Shown here: piece after piece, positions 1-64,000 of the stretch
How the letters are laid out: each line of letters starts with the position of its first letter
How positions within the stretch are numbered: the first letter of the stretch is position 1
Origin: a virus
Virus record (IMG/VR): IMGVR_UViG_3300023273_000812
Coordinates: 37,750-101,749 of that record
Length of the DNA stretch: 64,000 nucleotides
Strand: one strand, 5' to 3'
Position numbers and translations under genes: made by a program
Notes under the pieces: generated by a model
The model's database searches: none
What the model was told of the DNA's origin: nothing
The model's input: the letters and a program-made list of their open reading frames with translations, nothing else

Positions 1-425
1 GCTACTAATCCTTGACCTTGACATAAGAGTCTAAGGTTAAGATCTTTAGAGACTAGTACTACATGTTCGTATTGCTTTTTCATTTCTAAAGCACATTCCA
101 TAATCCACAGATCCATCTTTCTAGGATTAGTGGTAGACTGTAAAGCCTTAATACCAATGTCTGAAGTTGTGCCTATAACTTTCACATTAATGTCTTCTTC
201 TTGTAGGTAAACTCCTTTTTGTAAATCTTGGTCACCTTGAATGTCTTGTATATTTCTACTTGCCTCCCTAGACTTAAAACTAACATTAGTTTTCTTTCTT
301 TCTTTTAAGTCATCCAGTTCTATGATTACAAAGATTGGGAGAGCAACATCATTGCCTTTAAAGTTTGTAATACATTCTGGATCATGAATAAGTACAGATG
401 TGTCTAATACATATAGTTTTCTCAT
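1..425 (-). CDS. PhoH-like protein, N-terminal PIN domain (partial)
   Basis: The minus strand encodes at least 141 residues starting at 425 and running off the left edge of the window, so the C-terminus is missing. The protein opens with MRKLYVLDTSVLIHDP, the typical start of the PIN nuclease domain found ahead of the ATPase in YlaK-type PhoH proteins. An IELDDLK segment near residue 42 and a later VSKDLNLR segment supply further conserved acidic positions. Family knowledge: PIN domains cleave RNA using clustered acidic residues, and PIN-PhoH fusions couple this to a P-loop ATPase. The ATPase half would lie outside the window and is inferred only. The start is preceded by AGGAGGT on the minus strand, a strong ribosome binding site. 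The gene diverges from the plus-strand replication operon. Confidence 0.85.
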   Translation of the reverse strand, partial: MRKLYVLDTSVLIHDPECITNFKGNDVALPIFVIIELDDLKERKKTNVSFKSREASRNIQDIQGDQDLQKGVYLQEEDINVKVIGTTSDIGIKALQSTTNPRKMDLWIMECALEMKKQYEHVVLVSKDLNLRLLCQGQGLV

Positions 426-482
426 TAAGTACCTCCTAGTACATAAACCACACAAGATAGAAAAGAAACTAAGTTCTGTGTG

Positions 483-488
483 TATAAT
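483..488 (+). promoter_or_regulatory. candidate host-type -10 box
   Basis: TATAAT lies in the divergent region between the PhoH-like gene and the small ORF at 513. No convincing -35 box is visible, so this is a weak call. Confidence 0.25.
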
Positions 489-512
489 TAAGTGTTTATT
501 TGGAGTGTGAAA

Positions 513-695
513 GTGAAAAACATAAAAATATTTTTATACTTGTGTTTAGCAGTGTTTACTTTAAGACTGAGTGTGAACACTTATAGATGGTATTGTTTAA
601 ATAGGGATTGTACAGATTATTCCTCTAAAACAGAAAGAGAGTGTGAAAGAACCAAAAGATACTTGAGATATAGTATACGCAAGGCTAATAAATGA
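513..695 (+). CDS. small hypothetical membrane protein
   Basis: This 60-residue ORF uses a GTG start at 513, chosen because GGAG sits about ten bases upstream; in-frame starts at 492 and 507 are alternatives. Residues 4-16 are hydrophobic and could be a membrane anchor or signal sequence. The remainder is charged and contains three cysteines. It precedes the Cas4-like nuclease gene by about 45 bases. No family is recognised. It may be a short membrane-anchored phage protein, but with weak initiation signals it could also be a chance ORF. Confidence 0.45.
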   Translation: MKNIKIFLYLCLAVFTLRLSVNTYRWYCLNRDCTDYSSKTERECERTKRYLRYSIRKANK

Positions 696-741
696 TGGTG
701 TTTAAGTTTAATGTGTGTATTTTTATTTATGGGGGTGACCT

Positions 742-1629
742 GTGAATATAAAAAGTACATTGTTCTGGTCTCATTTAAAAATGTATGAAGACTGTCCTCA
801 AAGGTTTCTTTGGACAAAAGGTTGGGATGGTATTGATGTAGGTGCTGGAGAGGGTAAACCAAAACCAGTTACTAAACCTACAAGTAGACATGCTGCTATT
901 ATGGGTATTGCTATTCATCACGCTATTGAGTTGTTTTATAATGATGAGATTTATCGTAACGGAAAAGGTGTTACAGATTTACTTTGTACACTAGCCACAG
1001 AAAAGTTTAACACTTTATGTGAAAAGTCTTTTATAGACTATGAGGAAGCCAAGTTAACTAAACAACAGATGTTAGACTTAGTTATTAATGGTGTTAAAGG
1101 GTTTGTACAGACTTGTAAACACAATAAATTACTAGGTACATATTCCAAGTCCGAAGTAAAAATGATAGCGTGGATTGACCAGTATAACAGTATTGGTGGG
1201 ATTGTAGACATTGTTGTTCGAAGAGAAGACTGTGGTACTTTACTGTTAGATGGTAAGAACAGTCGTATAAAAGAAAAGGTAGACGAGGATCAATTACACT
1301 TCTATGCTCTAGTGTATAGATACTCTTATAGAAAGATGCCGGACAAGTTAGGGTTCGTTTGGTTTAGGTATCCGTATGTAGAAAATACACAAGACACAGG
1401 TATTACTTGGGTAGATGTTAGTCAACAAAAGTTGGACGAGTTAATTACAAGGGTACAAACGGCTAAGAAAAGTATGTATAAGAAGAAGTTTAAAGCCAAA
1501 CCTAGTAGAGATGCTTGTATCTTTTGTAATTATAAAGATCAATGTTCTGAATACCAAGAAGGTGAGCAGTTAGTAGAGGGTATTAAAAAAGTACCAAAGA
1601 ATAATGGTTTTGGAGATTTCTCCCTATAA
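742..1629 (+). CDS. PD-(D/E)XK nuclease, RecB/Cas4-like
   Basis: This 295-residue protein has the layout of RecB/Cas4-type nucleases. An early cysteine (C18 in YEDCPQRF) and a C-terminal trio (C259, C262, C268 in ACIFCNYKDQC) match the four cysteines that hold an iron-sulfur cluster in AddB/Cas4 proteins. Between them lie a histidine-rich helix (AIHHAIELF), GGIVDIV and LLLDGKNS, giving the D...D-x-K metal site, and a downstream QLHFYALVY helix corresponding to the QhxxY motif. The expected role is exonuclease or end processing in phage replication or recombination. The start is GTG behind a G-rich ribosome binding site. It is the first recognisable gene of the replication block; the exact substrate is not deducible. 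Confidence 0.85.
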   Translation: MNIKSTLFWSHLKMYEDCPQRFLWTKGWDGIDVGAGEGKPKPVTKPTSRHAAIMGIAIHHAIELFYNDEIYRNGKGVTDLLCTLATEKFNTLCEKSFIDYEEAKLTKQQMLDLVINGVKGFVQTCKHNKLLGTYSKSEVKMIAWIDQYNSIGGIVDIVVRREDCGTLLLDGKNSRIKEKVDEDQLHFYALVYRYSYRKMPDKLGFVWFRYPYVENTQDTGITWVDVSQQKLDELITRVQTAKKSMYKKKFKAKPSRDACIFCNYKDQCSEYQEGEQLVEGIKKVPKNNGFGDFSL

Positions 1630-1644
1630 CCTAAAACCTTAAAA

Positions 1645-1653
1645 TAGTATATA
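1645..1653 (+). promoter_or_regulatory. TAGTATATA motif, putative early promoter
   Basis: TAGTATATA lies 19 bases before the start at 1672. The same nonamer occurs ahead of dnaX (6966) and ahead of 16968. The promoter role is inferred. Confidence 0.4.
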
Positions 1654-1671
1654 CAACATAAGGAGGTAGGT

Positions 1672-1935
1672 ATGACTACGGAAGACCGGTTAAACAAAGC
1701 CATTAAGTTAAGAGAAACTTTATCCTCAGACTTACAAAGAATGTTAGGAAAGAAACAAGCCGCAGAACAGTCTTTATTAAAAGTCGAACAAGAGATAAGA
1801 GACGCTAACTTAGATCCCAACACTTTACAAGAAACTTTAACAAAGTTACAACAAGCCCTTGAACAAACATTAAGTGAGTTCGAGGCTCAACTCAATCTAG
1901 TACAGGATAAAATGTCCTTATATACGGAGAAATAA
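1672..1935 (+). CDS. hypothetical coiled-coil protein
   Basis: This 87-residue protein follows a perfect AAGGAGGT ribosome binding site. It is almost entirely helical, with heptad-like leucine, glutamine and glutamate spacing consistent with a coiled coil. Its stop codon overlaps the start of the sliding clamp gene, so the two are translationally coupled. It has no recognisable domain. Placement beside the clamp suggests a replication or recombination accessory role, which is inference. Confidence 0.7.
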   Translation: MTTEDRLNKAIKLRETLSSDLQRMLGKKQAAEQSLLKVEQEIRDANLDPNTLQETLTKLQQALEQTLSEFEAQLNLVQDKMSLYTEK

Positions 1936-3068
1936 TGAAAATTGAAGTCGCAAGAAATGATTTAGAGTTCTCTCTAAATACTACCAGAACAGCTGTAGGT
2001 AACGGTACAGACATTACATCACACTACCTGTTTCGTGTACATAATAATAAAGTAGAAGTTCTTTCCCAGAACTTAAGAGTGTTTAGTGGTGCTCCAATTA
2101 TTTGTACCTTTGAAGGTGAAGAGGGCGATGCTTTTACAGTGGAATCTTGGCGTTTAGATAAGTGGTTGTCCGGTGCTTCAGATGGTGTGTTAACACTTAC
2201 TTATAATGGTGGTGGGGATGTACAAGCCAAGTCCGGTCGTTCCTCTATTCGTTTAAGATCTTTAGATCCTAGTAAGTTTCCTTTTTGGGATAAGTTAATG
2301 TCTACGGCTACTACTGTTGGAAATATTGCCCCTGAAAAGATTACAAGGGCTTTAAATCTTACTAAGAACTTTGTTAGTACAGACGACACACTTAAACCAG
2401 AATTGTGTCAAGTAGAATCTATTGATGGTACATTTTGGGCTACAGATAGAAAAGGTGTGTGTAGTGCAAAAGTTCCTATGGGTGACTTGAACATTCGTAT
2501 TCCTGCTAAAGACATTACTCCAGTAACAAAGTTCTTGGGTAATGAGGATTCTGTTGAAGTGTTAACATCTACTCGTGAAGATGATAGTGGTTCTTGTGTA
2601 TTGTTTAAGAAGGAAACAGGTCACTACTTAGGTGTTACTAAGCCTGTTACACAGTTTCCGACCTTGGCTTTAGATCCAGATAAAGTGCCAGATTGTACAG
2701 TTAGTTTGGATATGGACGAGTTAACAGCAGGTTTGGCTGTCTTGTCGGCTTCTGCTCCTAAAGGTCATGAGAGTGTTACTTTCCGTTGGGATAGTGAGAA
2801 TCAAAAGGTGGTTTTGTCAATGCCAAGTGTTGCCGGTGGCAATGATGAGTACCCTCTAAGTTTGGCTGGACTTACAGTACATAGTAAAGAGTTCGAAACT
2901 TTTACTATCGACTATCCGTACTTGAAAGGTATTGTTAACGCTTTTGGTTTAGATAAAATTGATCTTGGTGTTAATAGTATGGGTCGAGCAGGTTTTACAT
3001 CTTTTAAGTATGAAGAAGAAGTAGAAGAAGGAAACTCATACTACGCTGTAATTGTATGGAGAACTTAA
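1935..3068 (+). CDS. sliding clamp, DNA polymerase III beta-like
   Basis: The 377-residue length matches bacterial beta clamps built from three repeats. The N-terminus (MKIEVARNDLEFSLNTTRTAVG) resembles the first DnaN helix and strand. Later segments such as SSIRLRSLDPSKFPFWDKL and KKETGHYLGVTKPVTQFPTL match the inter-repeat pattern in which an 'FP' follows a beta strand. The C-terminal YYAVIVWRT corresponds to the strand beside the partner-binding pocket. The clamp would encircle DNA and tether the phage polymerase; the DnaX-type loader at 7000 is its likely partner. Divergence is high, so the assignment rests on overall pattern rather than one invariant motif. Confidence 0.8.
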   Translation: MKIEVARNDLEFSLNTTRTAVGNGTDITSHYLFRVHNNKVEVLSQNLRVFSGAPIICTFEGEEGDAFTVESWRLDKWLSGASDGVLTLTYNGGGDVQAKSGRSSIRLRSLDPSKFPFWDKLMSTATTVGNIAPEKITRALNLTKNFVSTDDTLKPELCQVESIDGTFWATDRKGVCSAKVPMGDLNIRIPAKDITPVTKFLGNEDSVEVLTSTREDDSGSCVLFKKETGHYLGVTKPVTQFPTLALDPDKVPDCTVSLDMDELTAGLAVLSASAPKGHESVTFRWDSENQKVVLSMPSVAGGNDEYPLSLAGLTVHSKEFETFTIDYPYLKGIVNAFGLDKIDLGVNSMGRAGFTSFKYEEEVEEGNSYYAVIVWRT

Positions 3069-3725
3069 TTGTCTACTTATGATCAATTAATGTTTGTGTA
3101 TAAGGGCTTAAGGGAGGATTACATCCGAACAAAAGCCCTTATTGATACACATAAAAAACAACATGAAGAGTTGTTGGAACAAGTTTTAGATCTAAAACAT
3201 CGAACAGATATATTAGATAAAACTTGTTCTGTTCTTCGTGGTTTAATTGACCATGAAATGGTAGCCAATATAACAACAGCGGAAACATTATTAACAGAAG
3301 GATTACAACATATCTTTGACGACTTAAATCTAAGTGTACGAGCGGACACTAGTATACAAAGAGGTAAAGTGTCTGTAGACTTTGTAACAGTACAAGAACA
3401 TACTACTGGCATGATAACAGAAGGTAGTTCTATGGATGTTTATGGTGGTTCTGTATCTACAGTACAATCCACTCTACTAAGGATTGTTGTACTAACAAGA
3501 AGAAGTTTACGACCTTTATTGTTATTGGATGAAAGTTTATCGGCAGTGGCTGAAAGGTATGTTCCAAGAGTAGGAAACTTTTTAAGAACACTGTCAGAAA
3601 AGTTAAACTTAGACATTCTAGTGGTAACACATAATCCAACATTAGTAGAGCAAGCGGATGTTGCTTATAGGATTAAAAAAATAAAAGGTTCGGCTACTTT
3701 CACAAAAATAGGGCGTTCACAATGA
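3069..3725 (+). CDS. half ABC-type ATPase (RecF/SMC/Rad50 C-terminal lobe)
   Basis: This 218-residue protein starts with TTG directly after the clamp stop codon. Residues 1-60 form a coiled coil. The second half carries an ABC signature-like segment (GGSVSTVQSTLLRIV), a Walker B motif (LLLLDESL) with D-loop, and an H-loop (VVTHNP), all as in the C-terminal lobe of RecF/Rad50/SMC proteins. No Walker A P-loop is present. Short phage proteins of this half-ATPase type are known and usually annotated as ATPase or recombination proteins, so it need not be truncated. It probably dimerises or pairs with another subunit in DNA repair; the partner is not visible here. Confidence 0.7.
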   Translation: MSTYDQLMFVYKGLREDYIRTKALIDTHKKQHEELLEQVLDLKHRTDILDKTCSVLRGLIDHEMVANITTAETLLTEGLQHIFDDLNLSVRADTSIQRGKVSVDFVTVQEHTTGMITEGSSMDVYGGSVSTVQSTLLRIVVLTRRSLRPLLLLDESLSAVAERYVPRVGNFLRTLSEKLNLDILVVTHNPTLVEQADVAYRIKKIKGSATFTKIGRSQ

Positions 3726-4138
3726 AAACCGATGGTGAAATAAAACAACGATTAAAACAAATTCGTTTCCGAACTATTAAAAAAGAAATTGAAAACCTAC
3801 TTAAAAGAACCGCTTCTAACTGTAGGTTTAACTACTTATTAAAACCACAAGGACAAGACACTACTCAGTTATGTGATATGTTAGAAGGTGGTGTTTATAT
3901 TTGTAAGTGTCCAGATTACAATACACATATATGTGATACTCGTTTTTCTCAAGAGGACCCGGCTGTAAAATGTCCTTACTTTGACACTAGACACAACAAG
4001 GACTTAATTAAACAATCTTTATCTGGTTTCTTTGACAATGCCCCCGTAGAAGAAATCTTAGTAAGATTTCCACAGATAGCTACCCTGTTATGGGTGTTAC
4101 AAGAAGACGATGTAAAACCTACAACAGAAGAAGACTAA
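3722..4138 (+). CDS. hypothetical protein with cysteine cluster
   Basis: This 138-residue protein overlaps the previous gene by four bases (ATGA). The N-terminus is basic. The central segment has paired cysteines (CKCPDYNTHICDTRF, then KCPYFD) that could bind zinc or an iron-sulfur cluster. It sits between the half ABC-ATPase and the primase, so a nucleic-acid role is plausible. No family is recognised. Confidence 0.7.
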   Translation: MKTDGEIKQRLKQIRFRTIKKEIENLLKRTASNCRFNYLLKPQGQDTTQLCDMLEGGVYICKCPDYNTHICDTRFSQEDPAVKCPYFDTRHNKDLIKQSLSGFFDNAPVEEILVRFPQIATLLWVLQEDDVKPTTEED

Positions 4139-4650
4139 TGTTATTACAAGTTATTCAAATGAAGACACCCCAACCTCCTATTATGTTTGAATGCGGTGTG
4201 GATCAACAATTAGATGGACCTTACTTAGTTAGTTCGACGAAAGACTTTATATGGGTAAACAGACAGTTCCCAGGTAATCTATTAAGAGCCGCTACTAGGC
4301 AAGGGTCTATAAACGAGTTGTTTATGGACATTGTTTTTAAGTGTAAAGAAATGTCCCTACAATCCCAATGGGGTTCTTGTTTGGAATATAACAACACTAA
4401 TATACAGGATCGTTTACAACAGGTACAAGAGTACTTTAACTACTTTGGTTTTACAGAGTTTGATGTTTATACAAACGAAACAGTAAACGATGTTAACAGT
4501 ACCCTAGTAAGTTGGGTACCTGAAAAGTATATAGTTGTGACACCCAAGGATAAAACATACTTAGGCACTGTTTATAACTTTAACTCAAACTTAAATGGTG
4601 TAGTTGTACATAATCCTTCTAGGGGTATTTGTATCTTATATCCAGAGTAA
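4138..4650 (+). CDS. hypothetical protein in replication operon
   Basis: The start chosen is the ATG in TAATG overlapping the upstream stop, giving 170 residues; an in-frame upstream start at 4090 would lie inside the previous gene. The protein is mixed alpha/beta with no recognised motif. Context between the half ABC-ATPase and the primase suggests a replication accessory role, which is inference only. Confidence 0.65.
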   Translation: MLLQVIQMKTPQPPIMFECGVDQQLDGPYLVSSTKDFIWVNRQFPGNLLRAATRQGSINELFMDIVFKCKEMSLQSQWGSCLEYNNTNIQDRLQQVQEYFNYFGFTEFDVYTNETVNDVNSTLVSWVPEKYIVVTPKDKTYLGTVYNFNSNLNGVVVHNPSRGICILYPE

Positions 4651-4653
4651 TAC

Positions 4654-5364
4654 ATGAGAGAGTGGTTGTTAAACGCTATTAAGGATTTAACCTTACCGGA
4701 AGAAGCTTTAGGTTATGTTTTAGGTAGAGGTTTACCTTATACACTTGTACAGGAACTAAAAATAGGTGTGTGGAAAACACAAACGGAAAGAGCCCCAGAC
4801 TCGGACTTTCATACTAATGGTGTGATGGGTCATCGTTTACATGGTATGTTGTGTATTCCTATCTACTCTCCTAGAGGTGTGTTAATAGGCTGTGAGTTTC
4901 GTAATATGGAAGAGAAACTTGTTCGTAAGTATTACTTACCTGATGTTAAGTGGAATCCAGCTTTTGTAGGTATGTGTCCTAGTGTGTTTGAAGGAATTTG
5001 TAAGGGTTATGATGTGTGGTTGGTAGAAGGTGTGTTTGATCTAAGTATCCTAAAAGCCTTACCTAAAAATCATGTGTGTCTAGCGATGGGTGGTGCTAGA
5101 GTAACTCCTACACAAGTAAAGTTCTTACAAAGGTTTATACGACCTAAGGCTACTGTACATATATGTTTTGATATGGATGAAACAGGTAGAAAGTTAAGTG
5201 CTGGATATAAAAATGATCAGGGAAAACTAATTTGGGGTCTAAAACAGAAACTGGATACAGTACATATAAACACTAGGTTGGTTACTTACTTTGGAGGTAA
5301 AGATCCTGGTGAAATATGGGAAAGTGGTGGAACACTAGCCCTTAAAAAATCCTTTAACTTATAA
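4654..5364 (+). CDS. TOPRIM-domain DNA primase-like protein
   Basis: This 236-residue protein resembles the catalytic core of DnaG-type primases. An N-terminal segment with GHRLHGMLCIPIYSPRG and CEFRN is typical of the region preceding TOPRIM. The TOPRIM motifs follow: VWLVEGVFDL supplies the catalytic glutamate, and HICFDMDETGR supplies the DxD metal site. A C-terminal GGKDPGEIW segment is also typical of primases. It lacks an N-terminal zinc finger and any helicase domain, so those functions must be separate. The expected role is RNA primer synthesis for phage replication. Confidence 0.8.
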   Translation: MREWLLNAIKDLTLPEEALGYVLGRGLPYTLVQELKIGVWKTQTERAPDSDFHTNGVMGHRLHGMLCIPIYSPRGVLIGCEFRNMEEKLVRKYYLPDVKWNPAFVGMCPSVFEGICKGYDVWLVEGVFDLSILKALPKNHVCLAMGGARVTPTQVKFLQRFIRPKATVHICFDMDETGRKLSAGYKNDQGKLIWGLKQKLDTVHINTRLVTYFGGKDPGEIWESGGTLALKKSFNL

Positions 5365-5381
5365 TCTTTGGAGATTAAAAA

Positions 5382-5840
5382 ATGTCTGCTACTATTTGGA
5401 AAGCACGAGAAGAAATTGTGTCTGATGTACACACCCTAATTCATAATAATCACCCACACTTATCTTACTTGGTAGATGAGATCTGTGTAGTGTTTCGGGA
5501 AAAGGCTACTATGTCTGGTGGTCAAACAGTCTTTGGTAAAGTAACTAAATGTTCTGACTTGATTAACGCTATGTCTGGTACAGATTACCAGTTGATTATG
5601 GAGTTGGCTGCAGATACTTGGACTAACGACTTAGATACACACGCACAAGAAGCATTGTTGGACAGTTTGTTGTGTTCTATTCATGTAGAAGAGAATCCTA
5701 AAACTGGTGACATGAAAATTAAAATCTTGAAGCCAGACATTATGGCACATCGTTCTAACATTGAGAAATATGGTATGTGGATGCCTAAACAAGAAGACTT
5801 GGACTTAGATAACTTAGAGGAAGTTGAAGAACAAGGTTAA
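5382..5840 (+). CDS. hypothetical protein, acidic C-terminus
   Basis: This 152-residue protein has a clear GGAG ribosome binding site. The body is mixed alpha/beta and the last 20 residues are strongly acidic (DLDLDNLEEVEEQG), a trait of DNA mimics or of tails that bind basic partners. It is the last gene of the replication operon before a terminator. No family is recognised. Confidence 0.7.
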   Translation: MSATIWKAREEIVSDVHTLIHNNHPHLSYLVDEICVVFREKATMSGGQTVFGKVTKCSDLINAMSGTDYQLIMELAADTWTNDLDTHAQEALLDSLLCSIHVEENPKTGDMKIKILKPDIMAHRSNIEKYGMWMPKQEDLDLDNLEEVEEQG

Positions 5841-5841
5841 T

Positions 5842-5857
5842 AATAGGTTGTTTATCT
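5842..5857 (+). promoter_or_regulatory. late-promoter-like motif AATA-N5-TTTATCT
   Basis: One base after the stop of the preceding gene. It matches the recurring AATA-N5-TYTATAC element except for the last two bases, and lies directly ahead of the terminator at 5864. Promoter function is inferred. Confidence 0.4.
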
Positions 5858-5863
5858 TGTATT

Positions 5864-5892
5864 AAAAGGAGAGTGATACACTCTCCTTTTTT
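5864..5892 (+). terminator. intrinsic terminator
   Basis: AAAAGGAGAGTG, an ATA loop and the perfect complement form a twelve-pair stem followed by T residues. It ends the replication operon. A near-identical hairpin lies at 63771. Confidence 0.9.
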
Positions 5893-5903
5893 AGGTTTAA
5901 GTT

Positions 5904-6938
5904 ATGGTAGATAGTAAGACAGTAGTAAAACGATATATACTCAGACAAGCGGCTTTACAGGCCTATACAGAAGCCACACAGTCTAGGTACGCTTTTAATA
6001 GTAGACAGGCCCGTAAAGTAAGACAAGAGTTTACAGTAGAGGTGTTTGAAGCTTTTACTTATCCTTTTTTAAAGAAGGCTGTAGATAAGTTTACAATCAA
6101 GGATGTGGTTAAAAAGGTTAAAGACATCTGGTTGGCTTTTCAAAAAGTTCCTAAGTATTGGGAACAGTTTAAAAGTATGTTAGGTATTACAGCTAAAAAC
6201 CTTATTACATTCACAGCACAGTTACCTAAAAAGATTATAGAGTTTTTCAAAAACGGATATAAAGGGTTTACAGATGTTGTTAAACAGATGCAAAGTAAAC
6301 TGTCCGAGTTTATGAAGGTGTTTAATGCTATAAGTAGTAACATTACTCCCTTTAACTTATTAATGGAAAAGGCTACAACATACCTAAAAGAATCCCCAGT
6401 CGGTAAACAGGTTATTGGTGTGTTAGACAACGGCAAGAAGAAAGCCGAAGACTTCCTTAGTAACATTAAGTTTAAAAGTGGTAATACTGGCTTAGACTTA
6501 ATGAAAGATATACTGAATACTTTTCTAGATGGTAAGGTATCCAATACAGTAGGTATACCTTTAAAGGCTTACATTTTCTTTGACATCTGGATTAGTGTGG
6601 CCGAGTTGTCTTGGGATTATACTGGAATCGTTAAAGGTATGTTAGGTCTTTTATCTTGGAGAGACTTGTTAGGAACACTACCTGAAAGTGGTGTGGGTTA
6701 CTTAGTAAATAAGTTTCTAGGTTTCGCCTTCCCTGGTTTTGCTATTTTTAAAGGATACTCTTTGTTGACAAAGATAACAGGTAATCGTTTGATGTTAGTA
6801 ATACCTGTGTTCCAAATTATTTACTTAATTAAAAATAAGTTAATAGCCATAGGCTCTTCCGTTATTAAGTTCTTTTGGGATAAGATGGGTATCCCAGACT
6901 TTAAGGACAAAGGATTGCCGGAAACAATAAGTTTGTAA
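5904..6938 (+). CDS. hypothetical protein with hydrophobic C-terminal half; possible virion cargo
   Basis: This 344-residue protein begins with a basic amphipathic stretch (VVKRYILRQAALQAYTEA) resembling the termini of the proteins at 9540, 25522, 28534, 29536 and 59219. Residues 45-175 are helical and lysine-rich. The C-terminal third has several hydrophobic segments (for example around KAYIFFDIWISVAEL and LMLVIPVFQIIYLI) that could insert in a membrane. A tagged, helical, membrane-active protein could be packaged and ejected with the DNA, but this is inference. It follows a terminator and has a poor ribosome binding site. No family is recognised. Confidence 0.7.
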   Translation: MVDSKTVVKRYILRQAALQAYTEATQSRYAFNSRQARKVRQEFTVEVFEAFTYPFLKKAVDKFTIKDVVKKVKDIWLAFQKVPKYWEQFKSMLGITAKNLITFTAQLPKKIIEFFKNGYKGFTDVVKQMQSKLSEFMKVFNAISSNITPFNLLMEKATTYLKESPVGKQVIGVLDNGKKKAEDFLSNIKFKSGNTGLDLMKDILNTFLDGKVSNTVGIPLKAYIFFDIWISVAELSWDYTGIVKGMLGLLSWRDLLGTLPESGVGYLVNKFLGFAFPGFAIFKGYSLLTKITGNRLMLVIPVFQIIYLIKNKLIAIGSSVIKFFWDKMGIPDFKDKGLPETISL

Positions 6939-6953
6939 ATAATCCTAGTATTG

Positions 6954-6974
6954 TTGACACGCATATAGTATATA
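6954..6974 (+). promoter_or_regulatory. putative early promoter of dnaX operon
   Basis: TTGACA at 6954-6959 is followed by TAGTATATA at 6966-6974. The same TAGTATATA occurs ahead of 1672 and 16968. Spacing does not fit a standard 17-base sigma-70 promoter built from these two elements, so recognition may differ. Confidence 0.45.
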
Positions 6975-6999
6975 TGTACAACAAGATTAGGAGATAGCT

Positions 7000-8370
7000 A
7001 TGGCTTTAGACACAAAGTACAGACCACGAAATTATGTAGATGTTTTAGGACAAGAATCTAGTACTGCTGTTTTAAAACAGTTTGTGAAAGAAGGAAAAGG
7101 CTTTCACCAGTCTTATGTGTTTTGTGGTCAACATGGTTCTGGTAAAACAACAATGGGTCGTATTCTAGCCCGTGCTTTATTGTGTTCTAATCCTGTAGAA
7201 GGTGAACCTTGTAATGAGTGCGAATCCTGTAATACCTTTCTAAGTGGTGGTGTACACGCTAACTTTGAAGAGTTAGATGCTGCTACTAGATCAGGTAAGG
7301 CTGACTTAGCACAAATTATAGAAGAACTTAACTACGCTTCCTTTTCAGGTAAAAGAAAGATTTACTTGTTCGACGAGTCCCATCGTTTATCTAAACAGGC
7401 CTTAGATGCGTTATTAAAACCGATGGAAGACACAATAGAAGGAAGTGAAGACAAAAGACTTATCTGTATTTTCTGTACAACAGAACCAGAGAAAATGGTA
7501 TCTACTATCTTCTCTAGATGTGCTCCAGCGTTTGTTATTAAAGCCGTAGACGCAGAAGGTATTGCTGAACGATTGGCTTATGTGTGTGAACAAGAGAGTA
7601 TTAACTATACTATAGATTCCTTAGTAACAATAGCGGAAGTAGCAGAGTGTCACATTAGAGACTGTTTAAAAATGGTTGAAGGTGTGTCTATGTTAGGGGA
7701 CATTAATAAGCAGACAGTTACTCAGTACTTACAGATAGGTGCTAATGATTATATTGTGGACACACTTTTAAACATTGGTGTGGATCTAAATCAATGTGTA
7801 CAGAATACAGATTTACTATCTAAAGAAGTTTCTCCAAGTGTTGCATATGAAAGATTAGCAGATTGTTGTATGGTGGCTTATCGTAAGTTTTTAGGTGTGG
7901 GTAAAGTTCCTAAACAATGGGAGGAGTCCAAGATAGAGGAACTATCTAAGAAGGGTGAACAGTTATTAACATTGTCTATGAAGTTTGCTGCTCCAATACA
8001 TAAACCTAGTAAACAAACATTGGTGTTAGATATAGCAATGTGTCATTATGGAGATAAGTTCCAAGTCCCAGATAATTGTGTTACAATAAACTTTAATAAC
8101 AGTGGTGCTAAATCTTCTACTAATGAGCATAAAAAATCAACAGTAGAAAAGATAAATGTAAGTAATATACAAAGTGAGGTTGTTAAAACAGACAAGCCAG
8201 TAAAGGGTCAGGTAAGTCAGTCTTTAACTCCTACAGGTGTCTGGGTAGACCCTAGAGCCATAAAAAGTATAAATACACAAAAAAGAATCACTAACGGGTT
8301 AGCACCTAATGAGTTTAGATCGATACTACTGTATCATCTGCGGAGACAAATAGATGGAGAGAGATGGTAA
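7000..8370 (+). CDS. dnaX: clamp loader subunit, DnaX (gamma/tau)-like
   Basis: This 456-residue protein has the full DnaX ATPase core. The opening YRPRNYVDVLGQ is family-typical. Walker A is GQHGSGKT (43-50), the zinc-binding set is C62, C71, C74 and C77, Walker B is IYLFDESH (121-128), sensor 1 lies around CTTEPEK, and the arginine finger is the SRC motif at 172-174. It loads the sliding clamp (1935) onto primed DNA using ATP. The C-terminal third is divergent and low in complexity near 365-420. The next gene starts within its last 17 bases, tying clamp loading to the NusG-like gene. The start follows AGGAG. Confidence 0.95.
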   Translation: MALDTKYRPRNYVDVLGQESSTAVLKQFVKEGKGFHQSYVFCGQHGSGKTTMGRILARALLCSNPVEGEPCNECESCNTFLSGGVHANFEELDAATRSGKADLAQIIEELNYASFSGKRKIYLFDESHRLSKQALDALLKPMEDTIEGSEDKRLICIFCTTEPEKMVSTIFSRCAPAFVIKAVDAEGIAERLAYVCEQESINYTIDSLVTIAEVAECHIRDCLKMVEGVSMLGDINKQTVTQYLQIGANDYIVDTLLNIGVDLNQCVQNTDLLSKEVSPSVAYERLADCCMVAYRKFLGVGKVPKQWEESKIEELSKKGEQLLTLSMKFAAPIHKPSKQTLVLDIAMCHYGDKFQVPDNCVTINFNNSGAKSSTNEHKKSTVEKINVSNIQSEVVKTDKPVKGQVSQSLTPTGVWVDPRAIKSINTQKRITNGLAPNEFRSILLYHLRRQIDGERW

Positions 8371-8893
8371 AACTTGGGTAATCCTTCAGTTAACTCCTTA
8401 TGGGGAAGCCTTAGCTGAAAAGGGTGAACTGTATTCCAAACTTCGTAGGAGTATTCCTAGGGAAAAGGAAATCTTTATACCATACCATCGAATAAACTTC
8501 CAAGGAAAAATTACAAAGTTAAATGTGTTAGAGGGTTATTGTTTTGTAGAATCGGGTCTACCAGAAAATGATTACTTTAACTTTGGCTTAGAAAATTACA
8601 TTGAAGATGTTTTACATAGTAAAAGTAGTAAGAGAGGTCCTATTACTTTACAGACTGTAAGGGATGTAGATGTGCAAAAATTAAAAGACAGTCTACAAGA
8701 AATGCTAAGCCAAGACTTACAAGAAGATATGAGTGTAACTATTACAAGTGGTATCTACAAAGGTTTAGAGGGTAAGGTTGTAGGCTTTACAGAAGATAGG
8801 GGTGAGGCTTTTATTTATATAAGTTTAAGATCTTTAAAAGCCATCCGAACTGTTCCTACAATACTTTTAACTACGGAGGTAGAGGATGTCTAA
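8354..8893 (+). CDS. NusG/Spt5-like transcription factor with KOW motif
   Basis: This 179-residue protein has a NusG-like layout. The N-terminal domain begins TWVILQLTPYGEALAEKGELY and contains IFIPYHRI and GYCFVES, matching the alternating strands of the NGN domain. The C-terminal KOW motif lies around 126-145 (MSVTITSGIYKGLEGKVVGF). NusG proteins bind the RNA polymerase clamp and promote elongation or antitermination. Overlap with dnaX upstream and with a sigma-like gene downstream suggests a unit that redirects host polymerase. Which effect it has on termination is not deducible. Confidence 0.8.
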   Translation: MERDGKTWVILQLTPYGEALAEKGELYSKLRRSIPREKEIFIPYHRINFQGKITKLNVLEGYCFVESGLPENDYFNFGLENYIEDVLHSKSSKRGPITLQTVRDVDVQKLKDSLQEMLSQDLQEDMSVTITSGIYKGLEGKVVGFTEDRGEAFIYISLRSLKAIRTVPTILLTTEVEDV

Positions 8894-9491
8894 GTATTGG
8901 AGTAACTTTGTATATTTTGACAGCCATGACTTTGAAGGAATGTTTTCCAACGAAGACGGTATACATAACTTTCCTACATACAGTGAAGTCTTAGACGAAG
9001 ACTCCCAAGAGAAATTAGATAGTATTAGGGAAGTGTTAGAAGAATTACCACCAAGGGAAGCCGATTTTATTGACTTGTACTTTTTTAAAAAAGTAACACA
9101 GTTGGGTATAGCAGACTTGTTTGGTGTTTCTCAACCTACAGTATGTTATAGGTTAGCTAAAGCCGCTAAAAGATTAAGTTACATAATTAACACACCAAAC
9201 TATCCTATTAGTAGTGTGGAAGAAGACTTGAGGGGTGTGTTAACAGACGAGTTGGACATTAATATAATGTTGTTAATGTTACAAAAAACTTGTCAGTCAG
9301 AAGTAGCCCGAGAATTAAATGTTTCACAAGGATTAGTTCGTTATAGGTTTATGCGTAACTTAAAACAAATTAAAAACTTTAAGGATTTAGATAAAACCAT
9401 ACAGTGTTTAGAGCATGTGTCTAATCACTTTAACATTCTAAAAGACACTAACAGATCAAAACTAGAAGAGTCTATTACTTATTCCTTATAA
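8886..9491 (+). CDS. sigma-region-4-like regulator with two HTH segments
   Basis: This 201-residue protein overlaps the NusG-like gene and follows a GGAGG site. Residues about 48-100 (EVLEELPPREADFIDLYFF, then GIADLFGVSQPTVCYRLAKA) match sigma-70 region 4, which reads the -35 box. A second helix-turn-helix occupies about 128-160 (SEVARELNVSQGLVRYRF). Region 2, which opens the -10 box, is not recognisable. It is therefore a sigma-like or transcriptional activator protein and a candidate reader of the AATA-N5-TYTATAC motif, which is inference. A stand-alone duplicated HTH regulator is the alternative. Confidence 0.75.
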   Translation: MSKYWSNFVYFDSHDFEGMFSNEDGIHNFPTYSEVLDEDSQEKLDSIREVLEELPPREADFIDLYFFKKVTQLGIADLFGVSQPTVCYRLAKAAKRLSYIINTPNYPISSVEEDLRGVLTDELDINIMLLMLQKTCQSEVARELNVSQGLVRYRFMRNLKQIKNFKDLDKTIQCLEHVSNHFNILKDTNRSKLEESITYSL

Positions 9492-9492
9492 C

Positions 9493-9508
9493 AATAAATA
9501 CTTTATAC
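9493..9508 (+). promoter_or_regulatory. late-promoter-like motif AATA-N5-TTTATAC
   Basis: Exact match to the recurring element, starting two bases after the sigma-like gene stop and 32 bases ahead of the start at 9540. Confidence 0.6.
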
Positions 9509-9539
9509 ATTACATAGTGTGTCAGTAAAAAGGATTGTT

Positions 9540-9845
9540 ATGGATAAATCTTCTACCAAAAGAGTACTAATGGCCCGTAGTGTGGCTACACAATGGTTAC
9601 AAAAACATAGTTCGGCTGAGTACAGACTGCATGTGTATCCTACATTAGGCACAGCACAAACTTTACCTTCGTGGTTAAAAGCTTTTAGGGATGGTAAGTC
9701 TAAGTTTGGTAGTTTACAATCTTTTGATTTTGCTGTTGAAATTGGTAGTGATTCCTTTTGTATTCGTAGTCGTGACAAGGATAGCCTCATAACTTTAAAT
9801 GCTAAGTTAGAAGAGATGGGTCACGAAACCTCAGGTGTTTGGTAA
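9540..9845 (+). CDS. hypothetical protein with basic N-terminal motif
   Basis: The ATG at 9540 is preferred over a GTG at 9519 because AAAGGA lies seven bases upstream, giving 101 residues. The N-terminus (KRVLMARSVATQWLQKH) is a basic amphipathic helix like those of other presumed virion cargo proteins here. The rest is mixed alpha/beta. It is the first gene after the presumed late promoter at 9493. No family is recognised. Confidence 0.65.
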   Translation: MDKSSTKRVLMARSVATQWLQKHSSAEYRLHVYPTLGTAQTLPSWLKAFRDGKSKFGSLQSFDFAVEIGSDSFCIRSRDKDSLITLNAKLEEMGHETSGVW

Positions 9846-9846
9846 G

Positions 9847-10275
9847 ATGGCTGTTTCATTAGTACAATCCGAGTTTACTTACCAAAGTGGTACAGCACCT
9901 ACTTTGTATATGTTTACTATTGTATCTGATCTTAGTGGTACATTAAGTGTTCGAGATATACAAGACCCTTATGGTTTTATTATCTCTCCTTATACACAGA
10001 TACCTAAATCAGTAACTGACGACATACAAAGTGCTATGTTGCAAGTGGAGGGTCTTTTGAGTAGTACAAGTGCTTTTAATGGTAGTGTTAACTTTGTAGG
10101 AGAGACTACAAAAGTTATCACTTTCCCAAGTGTACAACCTAACCTAAATTACAGGGTTCATTTAACAAGTGATATATTCGCACCTTTCAAAGTTACAAGT
10201 AAAACACTTACAAGTTTCACTATCGAATGTGGTGCGGAAATTACAGCCACTGTTTCGTTCGATGTTTTTATTTAA
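9847..10275 (+). CDS. putative virion fibre or decoration protein
   Basis: The start at 9847 gives 142 residues; ORF extension to 9835 is possible. The C-terminal 55 residues (ITFPSVQPNLNYRVHLTSD, then KTLTSFTIECG) match a phage fibre pattern in which a 'nY.V' strand is followed by 'sKt..sFtI', also seen at the C-terminus of the protein at 23502. This suggests a small beta-sandwich adhesion or trimerisation domain. It is predicted to be beta-rich and virion-associated; the receptor or location is unknown. Confidence 0.6.
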   Translation: MAVSLVQSEFTYQSGTAPTLYMFTIVSDLSGTLSVRDIQDPYGFIISPYTQIPKSVTDDIQSAMLQVEGLLSSTSAFNGSVNFVGETTKVITFPSVQPNLNYRVHLTSDIFAPFKVTSKTLTSFTIECGAEITATVSFDVFI

Positions 10276-10287
10276 CAAGGATAAGTT

Positions 10288-11889
10288 ATGAATAGACAAC
10301 AAAAAGAAAACCTTAAAGGTCTACTAATGAGTGGAGACAAGGGTTCCATTAATCAAGCACTATCTTTGATGGATGCTTTAGATATGGCTACACAAGAAAA
10401 GGATAGTGAACTTATAAGAGAAGTTACTAATTACCTTTATGAGGAGGGTAGTGTAGACAACGATTACTTCGAACGCTCCCAAACTTTAAGAAAAGAAATG
10501 GTTCGTTTTAAAGGTGGTGTGGTTAAGGATTTAGTGGACTTTGTAGACGAAGTTGTACATGGTTGTTGGAAGGGTCCAAAAGGTAACAAACCTACAGGTT
10601 CCGCAATGCATAGTGAAAAGACTGTTTTTAATACAGATGAACTGGATTTTCTTTATTCTGTACAAGGTGATTATAGTGCTGAAAGTCGTAACTTCGGAAC
10701 GGCTTATAATTTTGTGAATTGTTTAAAACAATCCTTAAAACAGTATGGTCTAATACAAAAGGATGATCAAGTATACGCCCGCTATGATAGGGAAGACTTC
10801 ATGTTTGAAGTAAGCTTAGACTTAAAGCAGATTAACTTTAATAAACTAAAATTAGCAAGTACAGGGAGTGATACTATGCGAAAACTAGCTAGAACGGAAC
10901 GTAAAAAAGGTATTGAGGTTTGGGTTTCCCGTAGAACAACAAACTTTCCAAAAAATGTAAACGATAAAAAGTATTGGCAAGGATACTTAGAGATGTTAGC
11001 AGACGTTCATGAATGGGATGAAGACGTTTATGAGCAGATGAAGATAGAAACCGACGAGGACGTGCTTTTAGAGAATATAAAACTAACCGATATAAACGAC
11101 CTTGGAGACAATGCTATATTGACTTTCGATGTGGATGTTTCGTTTAATGATTCTTATTATAAACACGCAAGGAGTAATACTATGCGAAAATTAACTAAGA
11201 GACAAGCAAGTCGTAAACTGGATGAGTTGTACGGTCAACTCACTAACAATAAACAAGCCTATCTAACTAGAAGAGCAAAAACTGAAACCGTAAAGTTCAC
11301 TATGGACTTTAATGAGATGTTTTCGTATGCCCAATTACGAGGTCATGATATAACTGATAGAGGTGTTATTGAGGGATTATTAATCCCTGAGTGGCAGGTA
11401 GAGGAAAAGGCTGAAGACTTTGTTATGGGTAATTATGGAGACGTGGATTGGGAAATCTACACTACCAAAGTTAAAGGAAGACCTAGAATTGACTTACATG
11501 CTGTAAGTCAAGGATATGAAGATTGGGAGATGGATGATAGCCACTATGGTGGTACCGTTTCTGGAACACTGGAGGTAACCCTTCATATTTCTGACGATAA
11601 TTCTTCAAGACGTGCTCGTTTCTCTGAAGGACCCGAAGGTACAAAAGAGTTCGAAAAGTGGAAAGCCGAACAACCCGAAGAGTTCCAAGAAGAATGGGAT
11701 GCTAATACTGAAAAGTACAAAGATAAGTTTAAACAAGCCAAGTTAACTCGTAGACAAGCAAGTCGTGCTTTAGATCGTTTACATGCACAAGTTGTAGGTA
11801 CTAAGCGTACAGCAAGTTCTAGAATGACTAAACGTCAGGCCTCTAGAAAGTTAGACTTGTTACACAAAAAACTTACTACTAGACGATAA
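10288..11889 (+). CDS. fused cargo polyprotein with internal start sites and core-targeting repeats
   Basis: This 533-residue ORF looks like three genes joined in frame. Residues 1-196 start with a helical LLMSGDKGSINQAL motif shared with the LRR protein at 62395. An internal GGGAGTGATACT precedes ATG 10876 (residue 197) and AAGGAGTAATACT precedes ATG 11182 (residue 299); both resemble genuine ribosome binding sites and both are followed by MRKL. Basic repeats occur at 299-313 (MRKLTKRQASRKLDE) and twice at the C-terminus (KLTRRQASRALDRL and MTKRQASRKLDLL). The KLTRRQA motif also opens the scaffold protein at 32896. I infer capsid-core targeting and possibly proteolytic or translational separation of the domains. 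Enzymatic function is unknown. Confidence 0.7.
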   Translation: MNRQQKENLKGLLMSGDKGSINQALSLMDALDMATQEKDSELIREVTNYLYEEGSVDNDYFERSQTLRKEMVRFKGGVVKDLVDFVDEVVHGCWKGPKGNKPTGSAMHSEKTVFNTDELDFLYSVQGDYSAESRNFGTAYNFVNCLKQSLKQYGLIQKDDQVYARYDREDFMFEVSLDLKQINFNKLKLASTGSDTMRKLARTERKKGIEVWVSRRTTNFPKNVNDKKYWQGYLEMLADVHEWDEDVYEQMKIETDEDVLLENIKLTDINDLGDNAILTFDVDVSFNDSYYKHARSNTMRKLTKRQASRKLDELYGQLTNNKQAYLTRRAKTETVKFTMDFNEMFSYAQLRGHDITDRGVIEGLLIPEWQVEEKAEDFVMGNYGDVDWEIYTTKVKGRPRIDLHAVSQGYEDWEMDDSHYGGTVSGTLEVTLHISDDNSSRRARFSEGPEGTKEFEKWKAEQPEEFQEEWDANTEKYKDKFKQAKLTRRQASRALDRLHAQVVGTKRTASSRMTKRQASRKLDLLHKKLTTRR

Positions 11890-11914
11890 GACTTAGTGTT
11901 TTGTGGTTAGACAT

Positions 11915-11946
11915 AAGGGTACACATACAAGTGTACCCTTCTTTGT
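11915..11946 (+). terminator. intrinsic terminator
   Basis: AAGGGTACAC and its complement enclose a six-base loop and are followed by CTTTGTTT. It closes the operon ending at 11889. Confidence 0.75.
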
Positions 11947-11960
11947 TTATAGGAGATAGT

Positions 11961-12236
11961 ATGGACTCTGTAAGATTTATTAGAGTATGGTGTGTTGTAA
12001 GAGATGGTTTTGTTTACACTAAACAAGGAAACCTAGGACAAGGACACACAGCAATACCTTGGCAGGTTTTATTAAAGTTACATTTTAAAGTACCTTACAC
12101 ACAAGAACTTATATTAAGTGATTGGAATAGTATACCAGATACTAATAAGAAGTATGTCTATATAGATAGAAGAGAACACCAAGTTGTACTACAAGACTAC
12201 TTAGGGGCTTTAGATGAATGGGTAGAACTTAAATAG
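11961..12236 (+). CDS. hypothetical protein
   Basis: ATG 11961 follows AGGAGATAGT and gives 91 residues. In-frame codons upstream lie in the terminator and are rejected. The protein is rich in tryptophan and valine and mixed alpha/beta, ending DYLGALDEWVELK. It stands alone between a terminator and a late-promoter-like motif. No family is recognised. Confidence 0.65.
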   Translation: MDSVRFIRVWCVVRDGFVYTKQGNLGQGHTAIPWQVLLKLHFKVPYTQELILSDWNSIPDTNKKYVYIDRREHQVVLQDYLGALDEWVELK

Positions 12237-12247
12237 TTAGTTTATAC
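12232..12247 (+). promoter_or_regulatory. late-promoter-like motif AATA-N5-TTTATAC
   Basis: Exact match overlapping the stop codon of the preceding gene, 28 bases ahead of the start at 12275. Confidence 0.6.
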
Positions 12248-12274
12248 GCTAATACTATTAAAGTAAGGTTCAGT

Positions 12275-12997
12275 ATGAAAAAACAATCAAAAGCAAATCT
12301 AACACCTAAAAGACAAATAATGGCATCTAACCAAAAGGAAAATAAAATGTCAAGAAAAATAACAGCCAAAGAACTTTTAAGAGAAGTCAGAACTTTGAAG
12401 AAACAAGCAGGTGAGAATCCTTGCGCCCCAAGACTAATTGAATACTCCGAAGATAGTGAGTTAAAGTCTCTGATTGAGCGAAGCATAGGACCAGATGGTT
12501 TGATGTATGGTTGGGGACACTTTACCTTGAAAAATATAGAGGTAGTGGATGGGATCGCGTACTTTGATGGGAACATTTCGGGTGAAGTCCCTGTTATGAA
12601 AGTGACCCCTTGGTTTGAAACTGCTAACCACCCACAAGTACAAAAAGCATTCAAAGAACTTGAGAAAGAACTGAAGTCTTTTGTAGCGAAAAACGGTCTT
12701 TCCGATTTGAGGGTAGTCGCTAGTAACGACGATTATAACAGAAATGTAGACTGGATTACATCGGTTTCTATCGTAGATAGCATAACGAATCGAAAGGTGT
12801 CCTTTCTTATAGGAGGGTGGGACACTGATTCAGCCGTTGTAGAGTCATGGTTGGGAGACCATTGGTCAAAGAAGTTCTCCGGAAATATAGATGCAGATGT
12901 TGCTATGGCAGTTTCAAATATGAGGAAGTTCATCAATAAAGACCTACTCCAGCAAGTATTAGAATCCAGAGCAAAGTTCGAAGCCAGAAAAAGATAA
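12275..12997 (+). CDS. leader-tagged cargo protein; scar of a deleted C39 domain at its N-terminus
   Basis: The 240-residue ORF starts MKKQSKANLTPKRQ, nearly identical to the start of the C39 peptidase at 13002, and then passes directly into IMASNQKENKMSRKITAKEL, the leader that follows the peptidase there. It therefore looks like the neighbour with its peptidase domain removed. ATG 12347 (MSRKITAKELLREVR), behind AAAAGGA, is an alternative start. The cargo part resembles the protein at 60068 (IEY...EL...PWF versus IEY...EV...PWW) and is probably its paralogue. Codon choice is richer in G and C than in neighbours, consistent with recent acquisition. Function is unknown. Confidence 0.7.
   Translation: MKKQSKANLTPKRQIMASNQKENKMSRKITAKELLREVRTLKKQAGENPCAPRLIEYSEDSELKSLIERSIGPDGLMYGWGHFTLKNIEVVDGIAYFDGNISGEVPVMKVTPWFETANHPQVQKAFKELEKELKSFVAKNGLSDLRVVASNDDYNRNVDWITSVSIVDSITNRKVSFLIGGWDTDSAVVESWLGDHWSKKFSGNIDADVAMAVSNMRKFINKDLLQQVLESRAKFEARKR
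12290..12316 (+). repeat. leader repeat A, copy 1
   Basis: 27 bases identical to 13017-13043; they encode the SKANLTPKRQ part of the N-terminal leader. Confidence 0.9.
12317..12384 (+). repeat. leader repeat B, copy 1 (68 bp)
   Basis: 68 bases identical to 13825-13892. They contain an ATG, an AAAAGGA ribosome binding site, a second ATG and the codons for MSRKITAKELLRE. A diverged copy lies at 13506-13547. Confidence 0.95.
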
Positions 12998-13001
12998 TCT
13001 T

Positions 13002-13838
13002 ATGCGAAAACAATCTAAAGCAAATCTAACACCTAAAAGACAACGAACTCAATACTCATGTATGGCTACCTCAATGAGTATGTGTTTACAGGCCTTAGAC
13101 TATCCACACGCTAATGAGGATGAAGTCAATAAGGTAATGGGTGCTTTACCGATGAGAGGGGCCGCTTGGGAACAAGCTTTGGCATGTGCTCAGCATTATG
13201 GGTGTAGAGCCACATTAACAATGCCTTCTACAGTTAAGCAATTAAAAGAATGGACTGACCGAGGTGTTCCTGTAATGATTGCTTGGAACCCAGAGGGTCG
13301 TGATTGGTCTCATGCTTCTGTAGTCTTCGATGTAGATGAAGACTTAAATGTATATGTTGCTGACCCTAACATTCCAGACCCAGATGAAACTGTAAGGGTT
13401 GTACCTAAAACAGAGTTCTATTCAAAGTGGTACGAGAAGTGGCCGAATTATCTAGTTCGTCGCCCTGCCTGCGCTATCGAGAGAGAAATAACTCCGGATG
13501 GGAGACAAATAATGGCATCTAAAAAGGAGAATAAAATGTCAAGAAATCCAGAAATAAGAAAAATTGCTCGAGAAATCGAATCTATTAAAGGTCAATTACA
13601 AGGCAAAACAGCAGGGACTTGGGATCTTGGAACAGAACTTTCTGCGTTGAAGAAAAACTCTGGAATCCATTTCAAGTTATCAGACAAGTTAATTGGGGAA
13701 GCCGTGGGAGAAGTGCAATTATACGAAGATTTGCGTAAAGGCTACAGCCTTTTAGATCAAGTAAAAGCGATGTTGCAACAAACAATAGAAGAAATCGAAT
13801 CCATGCAGAGAAAAATTAAGTCTGATAATGGCATCTAA
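13002..13838 (+). CDS. C39-like cysteine peptidase fused to a leader-bearing helical protein
   Basis: The 278-residue ORF has three parts. Residues 1-14 are the leader MRKQSKANLTPKRQ. Residues 15-165 are a papain-like C39 domain: the nucleophile is C20 in TQYSCMATSMSM, with Q17 as oxyanion helper, H104 in WSHASVVFDVD, and D121 in VADPNI completing the triad. Residues 171-278 begin with a diverged copy of leader B (MASKKENKMSRN) and continue as a helical protein. ATG 13536, behind AAAAAGGAG, could start this last part separately. C39 peptidases commonly cleave leader peptides, so the neighbouring leaders are candidate substrates; this is inference. Confidence 0.8.
   Translation: MRKQSKANLTPKRQRTQYSCMATSMSMCLQALDYPHANEDEVNKVMGALPMRGAAWEQALACAQHYGCRATLTMPSTVKQLKEWTDRGVPVMIAWNPEGRDWSHASVVFDVDEDLNVYVADPNIPDPDETVRVVPKTEFYSKWYEKWPNYLVRRPACAIEREITPDGRQIMASKKENKMSRNPEIRKIAREIESIKGQLQGKTAGTWDLGTELSALKKNSGIHFKLSDKLIGEAVGEVQLYEDLRKGYSLLDQVKAMLQQTIEEIESMQRKIKSDNGI
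13017..13043 (+). repeat. leader repeat A, copy 2
   Basis: 27 bases identical to 12290-12316. Confidence 0.9.
13506..13547 (+). repeat. leader repeat B, diverged copy
   Basis: ACAAATAATGGCATCTAA, a shifted ribosome binding site and ATGTCAAGAAA match repeat B with substitutions. It is fused in frame behind the C39 domain. Confidence 0.8.
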
Positions 13839-13892
13839 CCAAAAGGAAAATAAAATGTCAAGAAAAATAACAGCCAAAGAACTTTTAAGAGA
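13825..13892 (+). repeat. leader repeat B, copy 2 (68 bp)
   Basis: 68 bases identical to 12317-12384. It overlaps the end of the upstream ORF, so the repeat spans a gene boundary. Confidence 0.95.
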
Positions 13893-14568
13893 GGTTCGTG
13901 CGATTAAAAAATTAGCCGCGGGTACAAGTATTCCATCGGTTTTTCCATCTATTACAAGACAATTAAACATTCCAGAAGGTGTACAGTTCCTTCCTGATGG
14001 TAGTGGTGAGTTTGAAATTATTACAGAAAACGGCGAACATATTTACGCTGTTTTAGGAGATAGTGGTTACGAAATTAGTGGAAAAGGTGCTAAGAAACCT
14101 TTTATTAAAGCAGACATTACTTTCGATGAAGAGGGTGAAGGTGTTACAAACGATCCTAAATCCATTGTGAGTGCTATTCAAACTATGTTAAACTGGTACG
14201 ACAATGCTTTGTTAACCTCTATTAAAGACGACGAACTGGAAATGAGAAAACTTTTCTCTATGGCTTTTAAAGGTAGTAGAACCTTTGATTATGATAGTTG
14301 GTATAAAAAAGGTAAGATTTATATTATTACAGGTAAGTCTTACGGTATGCCACAGCAAGTTGTTGGTGGCGGCGGTATAGAGTTTCAGATCTATAGAGAG
14401 GGGGATAATAAGGCCAGTGTAAACGCTTTATACCCAGATAAAAGACGACATATGGGAACTTATATTGTTAACAATGTCCAATGGACTGCTAATGGTGTTC
14501 CATTAATTGACCCACGAGAATTTAAAAAGATTTTCTCTAAGGTTAGCGCTAAAACTAAAAAATGGTAA
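13855..14568 (+). CDS. leader-tagged cargo protein
   Basis: ATG 13855, behind AAAAGGA, gives 237 residues starting MSRKITAKELLREVRAIKKL. ATG 13828 is in frame and adds nine residues. The leader is DNA-identical to that at 12347 up to LLRE and then diverges. The cargo is mixed alpha/beta, with a glycine-rich VVGGGGIEF segment near 185. No family is recognised. The combination of an identical leader with unrelated cargo is the pattern of a modular targeting signal. Confidence 0.75.
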   Translation: MSRKITAKELLREVRAIKKLAAGTSIPSVFPSITRQLNIPEGVQFLPDGSGEFEIITENGEHIYAVLGDSGYEISGKGAKKPFIKADITFDEEGEGVTNDPKSIVSAIQTMLNWYDNALLTSIKDDELEMRKLFSMAFKGSRTFDYDSWYKKGKIYIITGKSYGMPQQVVGGGGIEFQIYREGDNKASVNALYPDKRRHMGTYIVNNVQWTANGVPLIDPREFKKIFSKVSAKTKKW

Positions 14569-14596
14569 TAACCTTACCCTCTTATAGGAATAAGTA

Positions 14597-15301
14597 ATGC
14601 CAGCACAAGGAATATGTCTAAGAGTAACACATACAGGGGCTGTAAAAGGACCTCTGTTAGTTACTGATATACACGATGGTATAGATGCCAATGGTCGTGT
14701 TCAGGCTAATAAACCTGGTGCTGTGTATATTCCTTTTAATGGTGTTGTGGACTTAATCTATACTTCACAAGTAGCACACTCTTTTGAAGTAGGAGCTATT
14801 CGTGCTTGGATTAATACTGGATACTTAACGGCTGTGTTTGTATTTGGTACTAGTTTCCACAACACTATTACTCAAACCTCTTCTATTATTGTACAAGATG
14901 AAGGGGTACCTGTAGAAACTGAAACCACCACACTTAACTTTATTGGTGGTAATGTTACAGCCACACCAGTAGGTGGTGGTGTTGTAGATGTAGTCGTTGT
15001 AGGTGGTGGCGCCAGTACTTATTGGAATGTGCTTACTACACTTGTAGATAGGGTGGCTACCAACTCAGAGTTCATTCTTATTGATAGTGACCCAGTTACA
15101 ATAACTTTACCTGTTCCTAATGTAAGTGATCACATTGCAGTAAAAGTGATAACACCCACCATTACAAATATACAAGTTAAGACTCATGGGGCGGGTGTTT
15201 TAATAGATGGTACTGATTACTCCGTTACAGGTCTTCCTTTAACCACACAATGGGAACAAGTTAACTTTATTAGTAATGGTACAAATTGGTTTATATGGTA
15301 G
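14597..15301 (+). CDS. virion structural protein
   Basis: This 234-residue protein is beta-rich, with glycine- and valine-rich strands in the middle (GGGVVDVVVVGGG). Its N-terminus (ICLRVTHTGAVKGPLLVTDIH) resembles the start of the heavily codon-optimised protein at 58241 (ICRVRSDIPAGTMQVTDLH). The C-terminal domain, ending QWEQVNFISNGTNWFIW, is a frequent ending of phage fibre proteins. It is likely a head or tail decoration or fibre protein; the exact location is unknown. Confidence 0.65.
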   Translation: MPAQGICLRVTHTGAVKGPLLVTDIHDGIDANGRVQANKPGAVYIPFNGVVDLIYTSQVAHSFEVGAIRAWINTGYLTAVFVFGTSFHNTITQTSSIIVQDEGVPVETETTTLNFIGGNVTATPVGGGVVDVVVVGGGASTYWNVLTTLVDRVATNSEFILIDSDPVTITLPVPNVSDHIAVKVITPTITNIQVKTHGAGVLIDGTDYSVTGLPLTTQWEQVNFISNGTNWFIW

Positions 15302-15307
15302 GTTTAT

Positions 15308-16915
15308 ATGTCTTACAGTCCACAAGTTAGAAATACAATAGATGAGGCGAATAGTAGTATTGTACCTTTATTGGCCGGTCAAACTTTTACTGGAGGCTGG
15401 ACAGATATAACACTATGGAATGGTATTAGTGTTTTCCTTGATGGTAAGTCCTTATCCACAGCACCTGGTACATTACAAATGCAATTCTCACAGGATTGTA
15501 TTACTGTTAATGAAAGTATCCAAATTAACATACAAGATATAGACACTGCTAACTCTAGAACACTAGCGCCTATATCTAGATACTTTCGAGTTGTATATAC
15601 CAATGGTGGTGTTGATCAAACCGTATTTAACTTACAGACTATCTATCATACATCACAAGTAAGTTCTGTTTCTAGATTAAACCAAGACCTTGTAGGAAAC
15701 GAAGATGTTATTAATGTTCGTTCTGTGTCTACTGGACAACAACCTGATGGCGACTTTGTAAACGCAAAAGCTGACGGTACTGCTTTTGTAAGTGTTGTAC
15801 CATTAGGTGTTGGTGGTGTGTATGATAGTGGTTGGGTAGACACAGATGGTTTTGTATCTGTAGAGTTGTTTATAGCCACTGATCAAGTATCTTCCTCACA
15901 AGGTATTCAAATCCTGTTTACGGATGATGTGCAAGGGGCTGCTACAGTAAGAGCCATTGAAACTTATACTTATTCACAAGACGAAGTAGATAGAGGATTT
16001 CTATCTATTAACTTTGGAACTAGGTTAGATGGGTTTAGAGTTATCTATACTAATAACTCTGTAGCGCAAACAAGTTTCTTTTTAGAGTGTGACTTAAGAA
16101 CCAATACCATTCCGTTTAGAACTAGTAACATCGGTGCTATTGTAACAACAGATTTTCAAGTAGAAGTCGCTCTTGGTAATATACCTGGTTACAGTAATGG
16201 TACTAAGTTTGGCTCTATTAGATTGATTGACGCCGCAGACGCACAACCTTTAACTATATGGCGCTTGGCGGATGATGGTAGAACACCTTTACGAGTGGCT
16301 AGAAAGACTTTTCAGACTGTTGCGAGTAACGCTTGGGTGGCTAGTAATAATGCTTTAGACGCTGGTAAACAGATTACAGTTGAACTTAATGATAGTAACA
16401 ACAATTTTGTAACTCATACACTTACTTTAAATGGTGGGGATGGTAGAATACCAGTATCTACTGGTATTAGTGCTTTAGATTGTAATGTGGCTTTTCTAAG
16501 TGGTGATACCCAAACATTAAGTGGTGATGTGTATGTTACCAATGCTAATAACTTTACGAATGGTGTTCCTAACTTAGGTAGTGCGGTTCTTGCTTTCATA
16601 TCACAAGCAGATGGTAGAACACAACAATCTGTATACAGAGTACCTAGTGGGTATACAATGATTATTCGTAATGTGTATTCTACTATTACAGCGGGTACCT
16701 CTAATGGTTCTGTGCAAGTCACATTAAGAATTAAACCTGATGGTGGTTCTTGGTATGTGGTAAGACCTTATGCTATTACAACAGCCGTAGCTTTAGATAG
16801 AGAAGAAATAATTACTTTAAGTGAAAACAGTCTTGTAGAGTTTACTGTTTCGGACATAGGTGGTAATGATACCAATACTTTAGCATTCTTTAATTATGAA
16901 TTAATTGCTAACTAA
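15308..16915 (+). CDS. virion structural protein with repeated beta domains
   Basis: This 535-residue protein is almost entirely beta. Two similar N-terminal units are visible: WTDITLWNGISVFL...RYFRVVYTNGGVDQT near 30-105 and WVDTDGFVSVELFI...GFRVIYTNNSVAQT near 175-260, suggesting a tandem jelly-roll-like domain. The C-terminal part (VYRVPSGYTMIIRNVYSTI, then VRPYAITT) resembles a phage adhesion domain. It is translated with the preceding gene and is probably a fibre or baseplate component. Confidence 0.65.
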   Translation: MSYSPQVRNTIDEANSSIVPLLAGQTFTGGWTDITLWNGISVFLDGKSLSTAPGTLQMQFSQDCITVNESIQINIQDIDTANSRTLAPISRYFRVVYTNGGVDQTVFNLQTIYHTSQVSSVSRLNQDLVGNEDVINVRSVSTGQQPDGDFVNAKADGTAFVSVVPLGVGGVYDSGWVDTDGFVSVELFIATDQVSSSQGIQILFTDDVQGAATVRAIETYTYSQDEVDRGFLSINFGTRLDGFRVIYTNNSVAQTSFFLECDLRTNTIPFRTSNIGAIVTTDFQVEVALGNIPGYSNGTKFGSIRLIDAADAQPLTIWRLADDGRTPLRVARKTFQTVASNAWVASNNALDAGKQITVELNDSNNNFVTHTLTLNGGDGRIPVSTGISALDCNVAFLSGDTQTLSGDVYVTNANNFTNGVPNLGSAVLAFISQADGRTQQSVYRVPSGYTMIIRNVYSTITAGTSNGSVQVTLRIKPDGGSWYVVRPYAITTAVALDREEIITLSENSLVEFTVSDIGGNDTNTLAFFNYELIAN

Positions 16916-16940
16916 TACTGTATAAAAGGTTTACAGTATG

Positions 16941-16949
16941 TAGTATATA
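16941..16949 (+). promoter_or_regulatory. TAGTATATA motif, putative early promoter
   Basis: Third copy of TAGTATATA, 18 bases ahead of the start at 16968, preceded by TTTACA at 16930. It also overlaps TATAAATA, the late-promoter core of T4. Confidence 0.4.
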
Positions 16950-16967
16950 AATATATACGGAGGGCAT

Positions 16968-17345
16968 ATGAAAGTAATTGGTATCAATGACATTAAAGGT
17001 ATGGTGTTCAAACAAAAGTCTATTGAACAGTTAACAGAGGGTTTCGACTTAAACTTTTCTTTAGAGGAGCAACAATACTTTAAGGATATGTTGTTTAGTT
17101 ATATGGAAGCCGAACACAATATACAAGTAGAAAAGTCTATGGAAGACTTTGATGTTTACTTAGCGTTATCCTCACAAGATGCTTTATTAGGTCGTATTAG
17201 TTTTGCTGTGGAAAATAAGATGATACTTTTATTGGCTACAGGTGATAATAGTATTCATGACATAGAGAATATGAAAGAACTGTTTATGGTAGTAAAGTCT
17301 TTTTATACAGTGTACAAACAGTTCAGTAAAGGTTTAATAGGATAA
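16968..17345 (+). CDS. hypothetical protein, paralogue of the next gene
   Basis: This 125-residue acidic protein has a GGAGG ribosome binding site. Its core (GFDLNFSLEEQQYFKDMLFSY) aligns with that of the following gene (GLSLKLSPVEGMELKYLLRTY), indicating tandem duplication. The TAGTATATA element ahead of it suggests different timing from the surrounding structural genes. No family is recognised. Confidence 0.7.
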   Translation: MKVIGINDIKGMVFKQKSIEQLTEGFDLNFSLEEQQYFKDMLFSYMEAEHNIQVEKSMEDFDVYLALSSQDALLGRISFAVENKMILLLATGDNSIHDIENMKELFMVVKSFYTVYKQFSKGLIG

Positions 17346-17348
17346 ACT

Positions 17349-17756
17349 ATGGCTGACATTATAGACCTTAAAGAAAAGTTACAAAAGGACTTTTATACAG
17401 AAAGACTCTATAATGGTTTATCTTTAAAATTAAGTCCTGTAGAAGGTATGGAACTTAAGTATTTATTAAGAACATACTTAGAAGAGGATTTTATATACGA
17501 GACTTCCTATGATGTAAATGAGGATGTTTTAACAGTACTTAAAAACAACAAGCCTGTAATACTTCTTACATTCACAGAAGGAAGTCATGTTTATTTCACA
17601 CCCCCTTTAGACTTCATGGGACAAGACACCGAAGTACAAAACTTGTGTATATGTTTAGTAGTGTGTGACCAGTTTATAGAAGTTTACTTAGAACTATATG
17701 GTCCTCAAGACAGTTCTACAGATGATGGTAATGTGTTAACTTTCCCAATTAAATAA
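17349..17756 (+). CDS. hypothetical protein, paralogue of the previous gene
   Basis: This 135-residue protein lies four bases after its paralogue. Shared features are an LS..E.....L...YLE helix and a strand-rich centre (VILLTF). The C-terminus is acidic. Its stop codon lies within the 11-base inverted repeat at 17752-17791. Function is unknown. Confidence 0.7.
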   Translation: MADIIDLKEKLQKDFYTERLYNGLSLKLSPVEGMELKYLLRTYLEEDFIYETSYDVNEDVLTVLKNNKPVILLTFTEGSHVYFTPPLDFMGQDTEVQNLCICLVVCDQFIEVYLELYGPQDSSTDDGNVLTFPIK

Positions 17757-17767
17757 CTTGTTTATAC
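17752..17767 (+). promoter_or_regulatory. late-promoter-like motif AATA-N5-TTTATAC
   Basis: Exact match, 37 bases ahead of the head operon start at 17805. It overlaps the left arm of an inverted repeat and the preceding stop codon. Confidence 0.6.
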
Positions 17768-17791
17768 TAATACAATAGTTAACAAGTTATT
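17752..17791. repeat. 11-bp perfect inverted repeat around the head-operon promoter
   Basis: AATAACTTGTT at 17752-17762 and AACAAGTTATT at 17781-17791 are separated by 18 bases. It could be a hairpin without a T-run or an operator. Confidence 0.7.
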
Positions 17792-17804
17792 ACAGAGGAT
17801 TGTT

Positions 17805-18371
17805 ATGGGACGAGGTATTGCAGGACAAAAGCCGTTTAAGATGTTGGTTGCAAATCTTAGACAAGGATCTGATCCTTCTAAAGGTGAAAGTGGAAACCCA
17901 CAGATCGTACGCAAAACATACACTACACAAAACTTTATTGAAGTTGCGGGTAAAGGTATACCTAAAGAAGGTAAGAGTGGTAAAACACCAGGTACGGGTG
18001 TTAGAATGGGACATATTGTACAAGGTAATGTTGCACCTACTTTTACGATTTCTGTAGATAATGCTGTTAGTGCTTTAAGTACAATGGAACCTACAGAACT
18101 TGTAATGGGTGATTATGTTATTGTAAGTCATGTAGACTTTGTAGTTGTTAATGGTGATGTAAATACAACGGCTACTAATTTGGCTACTACTATTGGTACA
18201 GACACACCTTTTTCTGCAGTGGCTGTAGGGGCTATTGTAACAGTGAGTTTACCTGTTGGATTAGAGTATAATAGTATGTACACAAAAGTTACAGGACCTA
18301 ACGCAGGTGATTACACGATGTCACAAGTTGTGGAAGGAGAACCTTATATTGGTCCTGCTATTATAGGATAA
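17805..18371 (+). CDS. putative head structural protein
   Basis: This 188-residue protein is basic at the N-terminus (MGRGIAGQKPFKMLVANLRQGS) and beta-rich after residue 85. It is the first gene of the operon encoding terminase, portal, protease and scaffold, and is preceded by the late-promoter-like motif. A head-completion or decoration role is possible. No family is recognised. Confidence 0.6.
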   Translation: MGRGIAGQKPFKMLVANLRQGSDPSKGESGNPQIVRKTYTTQNFIEVAGKGIPKEGKSGKTPGTGVRMGHIVQGNVAPTFTISVDNAVSALSTMEPTELVMGDYVIVSHVDFVVVNGDVNTTATNLATTIGTDTPFSAVAVGAIVTVSLPVGLEYNSMYTKVTGPNAGDYTMSQVVEGEPYIGPAIIG

Positions 18372-18376
18372 TAAGC

Positions 18377-19054
18377 ATGAAACAGACCAAAGAAGAAAAA
18401 CAACATATACTAGATAACTTACCTGAAGGTACGAGAAGGATACAAGTTGTTTCTCCTAATGGTAAACAACAGTATAAAAGACCGGACGAAGTGGATATAG
18501 ACACAGATGAGATTTCTATAGCACCCACCGGAGCCCCTATTGTAATGAGGGGAAAACCTGGTCGTAAACCAAAAGTGGTTCGTAATGCTGTAACACCTCA
18601 AATCGCCCAAACTTGTCAAGCAAGAGACGAGCATGTTTCTGCTAATGAGTTGTCTAATACAATAAAAGAGGACTCTAACTCTGATCGTGTAATAGAAAAC
18701 ATTCTATTAGAAATGGCTCAGGACGCGGCTACCATAGACTTTGAGAAAGACGAGGCTAGTAGAACGGGAGGTGATGTTAGTGGTTTACTAACAAAGAAAG
18801 CCCGTATCTTAAAAGGTATGTCTGATATATGGCTTCGTAAAAAGTCTTTAGATGAAGGTGGTATTATAGACTTAGAGTCTGGTACTTTCGAAGCAGTGTT
18901 TGGTTTAATACTAGAAACTTTTAAGGAAACATTGTTAGAATCTGGTGTTCACGATGAACACATAGAAACTATTTTCGCTAAGTTAGTAAGTAGTTTAGAC
19001 GATCAGTGGAAGGAAGAAGCCAAAAGAAGAATGCGTCAAGAAAGAGGTAACTAA
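18377..19054 (+). CDS. probable small terminase subunit
   Basis: This 225-residue protein directly precedes and overlaps the large terminase by one base. The N-terminal half is charged and includes a basic GKPGRKPK patch. Residues 95-150 form helices followed by a KGMSDIWLRKKSL segment, resembling small terminases that assemble as rings. The assignment rests mainly on position; no invariant motif is visible. Confidence 0.5.
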   Translation: MKQTKEEKQHILDNLPEGTRRIQVVSPNGKQQYKRPDEVDIDTDEISIAPTGAPIVMRGKPGRKPKVVRNAVTPQIAQTCQARDEHVSANELSNTIKEDSNSDRVIENILLEMAQDAATIDFEKDEASRTGGDVSGLLTKKARILKGMSDIWLRKKSLDEGGIIDLESGTFEAVFGLILETFKETLLESGVHDEHIETIFAKLVSSLDDQWKEEAKRRMRQERGN

Positions 19055-20949
19055 TGGGTTTAGGAGATTTAGCTGCCACTATTGGTAGAAGTAAGTCAAC
19101 AGATAAAAGAGATCCTGTAGACATTATTACTTTTATTGAGGCTCCTTGGGGTTTAGGTTTAAAGTTGTTTCCAGTACAACGAGTTATACTTAAAACACAT
19201 TATGGTATGACCTTAGACGACAACGAACTAGATTATCCTTTAGATGTACCTGTACCCGAAGATCATGAAAACTATGACCCTGAGTTGATGGATAGGGATG
19301 GTTATTACAAGTATAGATTAGTTATTACGGACTTTAGAAGAGAGAATGTTCAGTACTTCACAGAGGCCGGTTACTTAAAGTACTTACATAGTGAAGGTAG
19401 ATGTAATACAGATAAAGTAATACCAGGTGTACAAAGACGAGAAATGGTTTTAAGTGTGGGTCGTCGTTCTGGAAAAACACTTATTACATCTTGTATTGTG
19501 GCGTACGAAACTTATAAATTATTATTACTTGGTAATCCACAGAAACATTATGGGTCTTCACAGTCGAATGTTATACAGTTAATTTCCGTTGCGACAGATC
19601 AGGCACAGGCCTCTTTATTGTATAGGGAGGCTAGTGGACACTTCCAAAAGTGTGATTACTTTAAACCTTATACTGCGAATGCTACACAAAGTTACGCAAC
19701 TTTTCAAACACCTTTTGATATAGAAACTTATGGTAGTTATTCTAAGAATCCAAAAGCCCGTTATTCAGTTAATGTTACTTTTAGGTCTTGTGTGGCAAAA
19801 GGGCTTCGCGGGGGCGCTAACATTATGGTTGCACTGGACGAGGTTGCTCACTTTGGTGAACAAGGACAAGCCTCTGCAGATGAAGTGTATCAGGCTGTAG
19901 AACCTTCTACTAGAACCTTTTCTCCTAAGGACCCCTTAGACACTACAAAACCTGTTGGCGAGAACGAAGGTCGTATTGTTATGATTTCTTCTCCGTTAGG
20001 TAAACAAGGTTTGTTCTATAAACAGTTTGAGTTAGGTTTTGGTAATAACAAAGCGGCGGATAATCTTCTTTGTATACAAGCACCTACTTGGGAAGTAAAC
20101 CCAACAGTACCCGCGGAAACCTTTGTGGCTTCTTACTTAAAAGATCCTAATGTTTTCTATACGGAATTTGGGGCTGTGTTTTCGGATAGAACTCGTGGGT
20201 GGATTCAAGACGCTAAAGACTTATTAGATTGTATAGATCCCGCTTTAAGAAAAAGAACATCTGGTTTACCGAAAGCACCTTACTTTATGGGGATAGACAT
20301 CGCACTTGTAGGTGACTGGTGTGCTGTAGCAATTGGACATAACGATCAAAATGGTAATGTTGTTGTAGATTGTATGGAGCGTATTAAAGCCGGTGAGGGT
20401 AAGTACCAAGACTTAGAAAGATTAGACTTTGATGAGGTAGCGGATTGGATTACTAGTTTCACTAGTAGATTTTATATTAGAGAAGGTGTGTTTGACCAGT
20501 GGGTCGGTATACCAATGGAACAGGCTTTACAAAAAAGAGGCTTACCTCAGTTAAAGTCTTTACATCACACAAAACAGTTAACATCCCAGATGTTCCATAA
20601 CTTAAAAAACTTAATGTTTGATAGTAAGTTAAAAATATATGATGAACCTACAGAAGAAGGACATGCCGATTACATTCAAGAGTTGTTAGAGTTACAGGCC
20701 ACACAGGTTAGTAAATATGTAATAGAAGTAGAAGCCCCACAGACAGAAGGTAAGCACGATGACTACTCGGACGCCTTAGTTAGAATGTGTTGGTTGGCTA
20801 CAAAGGATTCAAATAAAAAGGTTATCTTATCTGGTACTCGTGGAAATATATACTCAAGTGGTAATTCCAGATTTGGAAGGTCTACTACAAAAACTCGTAG
20901 TGGGTCTCATGAGTCCAGACAATTACCTAGAAATAATAGGAGAAAATAA
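19054..20949 (+). CDS. terminase large subunit
   Basis: This 631-residue packaging motor has both expected domains. The ATPase has Walker A VGRRSGKT near 134-141 and Walker B IMVALDE near 257-263 followed by H, with a coupling segment around ISSPLGKQG. The nuclease domain begins at about 411 with YFMGIDIALVGDW, which supplies the first catalytic aspartate, and ends with HDDYSDALVR near 568, which supplies the last. It cuts concatemeric DNA and drives it through the portal (21747). The ATG overlaps the preceding stop (TAATG). Confidence 0.95.
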   Translation: MGLGDLAATIGRSKSTDKRDPVDIITFIEAPWGLGLKLFPVQRVILKTHYGMTLDDNELDYPLDVPVPEDHENYDPELMDRDGYYKYRLVITDFRRENVQYFTEAGYLKYLHSEGRCNTDKVIPGVQRREMVLSVGRRSGKTLITSCIVAYETYKLLLLGNPQKHYGSSQSNVIQLISVATDQAQASLLYREASGHFQKCDYFKPYTANATQSYATFQTPFDIETYGSYSKNPKARYSVNVTFRSCVAKGLRGGANIMVALDEVAHFGEQGQASADEVYQAVEPSTRTFSPKDPLDTTKPVGENEGRIVMISSPLGKQGLFYKQFELGFGNNKAADNLLCIQAPTWEVNPTVPAETFVASYLKDPNVFYTEFGAVFSDRTRGWIQDAKDLLDCIDPALRKRTSGLPKAPYFMGIDIALVGDWCAVAIGHNDQNGNVVVDCMERIKAGEGKYQDLERLDFDEVADWITSFTSRFYIREGVFDQWVGIPMEQALQKRGLPQLKSLHHTKQLTSQMFHNLKNLMFDSKLKIYDEPTEEGHADYIQELLELQATQVSKYVIEVEAPQTEGKHDDYSDALVRMCWLATKDSNKKVILSGTRGNIYSSGNSRFGRSTTKTRSGSHESRQLPRNNRRK

Positions 20950-20951
20950 AA

Positions 20952-21524
20952 ATGGCAACCTTAGTTAATTCAAGTGTCGTAGATAGTGGTGATGTGGAGT
21001 TACAGTTCCCTGGTGATAGGTTTCCAGTTACAGTAGGACCTACTTTAAGAGCCCGTGGTTGGAGAGGTGGTTTGTTTGTACAATATGTACAAACAACACA
21101 AGAGTATACAGTAGAAGTTAGTGATGGTTCTAATGTGTGTGGATTTCTGTTATTCCAATCAGAAAACTACACTCCAATGACACCTGGTGGTATTAGTACA
21201 GGGTCTCCAGAAAACTTTATTGGTAAACAGTTTCGGGCTCCTGTAGGTGGTAACAATGTTGCTACAATGATAAATGGTGGTACAAGGGCTATGTTTAAGT
21301 TCTTTGAAACCACAGCCTTGACAGGTGGGGGAACTCGTACAGGAGGGGTTATTACTTATAACTTAAATGAGGCTTTACGAGTTTCTGAAAATGGTTTATT
21401 ATGTAATGACTCAGAAGCGAATCTAATAGCTGCAGGTGTAGTTAATCCTACACAAGTAGGATTATGTAGTAGTGTTCCAAAAGAAAGTAACTTTAATCGT
21501 TTAGGTATAGACCTGAAGTACTAA
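20952..21524 (+). CDS. putative virion structural protein
   Basis: This 190-residue beta-rich protein lies between terminase and portal. Glycine-rich segments (ARGWRGGLFVQYVQ, TGGGTRTGGVITYNL) alternate with short strands. The stop overlaps the start of the next gene. A head decoration or completion role is plausible from position. No family is recognised. Confidence 0.6.
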   Translation: MATLVNSSVVDSGDVELQFPGDRFPVTVGPTLRARGWRGGLFVQYVQTTQEYTVEVSDGSNVCGFLLFQSENYTPMTPGGISTGSPENFIGKQFRAPVGGNNVATMINGGTRAMFKFFETTALTGGGTRTGGVITYNLNEALRVSENGLLCNDSEANLIAAGVVNPTQVGLCSSVPKESNFNRLGIDLKY

Positions 21525-21778
21525 TGAGAAATATACAAGGCACATATGATGAACATTTAAAAAGGGCTACTAGGGAAATAGAGTCGGCTTTAAGACTTGT
21601 AAGTGGTAGTTCTTTAAGTATTCAGGATCGTAAAAAAGTTTTACGAAAACTAGATCCTGTTTTAATGTTAATAAAACAAAGTAGTCGTGTAAAATTAGTA
21701 AACGAAGAACAAGAACAAGATGTAAAGAAGACAAGGGGTAATAAAGATGGCAACAAACGAGGACGGAACGCCAATTAA
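21524..21778 (+). CDS. hypothetical helical protein
   Basis: This 84-residue basic helical protein overlaps the structural gene upstream and the portal gene downstream (32 bases, different frame). The tail is highly charged (KKTRGNKDGNKRGRN). It could be a small assembly factor. No family is recognised. Confidence 0.55.
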   Translation: MRNIQGTYDEHLKRATREIESALRLVSGSSLSIQDRKKVLRKLDPVLMLIKQSSRVKLVNEEQEQDVKKTRGNKDGNKRGRNAN

Positions 21779-23441
21779 AAAGATCCCTTCGGGTGATGGT
21801 AAACACAAGGCTAGTACTGGTAAACCTAGAAGAATTGTAACCTCCTCTATGAAATCCAGAACAGCCTCTTATGCTGGTGCTAATACTATTAACGGTATGG
21901 GTCAGAACTTCTACTCACCTGAGTTGTCTACAGATTTCTTAGAGTTACCACAAAGTTTACATGAACAGTGGAAGTTCTACAGATTCTTTTACAAGTCCGA
22001 ACCTTTTGTTGGTCAGGCCATAGACTTACATACTGAGTTACCTTTATCTAAAATTAGAATTGGTAAGCCTAGGTGTAAAAACCAAGACTTAGGGGATCAG
22101 GCTACAAAGTTTTGTGAGAAGTGGGCTAATAACATTGGACTACTACATAGACTTATTGCTATTGTACATGACCGAAATCTTATCGGTGAAGTGTTTATCT
22201 GGTGTGAAGACGCTAATCCAGAAATGCCTAGAGACATTAGGGAAGAACTTGTAAGAGTTGTTAAACCTGACGGTACAGTGACAGAGGATTATACATTAAG
22301 ACCAGACGCAGATGAAAGAGCCGCCAATTGGGTTCGTAAAAACTATAAAGGGTGGACCTCTGTAAGGGTTTTACCTCCAGAACAAATTCAGATGGAAACT
22401 TTTAACTTTACAGACGAGAGAATTGTGGAGTTAATACCAGATGGTAAAACTAAGTCTATAATAGACAAAGCTATAGCCGGTGATCCACAAGCACAACGTA
22501 TTGTAGAGTCAATGCCTCCAGATGTTGTACAGGCTGTAACAGAGGAACGTAATATACCCTTAAACACAGACCCATATGCAGGGTCCTTTGTTTACTATAT
22601 GGCTAATCGTAAGTCTGACTATGATACTAGAGGTAGTTCTATTCTAGAAAGATGTATGCGTCCTTTGGTATACCGAGACAAGTTAAGACAAGCCCAAACT
22701 AGTATTGCTTCCAGACATATGACACCTATCCGTATTGTTTACGGAGAAGACTTGAGTATGGAAGATGTAGACGCTTTAAGAGAACAAGTTGATCAGGCTT
22801 TACAAGATCCAGACTATTCTATTATTGCTAATTTTCAAATTAGTTGGGAAGAAATGGGTGCTGACCAAAGACTATTAGATTTAAGTGGAGAGTATGACTT
22901 AACAGATAGACAGATGTACGCTGGATTGGGTGTTACAGAATCTTTAATGTCTGGAGAAAGTTCTTACTCTGGAGACAGACTTAACTTAGAAGTAATCAAT
23001 ACTCGTTATATGTTACTTAGAGAACAGTTACAAGAGTTTGTTGAAAAGTTTATTTTCAAACCGATGTGTGCTCGTATGGGTTTTATCGAGTACGATGATT
23101 TCGGAGACGAGATAGTTATTACACCAACATTATCTTTCACTAGACTAGCCTTAAGGGATAATCAAGATACCTTTGATCAGTTGTATAACTTGTATACAAA
23201 GGGCTCTTTAGATGTAGATACTATTTTAGAGTTGTTAAACTTAGATCCAATGGCTGTTAAGGAACGCATTAAGAGAGACTTGTTTACAGTTAATGATCCA
23301 ACATTCAATGAAATGATGAGAGACATTTATGGTGGAGCCGGTGGCTTTATACAAGAGAACTCTGATGTAAATGAGATTATTGCCAAAGAGTTAGGTCTTA
23401 AGTTAAAACCGGCAGAAGACGAAGGGGATGGTCGTTGGTAG
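21747..23441 (+). CDS. portal protein
   Basis: This 564-residue protein has the pattern of phage portals: a basic disordered N-terminus, YRFFYKSEPFVGQAIDLHTEL, a helical LIAIVHDRNLIGEVFIW segment, LPPEQIQME, and RCMRPLVYRDKLRQAQTSIASRHMTPI. Twelve copies would form the DNA gateway at one capsid vertex and bind the terminase. Its place two genes after the terminase supports the call. It ends within 61 bases of the next gene. Confidence 0.85.
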   Translation: MATNEDGTPIKKIPSGDGKHKASTGKPRRIVTSSMKSRTASYAGANTINGMGQNFYSPELSTDFLELPQSLHEQWKFYRFFYKSEPFVGQAIDLHTELPLSKIRIGKPRCKNQDLGDQATKFCEKWANNIGLLHRLIAIVHDRNLIGEVFIWCEDANPEMPRDIREELVRVVKPDGTVTEDYTLRPDADERAANWVRKNYKGWTSVRVLPPEQIQMETFNFTDERIVELIPDGKTKSIIDKAIAGDPQAQRIVESMPPDVVQAVTEERNIPLNTDPYAGSFVYYMANRKSDYDTRGSSILERCMRPLVYRDKLRQAQTSIASRHMTPIRIVYGEDLSMEDVDALREQVDQALQDPDYSIIANFQISWEEMGADQRLLDLSGEYDLTDRQMYAGLGVTESLMSGESSYSGDRLNLEVINTRYMLLREQLQEFVEKFIFKPMCARMGFIEYDDFGDEIVITPTLSFTRLALRDNQDTFDQLYNLYTKGSLDVDTILELLNLDPMAVKERIKRDLFTVNDPTFNEMMRDIYGGAGGFIQENSDVNEIIAKELGLKLKPAEDEGDGRW

Positions 23442-23501
23442 AGAGTTCGCCCTTTAACAATAATTTTTCAATAGTAAATTAAAAGTTAATAAGGGGGTCT
23501 T

Positions 23502-24965
23502 ATGCCACAATCACCATTTCAAGTAGATCAGTTACAAATAGAACCTGGTTCAGGGGATACTATTGTAATAAACAGAGATGTTTCAGGTAACTTAACTTTT
23601 ACAGATACACACTTACCAACAGGTATAGCCTTACAACAGTTGTTGGGCTTACAAAACTTAAAAGATGTTTATGTTGTAGGTAAAGAAAATACTCCTTATA
23701 CAAGTGTACAAGACGCCTTAAACGCTATTCCAGACGCTTCTAGCGATACAAGTGTGGTATTAGTTACAAACGGTACTTACACAGAGAATATAAGTATTAC
23801 AAAGGACAATGTGATACTACAAGGTATTGGTGGTGTGTTAGTTAATGATGGAAACTCTTCCACAGTGACAGTAGAAGTTTCTACTACAAGTACTCCTAAT
23901 AAATTACAGATTAAAGACTTAGACATTCGTTGTACACAAGATGGTAAGTCTTGTGTAAGTGTTTTAGGTGCTAATCAGTTTGCTTCTGGTACAGTTACAG
24001 TCTCTGGTTTCCCTGTAGCGGGAGATAGTTTTACTGTTAATGGTGTGACCTTACTAGGTGTGGAAGGTAATCGTACAAGTGGTTTAAATAACTTTTCTGT
24101 TAATGGGGTTTCAACAGATAATATAGCAATCGAAATAACAGAAGCCCTTATGGATGAAAATAATGGGTTTGTTTCTTTTGTTACAAGTGAGGTTGTGGGT
24201 TCTATTGTTACACTTACAAGTGTACTGCCAGGTAGTATTGGTAATACTTATACACTTACTACTGCTTCTGGAAACTTTACCCTATCCGGACCAACCTTAG
24301 TGGGTGGTAGTTCTGCTGGAACTAGCTTAGGGTCTGAGGAAATAAGTATTAGTAATGTAAACTTATTTTCTACGGGTGTAGGAGGTTACTTTGTATATGC
24401 TGACACAATGAATAATCTTACACTAAATAATGTAAGTGGTAATGGTAGTGCTTTAACAGCGTCTATGTTGGTATCTAATGTGGCTAGTTTAAAACTTTAC
24501 AATGTAAAAGACTTTACAGATGTAAGTCTAAACTACGATAACGGTTTAGACCAACCTTCCATACTTACAAGTTTATATGAACTAAGTAATGTACAATGTG
24601 GTAATGTTGCGGTTAACCTAACAGGTGTAGGGTCTACTGTTATTAGTAACAGTGTTTTATCTAACTTAACTGTTAGTGGGGATCGTACAGTTAAGTTGTA
24701 TAATAGTAAAAGGGATGGGGGTAGTTATATAGACACACCCACAGTAGAAGAAAATACAGTATTATTACAAACTATTTTTACTGCTAGTAATAATGAGGTA
24801 GTGTCTTTACCTTTTCCACAATCAGATACAAATTATGTAGTATTAGTAGAGAGTCCAGACCTAACAGTTAAGTTTTCTGTGATTAGTAAGACAGTTAATA
24901 GTTTCACTATTGTAAGTGATAGTTTATATACAGGAACTATAAACAGTATAGTAAAGAGGTTTTAA
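23502..24965 (+). CDS. beta-helix fibre or spike protein
   Basis: This 487-residue protein contains a parallel beta-helix of the pectin-lyase type, starting near residue 68 (YTSVQDALNAIPDA, VVLVTNGTYTENISI, VILQGIGG) and continuing as repeated short strands. The C-terminal 65 residues (PFPQSDTNYVVLVES, then SKTVNSFTIVSD) match the ending of the protein at 9847, suggesting a shared trimerisation or adhesion domain. It is probably a head or tail fibre. Catalytic residues of true lyases are not identifiable. Position inside the head operon favours a head-associated fibre. Confidence 0.7.
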   Translation: MPQSPFQVDQLQIEPGSGDTIVINRDVSGNLTFTDTHLPTGIALQQLLGLQNLKDVYVVGKENTPYTSVQDALNAIPDASSDTSVVLVTNGTYTENISITKDNVILQGIGGVLVNDGNSSTVTVEVSTTSTPNKLQIKDLDIRCTQDGKSCVSVLGANQFASGTVTVSGFPVAGDSFTVNGVTLLGVEGNRTSGLNNFSVNGVSTDNIAIEITEALMDENNGFVSFVTSEVVGSIVTLTSVLPGSIGNTYTLTTASGNFTLSGPTLVGGSSAGTSLGSEEISISNVNLFSTGVGGYFVYADTMNNLTLNNVSGNGSALTASMLVSNVASLKLYNVKDFTDVSLNYDNGLDQPSILTSLYELSNVQCGNVAVNLTGVGSTVISNSVLSNLTVSGDRTVKLYNSKRDGGSYIDTPTVEENTVLLQTIFTASNNEVVSLPFPQSDTNYVVLVESPDLTVKFSVISKTVNSFTIVSDSLYTGTINSIVKRF

Positions 24966-24967
24966 AA

Positions 24968-25516
24968 ATGAGTAGCTTTTGGGATAAGTTAAAACAAGGT
25001 TCTTCTACAAGTAGTTATGTAACTGCAATGGACCAACATTTACAAGGTAGTACTTTTGTATCTATGCAAGAGTTAACAGACACTTACAGACAAAAAAGTG
25101 CTTTACATCTACCAGTAGAAGCGGGTACCCGAGTTGCCTTTATGGGTTGGTTAGAGTCGTACTTAAGTTACACAGATCCACCACAAGATAAGGATATGGG
25201 TACAGTAGTAACGGCAAAATCCGCTAATGGGGAATCTACCTCTTTTGAGGATTTAGTTTTTGTAAAGTTCGATAACGGTAAACTATTAAGTGTCCATACA
25301 AGCCATTTAAGACTTGTAGAAACAGACACACAAGTAATCAAACAAGCAAGTTTCACTGTTAAGTCCTTTTCTGACTTAGATAGATTCCTAGTGTTAAGTA
25401 CTGATCATCTTGTACATAAATGTACACAAGACTTATGGTCTTTTAAAAAGGATGCAGATGGAAACATTACAGTAGAGAAACTATACGATGATAATGGTAA
25501 TCCATTAAAGGTGTAA
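24968..25516 (+). CDS. conserved phage protein beside portal
   Basis: This 182-residue protein contains an SH3/KOW-like strand set (DMGTVVTAKSANGES, VFVKFDNGKLLSV). Its C-terminal segment (DLWSFKKDADGNITVEKLYD, then DNGNPLKV) is of a type I recognise from other phages, usually near head genes. The role is unknown. It is tightly coupled to genes on both sides. Confidence 0.6.
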   Translation: MSSFWDKLKQGSSTSSYVTAMDQHLQGSTFVSMQELTDTYRQKSALHLPVEAGTRVAFMGWLESYLSYTDPPQDKDMGTVVTAKSANGESTSFEDLVFVKFDNGKLLSVHTSHLRLVETDTQVIKQASFTVKSFSDLDRFLVLSTDHLVHKCTQDLWSFKKDADGNITVEKLYDDNGNPLKV

Positions 25517-25521
25517 TAGAT

Positions 25522-26145
25522 ATGTCTAAGATAGTAAAAAATGTGGCTCGTAGATACGCGGCGAATCAACAAGTAACAAAACAGGCCATGGTAAAACAAG
25601 CCGGTGAAGTTCGTTTTATTAAAGACAATACCTCTGGTGACTTGTCTGGAGATTGGGCTTACCAGAATACAGGTTCTAGTGCTAGAACTATTGGTAAGGA
25701 CTTTGTGTTTAATCCAAAGCAACTTAAACCCTTGGCTAAAACATTAAGGTCTGTATTAATGGCCTTAGGACACGCTACATCTGGATATAATACTTTTGTA
25801 AAGATTAAGTCTAGAAACATATCCCCAGACGGAAACTTGGGTGGTATGGGTTATATAATGGAAATTAGTAAGATCAGAAAAGGTTTAATGAACTGTATTG
25901 AAGCCTTATCTGCTATGTCTGATTGTATGTACGACGAGTTAGGTGCACCACACTGGAACCCTGAAAAGGATGAACTACATCCTAGAGATAGAGCCGAGGT
26001 TCAAGAGTTGGTTAAACAAGTGAACGAAATACAACAAGATCCAGAAGAGTACGCAGAAGAAGCCGAAGAAGAGTTGGATGAAGAAGTAGACGAGGCTGTT
26101 GAAAATTACAATGACTCAGACTTTGAACAAGATAGTGAGGATTAA
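25522..26145 (+). CDS. head-operon protein with basic N-terminus and acidic tail
   Basis: This 207-residue protein starts with a basic stretch (VKNVARRYAANQQVTKQAMV) like other presumed targeting motifs. The middle is helical, and the last 45 residues are almost all acidic. Such charge separation suits a capsid-core or scaffold partner. No family is recognised. Confidence 0.65.
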   Translation: MSKIVKNVARRYAANQQVTKQAMVKQAGEVRFIKDNTSGDLSGDWAYQNTGSSARTIGKDFVFNPKQLKPLAKTLRSVLMALGHATSGYNTFVKIKSRNISPDGNLGGMGYIMEISKIRKGLMNCIEALSAMSDCMYDELGAPHWNPEKDELHPRDRAEVQELVKQVNEIQQDPEEYAEEAEEELDEEVDEAVENYNDSDFEQDSED

Positions 26146-26148
26146 TCT

Positions 26149-28524
26149 ATGTCTAGGAAAGAAGAAAGTTTTTTAAAAGAATCACACCTACCTACCGATG
26201 TGTTCGGTAGTGCCTTTGAAACAGAGGGTACTGTACAGTGTGAAGACTTTGCTATTAGTATGACAGCAGACATTGATGTTTCTGTGGAATACATTGAACC
26301 TTCTATAGATGGTCTTAATTGTGGGTGTGGGGAACAAGTAGAATTACAAGACTATTTGTTTACACCAGAGTCTGATTTATCTTGGTTAGACCTTGAAGAA
26401 GAGTCTTTTGAGGTAGAGGACTATACTACTATACCAGAGTTAGAAGATCTATGGAGAACTTCTGACAACAATGGTTTATGGTTAGAGGCTAATACTAAAG
26501 ACTTAGATAGTGTTAAGTATGAAGAAGGTCTAACAAAAGAAAGTACACAACAGTTCGATGTAAATACTTACACAGAGATAGTATGTAAGGCCATGAGAAG
26601 ATCCGCTATGGGTCATGACTTAAATACTATTCTGGATGAAGTTGTTTTGAGTGCCGCAGAAAACTTATCACATTACAAACAAGCAATGGAAATGATTGTT
26701 AAAGATCACGGACTTGTAGGTAAAGTGTTTCTAAGAAAGTCAGCGTATCCAAATTATGAAAGTGGACAGTGGACTGAACATATTAGAAAACACTTTGGTA
26801 ATGTTAAGTACTTAGTTGTAGATAACACAGACTTTAACAGAACTTACATTACTGATGGTATGTGTACCATGACTAGAAAACAGGCTGTTACAAGTGTACC
26901 GTGGGAGAAGGCCTTCTCCCACTATTCTAAGCGGTTAGTTAGTACAGGACACAAGTTAGGTACAGGAACTCGAAGACAAGTTTTAAAAGAGGCTTTCTTA
27001 CGAGGACCTGAGGCTATTAAAGTAGAGTCTAACTTTCCTGTACAAAAAGACATTACAAAAGATGTTAGTTCTAAACAAGCCTTAGAAACAGTACAAAGTT
27101 ACTCACCAGAAGATGTTACAAGTAAGATACAAACCGCTAAACAAACTAGAGAGTTGGTACAGTTAAGACAAGCCGTACATAATAAAGTACGTTTGTTACA
27201 AGCGGGTGGGTTATTACCAGAAGAAGAAGCCTCTTCTTTGTTAAAAAGTACGGATCACCCAGAAGATGTTTTAAAGACTGCTACTTTTATTTCTACTAGA
27301 ATTAAAACTGGAACTTATAGTGGTCAGCCTAATAGTTTAGAGAGTATGACGGCTTTAGGTGAGTTAAGAGCATTAAGACAGCAAAATGATCTTAAACGAA
27401 TACAAGAACAAGTCGAAAAGAAGGCTCGTCAGTTAGAGTACGAAAGTACTTTCGAGTATAAAGCAGACCAAGTATTACAAAAAATGGCTAGTAAAGTACA
27501 AGGTGAGATTAACAGAGGTGTTAAGGGGTCCGTATTACAAGACTATATAGATAGAGTTGTGCCTACCAAAGTTAAAACATTAGTCCTAGAAAAAGTAAGT
27601 GGGTTAGAAGAAGCTTTAAGTAACACTACTACTCAAACAGCTACTTATTCTGATGTTGTGTACACACCACACAATCCTACAACACAAGTAGAAAGACAAG
27701 TTACTTCTAAGGAGATTGAGTCTTTAATTAATAAAGTACAGTCTGAAGTAAACAGAGGTATTACTGGAAACTTATTACAAGAGTTTATTCTTAGTACTGT
27801 ACCACAAAAATTAGCTAAACAAGTATTGTTTAAAGTTAGTGGGTTATCTGAAGCGTTGGAAGAAACGGAAGTGGAAACTAATACTTATGACAATGTTGTA
27901 TATACACAACACACAGCAAAACAGGCTACAAGAGTTGTTAACCCTAACGACATTAAAGTAGCCAGTAAGTGGGTTAGACAACAGATGTCGGAAGGTGTGG
28001 CTGGAGATGAGTTGGATTCATTAATCCAAAGTAAGTTCTCTACACAATTCTTAACGGATGCTCAACAAGAGTTAACTACTACAAGAAGAAACCACGAAGG
28101 TGCAAGTGGTTTCTTATATGTAGACACAGAAGCCTACGCTAGTCCAACAGGTGTAAAAGGTTGTGAAAAAGCTGCTCTTAAACATAGAGTTAATAACATA
28201 CCAGCAGTCACTGCAATGGATAGATGTAGTACTTGTGTACATAACAATGTTACAGCCGATGGAACTCCTAGATGTGCTTTGTTTAATAAGACTTTGTTGT
28301 TCGACACTGTTATTCCAGAAGACATTAAACAACAAAACATTAAAAGTGCTAACATGACAGACTTTGAAACTACAGCCTCTATGTTCAGTTCACAGAATGC
28401 TCCTTTGTATAATCCTAATGAGTTCGGTTTACAAAACGATGTGTTAGATAACATTAGTACAGATTTAGAAGTGAGTACAGAAAAGTTATCCAGTATACTT
28501 TTTGATGGGTGGAACATAGACTAA
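26149..28524 (+). CDS. large head-operon protein with three internal repeats and a cysteine motif
   Basis: This 791-residue protein has an acidic first 130 residues and a largely helical body. Three related units occur near 445-510, 520-590 and 600-640, built on the pattern 'V..E.NRG..G..LQ..I...VP' followed by a YDNVVYT-like linker. The C-terminal part carries CSTCVHN and PRCALFN, a possible zinc site. Position between portal and protease suggests a large internal-head or portal-associated protein. No family is recognised. Confidence 0.65.
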   Translation: MSRKEESFLKESHLPTDVFGSAFETEGTVQCEDFAISMTADIDVSVEYIEPSIDGLNCGCGEQVELQDYLFTPESDLSWLDLEEESFEVEDYTTIPELEDLWRTSDNNGLWLEANTKDLDSVKYEEGLTKESTQQFDVNTYTEIVCKAMRRSAMGHDLNTILDEVVLSAAENLSHYKQAMEMIVKDHGLVGKVFLRKSAYPNYESGQWTEHIRKHFGNVKYLVVDNTDFNRTYITDGMCTMTRKQAVTSVPWEKAFSHYSKRLVSTGHKLGTGTRRQVLKEAFLRGPEAIKVESNFPVQKDITKDVSSKQALETVQSYSPEDVTSKIQTAKQTRELVQLRQAVHNKVRLLQAGGLLPEEEASSLLKSTDHPEDVLKTATFISTRIKTGTYSGQPNSLESMTALGELRALRQQNDLKRIQEQVEKKARQLEYESTFEYKADQVLQKMASKVQGEINRGVKGSVLQDYIDRVVPTKVKTLVLEKVSGLEEALSNTTTQTATYSDVVYTPHNPTTQVERQVTSKEIESLINKVQSEVNRGITGNLLQEFILSTVPQKLAKQVLFKVSGLSEALEETEVETNTYDNVVYTQHTAKQATRVVNPNDIKVASKWVRQQMSEGVAGDELDSLIQSKFSTQFLTDAQQELTTTRRNHEGASGFLYVDTEAYASPTGVKGCEKAALKHRVNNIPAVTAMDRCSTCVHNNVTADGTPRCALFNKTLLFDTVIPEDIKQQNIKSANMTDFETTASMFSSQNAPLYNPNEFGLQNDVLDNISTDLEVSTEKLSSILFDGWNID

Positions 28525-28533
28525 GGAAGTTCA

Positions 28534-29529
28534 ATGTATTCAAGATACTCTTACAAAGATAAAAAAGTTGTAAAAACTAAGGATGGAGATGAAAGTACTA
28601 TATACGAGTACTCTCCGCAGGCCATTAATAAAAGACATAAAGAAAAGTCTGAAAAGGTAGAAAAACTTCGTAAGAGTATCGAGAAGTTAGAGAAGACTGT
28701 TAGTAAGGACTTGGACTCTAAAGAAAAGTCACAAGTAGCCTTAGCTGTTGCCTTAATCAACCATACTTATGAAAGAGTAGGGAATGATGGTAGTGCTGAC
28801 AATGGACACTTTGGTGTAACAGGTTGGCAAAAGAAACACATTAAGTTTAATGGAGATAAAGCCACTTTAACATATACAGGTAAAAGTGGTGTGGATCATG
28901 TAAAAGATGTCACGGACAAAAAACTTGTTAAAATGTTAAAAGACTTAACAAAAGAACATGATGAAGAAGATTGTATTTTAATGGATGTTTCCTCTACAGA
29001 TGTAAACGAATACTTAAAACAGTTTGGTGTAACTGCTAAAGACTTAAGGGGTTACCACGCTAATAGGGAAGTACAAGAACGCTTACAAAACATTAGAAAA
29101 GATAACGGTAAGTTACCTAAAGATAAAAAAGAAAGGGAAAAACAATTAAAGGAAGAGTTTAAACAAGCCATAGACGAGGCTTCTGAAGTTATTGGACACG
29201 AAGCCGCCACATTAAAAGGACAATACTTAGTTCCTCATATGGAGGAAACTTTTCTTAAAGATGGTACTGTTATAACTTCTTTAAAAATGGCTACAAAGTC
29301 AGATAGTGAAAAGGAACAAGAAGAAGACGAAAGATTAGTAAGACCTTCTCCTAAAAAGAAACCCCCTCGTAAGGACAAGCGTAGAAATAGAGTACAAGAC
29401 ACAGACTCTGACTCGGATAGGGATCAAGATAAGAAGGATCGTTCTAATAACGATAAAGACGCTAGTGTAAGAGTGGCTACGAGATACTTAAACAAAGTAG
29501 CTGTTCGTCTTGCGATGTTAAGAAGGTAA
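28534..29529 (+). CDS. DNA topoisomerase IB with C-terminal basic tag
   Basis: This 331-residue protein contains a complete type IB topoisomerase core. The catalytic pentad is readable as R81 (HTYERVGN), K117 (TGKSG), R172 (DLRGYH), H222 (IGHEAAT) and Y231 (LKGQYLVP). The nine-residue step from histidine to tyrosine matches the poxvirus enzyme. Such enzymes relax supercoils through a 3'-phosphotyrosine bond and need no ATP. After residue 250 a highly charged linker leads to a C-terminal basic helix (RYLNKVAVRLAML) like the presumed targeting tags here. Its place in the head operon suggests packaging in the virion, which is inference. Confidence 0.88.
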   Translation: MYSRYSYKDKKVVKTKDGDESTIYEYSPQAINKRHKEKSEKVEKLRKSIEKLEKTVSKDLDSKEKSQVALAVALINHTYERVGNDGSADNGHFGVTGWQKKHIKFNGDKATLTYTGKSGVDHVKDVTDKKLVKMLKDLTKEHDEEDCILMDVSSTDVNEYLKQFGVTAKDLRGYHANREVQERLQNIRKDNGKLPKDKKEREKQLKEEFKQAIDEASEVIGHEAATLKGQYLVPHMEETFLKDGTVITSLKMATKSDSEKEQEEDERLVRPSPKKKPPRKDKRRNRVQDTDSDSDRDQDKKDRSNNDKDASVRVATRYLNKVAVRLAMLRR

Positions 29530-29535
29530 GAGACT

Positions 29536-31488
29536 ATGAGTAATAGACATTTAGTAAGGTTGGCTGTTAGGTCTGTAATGAGTAAAGGTGAACTAGTTAA
29601 TGTAATTAATACAGAAACTGGTAAGGCTACCCAAGTAACCAAAGAGACTTTAAAATCAGATCCTTCCAAGTACAAGGAAGTTAAAGAGGAAGATTCTTCT
29701 AAGGACAAAGAAACTGAAAGTAAAAGTACTGAAAATGTAGAAACACCTAAACCTTCTAAAGAGGACTTAAAGAAACAGTATCCTAATGTACCTGACAATA
29801 TAATGCAGGAAGCCATAGATAACTACAACACTGAGGATCTTAAAGAGTTCTTAGAAGAAGAAGAGAAGTTGGTTCAAAAACAAAAAGAACAAGTTAAACA
29901 ACAAAAGAGACAACAAAGGGAACAGTCTAAACCTAAATTAAATGATGTGTCCCAACAGTTAAAACAAAAGAGAGAACAAGACCAAAAGGAAAAGGACCGA
30001 CAAGAGCGTGGCCAAAAGCCCCCTTCACAAGACGCGGTTAGGGAACAAATTAAACAGTCTGGGTTAGAAACATTTAATAACTTTAAAGATGCGGACTTAG
30101 ATTCTATACAAAGTCAAGTGTCCAGTATGGAAAGTTACTTAAGTAACTTAGGAAAAGACCCAGACGCCTCTGATGAAGAAAAAGCCGAGGCAATGGCAAA
30201 CTTAGGTGCTTTACGCGTTTTAGAAACAGTAAAAGCAGGTGAGGAGGCTACAGGTATTGGAACAGCGGCTTCTATGATGGTTAATCAGGCTGTAAACTCT
30301 GGGAACGAAGACTTAATCGGTAAGTTTATTATGTCTGACTTGTACGGAGGTCAGGCACAAGAAGCCTCCGTAGCCACACAAGCCGCTTATAGAGATACTT
30401 TAGATACTATTCCTACTAACGACTTAATGCATATCTTACCAGAAGATCATCCTGGTAGAGAGTTAGCTAAAATGTTGTCTGATGTGTCCAAAAACGGTCC
30501 TGCTAGATTTCTTAATGAAAAGGATAAAGCCGAGATAGGTGAGTGGCTTAAAGATATGTTACAGGCTGAAGCCAGTTTTATGGACCCCGCCTTATCTGGA
30601 CCAGATAAAACTGTAGGAGAAGCCAAAGTAGAAGCCAGTAAAGTTTACGGCGAGATTCAAGACGCGGACTTAGGGGGTTCTAAGGATCGTTCACAGTTTA
30701 AGATAAGAACCAAGTCCTTAGTACAAAACTTTATAGATAAGGCTACAAGTTTTGTTAGAGATATACAAGGGGACCCTATTTTAACAAGTGAAGATTATGT
30801 GAGAGAGTTAGAACGTAAACAAAAAGAGTTAGAAGCGGAAAGGGCTAAAGCCTTAGCAGAGTTAGAAAAGAAGAATGAAGAGATGAGTACACAAAATAAA
30901 AAATCCAGTATAAGTAAAAATAAATCAATACCTTCTCTATATCGTAGACCTATTAGTAGTGATCACTTTAACTTAATGTCTATAGATAGAACAATGACCA
31001 GAAAAGTAGCAGAAAACTTTGTTAATTACCAAGAGAGAGCCAATCAGTTTACAGTAGGTGACACTGTAACTGTTTATGGGTATCGTAAAGATTTCGCTGG
31101 TCGTGTTACAGGTGTTTACCCAGGTATCGGAATGGTTGATGTGGAATTTCCACAAGGTAATAAAAGGTATCCTGTAGAGCAGTTACAGTTGTTTAGTAGT
31201 AATGGTAATGTAGAACCTCCTTTAACACAAAGTGGTCGTGTTGCTATGACTAAAAGAGTTGCTTTATATTGGGCAGATAAAAATAGACAATACCGAATGA
31301 ACAAAAATGAGATCTCAAGTGGTAAGGCTTACTGTCCAAGATGTGGACAAGACCATCTTTTAAGTCCTACTAACTATAAGATGAGAGATGGTGTTAGAGA
31401 GCGTTTATTAGGTTGTGGAAACTGTTTATTCTTAGTAAAGGACTTAGACATTTTAAATAGTCCTTTTAAAGAAACAGACTGGGAGTAA
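29536..31488 (+). CDS. head-operon protein: coiled coil, SH3-like domain and zinc ribbon
   Basis: This 650-residue protein starts with a basic motif (NRHLVRLAVRSVM), followed by a long glutamine-, lysine- and glutamate-rich helical region to about 165 and a second helical region to about 455. The C-terminal 150 residues contain an SH3/KOW-like strand set (VGDTVTVYGYRKDFAGRV) and a zinc ribbon (CPRCGQ, then LGCGNC). It lies between topoisomerase IB and the capsid protease. A role in the capsid core or in DNA organisation is plausible. No family is recognised. Confidence 0.65.
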   Translation: MSNRHLVRLAVRSVMSKGELVNVINTETGKATQVTKETLKSDPSKYKEVKEEDSSKDKETESKSTENVETPKPSKEDLKKQYPNVPDNIMQEAIDNYNTEDLKEFLEEEEKLVQKQKEQVKQQKRQQREQSKPKLNDVSQQLKQKREQDQKEKDRQERGQKPPSQDAVREQIKQSGLETFNNFKDADLDSIQSQVSSMESYLSNLGKDPDASDEEKAEAMANLGALRVLETVKAGEEATGIGTAASMMVNQAVNSGNEDLIGKFIMSDLYGGQAQEASVATQAAYRDTLDTIPTNDLMHILPEDHPGRELAKMLSDVSKNGPARFLNEKDKAEIGEWLKDMLQAEASFMDPALSGPDKTVGEAKVEASKVYGEIQDADLGGSKDRSQFKIRTKSLVQNFIDKATSFVRDIQGDPILTSEDYVRELERKQKELEAERAKALAELEKKNEEMSTQNKKSSISKNKSIPSLYRRPISSDHFNLMSIDRTMTRKVAENFVNYQERANQFTVGDTVTVYGYRKDFAGRVTGVYPGIGMVDVEFPQGNKRYPVEQLQLFSSNGNVEPPLTQSGRVAMTKRVALYWADKNRQYRMNKNEISSGKAYCPRCGQDHLLSPTNYKMRDGVRERLLGCGNCLFLVKDLDILNSPFKETDWE

Positions 31489-31493
31489 ATAAT

Positions 31494-32882
31494 ATGGCGT
31501 TCCTTAAGAAAGCAAATGCTGTTGTAGTACATCCTCGTATTAATACTCAAAACTGGTCTAACATTAGAACGGCTAGTGGTAATGGTTCTAACTTTACTAC
31601 ACAAGCAAAAGACATTTTAGGTGGTGATATAGATCCTAATAAGTACTTGTTTACACATTGTACTATTGTTGCTAGTGTAGATACAGATACTGTACCTGGT
31701 GTTAAAACAGGTTCCAAGGTCGTAGAAGGTAATAAGACTATTCAAAGACCTTACGCGGATTACTATATTAAACCACAATGTTCACAGTTTGTTAATAACA
31801 ACGGGGACAGTTGGTCTAGAGAAGTTTTATTAGCCTCCTACAGAAGTTTTATTGGAGCACATAACTTTCAAGAGCATGTTCAAATAGAAGAACAGTCTAA
31901 AGGTCGTATTATTGACGCAGTGGCTAGAGACATTGGGGATAGTGTATACATTGACATCCTTGTGGCCACAGATAGAAAACACGCTCAGTTAGTAAGTGAC
32001 ATTGAAAATGGAAACCTTACTACATTATCTATGGGTTGTACGACAGAGTTTACTATTTGTTCTCAGTGCGGAAACTTGGCTGTAGACGAACCACAATTGT
32101 GTGACCATATTAAGTACAGTAAACTTAATACTTTTATGGACGAGAGTGGACAGAAAAGAGTTGTAGCAGAGTTATGTGGACATAAAGATTACAGTACTAA
32201 TGGTGGTGTAAACTTTATAGAGGCTTCTTGGGTTGGTGTACCTGCGTTTACAGGCGCTGTAATGAGGAACATTATTACACCAGAGTCTATTCCAGTACAA
32301 GCCACACAAGTTTTAAATACTGTCCCCACACAATGGGATAATACACAATCTTTAAAAGCCGCAAGTTATGAAATGTTTAGACATGCTGAAGAAGGGGATG
32401 AGGTTGTAGAAGAAACACCAGTCCCTAGTAGTTCTTTTAAAGATTTAGAAGACGAGATGTACAACAGTATTAAAACCAGAGTACAAGATCGTATTAAACA
32501 AGAGTTGGAAAACTCTAATGTTAACTTACCTCCAGCAGATGGTCCTAATGACTCTATTATTAAAGAGGGTTCTAAAGTAAAACAGGCACAAACTATTTAT
32601 AAAGTTGCTATGGGTACTTTAGTAAAGACTAGTCAGGATCACTTTGATGTTGTAAGGGGTGTAAGTAAAGTTAATGAAAGTTTTGGTATTTACTTACCTC
32701 AAAGTTTATATGTGGCTGCTATTAAGTTAGGTTCTGTTCGAAAATACGGGAGTATTAATGAATACAGAAAAGCCTTAACAAAGGTAGCAACCTCTAATCG
32801 TTTTAATGCTGTTGGTATCCGAATGTTAGTTCGTATTGGCACATTACTATCCCAGTGGGAATCTTTTAACAATAAACAATAA
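31494..32882 (+). CDS. capsid maturation (prohead) protease
   Basis: This 462-residue protein has the layout of herpesvirus-assemblin-like phage proteases. The segment NNNGDSWSREVLLASYRSFIGAHNFQEH contains the expected histidine region near 122-127. LSMGC near 177-182 supplies the serine. A four-cysteine insert (ICSQCGN, LCDHI), probably zinc-binding, follows, as in many large-phage proteases. The C-terminal 200 residues are helical. It would cleave the scaffold and probably tagged core proteins during maturation. The scaffold gene follows after 13 bases. Confidence 0.8.
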   Translation: MAFLKKANAVVVHPRINTQNWSNIRTASGNGSNFTTQAKDILGGDIDPNKYLFTHCTIVASVDTDTVPGVKTGSKVVEGNKTIQRPYADYYIKPQCSQFVNNNGDSWSREVLLASYRSFIGAHNFQEHVQIEEQSKGRIIDAVARDIGDSVYIDILVATDRKHAQLVSDIENGNLTTLSMGCTTEFTICSQCGNLAVDEPQLCDHIKYSKLNTFMDESGQKRVVAELCGHKDYSTNGGVNFIEASWVGVPAFTGAVMRNIITPESIPVQATQVLNTVPTQWDNTQSLKAASYEMFRHAEEGDEVVEETPVPSSSFKDLEDEMYNSIKTRVQDRIKQELENSNVNLPPADGPNDSIIKEGSKVKQAQTIYKVAMGTLVKTSQDHFDVVRGVSKVNESFGIYLPQSLYVAAIKLGSVRKYGSINEYRKALTKVATSNRFNAVGIRMLVRIGTLLSQWESFNNKQ

Positions 32883-32895
32883 ACAGGAGTCTAAA

Positions 32896-34416
32896 ATGAG
32901 ACGACGATCTTTTAGAAACCGCTCAGTTATGAGCAACTCCCGCACAGCAAACACCGCTAGACGGGATAGTTCTTTTGGTTCTAACACTGAAAGAAAAGCC
33001 AAGTTAACTCGTAGACAAGCTTTAAGAAGACTTGAAGCCTTGTCCTCTTTGCCAGAAGGTGAAATGGATCACCCAGCAGCACAAGCACAACCTGCTTTCA
33101 ACAAGTATGAAAAAGGTGACACTTCTGCTTGGGGTGAAGATGTACACTCTGGTCCTTACACCAATGGTGAACACCCAGCAACACCAGATGAAGGTCCTTC
33201 ACATCCAGCATACAAGTCGGCTCGTGAAATGGCTCGTTTGGAGCGCAAGGCTTCTAAGTGTGTTCGTATCGCAGAACTTACATTAGGTAGAACAGCCTCT
33301 GCTAGACAAATTGAAAACAAAGCTTTGTCTTTAATGGATACTCCTGATGCTATTCTTAACCGTCGTTTAAATCGTTTGGCTTCTATGGAAGAAAAAATGG
33401 AACACGAAATGATGGAAGAGTCCATGCAAGAAAAGATGGAATGGATGGATGGACAGATGGAAGAAGCCATGGAAGAAAGTGAAATGGTAGAAAGCATGAA
33501 GTCCGCACAATTGTTAAAGCGTTTGGCTGGTCTTGAGTCTAAACTTGTTAAGTTAGCCGAAGAAGAAGAAAAGGCTGAAGAACAAGTAGAAGAGTCTAAA
33601 GAGGAATCTAAGGAAGAATCTAAGGAAGAATCTAAAGAGGAAGCCAAGAAAAAAGCATCCTTGCTTCGTAGATTGTCTTTCTTAGAGCGTAAGTTAAAAA
33701 GACTTGCTGCTGAAGAAGAGGCAATGGAAGAAGAAGCGGAAGAAAAGCCTGAAGAGTCTAAAAAGAAAGCCCGTTTGTTAGCCATGCGTCGTAGAAGAGC
33801 CGCAGAGGAAATGGAAGAATCTAAAGAGGAATCTAAAGAGGAATCTAAAGAGGAATCTAAAGAGGAATCTAAAGAAGAAGCCAAGAAAAAAGCTTTTGCT
33901 AACTTGACTCGTACACAAAAACAAGCAATGTTCGAGTTCATGATGGACATGATGGGTGAAGACTTCGCTCCTGTAGTTGAAGAAGAAATTGTTGAAGAAG
34001 CAATGTCTCCTGAAATGGCTGAAATGATGGAAGCCGAAATGATGGAAGACCAAGCTTTGGAAATGATGTCTGACCTTGACGACCCAATGGGTGTAATGGA
34101 TGAGTCTATGTCTGATGCTGAAATGATGATCCTTTCACGCTTGTTTGGTAAGAACGCAGAAGATGCTGAAAAGAAAAAAGAAGACGAAGAAAAAGCTGAG
34201 TCTGAAGCGGCGGAAACTGTACAAGAGGAAGTAGAAGAAGAAGCCAAAGAAGAAAAGAAAGAAGAGTCTAAAAAGAAAGCCTCTTTAAGACCACAACCTA
34301 AGAAGGCTGCTACTGGAGCCACTAGATTGGGTGGTGTATCTAAAGAAGCCTCTGATGATCTTTCTGACTTGTCTAAACTTTGGGCATCTGCTCCTGACAT
34401 TCGTCGTTTCTTCTAA
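32896..34416 (+). CDS. scaffold/prohead core protein with KEES repeats
   Basis: ATG 32896 behind CAGGAG gives 506 residues; an upstream TTG start is rejected. Residues 33-48 (AKLTRRQALRRLEAL) repeat the basic motif of the polyprotein at 10288, with 23 bases of identical DNA. From about residue 170 the protein is a methionine-, glutamate- and lysine-rich helix with tandem ESKEE units ending in EAKKKA near 230-255 and 310-335. Very acidic, helical proteins between protease and major capsid protein are typical scaffolds, removed by the protease during maturation. It ends in IRRFF, possibly a capsid-binding tail. Confidence 0.8.
   Translation: MRRRSFRNRSVMSNSRTANTARRDSSFGSNTERKAKLTRRQALRRLEALSSLPEGEMDHPAAQAQPAFNKYEKGDTSAWGEDVHSGPYTNGEHPATPDEGPSHPAYKSAREMARLERKASKCVRIAELTLGRTASARQIENKALSLMDTPDAILNRRLNRLASMEEKMEHEMMEESMQEKMEWMDGQMEEAMEESEMVESMKSAQLLKRLAGLESKLVKLAEEEEKAEEQVEESKEESKEESKEESKEEAKKKASLLRRLSFLERKLKRLAAEEEAMEEEAEEKPEESKKKARLLAMRRRRAAEEMEESKEESKEESKEESKEESKEEAKKKAFANLTRTQKQAMFEFMMDMMGEDFAPVVEEEIVEEAMSPEMAEMMEAEMMEDQALEMMSDLDDPMGVMDESMSDAEMMILSRLFGKNAEDAEKKKEDEEKAESEAAETVQEEVEEEAKEEKKEESKKKASLRPQPKKAATGATRLGGVSKEASDDLSDLSKLWASAPDIRRFF
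33592..33656 (+). repeat. tandem GAATCTAAGGAA-type repeats, block 1
   Basis: 12-base units encoding ESKE, several copies, ending in EEAKKKA. Confidence 0.85.
33818..33893 (+). repeat. tandem GAATCTAAAGAG repeats, block 2
   Basis: Five near-identical 12-base units encoding ESKE, ending in EEAKKKA as in block 1. This looks like recent slippage expansion. Confidence 0.9.
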
Positions 34417-34439
34417 TCTTAGATTAGTTTAAACAAACT

Positions 34440-34468
34440 AAGGGTGGTTTTAAAACCACCCTTTTTTA
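34440..34468 (+). terminator. intrinsic terminator after scaffold gene
   Basis: AAGGGTGGTTTT and its complement form a stem followed by TTTTTTATT. A smaller hairpin, TTAGTTT-AAAC-AAACTAA, lies just upstream. Confidence 0.9.
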
Positions 34469-34482
34469 TTATAAAAAACTAC

Positions 34483-34498
34483 AATACTTAGTTTATAC
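34483..34498 (+). promoter_or_regulatory. late-promoter-like motif AATA-N5-TTTATAC (capsid operon)
   Basis: Exact match, followed by a leader of about 95 bases before 34594. The 16 bases ACAATACTTAGTTTAT recur on the minus strand at 55541-55556. Confidence 0.65.
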
Positions 34499-34511
34499 CT
34501 TTAACTTATAT

Positions 34512-34573
34512 GTAGGGCACATAGTGTGTTCCTACTTGACTTTCATAATCAACCCTCACTGGTAAACAGTGAG
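34512..34573 (+). promoter_or_regulatory. capsid operon leader with two hairpins
   Basis: GTAGG...CCTAC with an inner CACA/TGTG stem (34512-34535), and CTCACTG-GTAAA-CAGTGAG (34555-34573). Neither has a T-run; they may stabilise the abundant capsid mRNA. Confidence 0.6.
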
Positions 34574-34593
34574 TTAAAGCATAAGGAGTAATT

Positions 34594-35256
34594 ATGCCTT
34601 TACTTGGACAAGCGAGCGGTGGATTTACTGAGAGTTCATCTGCGTTGAGAATCCTTCACGTCGGTATTCGTAATACTGTGGGAATCTTGACTGACGATGC
34701 GTTCACTCAGACCAATCCTCCTCAAACAGCAACTGGTGTTGCTACTATCTCACAATCAATCGGACTTGATACTGCTGTATTGGGTGTTCTGAGTGGTTCT
34801 ATTGCATTTGCTAGACCAGACGCTGGATCAAACTACATTGGTGGTCCTTCTGATGGTGCTACAAACGCAGCATTCCAAGCACCTTTGGGTCTTTTCATTA
34901 ACAACGCTGTTGGAAACGCCTTTGAAAACACACCTGGTATCGCATCAGGAAAAGGACCTTATGTTTCTGGACAAGGTACTTACGCTTCTTCATTGTACGA
35001 AACTCGTATCTTAGTAGCTACTGGTGGTTTATCTGCTGGTGATGACATTACTTTTGTTGTTGGACAAGAGTTAATGGCTTCTTTGAATGGTTACTTAATG
35101 CCTCGTTTTGACGGTGCAACTGGTGTTCAACTTGACAACACTAATAACTCATTCGAATCTAAGAACTCTGCTAAGCAAGGAACTACCACTATTGGTATCC
35201 TTAAAATGCCTGCAGATTCTGTACAACAAGAAATCGTATTCGACCAACGAATCTAA
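34594..35256 (+). CDS. capsid-associated structural protein, highly expressed
   Basis: This 220-residue protein sits between the scaffold and the major capsid protein, behind a strong ribosome binding site. It is alanine-, glycine- and threonine-rich and beta-like. Its codon choice (CTT and TTG for leucine, CGT, ATC, AAC) differs from most genes here and matches the major capsid protein, indicating high expression. It is probably a capsid decoration or stabilising protein. No family is recognised. Confidence 0.7.
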   Translation: MPLLGQASGGFTESSSALRILHVGIRNTVGILTDDAFTQTNPPQTATGVATISQSIGLDTAVLGVLSGSIAFARPDAGSNYIGGPSDGATNAAFQAPLGLFINNAVGNAFENTPGIASGKGPYVSGQGTYASSLYETRILVATGGLSAGDDITFVVGQELMASLNGYLMPRFDGATGVQLDNTNNSFESKNSAKQGTTTIGILKMPADSVQQEIVFDQRI

Positions 35257-35271
35257 TAGGAGGAAATAATA

Positions 35272-36147
35272 ATGTCCGTATCTAATTCCGTTAAGGCAAA
35301 GTTGATTTCCGATTATATTGGAACAGCTGGTGGCCGTGCTAAACTTGCAGCATCTATGACACAACCATTGCGTCTTCGTAGAGACTATATGGCTGTTGGT
35401 CGTAAAACCTTTTTGGTTGAGCAACTTCCAGATGGTGCATTACCAATCTATGACAAAGATCCTGATGTAACTGCTTATGTAGTTGGTGAAGAAGGTGAAA
35501 ACATCATCGCTGTTACTAAGCCTCGTCGTGTTATCTTCCCATTGTTCGAGATTGCTTCTAACCCTGAGATTCCTTTGACTCAAATCAAAGAGCGTCGTTT
35601 CGACTTGATTGAAAGAGCACAAGACTTGGCTCGTGGCCAAATCCAAGCAGCAGAAGACGAAAGAGTATTCGCTGTTCTTGATGCTATCGCTTCTGATGGT
35701 TTCGATTCAATTGCTGGTGGTGAAAACCCAGACATTCCTGTTGTTGCTCCTTTGAATGGTTCTGTATTGGCTGACGCCTTTGCACAAGTTGAAAGACATG
35801 ACTTGCGTGTTGCTCGTGTATTCATGAACGCTCGTGACTACGCTGACTTGCGTAAGTTCGGTCGTGACATCTTGGATCTTGAAACACAACGTGACTTGTT
35901 GAAGACTGGTTTGATGGGAACTCTTTGGGGTGCTCAAATCATTACTTCTCGTTTGGTTCCTGTAGGTACAGTTTATGTATGTTGTGAGCCTGAGATGTTT
36001 GGTCGTATTCCAGTTCGTACAGAGTTGACTGTATTGTCTGCTGACGATCCTAAAGCTCGTACAATCGGTTTCTCTTGTTTCGAAAACTTGGGAATCGGTG
36101 CTTACAACCCTAAAGGTTTGGCTCGTTTGTCAATCGTTCGTTCATAA
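35272..36147 (+). CDS. major capsid protein, HK97 fold
   Basis: This 291-residue protein has hallmarks of compact HK97-fold capsid proteins: a helical first part, a long helix rich in R and E (FDLIERAQDLARGQIQAAEDERVFAVLDAI, the spine helix), an RVFMNARDYADLRKF segment, TSRLVPVGTVYVCC, FGRIPVRTELTVLSAD and a final GLARLSIVRS strand. Position after the scaffold, strong AGGAGG initiation, expression-biased codons and a downstream terminator all fit the most abundant virion protein. No extended delta domain is obvious, consistent with a separate scaffold. Confidence 0.9.
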   Translation: MSVSNSVKAKLISDYIGTAGGRAKLAASMTQPLRLRRDYMAVGRKTFLVEQLPDGALPIYDKDPDVTAYVVGEEGENIIAVTKPRRVIFPLFEIASNPEIPLTQIKERRFDLIERAQDLARGQIQAAEDERVFAVLDAIASDGFDSIAGGENPDIPVVAPLNGSVLADAFAQVERHDLRVARVFMNARDYADLRKFGRDILDLETQRDLLKTGLMGTLWGAQIITSRLVPVGTVYVCCEPEMFGRIPVRTELTVLSADDPKARTIGFSCFENLGIGAYNPKGLARLSIVRS

Positions 36148-36170
36148 TCTGAACATTAGGTTGTAAAAGT

Positions 36171-36204
36171 AAAGGGTTCTACTCAAAAGGTAGAACCCTT
36201 TTTT
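36171..36204 (+). terminator. intrinsic terminator after major capsid gene
   Basis: AAAGGGTTCTAC and its complement enclose a short loop, followed by TTTTTTGTTT. Confidence 0.9.
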
Positions 36205-36267
36205 GTTTAATACTCTATCAAAAACACTTGTGGTACAGTAATAAGGAATAAGGACTTCGAGGTTTAT

Positions 36268-36516
36268 GTGTATATAGGATTAAGTATATTGGTAGTTTTA
36301 CTTTGTAACTTTATTGTCTACAGAGTAAGTTTTTATTTGGGTATTAGAATAAGTACGGACTTTATGGTAGACGAGTTAGAAAATAACGGATACATCGTAG
36401 AGTTTCGTGAGGACCAGATAATAGTAACACCTAAGTATTCTATCGAATGGTATAAACAACGAAGACAAAAAGTACTTAACTTAGGGGCCAAATATGATAA
36501 TGAACATGAACATTAA
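36268..36516 (+). CDS. small membrane protein
   Basis: A GTG start six bases after GAGG gives 82 residues. Residues 2-24 form a single hydrophobic segment (YIGLSILVVLLCNFIVYRVSF), followed by a soluble charged tail. It overlaps the dUTPase gene. No family is recognised. Confidence 0.65.
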   Translation: MYIGLSILVVLLCNFIVYRVSFYLGIRISTDFMVDELENNGYIVEFREDQIIVTPKYSIEWYKQRRQKVLNLGAKYDNEHEH

Positions 36517-36922
36517 AATTAAAACTGTACATCCAAAAGCCGTTATTCCAGTATATGCTAAACCTGGAGACGCAGGTTTAGACTTAACTTGTACAGAGGT
36601 TAGTGTACAAGATAACATAGTCACTTATAAAACAGGATTGTGTATGGAGATACCTGTTGGGTATGTTGGACTACTGTTTCCTCGTTCAAGTGTGTACAAA
36701 CACGAAATACAACTCTCTAATAGTGTTGGTGTAATAGACAGTGGGTACAGAGGTGAGATAATGTTAAAGTATCGTTTATTAAACGATGGAACCTTTTACA
36801 CAGAGGGTGAGAGAGTGGGCCAGATTTTAATACTACCTTATCCTAAGGTACAGTTCACACAAGTAGATAGTTTGTCCGAAAGTGATAGAGGAACTGGCGG
36901 GTATGGTAGTACAGGAAAATGA
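36494..36922 (+). CDS. dut: dUTPase
   Basis: This 142-residue protein shows all five motifs of trimeric dUTP diphosphatases: AGLDLTC, PRSSV, GVIDSGYRGEI (with the catalytic aspartate), GERVGQILI and RGTGGYGSTG. It hydrolyses dUTP to dUMP, keeping uracil out of phage DNA and feeding thymidylate synthesis. The length is typical. It overlaps the genes on both sides. Confidence 0.95.
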   Translation: MIMNMNIKIKTVHPKAVIPVYAKPGDAGLDLTCTEVSVQDNIVTYKTGLCMEIPVGYVGLLFPRSSVYKHEIQLSNSVGVIDSGYRGEIMLKYRLLNDGTFYTEGERVGQILILPYPKVQFTQVDSLSESDRGTGGYGSTGK

Positions 36923-37116
36923 AAATAGTAGATAGTAATTTACCTATTGTGGGTACAAGGTTGTTTCATAGTGTAGAGAAGTGGTATGGTACAATCTACA
37001 GATGTAGAAGACAACGAAACAAACTTATAGGGTTTGTTTGGGTGTGTGATTCTTATAAGACAGTAGACATTACTAATTGTTTATGGGATAACGATAAACA
37101 ATACTGGGTTCTATAG
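36919..37116 (+). CDS. hypothetical protein
   Basis: This 65-residue protein overlaps the dUTPase stop (ATGA). It is basic and tryptophan-rich with three cysteines and an SH3-like strand pattern (GTRLFHSVEKWYGTIYR). It converges with, and slightly overlaps, the minus-strand gene at 37111. No family is recognised. Confidence 0.6.
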   Translation: MKIVDSNLPIVGTRLFHSVEKWYGTIYRCRRQRNKLIGFVWVCDSYKTVDITNCLWDNDKQYWVL

Positions 37117-37512
37117 TACGAACTTTTTAAGGTCTTCTTCTGACCATGGGTGTTGTTCTAGTACTTTGTAATCGTGTAACAGTGTGTACACTTCTTTAAT
37201 ACACTTTTTACGAGAGTCAAAAGGACCTATTTCTGTGCCGTCTGGAGCACATATAAACCAACAATCATTACCCACAAAATAGATTTCCATTAAGTAGTCT
37301 ATCTCTTGTGGGTTAGTACAGGTTAAAGTTTTCATTCTGAGGTACTCTCTAAAGGTTGGAAATATAACCTTATTACCATCGTCGAAAAATAATGGTGGAG
37401 GTACAATCTTAACTTGATTTAACTTTTCAAGTCTGGATAGTTCTCTAAGAACACAAGCCAAATTATTTGTGTCCTTTAACATTGTAGCGATGGTGGTATA
37501 TCTTTCAGACAT
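37111..37512 (-). CDS. hypothetical protein
   Basis: This 133-residue minus-strand protein starts after GAGGA. It is helical at the start (MLKDTNNLACVLRELSRLEKL) and mixed alpha/beta later. A motif of the late-promoter type lies upstream at 37544-37559 on the same strand. It is a single-gene island between convergent and divergent neighbours. No family is recognised. Confidence 0.7.
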   Translation of the reverse strand: MSERYTTIATMLKDTNNLACVLRELSRLEKLNQVKIVPPPLFFDDGNKVIFPTFREYLRMKTLTCTNPQEIDYLMEIYFVGNDCWFICAPDGTEIGPFDSRKKCIKEVYTLLHDYKVLEQHPWSEEDLKKFVL

Positions 37513-37528
37513 AATACTTCCTCTATAA
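37513..37528 (+). promoter_or_regulatory. late-promoter-like motif AATA-N5-TCTATAA
   Basis: One mismatch from the consensus, 59 bases ahead of the start at 37588. It overlaps the start region of the minus-strand gene. Confidence 0.5.
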
Positions 37529-37543
37529 CAGTATATAGTAAAC

Positions 37544-37559
37544 GGATAGGTTTATTATT
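37544..37559 (-). promoter_or_regulatory. late-promoter-like motif AATA-N5-CCTATCC
   Basis: Variant of the element on the minus strand, 31 bases ahead of 37512. CCTATCC also occurs at 55851. Confidence 0.4.
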
Positions 37560-37587
37560 TATTAAAAAATAAAAAAGAGATTAACAG

Positions 37588-38388
37588 ATGGCCGCTAGAA
37601 TCAGATCAACAGTAAACGGTATTAACCCCTTGGATGAACAAAGTAGGGAAGATGTTTCCATTGGGAATGTTGTTTCTGTTGTTTCCATAGATGGGGCTAC
37701 TACCTATAATTGGGAACTTTCCTTTGTCCCAGAAGGGTCTACAGCTACCTTTTCTGGTACAAGTACAGATGCTTCACCAGGTTCTTTTACTGTGGACTTA
37801 GAAGGACCTTACTTAGTAAAACTAACTACAGATACAGGTTTAATAACGGAATCTGTACAATATGTTCGTGTGAGAGTAATAACATCTTTGTTAGGGTTAA
37901 AACTTGTAGCCGGTGGGGAGCGTAGAGATCCTACTGGTATTATACCTATCGACATTGACATTGAGGGTTGGGCTAATGATCAGAATAGTAACTTACAAAA
38001 ACTAGAAGTAGCCTCTACCTCTATAACAAATACACCTATATGTTACTTAAACAAGTTAGTAGAGGGTCCTAATACTACTGTTACATATAGTGGTTGGGTA
38101 AATTATAACTGTAGTTTAACTAGTGTTACTGTTAAGATGGATACAGTAAACACACAAGGTAATTACACATTACAGGTAAGTAATGTGGGTACAGGTAATA
38201 CTTGTTTAAGTGGTTTGTTTGACATGAATACTTTGGTAGACGGTGTTGTAAGTATTGTACCTTTAACTAGTGTAGTTTCGGACTTGTCTTTTGTACCTCA
38301 AGGTTCTTGGACAATAGAGTTAGTATCAGATTCTATTAGTTTTGATGGGTCTGGTATTTATGTTCAGTTAAACTTCGAGGTTGTGTAG
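37588..38388 (+). CDS. virion protein with Ig-like N-terminal domain (paralogue A)
   Basis: This 266-residue protein has an N-terminal PKD/Ig-like domain near 25-105 (YNWELSFVPEGSTATFSG, SPGSFTVDLEGPYLVKLT), then LLGLKLVAGGERRDPTG and a helix, then a beta-rich C-terminal domain. The first 145 residues align with the next gene. It is probably a surface decoration or tail-associated protein; Ig-like folds on phage capsids often bind surface carbohydrate. Confidence 0.65.
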   Translation: MAARIRSTVNGINPLDEQSREDVSIGNVVSVVSIDGATTYNWELSFVPEGSTATFSGTSTDASPGSFTVDLEGPYLVKLTTDTGLITESVQYVRVRVITSLLGLKLVAGGERRDPTGIIPIDIDIEGWANDQNSNLQKLEVASTSITNTPICYLNKLVEGPNTTVTYSGWVNYNCSLTSVTVKMDTVNTQGNYTLQVSNVGTGNTCLSGLFDMNTLVDGVVSIVPLTSVVSDLSFVPQGSWTIELVSDSISFDGSGIYVQLNFEVV

Positions 38389-38413
38389 AGACACTAAGAG
38401 ATAAGGAAAAGTT

Positions 38414-39181
38414 ATGGGAACAGCTATAATAGAAACATCGGTGTCAGGAAAACCTACTATTGTCGGGTCTTCTAGGGAAGACTTGGAGATAGGTGATGTT
38501 GTATTGTTAGACTCTGTAGATGTTGGTAGTAGTTACTCATGGAGTGTTATATATAAGCCAGACTTATCTACAGTAGCCTTTTCGGGTACTCCTATCAATA
38601 AAAGCCCCGGTACAATTACTTTAGACAAAGAAGGTACTTACTTAATAAGACTAATCTTTACAGATGGTACTGGGATAACAGAACAGTTTGTTGGGTTAAC
38701 AGTTCTTACAGAGTATGGTTCTTTACGACTTGTCGCAGGTGGTGAAACATTAGGACCACCAGCAATACCCTCTGACATCTCTCCAACAGGTTGGGCCGAC
38801 ACACAAAACTATAACTTGTTAAAGTTATTACAGTTAATACAAGACACAAAACCTACAATAGAGGTAAAAAGGTATAACTTTGACTTTAACAGTACAGTGC
38901 CACAAGTTATTACAGTTATGGAACCAGAGGAGTGTTTAATAAAAGTTTTTATTAACTGTGACACTCCTTTTAATAGTCTATCACCCACTATTAGTATAGG
39001 GGATGACTTAGATGTAAATAGGTTTGTATCTACCACAGATGTTAATTTAACATCTGTCGGTAAGTATGAGTTTCTAACAATAGATTCCATATCTATTAGT
39101 ACCAATATAAAGTATTACCCAAACTTGGGTACTTCAACCCAAGGAACAGGGACAATCCTTGTGCTAATTCAAAAGTCTTAA
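38414..39181 (+). CDS. virion protein with Ig-like N-terminal domain (paralogue B)
   Basis: This 255-residue tandem paralogue of the preceding gene shares SSREDLEIGDVVLLDSVD, YSWSVIYKPDLSTVAFSG, KEGTYLIRL, LRLVAGGE and GWADTQNYNLLKL. The C-terminal beta domain is unrelated to that of paralogue A, so the N-terminal part looks like a common anchor carrying different heads. No family is named. Confidence 0.65.
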   Translation: MGTAIIETSVSGKPTIVGSSREDLEIGDVVLLDSVDVGSSYSWSVIYKPDLSTVAFSGTPINKSPGTITLDKEGTYLIRLIFTDGTGITEQFVGLTVLTEYGSLRLVAGGETLGPPAIPSDISPTGWADTQNYNLLKLLQLIQDTKPTIEVKRYNFDFNSTVPQVITVMEPEECLIKVFINCDTPFNSLSPTISIGDDLDVNRFVSTTDVNLTSVGKYEFLTIDSISISTNIKYYPNLGTSTQGTGTILVLIQKS

Positions 39182-39194
39182 TAGGAGATTTATT

Positions 39195-39740
39195 ATGGCT
39201 AATTTTTCTAATCATGACGGGACCATTAAAGCGACATATGCTATTCAAGGTTTAAGTCTGGAAAACTCTGGTGGTGCTCTTTCTATCGGTGGTGCTGGAT
39301 CTTTGGTTACGGCTGCTGTTGCAACACCAACTGCAGGTGAACACGCGGCTACTAAAGCATATGTAGATGCTCAAAACGCTAACCAAGCGTCTTCTACTCA
39401 AGTTGCTTATGACACACACGTTGTAGCCGATGGTGACGGAGTATTCGCTACTACCGCTACTATGCCTGTAGGTGCTTCTGTGTTAAGAGTTACTCTTGAT
39501 GTAACTACTGCTTATGACCAACCTTCTACTATCAAGTTAGGTATTGCTGGTGACGCGGAAGCTTTCTTAGCGGCTGGTGAGATTGATCTTACTGTCGCTG
39601 GAACTTACATCATTGATGTTGCTTACACCAACGGTGGTCCAGCTGCAGCGGCTTTCCAAATTGACTTCACTGGTGGAGTTGGTTTGAGTGCTGGTGCCTT
39701 AAGAGTATTTTATTCTTATGTTGACACCCCTGCTGTGTAA
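39195..39740 (+). CDS. fibre-like structural protein, highly expressed
   Basis: This 181-residue alanine- and glycine-rich protein contains AGEHAATKAYVDAQ, the short motif found in many phage tail-fibre and decoration proteins before a coiled coil. The C-terminal half is a beta sandwich. Codon choice is biased like the major capsid gene, implying high copy number. The start follows AGGAG. Confidence 0.65.
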   Translation: MANFSNHDGTIKATYAIQGLSLENSGGALSIGGAGSLVTAAVATPTAGEHAATKAYVDAQNANQASSTQVAYDTHVVADGDGVFATTATMPVGASVLRVTLDVTTAYDQPSTIKLGIAGDAEAFLAAGEIDLTVAGTYIIDVAYTNGGPAAAAFQIDFTGGVGLSAGALRVFYSYVDTPAV

Positions 39741-39750
39741 TAGGTAGTTA

Positions 39751-42700
39751 ATGCCTGTTTACCTGTCAGGTCCTTTAAGTAATACTGGTTATGGTAGTTC
39801 TACCTACGGGGATTACTATTATGGCAGTATTGCTTTACCCCGACCACCTGTGGCTACCACAGGTGGTTTTGGTGGTAATTCCTATTCTACATCTTCTTAT
39901 GGAAGTGCTGGATATGACTTACCTAGAATAACTTACGCCATAAGTTTATCGGGGTTCGTTATTAGAGTATACTTTTCTGCACAAATAGAAAACAACGCAG
40001 ATTTAGTTAATATAAACAATTACTTACTCTCAGAAATATATGGTGTACCTGTTACTATTTTACAAGTAACACCAGCTCTTTTTGGAGAGTTTGGTGTTCT
40101 TGCTATAGATCTTATACATACAGGAACAACACTAGGTGGAAACTACCACTTACAGATTTTTAACATTATTACATCTGTTAATGGTTGGGAATTAATAACA
40201 CCTGGTAATGAGATAAGTTTCTATACTTTAGGAGATACTGGGTACTCAGTAGCCACTTTAGATAGTCCCGATAATGGTAAAACTGTTAACTTACAGTTTT
40301 ACGATTCCTTAGATAGACCCCAACCTTTACTAACAGAACTTGAGTTTTCACCTGGTGTTGAGGATGTAAACTCTTATAGTTTTAATACGGACTATCCTAT
40401 ACAACCAGTAATAACAAGTGTTGTACAAAATCTAGACTTAAGTACAGTACGAATGAGTGTGGATTATATGACAACACTGGATTATGATGTTGTTAGTGGT
40501 CCGGCTTCTAGTATGGATTATACTGGTGGGTACTTACCCGAAGACAGTACAGAGTTTACAGGTGTACCTGTAGGTGTTGGTACATCCAGTGTTGCTACAG
40601 ATGGGTTATTTTTATCTAAAACAAATTCTAATGTTTATGGGTATGAGTTTTTAGACACAAGTACAAAACTGTTACCTAACTCTTCTTTTAGATTCGATTT
40701 TAAATTAGACTTTACACAAACTACTATCAATCCACCAGTGTTGGATAGTATCTTTACTACTTTACATATTAGTGATGGTCTTGTAGGTATTACATTAAAC
40801 TTACGAGATGTAAGTGGTTACAAAATTATACAAATTGTATCCGGTACATACACAACCGAAGTTTTATGTGATTGGACAGATGGTTCTAGGATCTCTTTAT
40901 TAAGAAATCAAAAGGCTGGTGTTTATACTGTAATTTGTAATGGTTATCCACAACATAGTTTTCCCGTTACCTCTGTAAACGGCACACCTACAATAGCCTC
41001 TGGTGTTTCTTTTGTATTAGATGGAAACTATGATGTTAGTTTATTAAAGTTAACACAACTAAAAGTTACTTCTTCTCAAACATTATTTACTAATGCTTGG
41101 AACTTTATTCATAATATGACAACCTCTTTGTTAGGTTCTGGTTTACTTACTAATGGTACACTTAAAACCAAACGAGGTCCTCTGGTTAGAGGTTGGGGTG
41201 ATAACACTCCAGCTGAAATAGAAGATGTTCATGTTTATATAGACGGTTTAAAAATAACCTTACAAGGCGTAAATCCGTACATAGGGGAAGTTTATCCTTT
41301 AGTACCTATTCCACTTATACCAATTGGATTGTTTACAATAACAGTGGATTACAAGTGGTTTAAGAACCCACAGATGGGTATGCTTGGATTAAACAAGCAT
41401 GGACTTAACTTAAACACTTGGGATCGTAGTATAAACCGGAATACTACTTCTACACAAACTAGTTTAGGTGTAACTAAGACTAATAGATTTCCGATGGGTA
41501 TCTCTTTAGGTCCAACACAAAGATCTATACCAAAGGAAATAGGTTATAAGTACATAGGCTTCCAAAATGATTATTCAGCCTTACTTAATAGTCAACACCT
41601 TTTACTTTTAAACAAAAATCCACACGCTATTAGTGAAGGAAATATACAAGCCTCAGCGGTATTAGATAAAGGTTTGTTTAACGGAAGAACAACACCAACA
41701 GAGGCTGGTTGGAGTATCTTTGGTTTAGATACAGGTTATGTAAACACAGATGGCACATATACATTAGTAGACAACACAAGTGGGTCTTACAGTTTAGGTT
41801 ATGAGGCTAACTACTATAAGGAAACAGACCTAAGTTTAGAAACTTTTCTTACTTTAATTGGTCGTTTTAAAATAGACACTTACACACCAGATGGTGTGTT
41901 TACAGGTGTGGGTGTAGGTGTTTATGATGGGTCTAATGTAGGCCTAGTAGGAGCCTTAGATATAAACGGAGTTCAACACTTTGGTTTATTGTTAGATGGT
42001 ACTAATCCACATCTACAAGACAGTTGGGAAATAGGTTTTAAAGTAGAAGCCACTGGTTTAACACAAAACATTATTACAATAGATTATAGTAGTTTACCTA
42101 ATGGTGTGGCTAGTGGGGATCGTCTTGTAATATATGAAGGTGGTCAGTCTGGTATATATACTATAGCTTCTTGTGGTTTAAACTTGGCTGGTAATGTTGT
42201 AGAAATTACTTTAGTAGAGACATTACCTTTAAATGTTAATCAGATAGGACAAGACAAGTTTAACATATACTTCGAAACTAAATGGGATACGGACTTAGTA
42301 AGTGTTCGTAATGTATACAACTATCCGACAGGTACTATTGATGTTTACATAGGCTCTAACATCTCAGGATTGTTCTTAAGTAATCAAACATTAATACCTT
42401 ATCCAGCACAAACTAGTTTACTGTTACCTAATCCAGATAAAGGTGTTGTATTTTGGGGTTCTATTTCTCGTAAGGCCACCAACACAAGTACTTGGGACTT
42501 AGTACAGTATATTAACAGTCCTGTTCAGTTATTAGAAACCTTACAAGGTAAAACTGTTTCCTTAGATATGAACACATTACCACAACAAGAATCTATGTTT
42601 TATCTTGTTGGAGGTTTTGGCTCACAATTTGTAGACAGTGGGTTGTTAACTTTAAATACGGATAGTTCTTCTAATACTATTGATGTAACAAACTACTATG

Positions 42701-44787
42701 AAACAGTAGAGCCTTATTTAAGTAATAAAACCAAAGTAGATGTTCAAACCACTTTCAATGTCACACTAGGAAATAACTCTTATGGTGAACATGAAGTATA
42801 TATGGAAGACGGTAAAAGAAGGGCTTCTTTATACACATTAAGGTACTACGAAGATCCTGTGGGTAGATATTTACTTACAGATACACCTACTATATCTTTG
42901 TCTGGTTTATTAGCGCCACAAAATGATGGGTGGGTATCTACAGGTACAGTAGATGTTAATACAACAGTTACAGGTCAAACTTTAAATATAGACAAGACTA
43001 GTACACAAATTACATCGTGGAATAAGAGTCTAACAGATACACAATTTAGTTTAGGTTGTGTGTTCGAAACCACTTTAACTTTTAACTCTTACACATTAGG
43101 TACAGCGCCTTTAAATGTAGTCCTAGATGTTGTAGGTGTAGGAGAGTCAAGACAAGTAATAATAAAGTGGGAACCCACACAAGTATTAGTTACGGATAGT
43201 GTAGGCACTGTTTTAATAACTTACCCAATAAGTCTTGTAGACAGTACACAACACACATATAAACTAGTGTGTGACCCACAAGGTGATGTTGTAAGTTTAT
43301 TTGTAGACAACACATTACAAGGTACTACTTTATATAGTAGTCTTACTTTAAGTTCTAAAGTCTTTTCTGTAGGTTTTAACTGTACTGGCACATCTGTTTA
43401 CAATATAGACTTAGACTACTTGTACTTAATCCCATACACTTTACATCCTTCACAAAAGACAACAATAGGACTTCTTAAAAGGGATGGTTCTTTAAATGAC
43501 ATAAACAGTTATGTTATACCTAGAACAGATGGTACACAGGCTCTAAACTCCAGTCTAACTGCTATACCTTTTGAACAAGACTTTACATCACCCTTACAAG
43601 TTAGATTACTTAGAGATCCTACACTAGGATTAGCTTTGTACTTACCAAACGAGTTAATGCCTAATGGTAATGTTTACATACCAGGGACAGAGGAAGTAAG
43701 TAACGCTTGGGCTTATGTTGAGTATAGAAACTTACCTGTACATATTACACAAAGGGGACATATTGGCTTTGGTAGTGTTTTACCTCAAGTTATATCTCAA
43801 GTAGTAGTGGACGACTTTACATACAGTGTAAAGAAACCTAATGTAGATTATGGTGTGGCCCCACAAGGTATGGTTTTAAACAGGGCTATTACTTTAACTT
43901 CTGGAGAATATAACTACGACATATCTTTAGAGGACTATACTTTCGAGTCAAGGTCTTCTACTTTAGTTTATATACCTGATAGTGGTGTATATGCTTCTAG
44001 AGTGTTTAAGTTAATAGTGGACAATGTAGTAATACCTAGTACAGACTATACTTTTGATAGGTTAACTCAGTACATTGTATTAAGCACACCACTAACAAGT
44101 TCTACTGTAAGAGTTATTTTCAATCCCGGTAATCCTATAAGTAAAACTTACTTATGTTCACAGCCTGTAAACCAAACTGTTACAGTTCTGAACGAAGGTA
44201 CACCAATAATCCCAACAAGTAAAGATTACTATTCGGATGTTCAGGTTTGTACAAAAGAACAAGGTAATGATGTACCAATTACGTTTATAGATGATAATAC
44301 AGGCTTTCAAGATATAGAAATAGAAGGACACTTTACAACGGACAACAAACCTTTAGAACAAGGTGTTGCAGGTGTGTATAATAAAAGTAGTTCTATTATA
44401 TCTGGTACGGCCACATTACATAACGCACCGGCATTACATTTAAGTGGTGGGTCTTACACTGGTATGGTATTACCAACAAGTACTGTCTCTACAATGTTGT
44501 ACACTAACATACCTGGTCAACAGATGGGTATGAACCAACAAACACTAATACAGTTAAGTAACATTACACATGAGGATACTTTTACAGGTATTGACGATAA
44601 TAACTCGTGTGCGTACACTATAACGGATTATGGTATTAGTACAGACAGATTAGGGCCTTGGGGTGGGCTAACATCTTTAACGGAAGCCTTGTTGGGTGGT
44701 GGTGTTCAAGAATCCGTAGAGTTATTTGTACTGCAAGGAGGTACACAAATTATACCTCCTACAATCACAGAAGGTGTTTTAAGTTAG
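39751..44787 (+). CDS. large tail or fibre protein with lectin-like domains
   Basis: This 1678-residue protein is beta-rich throughout and is the longest in the window. The N-terminus is tyrosine- and glycine-rich (YGSSTYGDYYYGSIALP). Near 55-165 is a tail-protein pattern (FVIRVYFSAQIENN through NEISFYTLG). At least three regions have a concanavalin/LamG-like strand pattern, for example near 300-440 (FRFDFKLDF through NGYPQHSF) and near 1085-1220 (FETTLTFNSYTLG through DLDYLYLIP). GFGSVLPQ near 1345 resembles a common fibre linker. It is probably a baseplate or fibre protein that binds host glycans. No catalytic motif is visible. Confidence 0.65.
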   Translation: MPVYLSGPLSNTGYGSSTYGDYYYGSIALPRPPVATTGGFGGNSYSTSSYGSAGYDLPRITYAISLSGFVIRVYFSAQIENNADLVNINNYLLSEIYGVPVTILQVTPALFGEFGVLAIDLIHTGTTLGGNYHLQIFNIITSVNGWELITPGNEISFYTLGDTGYSVATLDSPDNGKTVNLQFYDSLDRPQPLLTELEFSPGVEDVNSYSFNTDYPIQPVITSVVQNLDLSTVRMSVDYMTTLDYDVVSGPASSMDYTGGYLPEDSTEFTGVPVGVGTSSVATDGLFLSKTNSNVYGYEFLDTSTKLLPNSSFRFDFKLDFTQTTINPPVLDSIFTTLHISDGLVGITLNLRDVSGYKIIQIVSGTYTTEVLCDWTDGSRISLLRNQKAGVYTVICNGYPQHSFPVTSVNGTPTIASGVSFVLDGNYDVSLLKLTQLKVTSSQTLFTNAWNFIHNMTTSLLGSGLLTNGTLKTKRGPLVRGWGDNTPAEIEDVHVYIDGLKITLQGVNPYIGEVYPLVPIPLIPIGLFTITVDYKWFKNPQMGMLGLNKHGLNLNTWDRSINRNTTSTQTSLGVTKTNRFPMGISLGPTQRSIPKEIGYKYIGFQNDYSALLNSQHLLLLNKNPHAISEGNIQASAVLDKGLFNGRTTPTEAGWSIFGLDTGYVNTDGTYTLVDNTSGSYSLGYEANYYKETDLSLETFLTLIGRFKIDTYTPDGVFTGVGVGVYDGSNVGLVGALDINGVQHFGLLLDGTNPHLQDSWEIGFKVEATGLTQNIITIDYSSLPNGVASGDRLVIYEGGQSGIYTIASCGLNLAGNVVEITLVETLPLNVNQIGQDKFNIYFETKWDTDLVSVRNVYNYPTGTIDVYIGSNISGLFLSNQTLIPYPAQTSLLLPNPDKGVVFWGSISRKATNTSTWDLVQYINSPVQLLETLQGKTVSLDMNTLPQQESMFYLVGGFGSQFVDSGLLTLNTDSSSNTIDVTNYYETVEPYLSNKTKVDVQTTFNVTLGNNSYGEHEVYMEDGKRRASLYTLRYYEDPVGRYLLTDTPTISLSGLLAPQNDGWVSTGTVDVNTTVTGQTLNIDKTSTQITSWNKSLTDTQFSLGCVFETTLTFNSYTLGTAPLNVVLDVVGVGESRQVIIKWEPTQVLVTDSVGTVLITYPISLVDSTQHTYKLVCDPQGDVVSLFVDNTLQGTTLYSSLTLSSKVFSVGFNCTGTSVYNIDLDYLYLIPYTLHPSQKTTIGLLKRDGSLNDINSYVIPRTDGTQALNSSLTAIPFEQDFTSPLQVRLLRDPTLGLALYLPNELMPNGNVYIPGTEEVSNAWAYVEYRNLPVHITQRGHIGFGSVLPQVISQVVVDDFTYSVKKPNVDYGVAPQGMVLNRAITLTSGEYNYDISLEDYTFESRSSTLVYIPDSGVYASRVFKLIVDNVVIPSTDYTFDRLTQYIVLSTPLTSSTVRVIFNPGNPISKTYLCSQPVNQTVTVLNEGTPIIPTSKDYYSDVQVCTKEQGNDVPITFIDDNTGFQDIEIEGHFTTDNKPLEQGVAGVYNKSSSIISGTATLHNAPALHLSGGSYTGMVLPTSTVSTMLYTNIPGQQMGMNQQTLIQLSNITHEDTFTGIDDNNSCAYTITDYGISTDRLGPWGGLTSLTEALLGGGVQESVELFVLQGGTQIIPPTITEGVLS

Positions 44788-44845
44788 TTTACTTTAACTG
44801 TTAAAACTCAACTAATACTTTATGTACAACAAGAAAAGTAAACTA
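44785..44845. repeat. 11-bp inverted repeat spanning two convergent stop codons
   Basis: TAGTTTACTTT (44785-44795) and its complement (44835-44845). The left arm contains the plus-gene stop and the right arm the minus-gene stop. It may serve as a bidirectional terminator or mRNA end. Confidence 0.7.
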
Positions 44846-45508
44846 GTGAGTAAAAGAGTAAGGAAAGTCCATATCCTCTTTTACATATAAAGAGGGTGTG
44901 TCTGTGTCTGTCATTGTCCACTTAAAACAATTAATATAGACGCTATCCGCAAACCTTACCCAGTCTATCATTTCTTCGTCATACAGATTAATGTAATCTG
45001 TTTCTACAGTAGAGTTAGACTCTGGTAAACACAACAAAGTATCAAAACCACTTTGTGTTTTATTGAGGTTAATATAAAAATCTGGAGTGTTCTTATATGT
45101 TGTCTTAAACAACCAAGAACAGTATCCTAAACCACTACACATATAGTCATCATACACATCATTCATATTTGTAGTGTTCCATAAAACCACACTATTAGGT
45201 TCTGGTATTACATCTAAGGCGTGTGTTAAAGTGTGTAGGACACTTTTAAAGTCTGTATTACCTCTACCAAGAACTTGTAAAAGTTCCTGTTTATTTTGTA
45301 AAGAGACATAAAAGTCTACATACCACTTCCAAGGGTTAGTAACACCTGCAACAACACTTTTATTTTTAACTAAGGACATTGGTAATCCGAATGTATTAAT
45401 ATGGCCACTAACGATCTTAAAGTTAGGTTGGTTTTGTAATAATGGTGATAAACTATCTTGTGTTAAGATAGGGGGTACATATAAAAGATTGTGAGTGACA
45501 TAAACCAT
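44843..45508 (-). CDS. hypothetical protein of minus-strand island
   Basis: This 221-residue protein is the last gene of a four-gene minus-strand operon. It is mixed alpha/beta and tryptophan-rich (NPWKWYVDFYVSLQNKQ) with five cysteines. Its start overlaps the stop of the coiled-coil gene upstream. No family is recognised. Confidence 0.65.
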   Translation of the reverse strand: MVYVTHNLLYVPPILTQDSLSPLLQNQPNFKIVSGHINTFGLPMSLVKNKSVVAGVTNPWKWYVDFYVSLQNKQELLQVLGRGNTDFKSVLHTLTHALDVIPEPNSVVLWNTTNMNDVYDDYMCSGLGYCSWLFKTTYKNTPDFYINLNKTQSGFDTLLCLPESNSTVETDYINLYDEEMIDWVRFADSVYINCFKWTMTDTDTPSLYVKEDMDFPYSFTH

Positions 45509-45831
45509 TAGTTTTTATCTTCCTGAGATTCTTCTTCACTAGGTAAGTCTTGTTCTAACTGTTCAAACTTTTCGATGTTTTCGATTAGTTCTTTAAGTTC
45601 GAAAATACGACCAGAGATGTTATCCGCAAGTTTCTGGTTTTCCACTTTCCAGTTTTCTAACTCTTCGTCCATCTGTTGGAACTTTTGTGTTAGTCCAGCC
45701 ATTTCCATTAAACGAGCCTTTTCTCTTTCGTTGTGTTGTTTAATACGACCAAAGTGATTAGACATCTCTTTAAGTTCCGCTTGAAACTTTTTAACTCTGT
45801 CTTGTAAAAACTCTTTGTTTAAAGTAATCAT
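45508..45831 (-). CDS. hypothetical coiled-coil protein
   Basis: This 107-residue protein is predicted to be a continuous coiled coil rich in E, K and Q, with an acidic tail (DLPSEEESQEDKN). It overlaps the downstream gene by one base. It may be a structural adaptor or chaperone for its neighbours. No family is recognised. Confidence 0.65.
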   Translation of the reverse strand: MITLNKEFLQDRVKKFQAELKEMSNHFGRIKQHNEREKARLMEMAGLTQKFQQMDEELENWKVENQKLADNISGRIFELKELIENIEKFEQLEQDLPSEEESQEDKN

Positions 45832-45840
45832 GTATACTCC

Positions 45841-46221
45841 TTACTTAGGTCTTGTAAAAGACACTTTAAGACCCCTATCTATATATACAACCTCTTTATC
45901 ACAATCCTCACCATAAAACAGATCTACAATCTCCTCAGACACTACTTTTACACCCCTACTTAGTATCTCACCTGTCATTACACCATATATTTGTGTACTA
46001 GGTGTAAGTGTATTAGGTACTAACATTGTAAGTTTATATCTGGAAGCGTCCGAGGGTACAGGGTCCATTAGAGTTCCCTCTGGTACAATAGGAACTTTAG
46101 TACCTCCAGTATCGAAATAAAAAACTTCAATAGAGGCAATGTCTGGATCAAACTTTTGTCCAGCGTCGTCTAAGAACAAGATTGTAAAAGTATAAGAGTC
46201 ACCAATAACACACTTACCCAT
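45841..46221 (-). CDS. virion protein, paralogue of the N-terminal domain at 60632
   Basis: This 126-residue beta-sandwich protein shares its pattern with residues 1-105 of the protein at 60632: a G-then-strand start, IEVFYFDTGGTKVPIVPEG versus YSIYYVDPSTDQEVRIGPD, then MLVPNTLTPSTQIYGV versus LMVPANATPGDYRIRW. It is probably an Ig-like virion component. The start overlaps the stop of the 52-residue gene upstream. Confidence 0.65.
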   Translation of the reverse strand: MGKCVIGDSYTFTILFLDDAGQKFDPDIASIEVFYFDTGGTKVPIVPEGTLMDPVPSDASRYKLTMLVPNTLTPSTQIYGVMTGEILSRGVKVVSEEIVDLFYGEDCDKEVVYIDRGLKVSFTRPK

Positions 46222-46372
46222 TTTTCTTTCCCTCTGTTAGTTGTTCAAACTCTTCTTTTGTTACCCATTTAATCCCTGTCCAAAATAAATTATCCTTTTG
46301 TGTACCCACAGCAATTGGTAATTGTGTTGTTTTAACAGGGGTTATTCCTACACTTGTTTTAGTGAACGCCAT
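46214..46372 (-). CDS. small hypothetical protein
   Basis: This 52-residue protein starts MAFTKTSVGITPVKTTQLP behind a GGAGAG site and overlaps the next minus gene by eight bases. The C-terminus contains WTGIKWVTKEEFEQL. It is the first gene of the minus-strand island and is preceded by a late-promoter-like motif on the same strand. No family is recognised. Confidence 0.65.
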   Translation of the reverse strand: MAFTKTSVGITPVKTTQLPIAVGTQKDNLFWTGIKWVTKEEFEQLTEGKKNG

Positions 46373-46392
46373 TTTTATACTCTCCAGTTTAC

Positions 46393-46408
46393 AATAGTAC
46401 CTTTATAC
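46393..46408 (+). promoter_or_regulatory. late-promoter-like motif AATA-N5-TTTATAC
   Basis: Exact match, 170 bases ahead of the start at 46578 and 79 bases before a second copy. Confidence 0.5.
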
Positions 46409-46427
46409 AGTAGTCCTAGTATATAAA

Positions 46428-46443
46428 AGATAGTTAGATTATT
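46428..46443 (-). promoter_or_regulatory. late-promoter-like motif AATA-N5-ACTATCT
   Basis: Minus-strand variant, 55 bases ahead of 46372, lying between two plus-strand copies. Confidence 0.4.
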
Positions 46444-46471
46444 TTTGTTTAAAAAAGTTTAATTATTTTTT

Positions 46472-46487
46472 AATAGTTAGTCTATAC
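46472..46487 (+). promoter_or_regulatory. late-promoter-like motif AATA-N5-TCTATAC
   Basis: Exact match, 90 bases ahead of 46578. AGTCTAT at 46479-46485 can pair with ATAGACT just downstream. Confidence 0.6.
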
Positions 46488-46559
46488 CTGTTCCATATAG
46501 GTACATAGACTTCATATTAGATATATTAAAGATTGAGATACTCGTGCTAATGTATTTTT

Positions 46560-46575
46560 TAGACTAAGGAGTCTA
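46560..46575 (+). promoter_or_regulatory. hairpin presenting the ribosome binding site
   Basis: TAGACT-AAGG-AGTCTA places AAGG in a four-base loop, three bases before ATG 46578. It could modulate initiation of this abundant protein. Confidence 0.6.
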
Positions 46576-46577
46576 TT

Positions 46578-48470
46578 ATGGCATTTAAGGCTATTTCTCT
46601 TAACGAAGCGTCAGGTAAAATCCAAAAGGTAAAAGCATCAGAAGTGATGATCCTTGAAGGTTCTTTATCTGTCTCTGAAAGTGTATCTGTTCAACAAGAT
46701 GTTACTATCCAAGGTAACTTGACTGTTCTAGGTGCTTCTTCTGAAATCGAAATCAAGGATGCGAAAATTCTTGACGCTGTCATTGATTTAGGTATGGAAG
46801 ATAACGGTCTTGGTGGTTTAGGATTACCTACTGTTAACTCTGCAGGTATTAATGTTTACGGATTCCAGTTGAACTACTGGGACGGAGCAGCTCCAGCAAT
46901 CGCTTCTATCAAGTTTGACAAGACCTCTATGAAGTGGACTTTCATCCCTGGATTGATTGTTTCTGACTTAGAAGGTAATGCTTCTACTGCTACTACTTTG
47001 TTAAACCCACAAGACTTTGAAATCTCTGGTGACATCGTTGCCGCTAAGGTTTCTTTCGATGGTTCTGCTGGTGTTAACTTAGTATCTGTTATCCAACCAC
47101 AAGCGGTTGAGTTCTCAATGATGGACTCAGCAGCTTATCGTGACTCTGTAGAAGCTATTCGTGGTTCTTTAACTGCTAGTGACACTGAGTTCGCTACTGA
47201 AAAGGCAATCGCTCTTTTCGTAGAAGGTGCTGTTTCTAACTTGTCTAGTAACTTACAAGCAGAATTAGACGCTACTCAAGTTGCTGTTATTGGTTCTGAC
47301 ACTACTGCTAGTTATGTTTACGCACCACCTGCTGGATCTAACTACTTAGCAGCCGCTACATCTATGATGGACGCAGACGCTAAGTTGGACGCTCAAATTG
47401 CTCTTGTACAAGGTGAGTTGGATGGCACTCAAACAGGTGCTGGACTTGCAGCGGATGGTTCTTACACTGCTGTTGGAACTCGTAACTACATTGGTGCTGC
47501 TACTTCTTTGGATGATGCAGATGCTAAGTTGGATGCTGCTATTAAAGTTAACGAAGATGCTATTGCACAAGAAGTTACTGATAGAACACAAGCAATCACT
47601 GACTTGAAGTTTGTTGGTATTGGTTCTTCTAACCAATCTGTCGCTGCTCCGTTAGTACTTACTATCGAAGACTTAGACTCTACTTTGAGCGATGCTGATC
47701 TTCGTTTGGCTTCTAACTATAGCAAACGTCTTGGCTTTACTGTTAAAGGTACTGCTCTTACTAATAACTACATGGTTATTGATGCTAACGGTACTAGTAA
47801 AGACTTCGAATGGAGTATGTCTATCGAAGAAAACGGCGCTAACTTCCCTGCTCAAGGTGCTGCGTCACAAGGTACTTTTGCTTCTACTCAAGCAATCGTC
47901 GACTATGTACAAGCAGAGTTGTCTACATTGCAAGCAGCTATCACAGCGGCTTCTCAATGGGATTACGATGTTAACGGGGCTGTTGGTACTTTGGACTTCG
48001 CTTCTGGTGAGTCTTTCAAAATCACTTCTAGTGGTTCTTATGGAATTCTTGCTTCTGTTGATCCTCTTACTGACACTGTTCACTTTGAGTTAGATGCTAA
48101 CATTGCTACAGAACACTTGTACTTCAGCAAAGAACTTGTTCAAGACACAGGTGTTCTTGGATCAGTAGCGGCTTACGAATTGTTGAAGTCTGACTTGTCT
48201 GTCCCTACAGATAACGCAGAAAGAGTATTCGCAATGTCTGCTGGTGTTTCTCCAGATGGAAACCAATTGATCTTCGTTAACGGCCAAGTTATCCAAGATA
48301 TGGGTGCTGCTGTTTCAGGATTCGCTGTTGGTGATGACATCTTCTTGAGTGCTGGTGGTCAAATGACTAATGTTGCTCCATCTACTACTGGTGCGGGTGA
48401 GTTAATCCAAATCGGTAAGATGACAGCTGCTGGATTGTACTTGGAAATCCGTCACATCATGACTTACTAA
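46578..48470 (+). CDS. highly expressed fibre protein
   Basis: This 630-residue protein has strongly biased codons like the major capsid gene. Its N-terminal region (ISLNEASGKIQKVKASEVMILEGSL, QQDVTIQGNLTVLGA) matches the repeated 'nltV.G' strand-turns of trimeric fibre shafts. The middle contains two related units around ATSMMDADAKLDAQIALVQG and ATSLDDADAKLDAAIKVNE, predicted coiled coils. The C-terminal 100 residues form a beta domain ending LYLEIRHIMTY. It is probably an abundant head or whisker-type fibre. It is monocistronic, between tandem promoter motifs and a terminator. Confidence 0.75.
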   Translation: MAFKAISLNEASGKIQKVKASEVMILEGSLSVSESVSVQQDVTIQGNLTVLGASSEIEIKDAKILDAVIDLGMEDNGLGGLGLPTVNSAGINVYGFQLNYWDGAAPAIASIKFDKTSMKWTFIPGLIVSDLEGNASTATTLLNPQDFEISGDIVAAKVSFDGSAGVNLVSVIQPQAVEFSMMDSAAYRDSVEAIRGSLTASDTEFATEKAIALFVEGAVSNLSSNLQAELDATQVAVIGSDTTASYVYAPPAGSNYLAAATSMMDADAKLDAQIALVQGELDGTQTGAGLAADGSYTAVGTRNYIGAATSLDDADAKLDAAIKVNEDAIAQEVTDRTQAITDLKFVGIGSSNQSVAAPLVLTIEDLDSTLSDADLRLASNYSKRLGFTVKGTALTNNYMVIDANGTSKDFEWSMSIEENGANFPAQGAASQGTFASTQAIVDYVQAELSTLQAAITAASQWDYDVNGAVGTLDFASGESFKITSSGSYGILASVDPLTDTVHFELDANIATEHLYFSKELVQDTGVLGSVAAYELLKSDLSVPTDNAERVFAMSAGVSPDGNQLIFVNGQVIQDMGAAVSGFAVGDDIFLSAGGQMTNVAPSTTGAGELIQIGKMTAAGLYLEIRHIMTY

Positions 48471-48487
48471 TCTAGGTTAGTTGGTTT

Positions 48488-48503
48488 ACTTAGTTCTACT
48501 AAG
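48488..48503 (+). other. small hairpin ahead of terminator
   Basis: ACTTAGT-TCT-ACTAAGT forms a seven-pair stem 17 bases after the fibre stop codon; probably part of the 3' end structure. Confidence 0.6.
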
Positions 48504-48513
48504 TAATGTGGCT

Positions 48514-48547
48514 AGGGAGATAGGGAAACCTATCTCCCTTTTATTTT
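48514..48547 (+). terminator. intrinsic terminator with GAAA loop
   Basis: AGGGAGATAGG-GAAA-CCTATCTCCCT followed by TTTATTTT. Confidence 0.9.
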
Positions 48548-48593
48548 GTTTATATGGTCTATATGTTGTAACTATACATACAGGTAGGAAACT

Positions 48594-48926
48594 ATGTTTA
48601 AGTATTCAAGATCCAAAGTACAATTAAACAGTACAAACGAATTACAGGCCGGTTTAGGAGACACTATTTTAGAAATGTTCTTCCTTCAAGAGTTAACAGT
48701 AAGGGGTATTGCCACAGAAATACAAACTCGTAAGTTAGCCCTTATTAAAGATGTACTAAATCAAACTGTTTTGGATTTCGGTATGGATTGTAATATGGAT
48801 ATGATTCCAGATAGTATCCAAGACATTGACTTAGATACTATGGCAGAGACTTCATGTTGTAGGATTACTAACTCTACAGCAACAACACAAAGAAGAAAAA
48901 CTTCTTCTTCTAGAAGACAAAAATAG
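48594..48926 (+). CDS. hypothetical protein
   Basis: This 110-residue protein follows GTAGG and a possible divergent late motif (TTTA-TTTTG-TTTATAT at 48541-48555). The N-terminal half is helical, and the end is serine- and arginine-rich (TTQRRKTSSSRRQK). No family is recognised. Confidence 0.6.
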   Translation: MFKYSRSKVQLNSTNELQAGLGDTILEMFFLQELTVRGIATEIQTRKLALIKDVLNQTVLDFGMDCNMDMIPDSIQDIDLDTMAETSCCRITNSTATTQRRKTSSSRRQK

Positions 48927-48941
48927 AACTGAGGAGATACA

Positions 48942-49238
48942 ATGTTCTTAATGTTATTAACCGCTTATGGTTTATGTTTCTTTTTAATGAATAAGGCTAC
49001 TTTTCTATATAATAGAGTAGCGTTCTTTGACAAGATGTTCCAATGTGCTTTCTGTACAGGATTCCACACAGGTTGGATTTCTTTTGTACTACACACATTA
49101 GTTATTAAAGGTAGTGTATTATCTAATTGGCAAGACTTCCTAAGTGCTATCTTATTTGGATTTGCTAGTGCTTGTACTAGTTACTTGTTAGATAACTTAG
49201 GACAAGTGTTGGAAGCCTATATTCATCAAGAGGAATAA
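48942..49238 (+). CDS. small membrane protein with CxxC motif
   Basis: This 98-residue protein has hydrophobic segments near 1-16, 40-58 and 65-82. Between the first two lies CAFCTGFHTGW, resembling the C-x-x-C-t-g-f-W motif of a family of small bacterial membrane proteins of unknown function. It is translated with flanking genes and may act at the host inner membrane, perhaps in lysis or exclusion. This is inference. Confidence 0.65.
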   Translation: MFLMLLTAYGLCFFLMNKATFLYNRVAFFDKMFQCAFCTGFHTGWISFVLHTLVIKGSVLSNWQDFLSAILFGFASACTSYLLDNLGQVLEAYIHQEE

Positions 49239-49240
49239 AA

Positions 49241-49489
49241 ATGTTACAGGATGTAGATTGTACCATACAAGGTGAAAACTGTTTTGGAGAGTATGTAAAC
49301 GCTTTTCGAATACTACATGATGGTATAGACATCCTGTTAGACTTTTGTGTGTACTCAGAAGACTTGGGTACAGCAAAGTTAGTTTCTAGATTAAGAGTAA
49401 CAAAAGAGTTTCTAAGCATATTATTTAACAGAGTAAAAGAAACAATCGAAAGTACTCCACTAGGCACTATATACACATTCGGGGGATAA
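49241..49489 (+). CDS. hypothetical protein
   Basis: This 82-residue mostly helical protein starts two bases after the membrane protein and ends one base before the next gene. It has three cysteines and no recognised motif. Confidence 0.6.
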   Translation: MLQDVDCTIQGENCFGEYVNAFRILHDGIDILLDFCVYSEDLGTAKLVSRLRVTKEFLSILFNRVKETIESTPLGTIYTFGG

Positions 49490-49490
49490 A

Positions 49491-49910
49491 ATGGCTATAG
49501 CAAGAATACCTAGTGCTGGAACAGGTGTCTTAATGACAGATAGTGTAAGAGCCATTCAAACCATACCCGCCTACGCTGCGGTAGGTATTGTAAACGATCC
49601 TGTAAGTAATAACCTAGGTGTTAAGATGGTAGGTTGTAGTTACTTTGGGGATAAGTTTATTGGGTTTCTTAATAGAGGTGTGGAAAGTGGTAATTTTGCT
49701 AACTTAATTTCACATCGTGGTTCAACTTTAACTCCTTTAAGAGAAAACGGTGTATTATTTGAAGTAGGTGATTCTGTTTACTTGTCTAAAACACCAGGGT
49801 ATGTAACTAACCAGTTTAGTTTAGATGCCTTAGATGTTTTAGTACAAGTAGGTATAGCAGTAACACCTACTAAGATAATGTTAAACACAGATTTCCATTT
49901 CATAACATAA
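49491..49910 (+). CDS. putative decoration protein
   Basis: This 139-residue beta-rich protein contains VLFEVGDSVYLSKTPGYVT and ends VLVQVGIAVTPTKIML, a pattern seen in small capsid decoration or fibre-head proteins. It precedes another structural-looking gene by ten bases. No exact family is named. Confidence 0.55.
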   Translation: MAIARIPSAGTGVLMTDSVRAIQTIPAYAAVGIVNDPVSNNLGVKMVGCSYFGDKFIGFLNRGVESGNFANLISHRGSTLTPLRENGVLFEVGDSVYLSKTPGYVTNQFSLDALDVLVQVGIAVTPTKIMLNTDFHFIT

Positions 49911-49920
49911 GGAGTTTATT

Positions 49921-50799
49921 ATGTTTACAAAAGGTGACTTTCAAGAGTATAGAGCGATTACAAAAATTAATGTAGGGGCTTTAGATACTAACTTAGAAAA
50001 GGATGAAGTAATTGCTTTCGATGGTACTACAATGATTAGAGGTGGTTCCGAAGAAACTGTTCCTTCTTTACGAGGGGCTATTAAAGTAGGATGGCTTGTA
50101 ACAGTAGAAAACACTACTGCAACATATACACCAAAAGCAAGTGGTGTAAAAGTACATAAAGCTATTTCTACTGGAGAGAAACAAGAAGAGGTAACTCTAC
50201 AAACTATTGTAGAAGAAGAACGAGAAGTAAGTACTGTAACAAAAGACTTGTCTACTGTTTCAGGTGATCAAAACGAAGGTCGTGTTATTGCTCGTTTTAA
50301 AAACTCTCCAAAGGCTGGTACTGTTAGAGTAGACCAGATTACAGATACTACAATCCAAAGTATTGATAATAGTACTGTACAAATTGAAAAGGTAAAAACA
50401 GCTTCCACTACTTATACTGGAGATGTAGAAACAGCAATGGCTGGAGATACCTTGGAAGACATTCTACCTAATGCTGTTTCTACTGGAACACCTACAGCAA
50501 CTATTAAAGAAGCCCAAATTAAAGTAGATATGTTGAAAACTTTTGTAACAGATTTCGAGTACGACTTAACTTGGGATAACAATACAAAAGCCGACATGAT
50601 CTTTGCTTATCAAAACAACGAACCAGTGTTTAACACACTTATGTCTATTGAGAACGATACTGTTGTAGAGTATGTAAATGCTCTTATTACACAAACTACT
50701 ACAGAAGACACTACTACACAAACTGTAGAGAACACAGAAACTTTGGATTTGGATAGTGACACAGACACTGTGGACTTGTTCACATCCAGCGACTATTAA
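49921..50799 (+). CDS. putative structural protein
   Basis: This 292-residue protein has an N-terminal beta domain with a GAIKVGWLV motif, a charged glutamate-rich linker near 80-100, and a threonine- and aspartate-rich acidic C-terminus. It starts after AAGGAG. An internal capsid or decoration role is possible. No family is recognised. Confidence 0.55.
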   Translation: MFTKGDFQEYRAITKINVGALDTNLEKDEVIAFDGTTMIRGGSEETVPSLRGAIKVGWLVTVENTTATYTPKASGVKVHKAISTGEKQEEVTLQTIVEEEREVSTVTKDLSTVSGDQNEGRVIARFKNSPKAGTVRVDQITDTTIQSIDNSTVQIEKVKTASTTYTGDVETAMAGDTLEDILPNAVSTGTPTATIKEAQIKVDMLKTFVTDFEYDLTWDNNTKADMIFAYQNNEPVFNTLMSIENDTVVEYVNALITQTTTEDTTTQTVENTETLDLDSDTDTVDLFTSSDY

Positions 50800-50800
50800 C

Positions 50801-50816
50801 AATAAACTTGTTATAT
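50801..50816 (+). promoter_or_regulatory. late-promoter-like motif AATA-N5-GTTATAT
   Basis: Imperfect match one base after the stop at 50799, nine bases before the terminator at 50825. Confidence 0.35.
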
Positions 50817-50824
50817 AGTATCCT

Positions 50825-50856
50825 AGGGTAGGTATTTCGACCTACCCTGTTTTATT
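50825..50856 (+). terminator. intrinsic terminator
   Basis: AGGGTAGGT and its complement enclose ATTTCG, followed by GTTTTATT. Confidence 0.85.
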
Positions 50857-50874
50857 ATAATAGAGGAGTACATT

Positions 50875-51384
50875 ATGTATTTATTATTAACGGGCTTATG
50901 TTTTGCCCAAGAGCCTACTTTACCGGAAGTACAACCTGAACAACAAGAAGTGACTGTAGAAGAAGTTGCTGTTGAAGAAGAAGGTGAACCCCGATCGGAA
51001 GAAGTTAAATCGGAAGAAGGTGAAGTACAAGTAGAAGAGGTTAAGTCTGAAGAGGTTGTAGTAGAAGAAACTATTGCTACTACAGACGAAGAAGCGTTAG
51101 AAGATGCAAAGGCTTTCTACAAAGCTGTTGAAACTCAAGATTGGCCGCTGGCTGCAGGTTTCCTTGTAATGTTATTAGTATATGCTTCTAATCGTTTCGG
51201 TTTAAAAGAAAAGGTTGGAGCACATAACATTCCTTATGTGTCTTTAGTACTTGGTATTCTTAGTTCTGTAGGTGTTTCTTTAGCCTCTGGTGGTTCTATG
51301 GGTGTAGCACTCGAAGCGGGTGTAATCGCAGGATTAGCGGCTATTGGTTCATGGGAGACTGTATTTAAGAAGTTTCTTAAATAA
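50875..51384 (+). CDS. holin-like membrane protein with signal peptide and acidic stalk
   Basis: This 169-residue protein begins with a hydrophobic stretch ending in CFAQ, consistent with a short signal peptide. Residues 15-75 are a low-complexity glutamate- and valine-rich stalk. The C-terminal half has hydrophobic segments near 98-113, 122-142 and 146-160, the last followed by WETVFKKFLK. This topology and basic tail resemble small phage holins, but no family motif proves it. It lies alone between two terminators, which suits a separately timed lysis gene. Confidence 0.5.
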   Translation: MYLLLTGLCFAQEPTLPEVQPEQQEVTVEEVAVEEEGEPRSEEVKSEEGEVQVEEVKSEEVVVEETIATTDEEALEDAKAFYKAVETQDWPLAAGFLVMLLVYASNRFGLKEKVGAHNIPYVSLVLGILSSVGVSLASGGSMGVALEAGVIAGLAAIGSWETVFKKFLK

Positions 51385-51386
51385 AC

Positions 51387-51402
51387 AATAATAAGTCTAT
51401 AC
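51387..51402 (+). promoter_or_regulatory. late-promoter-like motif AATA-N5-TCTATAC
   Basis: Exact match, three bases after the holin-like stop and six bases before a terminator-like hairpin. Confidence 0.55.
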
Positions 51403-51407
51403 CTAAA

Positions 51408-51445
51408 ACACTATGTACAGTATGTATGTGTACATAGTGTTTTTC
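51408..51445 (+). terminator. intrinsic terminator
   Basis: ACACTATGTACA and its complement form a twelve-pair stem followed by TTTTC. Confidence 0.8.
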
Positions 51446-51465
51446 ATTGTAAACGGAGTAAAAAA

Positions 51466-51822
51466 ATGAGAAGGAATAAAGTAGCACGAGCCCAGCGCGT
51501 AGATAAAGCTTTAGATAAGGCTTTTAAAATACAGGAAAGAAAACCCCCTATTATGGGTATGCCTAATCTAACTTGGGTTAATGACGGTGGTGGTGATTTT
51601 TTTGTGAATATTAATGGGGACAAGGACCGAGGGGTTTACGGACAAATTCTGGAGACGCGTTGGGCCTTGATGACTTCAGATAAAACTTTAAAAAAGTTAC
51701 CTAAATTCTTGTACGCTGACATATATGAGAGTCCTAAAGGAATAATGATGACAGAGGACCCTGCCTATGTAATTGGGGCTATTGAAGAACTCGAAAAGAT
51801 GATTTTAGATTTACTAATGTAA
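51466..51822 (+). CDS. hypothetical protein
   Basis: This 118-residue protein starts after CGGAG. The N-terminus is basic (RRNKVARAQRVDKALDKAFK), like other presumed tags. The rest is mixed alpha/beta with WVNDGGGDFFVNINGDKD. It stands alone between terminators. No family is recognised. Confidence 0.65.
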   Translation: MRRNKVARAQRVDKALDKAFKIQERKPPIMGMPNLTWVNDGGGDFFVNINGDKDRGVYGQILETRWALMTSDKTLKKLPKFLYADIYESPKGIMMTEDPAYVIGAIEELEKMILDLLM

Positions 51823-51855
51823 GTGTGTTAATCCCTATACATAGTAGAGTACAAT

Positions 51856-51887
51856 AAAAGGATGACGGTTATAGTCATCCTTTTTTA
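51856..51887 (+). terminator. intrinsic terminator
   Basis: AAAAGGATGAC and its complement enclose GGTTATA, followed by TTTTTT. Confidence 0.9.
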
Positions 51888-51893
51888 TTAGAC

Positions 51894-51909
51894 AATAATG
51901 TTTTTATAC
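51894..51909 (+). promoter_or_regulatory. late-promoter-like motif AATA-N5-TTTATAC
   Basis: Exact match directly after a terminator, 21 bases ahead of the start at 51931. Confidence 0.65.
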
Positions 51910-51930
51910 AAGATGTAAGGTAGGCGGTTT

Positions 51931-52563
51931 ATGAGTATACAAAAAGAAACATTCAGAAAAGCCAAAGGAAATATGAATATGGGTTTTACATTAGAACATA
52001 CAGATAAAACTACATCGTTTAAAGGTGAAGTGTTTATTGAGTTAGTAGATAGTAATGGTGAATTACTACATAAAGAACACAAAAAGAACATCATTACATT
52101 AGACGCTGGTATCTTAGCCGCTATCTTGTTTAAAGATCCAAGTTCAAGAAATAACGGTGTTAATATGTTGGCTGTAGGTACAGGTGCCACAGGTGCTTTA
52201 TTATCACCAGACGCTCCAGACCAAAGACAACGTAAACTCAATGCCGAAATCTCTCGTAAACCTTTTACACAAACTGTCTTTAGAGACGCAAGTGGAGCCG
52301 CTGTAGGTATACCTACTAATGTGGTAGACTTTACTTGTACTTTTGATGAAGGGGAGGCTGTAGGACCTTTAAACGAAATGGGTTTATTGTCTACTATATC
52401 GGATAACACTGGTATTAAGAATGACAATCCAGATAGTTTTCCTACAAGGGATTTAACACAAGACTTAACATTGTATGACATTCTTATTAACTACTTAACC
52501 TTTTCGGTTATTTCAAAACCATCCACTGCTAGATTAACAATTACTTGGCGTATAACATTCTAG
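51931..52563 (+). CDS. tail/baseplate-like structural protein
   Basis: This 210-residue protein matches a common phage structural pattern: KKNIITLDAGILAAILF, NMLAVGTGATGALLSPD, QRKLNAEISRK, then a strand set ending VGPLNEMGLL and LTITWRITF. Proteins with this layout are usually annotated as tail or baseplate components. The next two genes follow closely and probably act with it. Confidence 0.6.
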   Translation: MSIQKETFRKAKGNMNMGFTLEHTDKTTSFKGEVFIELVDSNGELLHKEHKKNIITLDAGILAAILFKDPSSRNNGVNMLAVGTGATGALLSPDAPDQRQRKLNAEISRKPFTQTVFRDASGAAVGIPTNVVDFTCTFDEGEAVGPLNEMGLLSTISDNTGIKNDNPDSFPTRDLTQDLTLYDILINYLTFSVISKPSTARLTITWRITF

Positions 52564-52572
52564 GAGACTCTT

Positions 52573-53013
52573 ATGAGTGAAATTAAAAAACTATACAGCC
52601 TAATAGCCCCGGCTATTAGAAAACAAGACCTGGATCTTTTAATCCAGTTGGAAGAATTAGACCTTGCTTTAAACGCGGGTTTACATAAACAGATTTTTAA
52701 CGGTGCTTTAGACATTGTACAAAAAACTTTTGAAGCCGGTCTGGGCGATGAATGGTTCGAGTATGATGATATGAATAATTACCAATGGGAATCTTCTAAC
52801 CCACTCTCTTACACATTAACAAACCTAGGTAGTCTGGGTTTCGCAGACACTCAGGCTTTTATAGGGGATATAAAGTCTGTGGATAAACAAGTAAACATTA
52901 AAGTCGATTATCCACGTGACGAAACAGTTATCACATTAACTTGGCCTAAGTTTAGATCTGTATTAGACATTAAAAAAGTAAACGAAGCCTTAAAGCGTTT
53001 TAGACGATTATAA
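52573..53013 (+). CDS. hypothetical structural-operon protein
   Basis: This 146-residue protein has a helical first half (IRKQDLDLLIQLEELDLALN) and a beta second half, with a basic end (KRFRRL). It lies ten bases after the tail-like gene. No family is recognised. Confidence 0.55.
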   Translation: MSEIKKLYSLIAPAIRKQDLDLLIQLEELDLALNAGLHKQIFNGALDIVQKTFEAGLGDEWFEYDDMNNYQWESSNPLSYTLTNLGSLGFADTQAFIGDIKSVDKQVNIKVDYPRDETVITLTWPKFRSVLDIKKVNEALKRFRRL

Positions 53014-53022
53014 TCGGTTCGT

Positions 53023-53319
53023 ATGTATACAGTACAGTTTACTTTTAGTTTAGAGGGTCAGTCCTATCCACAGGGTGACCCTTTCCATTGTAGTACAGGT
53101 GAAGAAGCGGTTATTAAAGCCTTGTTATATTTAACAACGGCTATAAGTAACTGTGACTTTGTAGTTATGGAATTAAAAGACAACAGTACTGTAATATACT
53201 TTTGGGAAGACCCTAGTGTACAAATACAAATAACTCCCAATGTGTTAACAAAGGGAGTTACTAAGGTTGGTCCTAAGTCTTTAAAGACTGGAATGTCTGT
53301 AGGTGTTGTAGAACTTTAG
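53023..53319 (+). CDS. hypothetical protein
   Basis: This 98-residue mixed alpha/beta protein ends four bases inside the convergent metallophosphoesterase gene. TAACTCCC and its complement GGGAGTTA, near 53229-53260, form a hairpin inside its last third. No family is recognised. Confidence 0.55.
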   Translation: MYTVQFTFSLEGQSYPQGDPFHCSTGEEAVIKALLYLTTAISNCDFVVMELKDNSTVIYFWEDPSVQIQITPNVLTKGVTKVGPKSLKTGMSVGVVEL

Positions 53320-54641
53320 AATGCTAGTTGAGTAATACCTAACTCTTTAGCCAGTTGGTTTCTATTGTCTTCACCTTTATAAATCTTACCTTCGAAGTAA
53401 AGAATACCGTCATGGATAGGAGCAGCCCAGATATGTTCTTGACCATTACTATCTAAGATACCAAAACCAACACCATGTTGCCAATCTGGTCTAGGAGATA
53501 CACCAGGTGTACCACCGTCAATACGACATAAACAACCTGGTTGCATTACAGTAATGTTTCTAGACCCTTGTGGTGTTTCTACACGACCACAAGCTAACTC
53601 TAAACCGTGACCATGTCCTTTCACCATTGAGTAAGACTTAGTACGGGCTAACTTACTTGTTACACCTTTACCATGTCCTTCGCCATGACAGATTTGAATA
53701 CAATCCCATAACCAGTAATCCGCAGGGAATGGTTTAATGTATTCAATTTCAAGTTGGTCTAAGTGTAGTAGTCTTTCAATACACAATGCAGGTAATGTTT
53801 CACCTGCAGGTGCTAAATGAGTAGTCTCGGGTAATAACTCTGTAAGGGCTTTTTGAATCCTTTGTTCGTGATTACCCTCTAACCATATTATCTGTGCTGT
53901 AGGACACGCTTCCCTAATACGACACAAGTCGTAATACAGTTCATTAATAGTTACAGATGTTGTCTGTCTATATTCAGGAGGTCTAGGAAACTTTAAAGAC
54001 CATTGTGCTAAGTCTAACATATCCCCTAACAGAACAATTACTTCTGGTTGCCAATCATAAGCCAGTTTAATAACAGCATCAATACCTTTACGATCGTGGA
54101 TAGGTTCTAACTTAGTATAGTCTGAACTCCAAACATGACCATGTTGTGTGTCTGGAATAAACAAAACCTTTTTATGGTTGGTAGACTTCTTAGGTGTTTT
54201 AGGTGCTTTAAGTTCGATCTTGTTAGCGGGTTTAATTTCGTCTACAAGTCTTCTTTCTAAACGGGCTTTGATTTGATACAAAGTAACAATCTGAGGTGTT
54301 CCACTCTCAGTACTTTGTGCTTGTTCCCATGTATTAATAGTATGTGCTACTACTGTCCACTTATCTAAGTCTGTATTAGTTGCTTGTAGTAGTTCTTCTA
54401 AAGAAGTAACCCTACGACCAATAGAGGAGTATTCTTTTTCGTATTCGTCATCACACAAAGTATCGATTCTTTGTTTAGTTAAAGGGGCCTTATTAGTTTC
54501 ATTGTGGTATCTCTTAATGTAAGAAGCGTACCCCATTGAGATACCAAGGATGTTAGAGATGTCTTTATTAGTGGCTTTATTCCAATCTACTAAGTGTTTT
54601 TTGTCTTGGTAGATTTGAAGTAAGTTTTGGCTGATTTTCAT
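53316..54641 (-). CDS. metallophosphoesterase with N-terminal HTH
   Basis: This 441-residue protein carries a calcineurin-type metallophosphoesterase domain from about residue 154: LFIPDTQHGH, VLLGDMLD, WLEGNHEQR, CHGEGH and GHGHG supply the metal ligands in order. Residues 1-60 look like a helix-turn-helix (NKDISNILGISMGYASYIKRYH), suggesting DNA binding. Family members include nucleases of the Mre11/SbcD type and phosphatases, so it could act with the half ABC-ATPase at 3069 as an SbcCD-like pair, but the genes are far apart. It is transcribed after the SWIM protein gene. Confidence 0.8.
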   Translation of the reverse strand: MKISQNLLQIYQDKKHLVDWNKATNKDISNILGISMGYASYIKRYHNETNKAPLTKQRIDTLCDDEYEKEYSSIGRRVTSLEELLQATNTDLDKWTVVAHTINTWEQAQSTESGTPQIVTLYQIKARLERRLVDEIKPANKIELKAPKTPKKSTNHKKVLFIPDTQHGHVWSSDYTKLEPIHDRKGIDAVIKLAYDWQPEVIVLLGDMLDLAQWSLKFPRPPEYRQTTSVTINELYYDLCRIREACPTAQIIWLEGNHEQRIQKALTELLPETTHLAPAGETLPALCIERLLHLDQLEIEYIKPFPADYWLWDCIQICHGEGHGKGVTSKLARTKSYSMVKGHGHGLELACGRVETPQGSRNITVMQPGCLCRIDGGTPGVSPRPDWQHGVGFGILDSNGQEHIWAAPIHDGILYFEGKIYKGEDNRNQLAKELGITQLAF

Positions 54642-54648
54642 CTGTACC

Positions 54649-55503
54649 TCAAAGTTGGTTGATAACTGCTACAATATGTTTACACAGTTTGTTGTTTTGG
54701 TTTGGGTCTTTTACTTTCGGCTTAGTGGCTGTACCTTTCGGCTCTCCTAGTAAGTACCCTTGTTTAAAAGCCCAATACTCAGGACCCGAGTATTGGAAAA
54801 AGTTACAGTCACAGACTACATTAATAGAAGGCTCTGTTTGAACCTTTACCTTATAATCATTAGCCTTGAACAGTAATACACCATTCTTACTGTTAAGTTG
54901 TTTAATTTGTACACTGTCCGCGTTTTGTTTAATACTAGGGTTAAGACCCTTAGTTAGACTTTGTAGTGTGTTAGACTGTTTTGTGTACGCGTGTACAACA
55001 TTTAAAACAGAAGCCCTTCTTGTTGTATTACGATTCTTATTTTTCTGACGCCGTTTCTTTATTTGTTTCTTAACACTTGGTTTGCGTTGGTACTTCTTTT
55101 GGCGTTTAAGGATCTTTTGTTTATTCTTACGATAGTACTTTTTAGACTTTTGTTTATCCCGACCCTTTTGTTTCTTTTGTCTTTTCCAAGCGTTTTCTTC
55201 TTCTAACTCACCCTCTTTGTCCATACCTTCTTCTATAGACATATATCTGTCTACTACATTGGCAGTCATTGTTCTTCTAGTAACAGAGTACCCATCCTCT
55301 TTATATGGTACACCATATTGAGCACCGGGTAGGCTTTCTGTTCTTGGTTGTACATTCTCTGGTTTTGTAAACTCGACATTATCTATGTAAGTTTCACTAC
55401 GGGATTCTGGTAATGCTGAGTCCGGTTCTCTGTCGGAGTTTGTTGGTAAGTTGTAAACGGACTTAGGACTAACATTGTTGTTAAGTAAGTTAGATCTTTT
55501 CAT
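54649..55503 (-). CDS. very basic protein with SWIM-like zinc finger
   Basis: ATG 55503 behind AGGT gives 284 residues; the longer ORF upstream lacks a ribosome binding site. Residues 85-160 are extremely basic with repeated KKQKxxKKYYRK-type units. The C-terminus reads CDCNFFQYSG...LCKHIVAVINQL, matching the C-x-C...C-x-H pattern of SWIM zinc fingers, which bind DNA or proteins. It could organise DNA or act in recombination with the metallophosphoesterase downstream. The basic region is also seen in virion-packaged DNA-binding proteins. Confidence 0.7.
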   Translation of the reverse strand: MKRSNLLNNNVSPKSVYNLPTNSDREPDSALPESRSETYIDNVEFTKPENVQPRTESLPGAQYGVPYKEDGYSVTRRTMTANVVDRYMSIEEGMDKEGELEEENAWKRQKKQKGRDKQKSKKYYRKNKQKILKRQKKYQRKPSVKKQIKKRRQKNKNRNTTRRASVLNVVHAYTKQSNTLQSLTKGLNPSIKQNADSVQIKQLNSKNGVLLFKANDYKVKVQTEPSINVVCDCNFFQYSGPEYWAFKQGYLLGEPKGTATKPKVKDPNQNNKLCKHIVAVINQL

Positions 55504-55539
55504 GTTATACCTGTTTATTAGTTTATAGTTTATATAGAA

Positions 55540-55555
55540 ACATAAACTAAGTATT
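55540..55555 (-). promoter_or_regulatory. late-promoter-like motif AATA-N5-TTTATGT
   Basis: Minus-strand copy, 36 bases ahead of 55503; its first 15 bases match the capsid promoter at 34483. Confidence 0.55.
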
Positions 55556-55587
55556 GTTTTCATGTTAAAATTAAAAAGGAGACTGTA

Positions 55588-55833
55588 ATGACTATTACAA
55601 TAAATATGTATAAAATTAACTCTAAGACTAACACTTATACCTTTCTTAATACTATGGAACTGGAGAGTGGTGATAACACTACTTGGAAAGAACATACACA
55701 TCCTAGAACAGGACAGTATGGTAAAGCCTTTAAAAAAGGTGTGTTAGAAGCCTTAAAGAAAGGACGGGCTGTAACAGAGTACAAAGAACCCCATGAAGGA
55801 TGGTTTCAGCTTGAGTTTACCATTAACGATTAA
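55588..55833 (+). CDS. hypothetical protein
   Basis: This 81-residue protein starts behind AAGGAGA. It is mixed alpha/beta with a central basic GKAFKKGVLEALKKG segment and an aromatic end (EGWFQLEFTIND). It diverges from the SWIM protein gene. No family is recognised. Confidence 0.65.
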   Translation: MTITINMYKINSKTNTYTFLNTMELESGDNTTWKEHTHPRTGQYGKAFKKGVLEALKKGRAVTEYKEPHEGWFQLEFTIND

Positions 55834-55841
55834 TGTGTTAC

Positions 55842-55857
55842 AATAGACTTCCTATCC
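55842..55857 (+). promoter_or_regulatory. late-promoter-like motif AATA-N5-CCTATCC
   Basis: Variant, 37 bases ahead of the lipoprotein start at 55895. Confidence 0.4.
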
Positions 55858-55894
55858 GTAGGATGAGTGTAACATTTAAAACGAGGAGACTATA

Positions 55895-56071
55895 ATGTTA
55901 ACAATGTTAGTATTGCTATTGGCTTGTGGAGATAAATCGGAAGACTCTGCATTAACCGAACCTTCAAACGAAGAAACAGCTACAGAAGAACAAGTAGAAG
56001 ATACTGGAGCAGAACAAGGTGAAGATACAGGTTCAGAGGAACAAGTAGAAGACACAGGCTCTGCAGAGTAA
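55895..56071 (+). CDS. small lipoprotein with acidic DTG repeats
   Basis: This 58-residue protein is flanked by AGGAG upstream and a terminator downstream. It starts MLTMLVLLLACGDKSED, a short signal with a lipobox (LLAC, lipidated at C11). The mature part is acidic and repeats the unit EQVEDTG (VEDTGAEQGEDTGSEEQVEDTGS), which looks like an intragenic duplication. It would be anchored in a host membrane. Possible roles are an outer-membrane spanin subunit or a superinfection-exclusion lipoprotein; neither can be shown from sequence. Confidence 0.75.
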   Translation: MLTMLVLLLACGDKSEDSALTEPSNEETATEEQVEDTGAEQGEDTGSEEQVEDTGSAE

Positions 56072-56095
56072 GTTTTAGTTATAACTAAATACAAT

Positions 56096-56127
56096 AAAGG
56101 CTACCTATCGTGGGTAGCCTTTTTTAT
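56096..56127 (+). terminator. intrinsic terminator
   Basis: AAAGGCTACC and its complement enclose TATCGTG, followed by TTTTTT. It lies between convergent genes and may work in both directions. Confidence 0.9.
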
Positions 56128-56138
56128 TACACGTTTTA

Positions 56139-56993
56139 TTAAAGTCTGTCTAGTAAAAACCTAACCTCAACATCACCACCACTATATGTTTCCATACCAT
56201 TAGGATCTAAGAAGTTTAACTCTAGTATTAAAGTGTAAGACATCTTGTCTGTCATAATAGAACCTTCAAGGGTCTTTTTAGCGTCTTTAGGTATACTCAA
56301 AGAAAACAAGTTTCTTTGAACTAGGTTGTCCTCGTCTATAACAACATCAGACATATCAATAGCATGACGAACATCTATGTTATCTACAACACACTTTCGC
56401 ATTATAAACTCTTGTTGGTGAATACCTGTTTCGTCTTTTACAATAGCCTCTAACTCTAATTCTCCACTTACAATGTTTGAATCGTAGTCTATAAGTAGAG
56501 TACCCTCTAAAGCCGTTACATTATCTATCTTATAGGCCTTCTGTGAAAATAAAGCGTAGGGTTCCATCCCTAAGTGTTCGGCTACCATGTCCTCTACTTC
56601 ACTAGAAGATATAACTTTACCTTTGTATACATAGTTATATACCTTAGGCATAAAGTAAAGGTAATTATCTCTGTAGGATAAGTTGTCGTTAAACGGTTGG
56701 CTAGACCAATCCTGAAAATTACTTTCAAGTGGTGTTATATAATAATTTACTAAGGCCTTGTATACAAGTGCTATTAAACCTTTCTCTTCGGGTTCCAAAG
56801 TAACACTTAGTTCAAATGCTTGTTGGAAGTAATCTGGGTCGTTTGTTTTTAAAATTGTTTGTATCTTCTTACCATATTCGCCGTTAGAGGGCCTTCTTGC
56901 TATCTCTGAAGGATAATCATAAATAAATGTTTGGTATAACTCCCCCAGAGTAGAATCCTCAAAGGTTATGGCGTGTAAGTCAAAGATAGACAT
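56139..56993 (-). CDS. hypothetical protein
   Basis: This 284-residue minus-strand protein starts MSIFDLHAITFEDSTLGEL. The N-terminal half is helical and aromatic-rich; the C-terminal half is beta-rich (LEGTLLIDYDSNIV, LILELNFLDPNG). A late-promoter-like motif lies upstream on the same strand. Beta-rich content suggests a virion component. No family is recognised. Confidence 0.65.
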   Translation of the reverse strand: MSIFDLHAITFEDSTLGELYQTFIYDYPSEIARRPSNGEYGKKIQTILKTNDPDYFQQAFELSVTLEPEEKGLIALVYKALVNYYITPLESNFQDWSSQPFNDNLSYRDNYLYFMPKVYNYVYKGKVISSSEVEDMVAEHLGMEPYALFSQKAYKIDNVTALEGTLLIDYDSNIVSGELELEAIVKDETGIHQQEFIMRKCVVDNIDVRHAIDMSDVVIDEDNLVQRNLFSLSIPKDAKKTLEGSIMTDKMSYTLILELNFLDPNGMETYSGGDVEVRFLLDRL

Positions 56994-57033
56994 AACTATT
57001 CCTCATGTTGTTTATTATATATTGTGTATAGTA

Positions 57034-57049
57034 CTATAATATGTTTATT
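57034..57049 (-). promoter_or_regulatory. late-promoter-like motif AATA-N5-ATTATAG
   Basis: Minus-strand variant, 40 bases ahead of 56993. Confidence 0.4.
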
Positions 57050-57064
57050 GTAAGGAGTTTAACC

Positions 57065-57448
57065 ATGCCTTTTTATAGTTATAAGTGTGTAGAGTGTACA
57101 AGTGTTTTTAAAAAGTTACTACCTTTCTCCCAGTCCACATTAACACAAACTTGTACAGAATGTAACAGTACCAATACACACAAGGAAGTCACGATACCAC
57201 AAGTAGTGTTTAAGGGTGACGGTTGGGCTGATAAGAACGCTCGTATTAAACAACAGATGGGTATGAAAAATAAAAAGTTATCCAAAAAAGAAGACCAGAT
57301 AAAACGAGAGGAGTTAAATGTAAAGTTGGCTCCGAATGTTGAGGGTGAAAGAGTAGAATCGTGGGGTGAGGCTGTTAAGTTAGCCAAGTCTAAGGGGAAG
57401 GATACAACACTTTACGAAAAGAAAGCCCAAGAATCAAAAGAATCATAA
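57065..57448 (+). CDS. FmdB-type zinc ribbon protein
   Basis: ATG 57065 behind AAGGAG gives 127 residues. The first 60 match FmdB-like zinc ribbons: MPFYSYKCVECTSVFKKL, then CTECNSTNTHKEV and KGDGWADKN. Such proteins bind zinc through two CxxC knuckles and are common in large phages, with roles proposed in transcription or nucleic-acid binding. The C-terminal half is basic and helical, without a recognised motif. Confidence 0.75.
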   Translation: MPFYSYKCVECTSVFKKLLPFSQSTLTQTCTECNSTNTHKEVTIPQVVFKGDGWADKNARIKQQMGMKNKKLSKKEDQIKREELNVKLAPNVEGERVESWGEAVKLAKSKGKDTTLYEKKAQESKES

Positions 57449-57449
57449 C

Positions 57450-57465
57450 AATAATGTGTTTATAG
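57450..57465 (+). promoter_or_regulatory. late-promoter-like motif AATA-N5-TTTATAG
   Basis: One mismatch, two bases after the zinc-ribbon stop and 28 bases ahead of 57494. Confidence 0.55.
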
Positions 57466-57493
57466 ATTTAGTTTTGTTAGATAGGAGAAGTTT

Positions 57494-58183
57494 ATGTCCT
57501 TTGTAACATATCCAAATCTAATAGATAGATTCAATAACTCTGTATACTTACAGGTTGTGGAGAAACATTTAGATAAAAACACTTATAGTGTAAAACTACA
57601 AGGTTCTAAAACACTGAATCCACCTGTTGCGGGTGATATGGTTACAGTGTTAAAAGGGCAAGACTATATGTCTAGTTCTATTAAACAGAACCGTACAAAT
57701 ATAGTAGAGCGTTCTAGAAAAGGTTGTATGTACATTAACATTGACCCAGATGATTACGCTTCTACTACCTTTCATGGAGAAGGTGCTATTAACTTTGTTC
57801 GTATACTAGAGTTAGATAGTGCTGGATCTGTTCTTAAAACTGGTGGTTGGTTAGTTGTACCTACCGCTAGTTTTGTACATGCTCAACAAGGTCTACTGGC
57901 CGTCAATGGAACAGCCCCTAGTGTAAGTACACCTACTACTTATAGTGGATTACCTCCCGTAGATAGTATGAGTGTATTGTTTCCAAGTAAAGTTGAGCGT
58001 ATAACTTTTTACAATACTGGATCTAATCCTATTTTTATAGCCTTAGGTTCAGGTTTACAAGAGGTACAAGTTGCGAATGGTGATTCTATTACCTTTCACG
58101 ACTCTGGAACTTCAACTATCTTTCTTAGAGCCGTAGGTGGTACTTCCACCTTCACTTTAAATTGTGTGATACCAAAAGGTTAA
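57494..58183 (+). CDS. virion structural protein
   Basis: This 229-residue beta-rich protein starts behind TAGGAG. The C-terminal domain (VERITFYNTGSNPIFIALG, ITFHDSGTSTIFLRAVGGTSTF) resembles the small beta barrels of decoration and fibre proteins. It precedes the highly expressed gene at 58241. No family is recognised. Confidence 0.6.
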   Translation: MSFVTYPNLIDRFNNSVYLQVVEKHLDKNTYSVKLQGSKTLNPPVAGDMVTVLKGQDYMSSSIKQNRTNIVERSRKGCMYINIDPDDYASTTFHGEGAINFVRILELDSAGSVLKTGGWLVVPTASFVHAQQGLLAVNGTAPSVSTPTTYSGLPPVDSMSVLFPSKVERITFYNTGSNPIFIALGSGLQEVQVANGDSITFHDSGTSTIFLRAVGGTSTFTLNCVIPKG

Positions 58184-58203
58184 CACATAATCCAAAACCC
58201 CTT

Positions 58204-58217
58204 ATCACGAAAGTGAT
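58204..58217 (+). promoter_or_regulatory. GNRA-loop hairpin in leader
   Basis: ATCAC-GAAA-GTGAT, 23 bases before ATG 58241 of a codon-optimised structural gene. It probably stabilises the mRNA 5' end. Confidence 0.55.
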
Positions 58218-58240
58218 GTTTTATTTATTAGGAGAATATA

Positions 58241-58903
58241 ATGGCTAATAATGCTTATATCTGTCGAGTTCGCTCTGACATCCCTGCTGGAACAATGCAA
58301 GTTACTGATTTGCATCCTAACACTTCTCAGGCTTCTGGTGTTTACCATCCTGTAACTCAATCTGGTTATGTACCTGCTATCGCGGAAAACGATACTTTGG
58401 CTGCTTTGGTTGCTAATGCTACTGTTGCAGAATACAAAGGTCTTTCGGCTTACTTGATCGCTAATGTAATCGACGCTGTTTCTGGTGTTACTATCACTGT
58501 AGCAGTTGCTAACGATACTGCTATTGATCTTATCGCTCTTAAGAACGCTGGGTCTGCTATTACCTTGACTGTAGTTAACGCTCAGTTGGTTGCTAACGGC
58601 GCTGGTGCGGCTACTGCATTAAGTTCTGGTGGGTCTACTGGTTCTTTGGAAGCCGTTCTTAAAATCTTAGGTGGTGGTAAGTTCACTCTTCCTTCTGGAT
58701 CTATTGTAGGTGGTTTGGCTGCTGGATCTGGTTTAGGTTCATTTGACGATGACGGTTATCGCCAAATCTACATCACTGGATCTTTACAGTTGTCTTGTGG
58801 AGAAGGTGTATTGTCTAAGTTGGCAAGTTCCTCTTTCTCATACAAAGGAACTGCTGGAAGAGCTGTTGTTGTATACGACGCTTCTGGTAATGTACTGGCT
58901 TAA
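58241..58903 (+). CDS. highly expressed virion structural protein
   Basis: This 220-residue alanine-, glycine- and serine-rich protein has codons biased like the major capsid gene. Its N-terminus (ICRVRSDIPAGTMQVTDLH) resembles that of the protein at 14597. A long alanine- and valine-rich beta region follows. It is probably an abundant decoration or tail protein. It is bounded by a leader hairpin and a terminator. Confidence 0.65.
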   Translation: MANNAYICRVRSDIPAGTMQVTDLHPNTSQASGVYHPVTQSGYVPAIAENDTLAALVANATVAEYKGLSAYLIANVIDAVSGVTITVAVANDTAIDLIALKNAGSAITLTVVNAQLVANGAGAATALSSGGSTGSLEAVLKILGGGKFTLPSGSIVGGLAAGSGLGSFDDDGYRQIYITGSLQLSCGEGVLSKLASSSFSYKGTAGRAVVVYDASGNVLA

Positions 58904-58925
58904 TTAAGTTTGTATGTGTAAGTAT

Positions 58926-58957
58926 AGGTGGTAGTAAAAATTACTACCACCTTTTTT
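58926..58957 (+). terminator. intrinsic terminator
   Basis: AGGTGGTAGTAA-AAA-TTACTACCACCT followed by TTTTTT. Confidence 0.9.
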
Positions 58958-58973
58958 AAAAGGGTTTGTGGTT

Positions 58974-64000: not shown

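Follow-up and report, generated by a model that had tools for sequence, protein, structure and literature searches.

How does a phage come to carry, directly beside a peptidase gene, a shorter gene that opens with the same codons and then continues into something else? Genes 12275 and 13002 raise this question. They lie in a 64,000-nucleotide stretch of viral DNA (the window), which corresponds to bases 37,750–101,749 of a 101.7-kb IMG/VR virus record; the array features and leader-B genes whose coordinates are given below are all on the plus strand. A first-pass annotation read 13002 as leader A, a C39 domain, leader B and a cargo, and 12275 as a derivative of it from which the peptidase had been deleted between two copies of a short repeat. 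Comparison with related phages leads us to lean towards a different origin, the capture of cargo cassettes at the borders of the C39 module.

Setting of the locus

Within the phage collection the window virus is closest to LR745208.1, a 485-kb metagenomic phage without annotation (TerL 54%). We hold with moderate confidence that the window virus is a very large tailed phage and that the locus is a cassette array spanning 12275–14568. Downstream of the array come a gene pair (17805, 18377), TerL and the portal gene, and the C39 gene likewise precedes a 17805/18377-type pair, TerL and portal genes in the relatives L003, L004, L024 and L027. A strong terminator-like hairpin (10 pairs) stands upstream of the array at 11915–11940, so 11961–14568 may form one transcription unit; a promoter scan gave nothing above shuffled sequences. 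The composition of 12275 is mildly unusual at most (GC 0.409, 91st percentile). A search with the 13002 protein returned 50 viral loci, which an added alignment search extended to 68 unique loci in total, and a literature search turned up no publication that describes these C39 proteins in large phages.

A single-copy peptidase module with variable partners

The first part of gene 13002 (13002–13520) encodes a papain-like peptidase module of the C39 type that ends in GRQIMAS and matches Pfam Peptidase_C39_2 (PF13529) with 37.3 bits against a cut-off of 24 (E = 5e-9). Gln14, Cys20, His104 and Asp121 are invariant in all 28 of the aligned modules, and are the predicted catalytic set, with roles assigned from family knowledge and from the fold; Gln14, six residues before the Cys, is presumably the oxyanion glutamine. 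The AF2 model of the module (pLDDT 87.7, with residues 1–10 and those past ∼161 less ordered) groups in Foldseek and VIA-align with the pseudomurein endoisopeptidase PeiR and the C39 domains of PCAT1 and ComA (Z = 17–19), which it resembles in fold and in catalytic residue pattern, and PeiR is also related to it by sequence. Unlike PCAT1 and ComA, the phage C39 has no attached ABC transporter, and no double-glycine leader substrate was seen.

In all 28 aligned proteins the module opens with A...RQ..Q(Y/F).C and closes near G.Q, after which a variable partner follows; the 3′ border G(R/K)Q(V/I)MAS is kept in most relatives, and the module as a whole has the pattern M..(T/S)AKA..PxRQ ... G(R/K)Q(V/I)MAS. 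What the first-pass annotation had called leader A is thus a real repeat but not a separate leader, since in every relative it is the N-terminus of the peptidase itself. In 13002 the 3′ border (13503–13535) embeds a strong Shine-Dalgarno site, AAAAGGAGAATAAA (energy −8.7), and is followed by an in-frame cargo of 100 aa (MSRNPEIRKIAREIESIKG..., 13536–13838) that matched no database family. Cargo of 45–970 aa continues past the module in 51 of the 68 C39 proteins.

Three loci of this collection have peculiarities of their own. L086 holds a second, divergent C39-like domain at 7106 (E = 3e-6), close to its main C39 gene; in L126 (6001–6510) a frameshift breaks the C39 gene in its last third and leaves the final 26 residues in another frame; and L133 and L134 come from bacterial MAGs, one labelled Actinomycetota, and are probably phage contigs.

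The junction in gene 12275

Gene 12275 is assembled from three pieces. The first (12274–12316) is a 5′ fragment of the C39 gene, its first 14 codons (MKKQSKANLTPKRQ); these 43 nt are 93% identical to 13001–13043 and include the first 42 coding bases of 13002, bearing out the shared starts reported earlier. The second (12317–12346) is a remnant of the C39 3′ border (QIMAS) with a spacer carrying the Shine-Dalgarno site AAAAGGAAAATAAA, and is identical to 13825–13854. The third (12347–12997) is a leader-B cargo gene (MSRKITAKELLREVRTLKKQAG plus a 194-aa cargo) with an internal ATG (Shine-Dalgarno energy −5.6) and a leader HMM match of 2.9e-13. The Cys, His and Asp of the C39 module are lost.

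The join was correctly placed at AGACAA, a word found at each end of the peptidase segment of 13002 (left copy 13038–13043; right copy 13503–13508, put around 13504 before). The two copies are 465 bp or 155 codons apart, so the join is in frame, and the chance that a random junction within the window shows 6 nt or more of microhomology is 0.0028. The longer word AGACAAATAATGGCATCTAA is present twice, at 12311–12330 and 13503–13522.

The downstream half of 12275 identifies its closest partner. Bases 12317–12346 match 13509–13535 except for one codon, 13002 having the border without that codon, whereas 12317–12384 is identical over 68 bases to 13825–13892 and so reaches into a third gene, 13828, which the first-pass annotation had left aside. 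Gene 13002 has in common with this part of 12275 only the border and roughly ten bases at the start of the leader-B gene, the 13002 cargo diverging after MSR; the leader B said to be common to the two is therefore mostly shared with 13828 instead. Gene 12275 thus did not arise by deletion from 13002 itself: recombination joining a C39 5′ end to a C39 3′ border at the 6-bp word stands, and 13002 as its donor does not. The third gene lies directly downstream, where a second border remnant (13825–13854), whose TAA closes the 13002 reading frame, precedes an orphan leader-B cargo gene (MSRKITAKELLREVRAIKKLAAG..., 13855–14568; leader HMM 2.4e-12; Shine-Dalgarno energy −5.6 at 13855 versus −2.7 at 13828).

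A deletion could still have operated on another copy. If a gene of the form C39–leader B–cargo had been duplicated in tandem, loss of the peptidase between the AGACAA repeats of one copy would give 12275, and we regard this as possible though unlikely. That the join is in frame and falls exactly on a 6-nt repeat speaks for it, as do the near-identity of the two 5′ ends and the fact that a C39-KQIMAS-leader B-cargo fusion is known from L003; deletion inside a gene with that border yields the identical join and explains the sequence of 12275 equally well. However, each of the 39 phage records over which copies were counted contains exactly one full C39 gene and none contains a tandem pair, the intermediate that this route requires, and the simple deletion first proposed lacks support on the same count. 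The downstream half of 12275 also derives from a 13828-type gene.

Leader B belongs to a separate gene family

The element first described as leader B proved to be composite: its QIMAS closes the C39 module, and what follows is a Shine-Dalgarno site with the beginning of a gene family in its own right. Leader B proper (MSRKITAKELLREVR..KKLA(S/A)) defines a genome-wide leader family, MSRK.TAKELL.EVR..KKLAS, whose HMM matches 12275, 13828, 60068, 62395, two genes of the record outside the window (∼10.7 and 11.4 kb) and three genes of the L003 phage. Apart from 12275 and 13828, the leader-B genes of this phage have no C39 piece. Gene 60068 (60068–60568) is free-standing with its own start site and shares 52% identity over 89 aa with another free-standing gene, at 11.4 kb of the record; 62395 (62395–63039) is free-standing and carries leucine-rich repeats. 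These free-standing copies open with Shine-Dalgarno sites of their own. In the array, too, the internal starts (12347, −5.6; 13536, −8.7; 13855, −5.6) have stronger sites than the outer starts (12275, −3.9; 13002, −0.9; 13828, −2.7). The assumption that the peptidase-containing form came first is thus partly contradicted within the same phage, where, judging from sequence, 60068-like genes would be the nearest thing to a short form that preceded it.

The 12275 cargo is weakly similar to 60068, collinear from just past the leader (shuffle p = 0.003); homology to the 13828 cargo beyond the leader was considered and ruled out (shuffle p = 0.95). No nuclease family matched 12275, which accordingly does not qualify as a homing endonuclease gene, and an AF2 model of its isolated cargo was poor (pLDDT 44). 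When the 12275 and 13828 cargos were searched for relatives, viral contigs yielded only the same phage, and 38 related phage records only matches to the leader. Close to the free-standing genes, 61584–62135 is a possible frameshifted or split gene, with an early MNENKN start out of frame with LENLLSSKDPSLVQQGLVLNE..., a segment like those with which 10288 and 62395 begin (LL.SG..G.INQA).

The same topology recurs with other genes

The arrangement of a 5′ gene piece, a foreign gene and then the intact gene occurs in the window and in L012, L047, L125, L082 and L003. In L012 (6962), L047 (7073) and L125 (4724), which probably share one event, a C39 5′ fragment is fused in frame to an HTH-repeat protein and the intact C39 gene comes next; the HTH part in L012 matches GIY-YIG nucleases from Vibrio phages. 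In L082 (5220) the C39 5′ fragment is in frame with GIY-YIG (PF01541) and NUMOD3 (PF07460) domains, both above their Pfam cut-offs, and again the intact C39 gene is next; it is the only C39 5′-fragment fusion in which a nuclease domain was recognized. The L003 array opens with C39-KQIMAS-leader B-cargo; there follows AAACAAATAATGGCATC...leader B-cargo2, headed by and joined to a 5′ piece of its downstream neighbour, and after it this neighbour in full, so that 9007–9990 reproduces the topology of the window with a target gene other than C39. The gene whose 5′ end is duplicated there (Gene X, 9490–9990) looks by eye like a GNAT acetyltransferase; Pfam gave no match.

An HTH-repeat gene lies directly 5′ of C39 in L014, L012, L047, L125 and L145 (LR745208), overlapping the C39 start in several of them, and the two form a conserved gene pair with or without the C39 leader piece. 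The middle domain of the HTH-repeat protein (YPEALIDLYWHEQ...VEYAGF) resembles PD-(D/E)XK/Vsr nucleases by eye only.

The 3′ border is duplicated as well, at 13828, L003 9070, L019 8748 and in L134. In L134 the last 49 C39 codons are repeated within a single reading frame and lead into another cargo. In L019 GRQVMAS occurs twice, and the cargo behind the second occurrence exists as a free-standing gene in L003 (54% identity). When phages bearing the 5′ insertion were compared pairwise with phages lacking it, no collinear empty site emerged, and searches of viral contigs for an empty-site sister of the window phage returned the same phage alone.

Recurrence with unrelated genes is accounted for by capture, whereas the versions with a homing endonuclease or with another target gene, in L082 and L003, have no origin in a deletion inside a C39 gene. 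The common start could instead be a tag and not a scar, if MxRRTAKADVxP were a targeting or processing leader attached to different proteins by selection. The peptide is indeed found in frame on three unrelated proteins and is kept despite codon divergence (10 synonymous and 6 non-synonymous differences over 19 codons between the L012 fragment and its own C39 gene), and the first 10 residues are less ordered in the C39 model. Yet the retained piece often takes in residues of the peptidase fold, as with RQRTQYTC in L047, it was seen only directly upstream of the C39 gene in the loci scanned, and in L014 and LR745208 the HTH gene occupies the same site, abutting C39, without it; we think such reuse improbable. 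An assembly artefact or chance repeat, conceivable for a metagenomic contig, is hardly credible given repeats of 43 and 68 nt, an unchanged layout of the locus in a second assembly, 13 SNPs apart over 16.8 kb, and the same pattern in independent relatives.

Under capture, which we consider somewhat better than an even prospect on the sequence comparisons, the C39 module would be a fixed element whose C-terminal partner has been replaced repeatedly in different phages, with both borders serving as entry points for new DNA. A cargo newly added at the 3′ border would leave its predecessor downstream as an orphan with a border remnant, as at 13828; a foreign gene entering at the 5′ border would be set in frame after the first 10–20 codons, with the intact peptidase gene next to it. 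Gene 12275 would then be a captured leader-B cargo cassette that already bore a remnant of the C39 3′ border before recombination across the 6-bp AGACAA attached it to the C39 start. We infer this order of events, and microhomology or homing-type break repair as its driver, from the arrangement of the pieces.

Cargo proteins and a putative processing motif

The claim that the locus displays cargo shuffling holds well beyond the window. The cargos are mosaics of shuffled modules: L044 carries an L041 module and an L040 module in tandem, each of which directly follows C39 in its own locus. Pfam, PHROGs and PADLOC named almost nothing in the 51 cargos and recognized no toxin or immunity family; EF-hand matches came from one member only, which by its sequence (DTNKDGVLSREE) is L035 (8526–11435).

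The motif [KR][TLVIM]A[SA] is ninefold enriched in the cargos (79 observed versus 8.8 expected) and sixfold enriched in virion-like proteins of the window (11 versus 1.8), with none in ten enzyme-like or other non-structural proteins. It stands at residues 16–19 of the leader-B genes, at residue 38 of the portal protein, and at residues 24 and 25, respectively, of the putative major capsid protein and the putative prohead protease (31494), names that come from gene order and sequence and not from a database match. A putative scaffold protein with KEESKEE repeats (32836–34416) contains [KR][LT]A[SA] three times.

The internal proteins of T4 and the ejection proteins of SPN3US carry propeptides that are cleaved by the prohead protease (PMC7411985). 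The phage genes described here resemble them in a short N-terminal leader with a cut-like motif, in the head-gene region, and in a leader common to unrelated proteins. They differ in the motif itself ([KR][TLVIM]A[SA] versus the T4-like motif) and in the presence of a second, cysteine peptidase. By this analogy the cargo proteins and the peptidase are read as putative head-internal proteins with cut leaders, the motif providing a statistical basis. Leader B, ∼20 aa ending in KKLA(S/A), would act as a T4-like capsid-targeting sequence removed by the prohead protease, and the flexible GRQ(V/I)MAS tail is the likely site of a predicted cut between peptidase and cargo.

Relation to cassette exchange and homing

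The locus appears close in logic to the orphan modules of CDI/Rhs systems (PMC3150448) and to homing-gene insertion (PMC10448857). CDI/Rhs polymorphic toxins have orphan C-terminal modules and the junction peptide VENN (Poole et al. 2011, PMC3150448). The phage genes likewise have a conserved N-terminal part, a hypervariable C-terminal part and a short junction peptide (GRQ(V/I)MAS in place of VENN), and downstream orphans that retain a piece of the junction (13828, L003 9070, L134, L019). Unlike CDI/Rhs, this is a phage head-region gene, for which the Pfam, PHROGs and PADLOC scans found no immunity genes or known toxin domains; its orphans have ribosome sites of their own, and its N-terminal part is a peptidase and not a secretion stalk. 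With phage homing endonuclease genes (GIY-YIG/NUMOD3; PMC10448857) the locus shares variable presence beside a conserved phage gene, as well as the GIY-YIG and NUMOD3 domains in L082 and HTH repeats in L012, L047 and L125. In-frame fusion to 10–20 target codons beside an intact target, and a 12275 cargo that lacks a nuclease domain, set it apart from them.

A further reading, quite tentative and rather doubtful, is that very large phages carry a polymorphic cargo system in which a single head-packaged C39 module would cut itself from its partner at GRQ(V/I)MAS, recombination at the borders would reload partners, and homing endonucleases would spread through the 5′ border. If true, such a system would do for host-injected phage proteins what cassette exchange does in Rhs/CDI systems. 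It would tie together a conserved phage peptidase, hypervariable virion-type cargo and homing-type gene insertion, and, if right, the G(R/K)Q(V/I)MAS border together with the AKA..PxRQ start would provide a handle for the injected effectors of very large phages.
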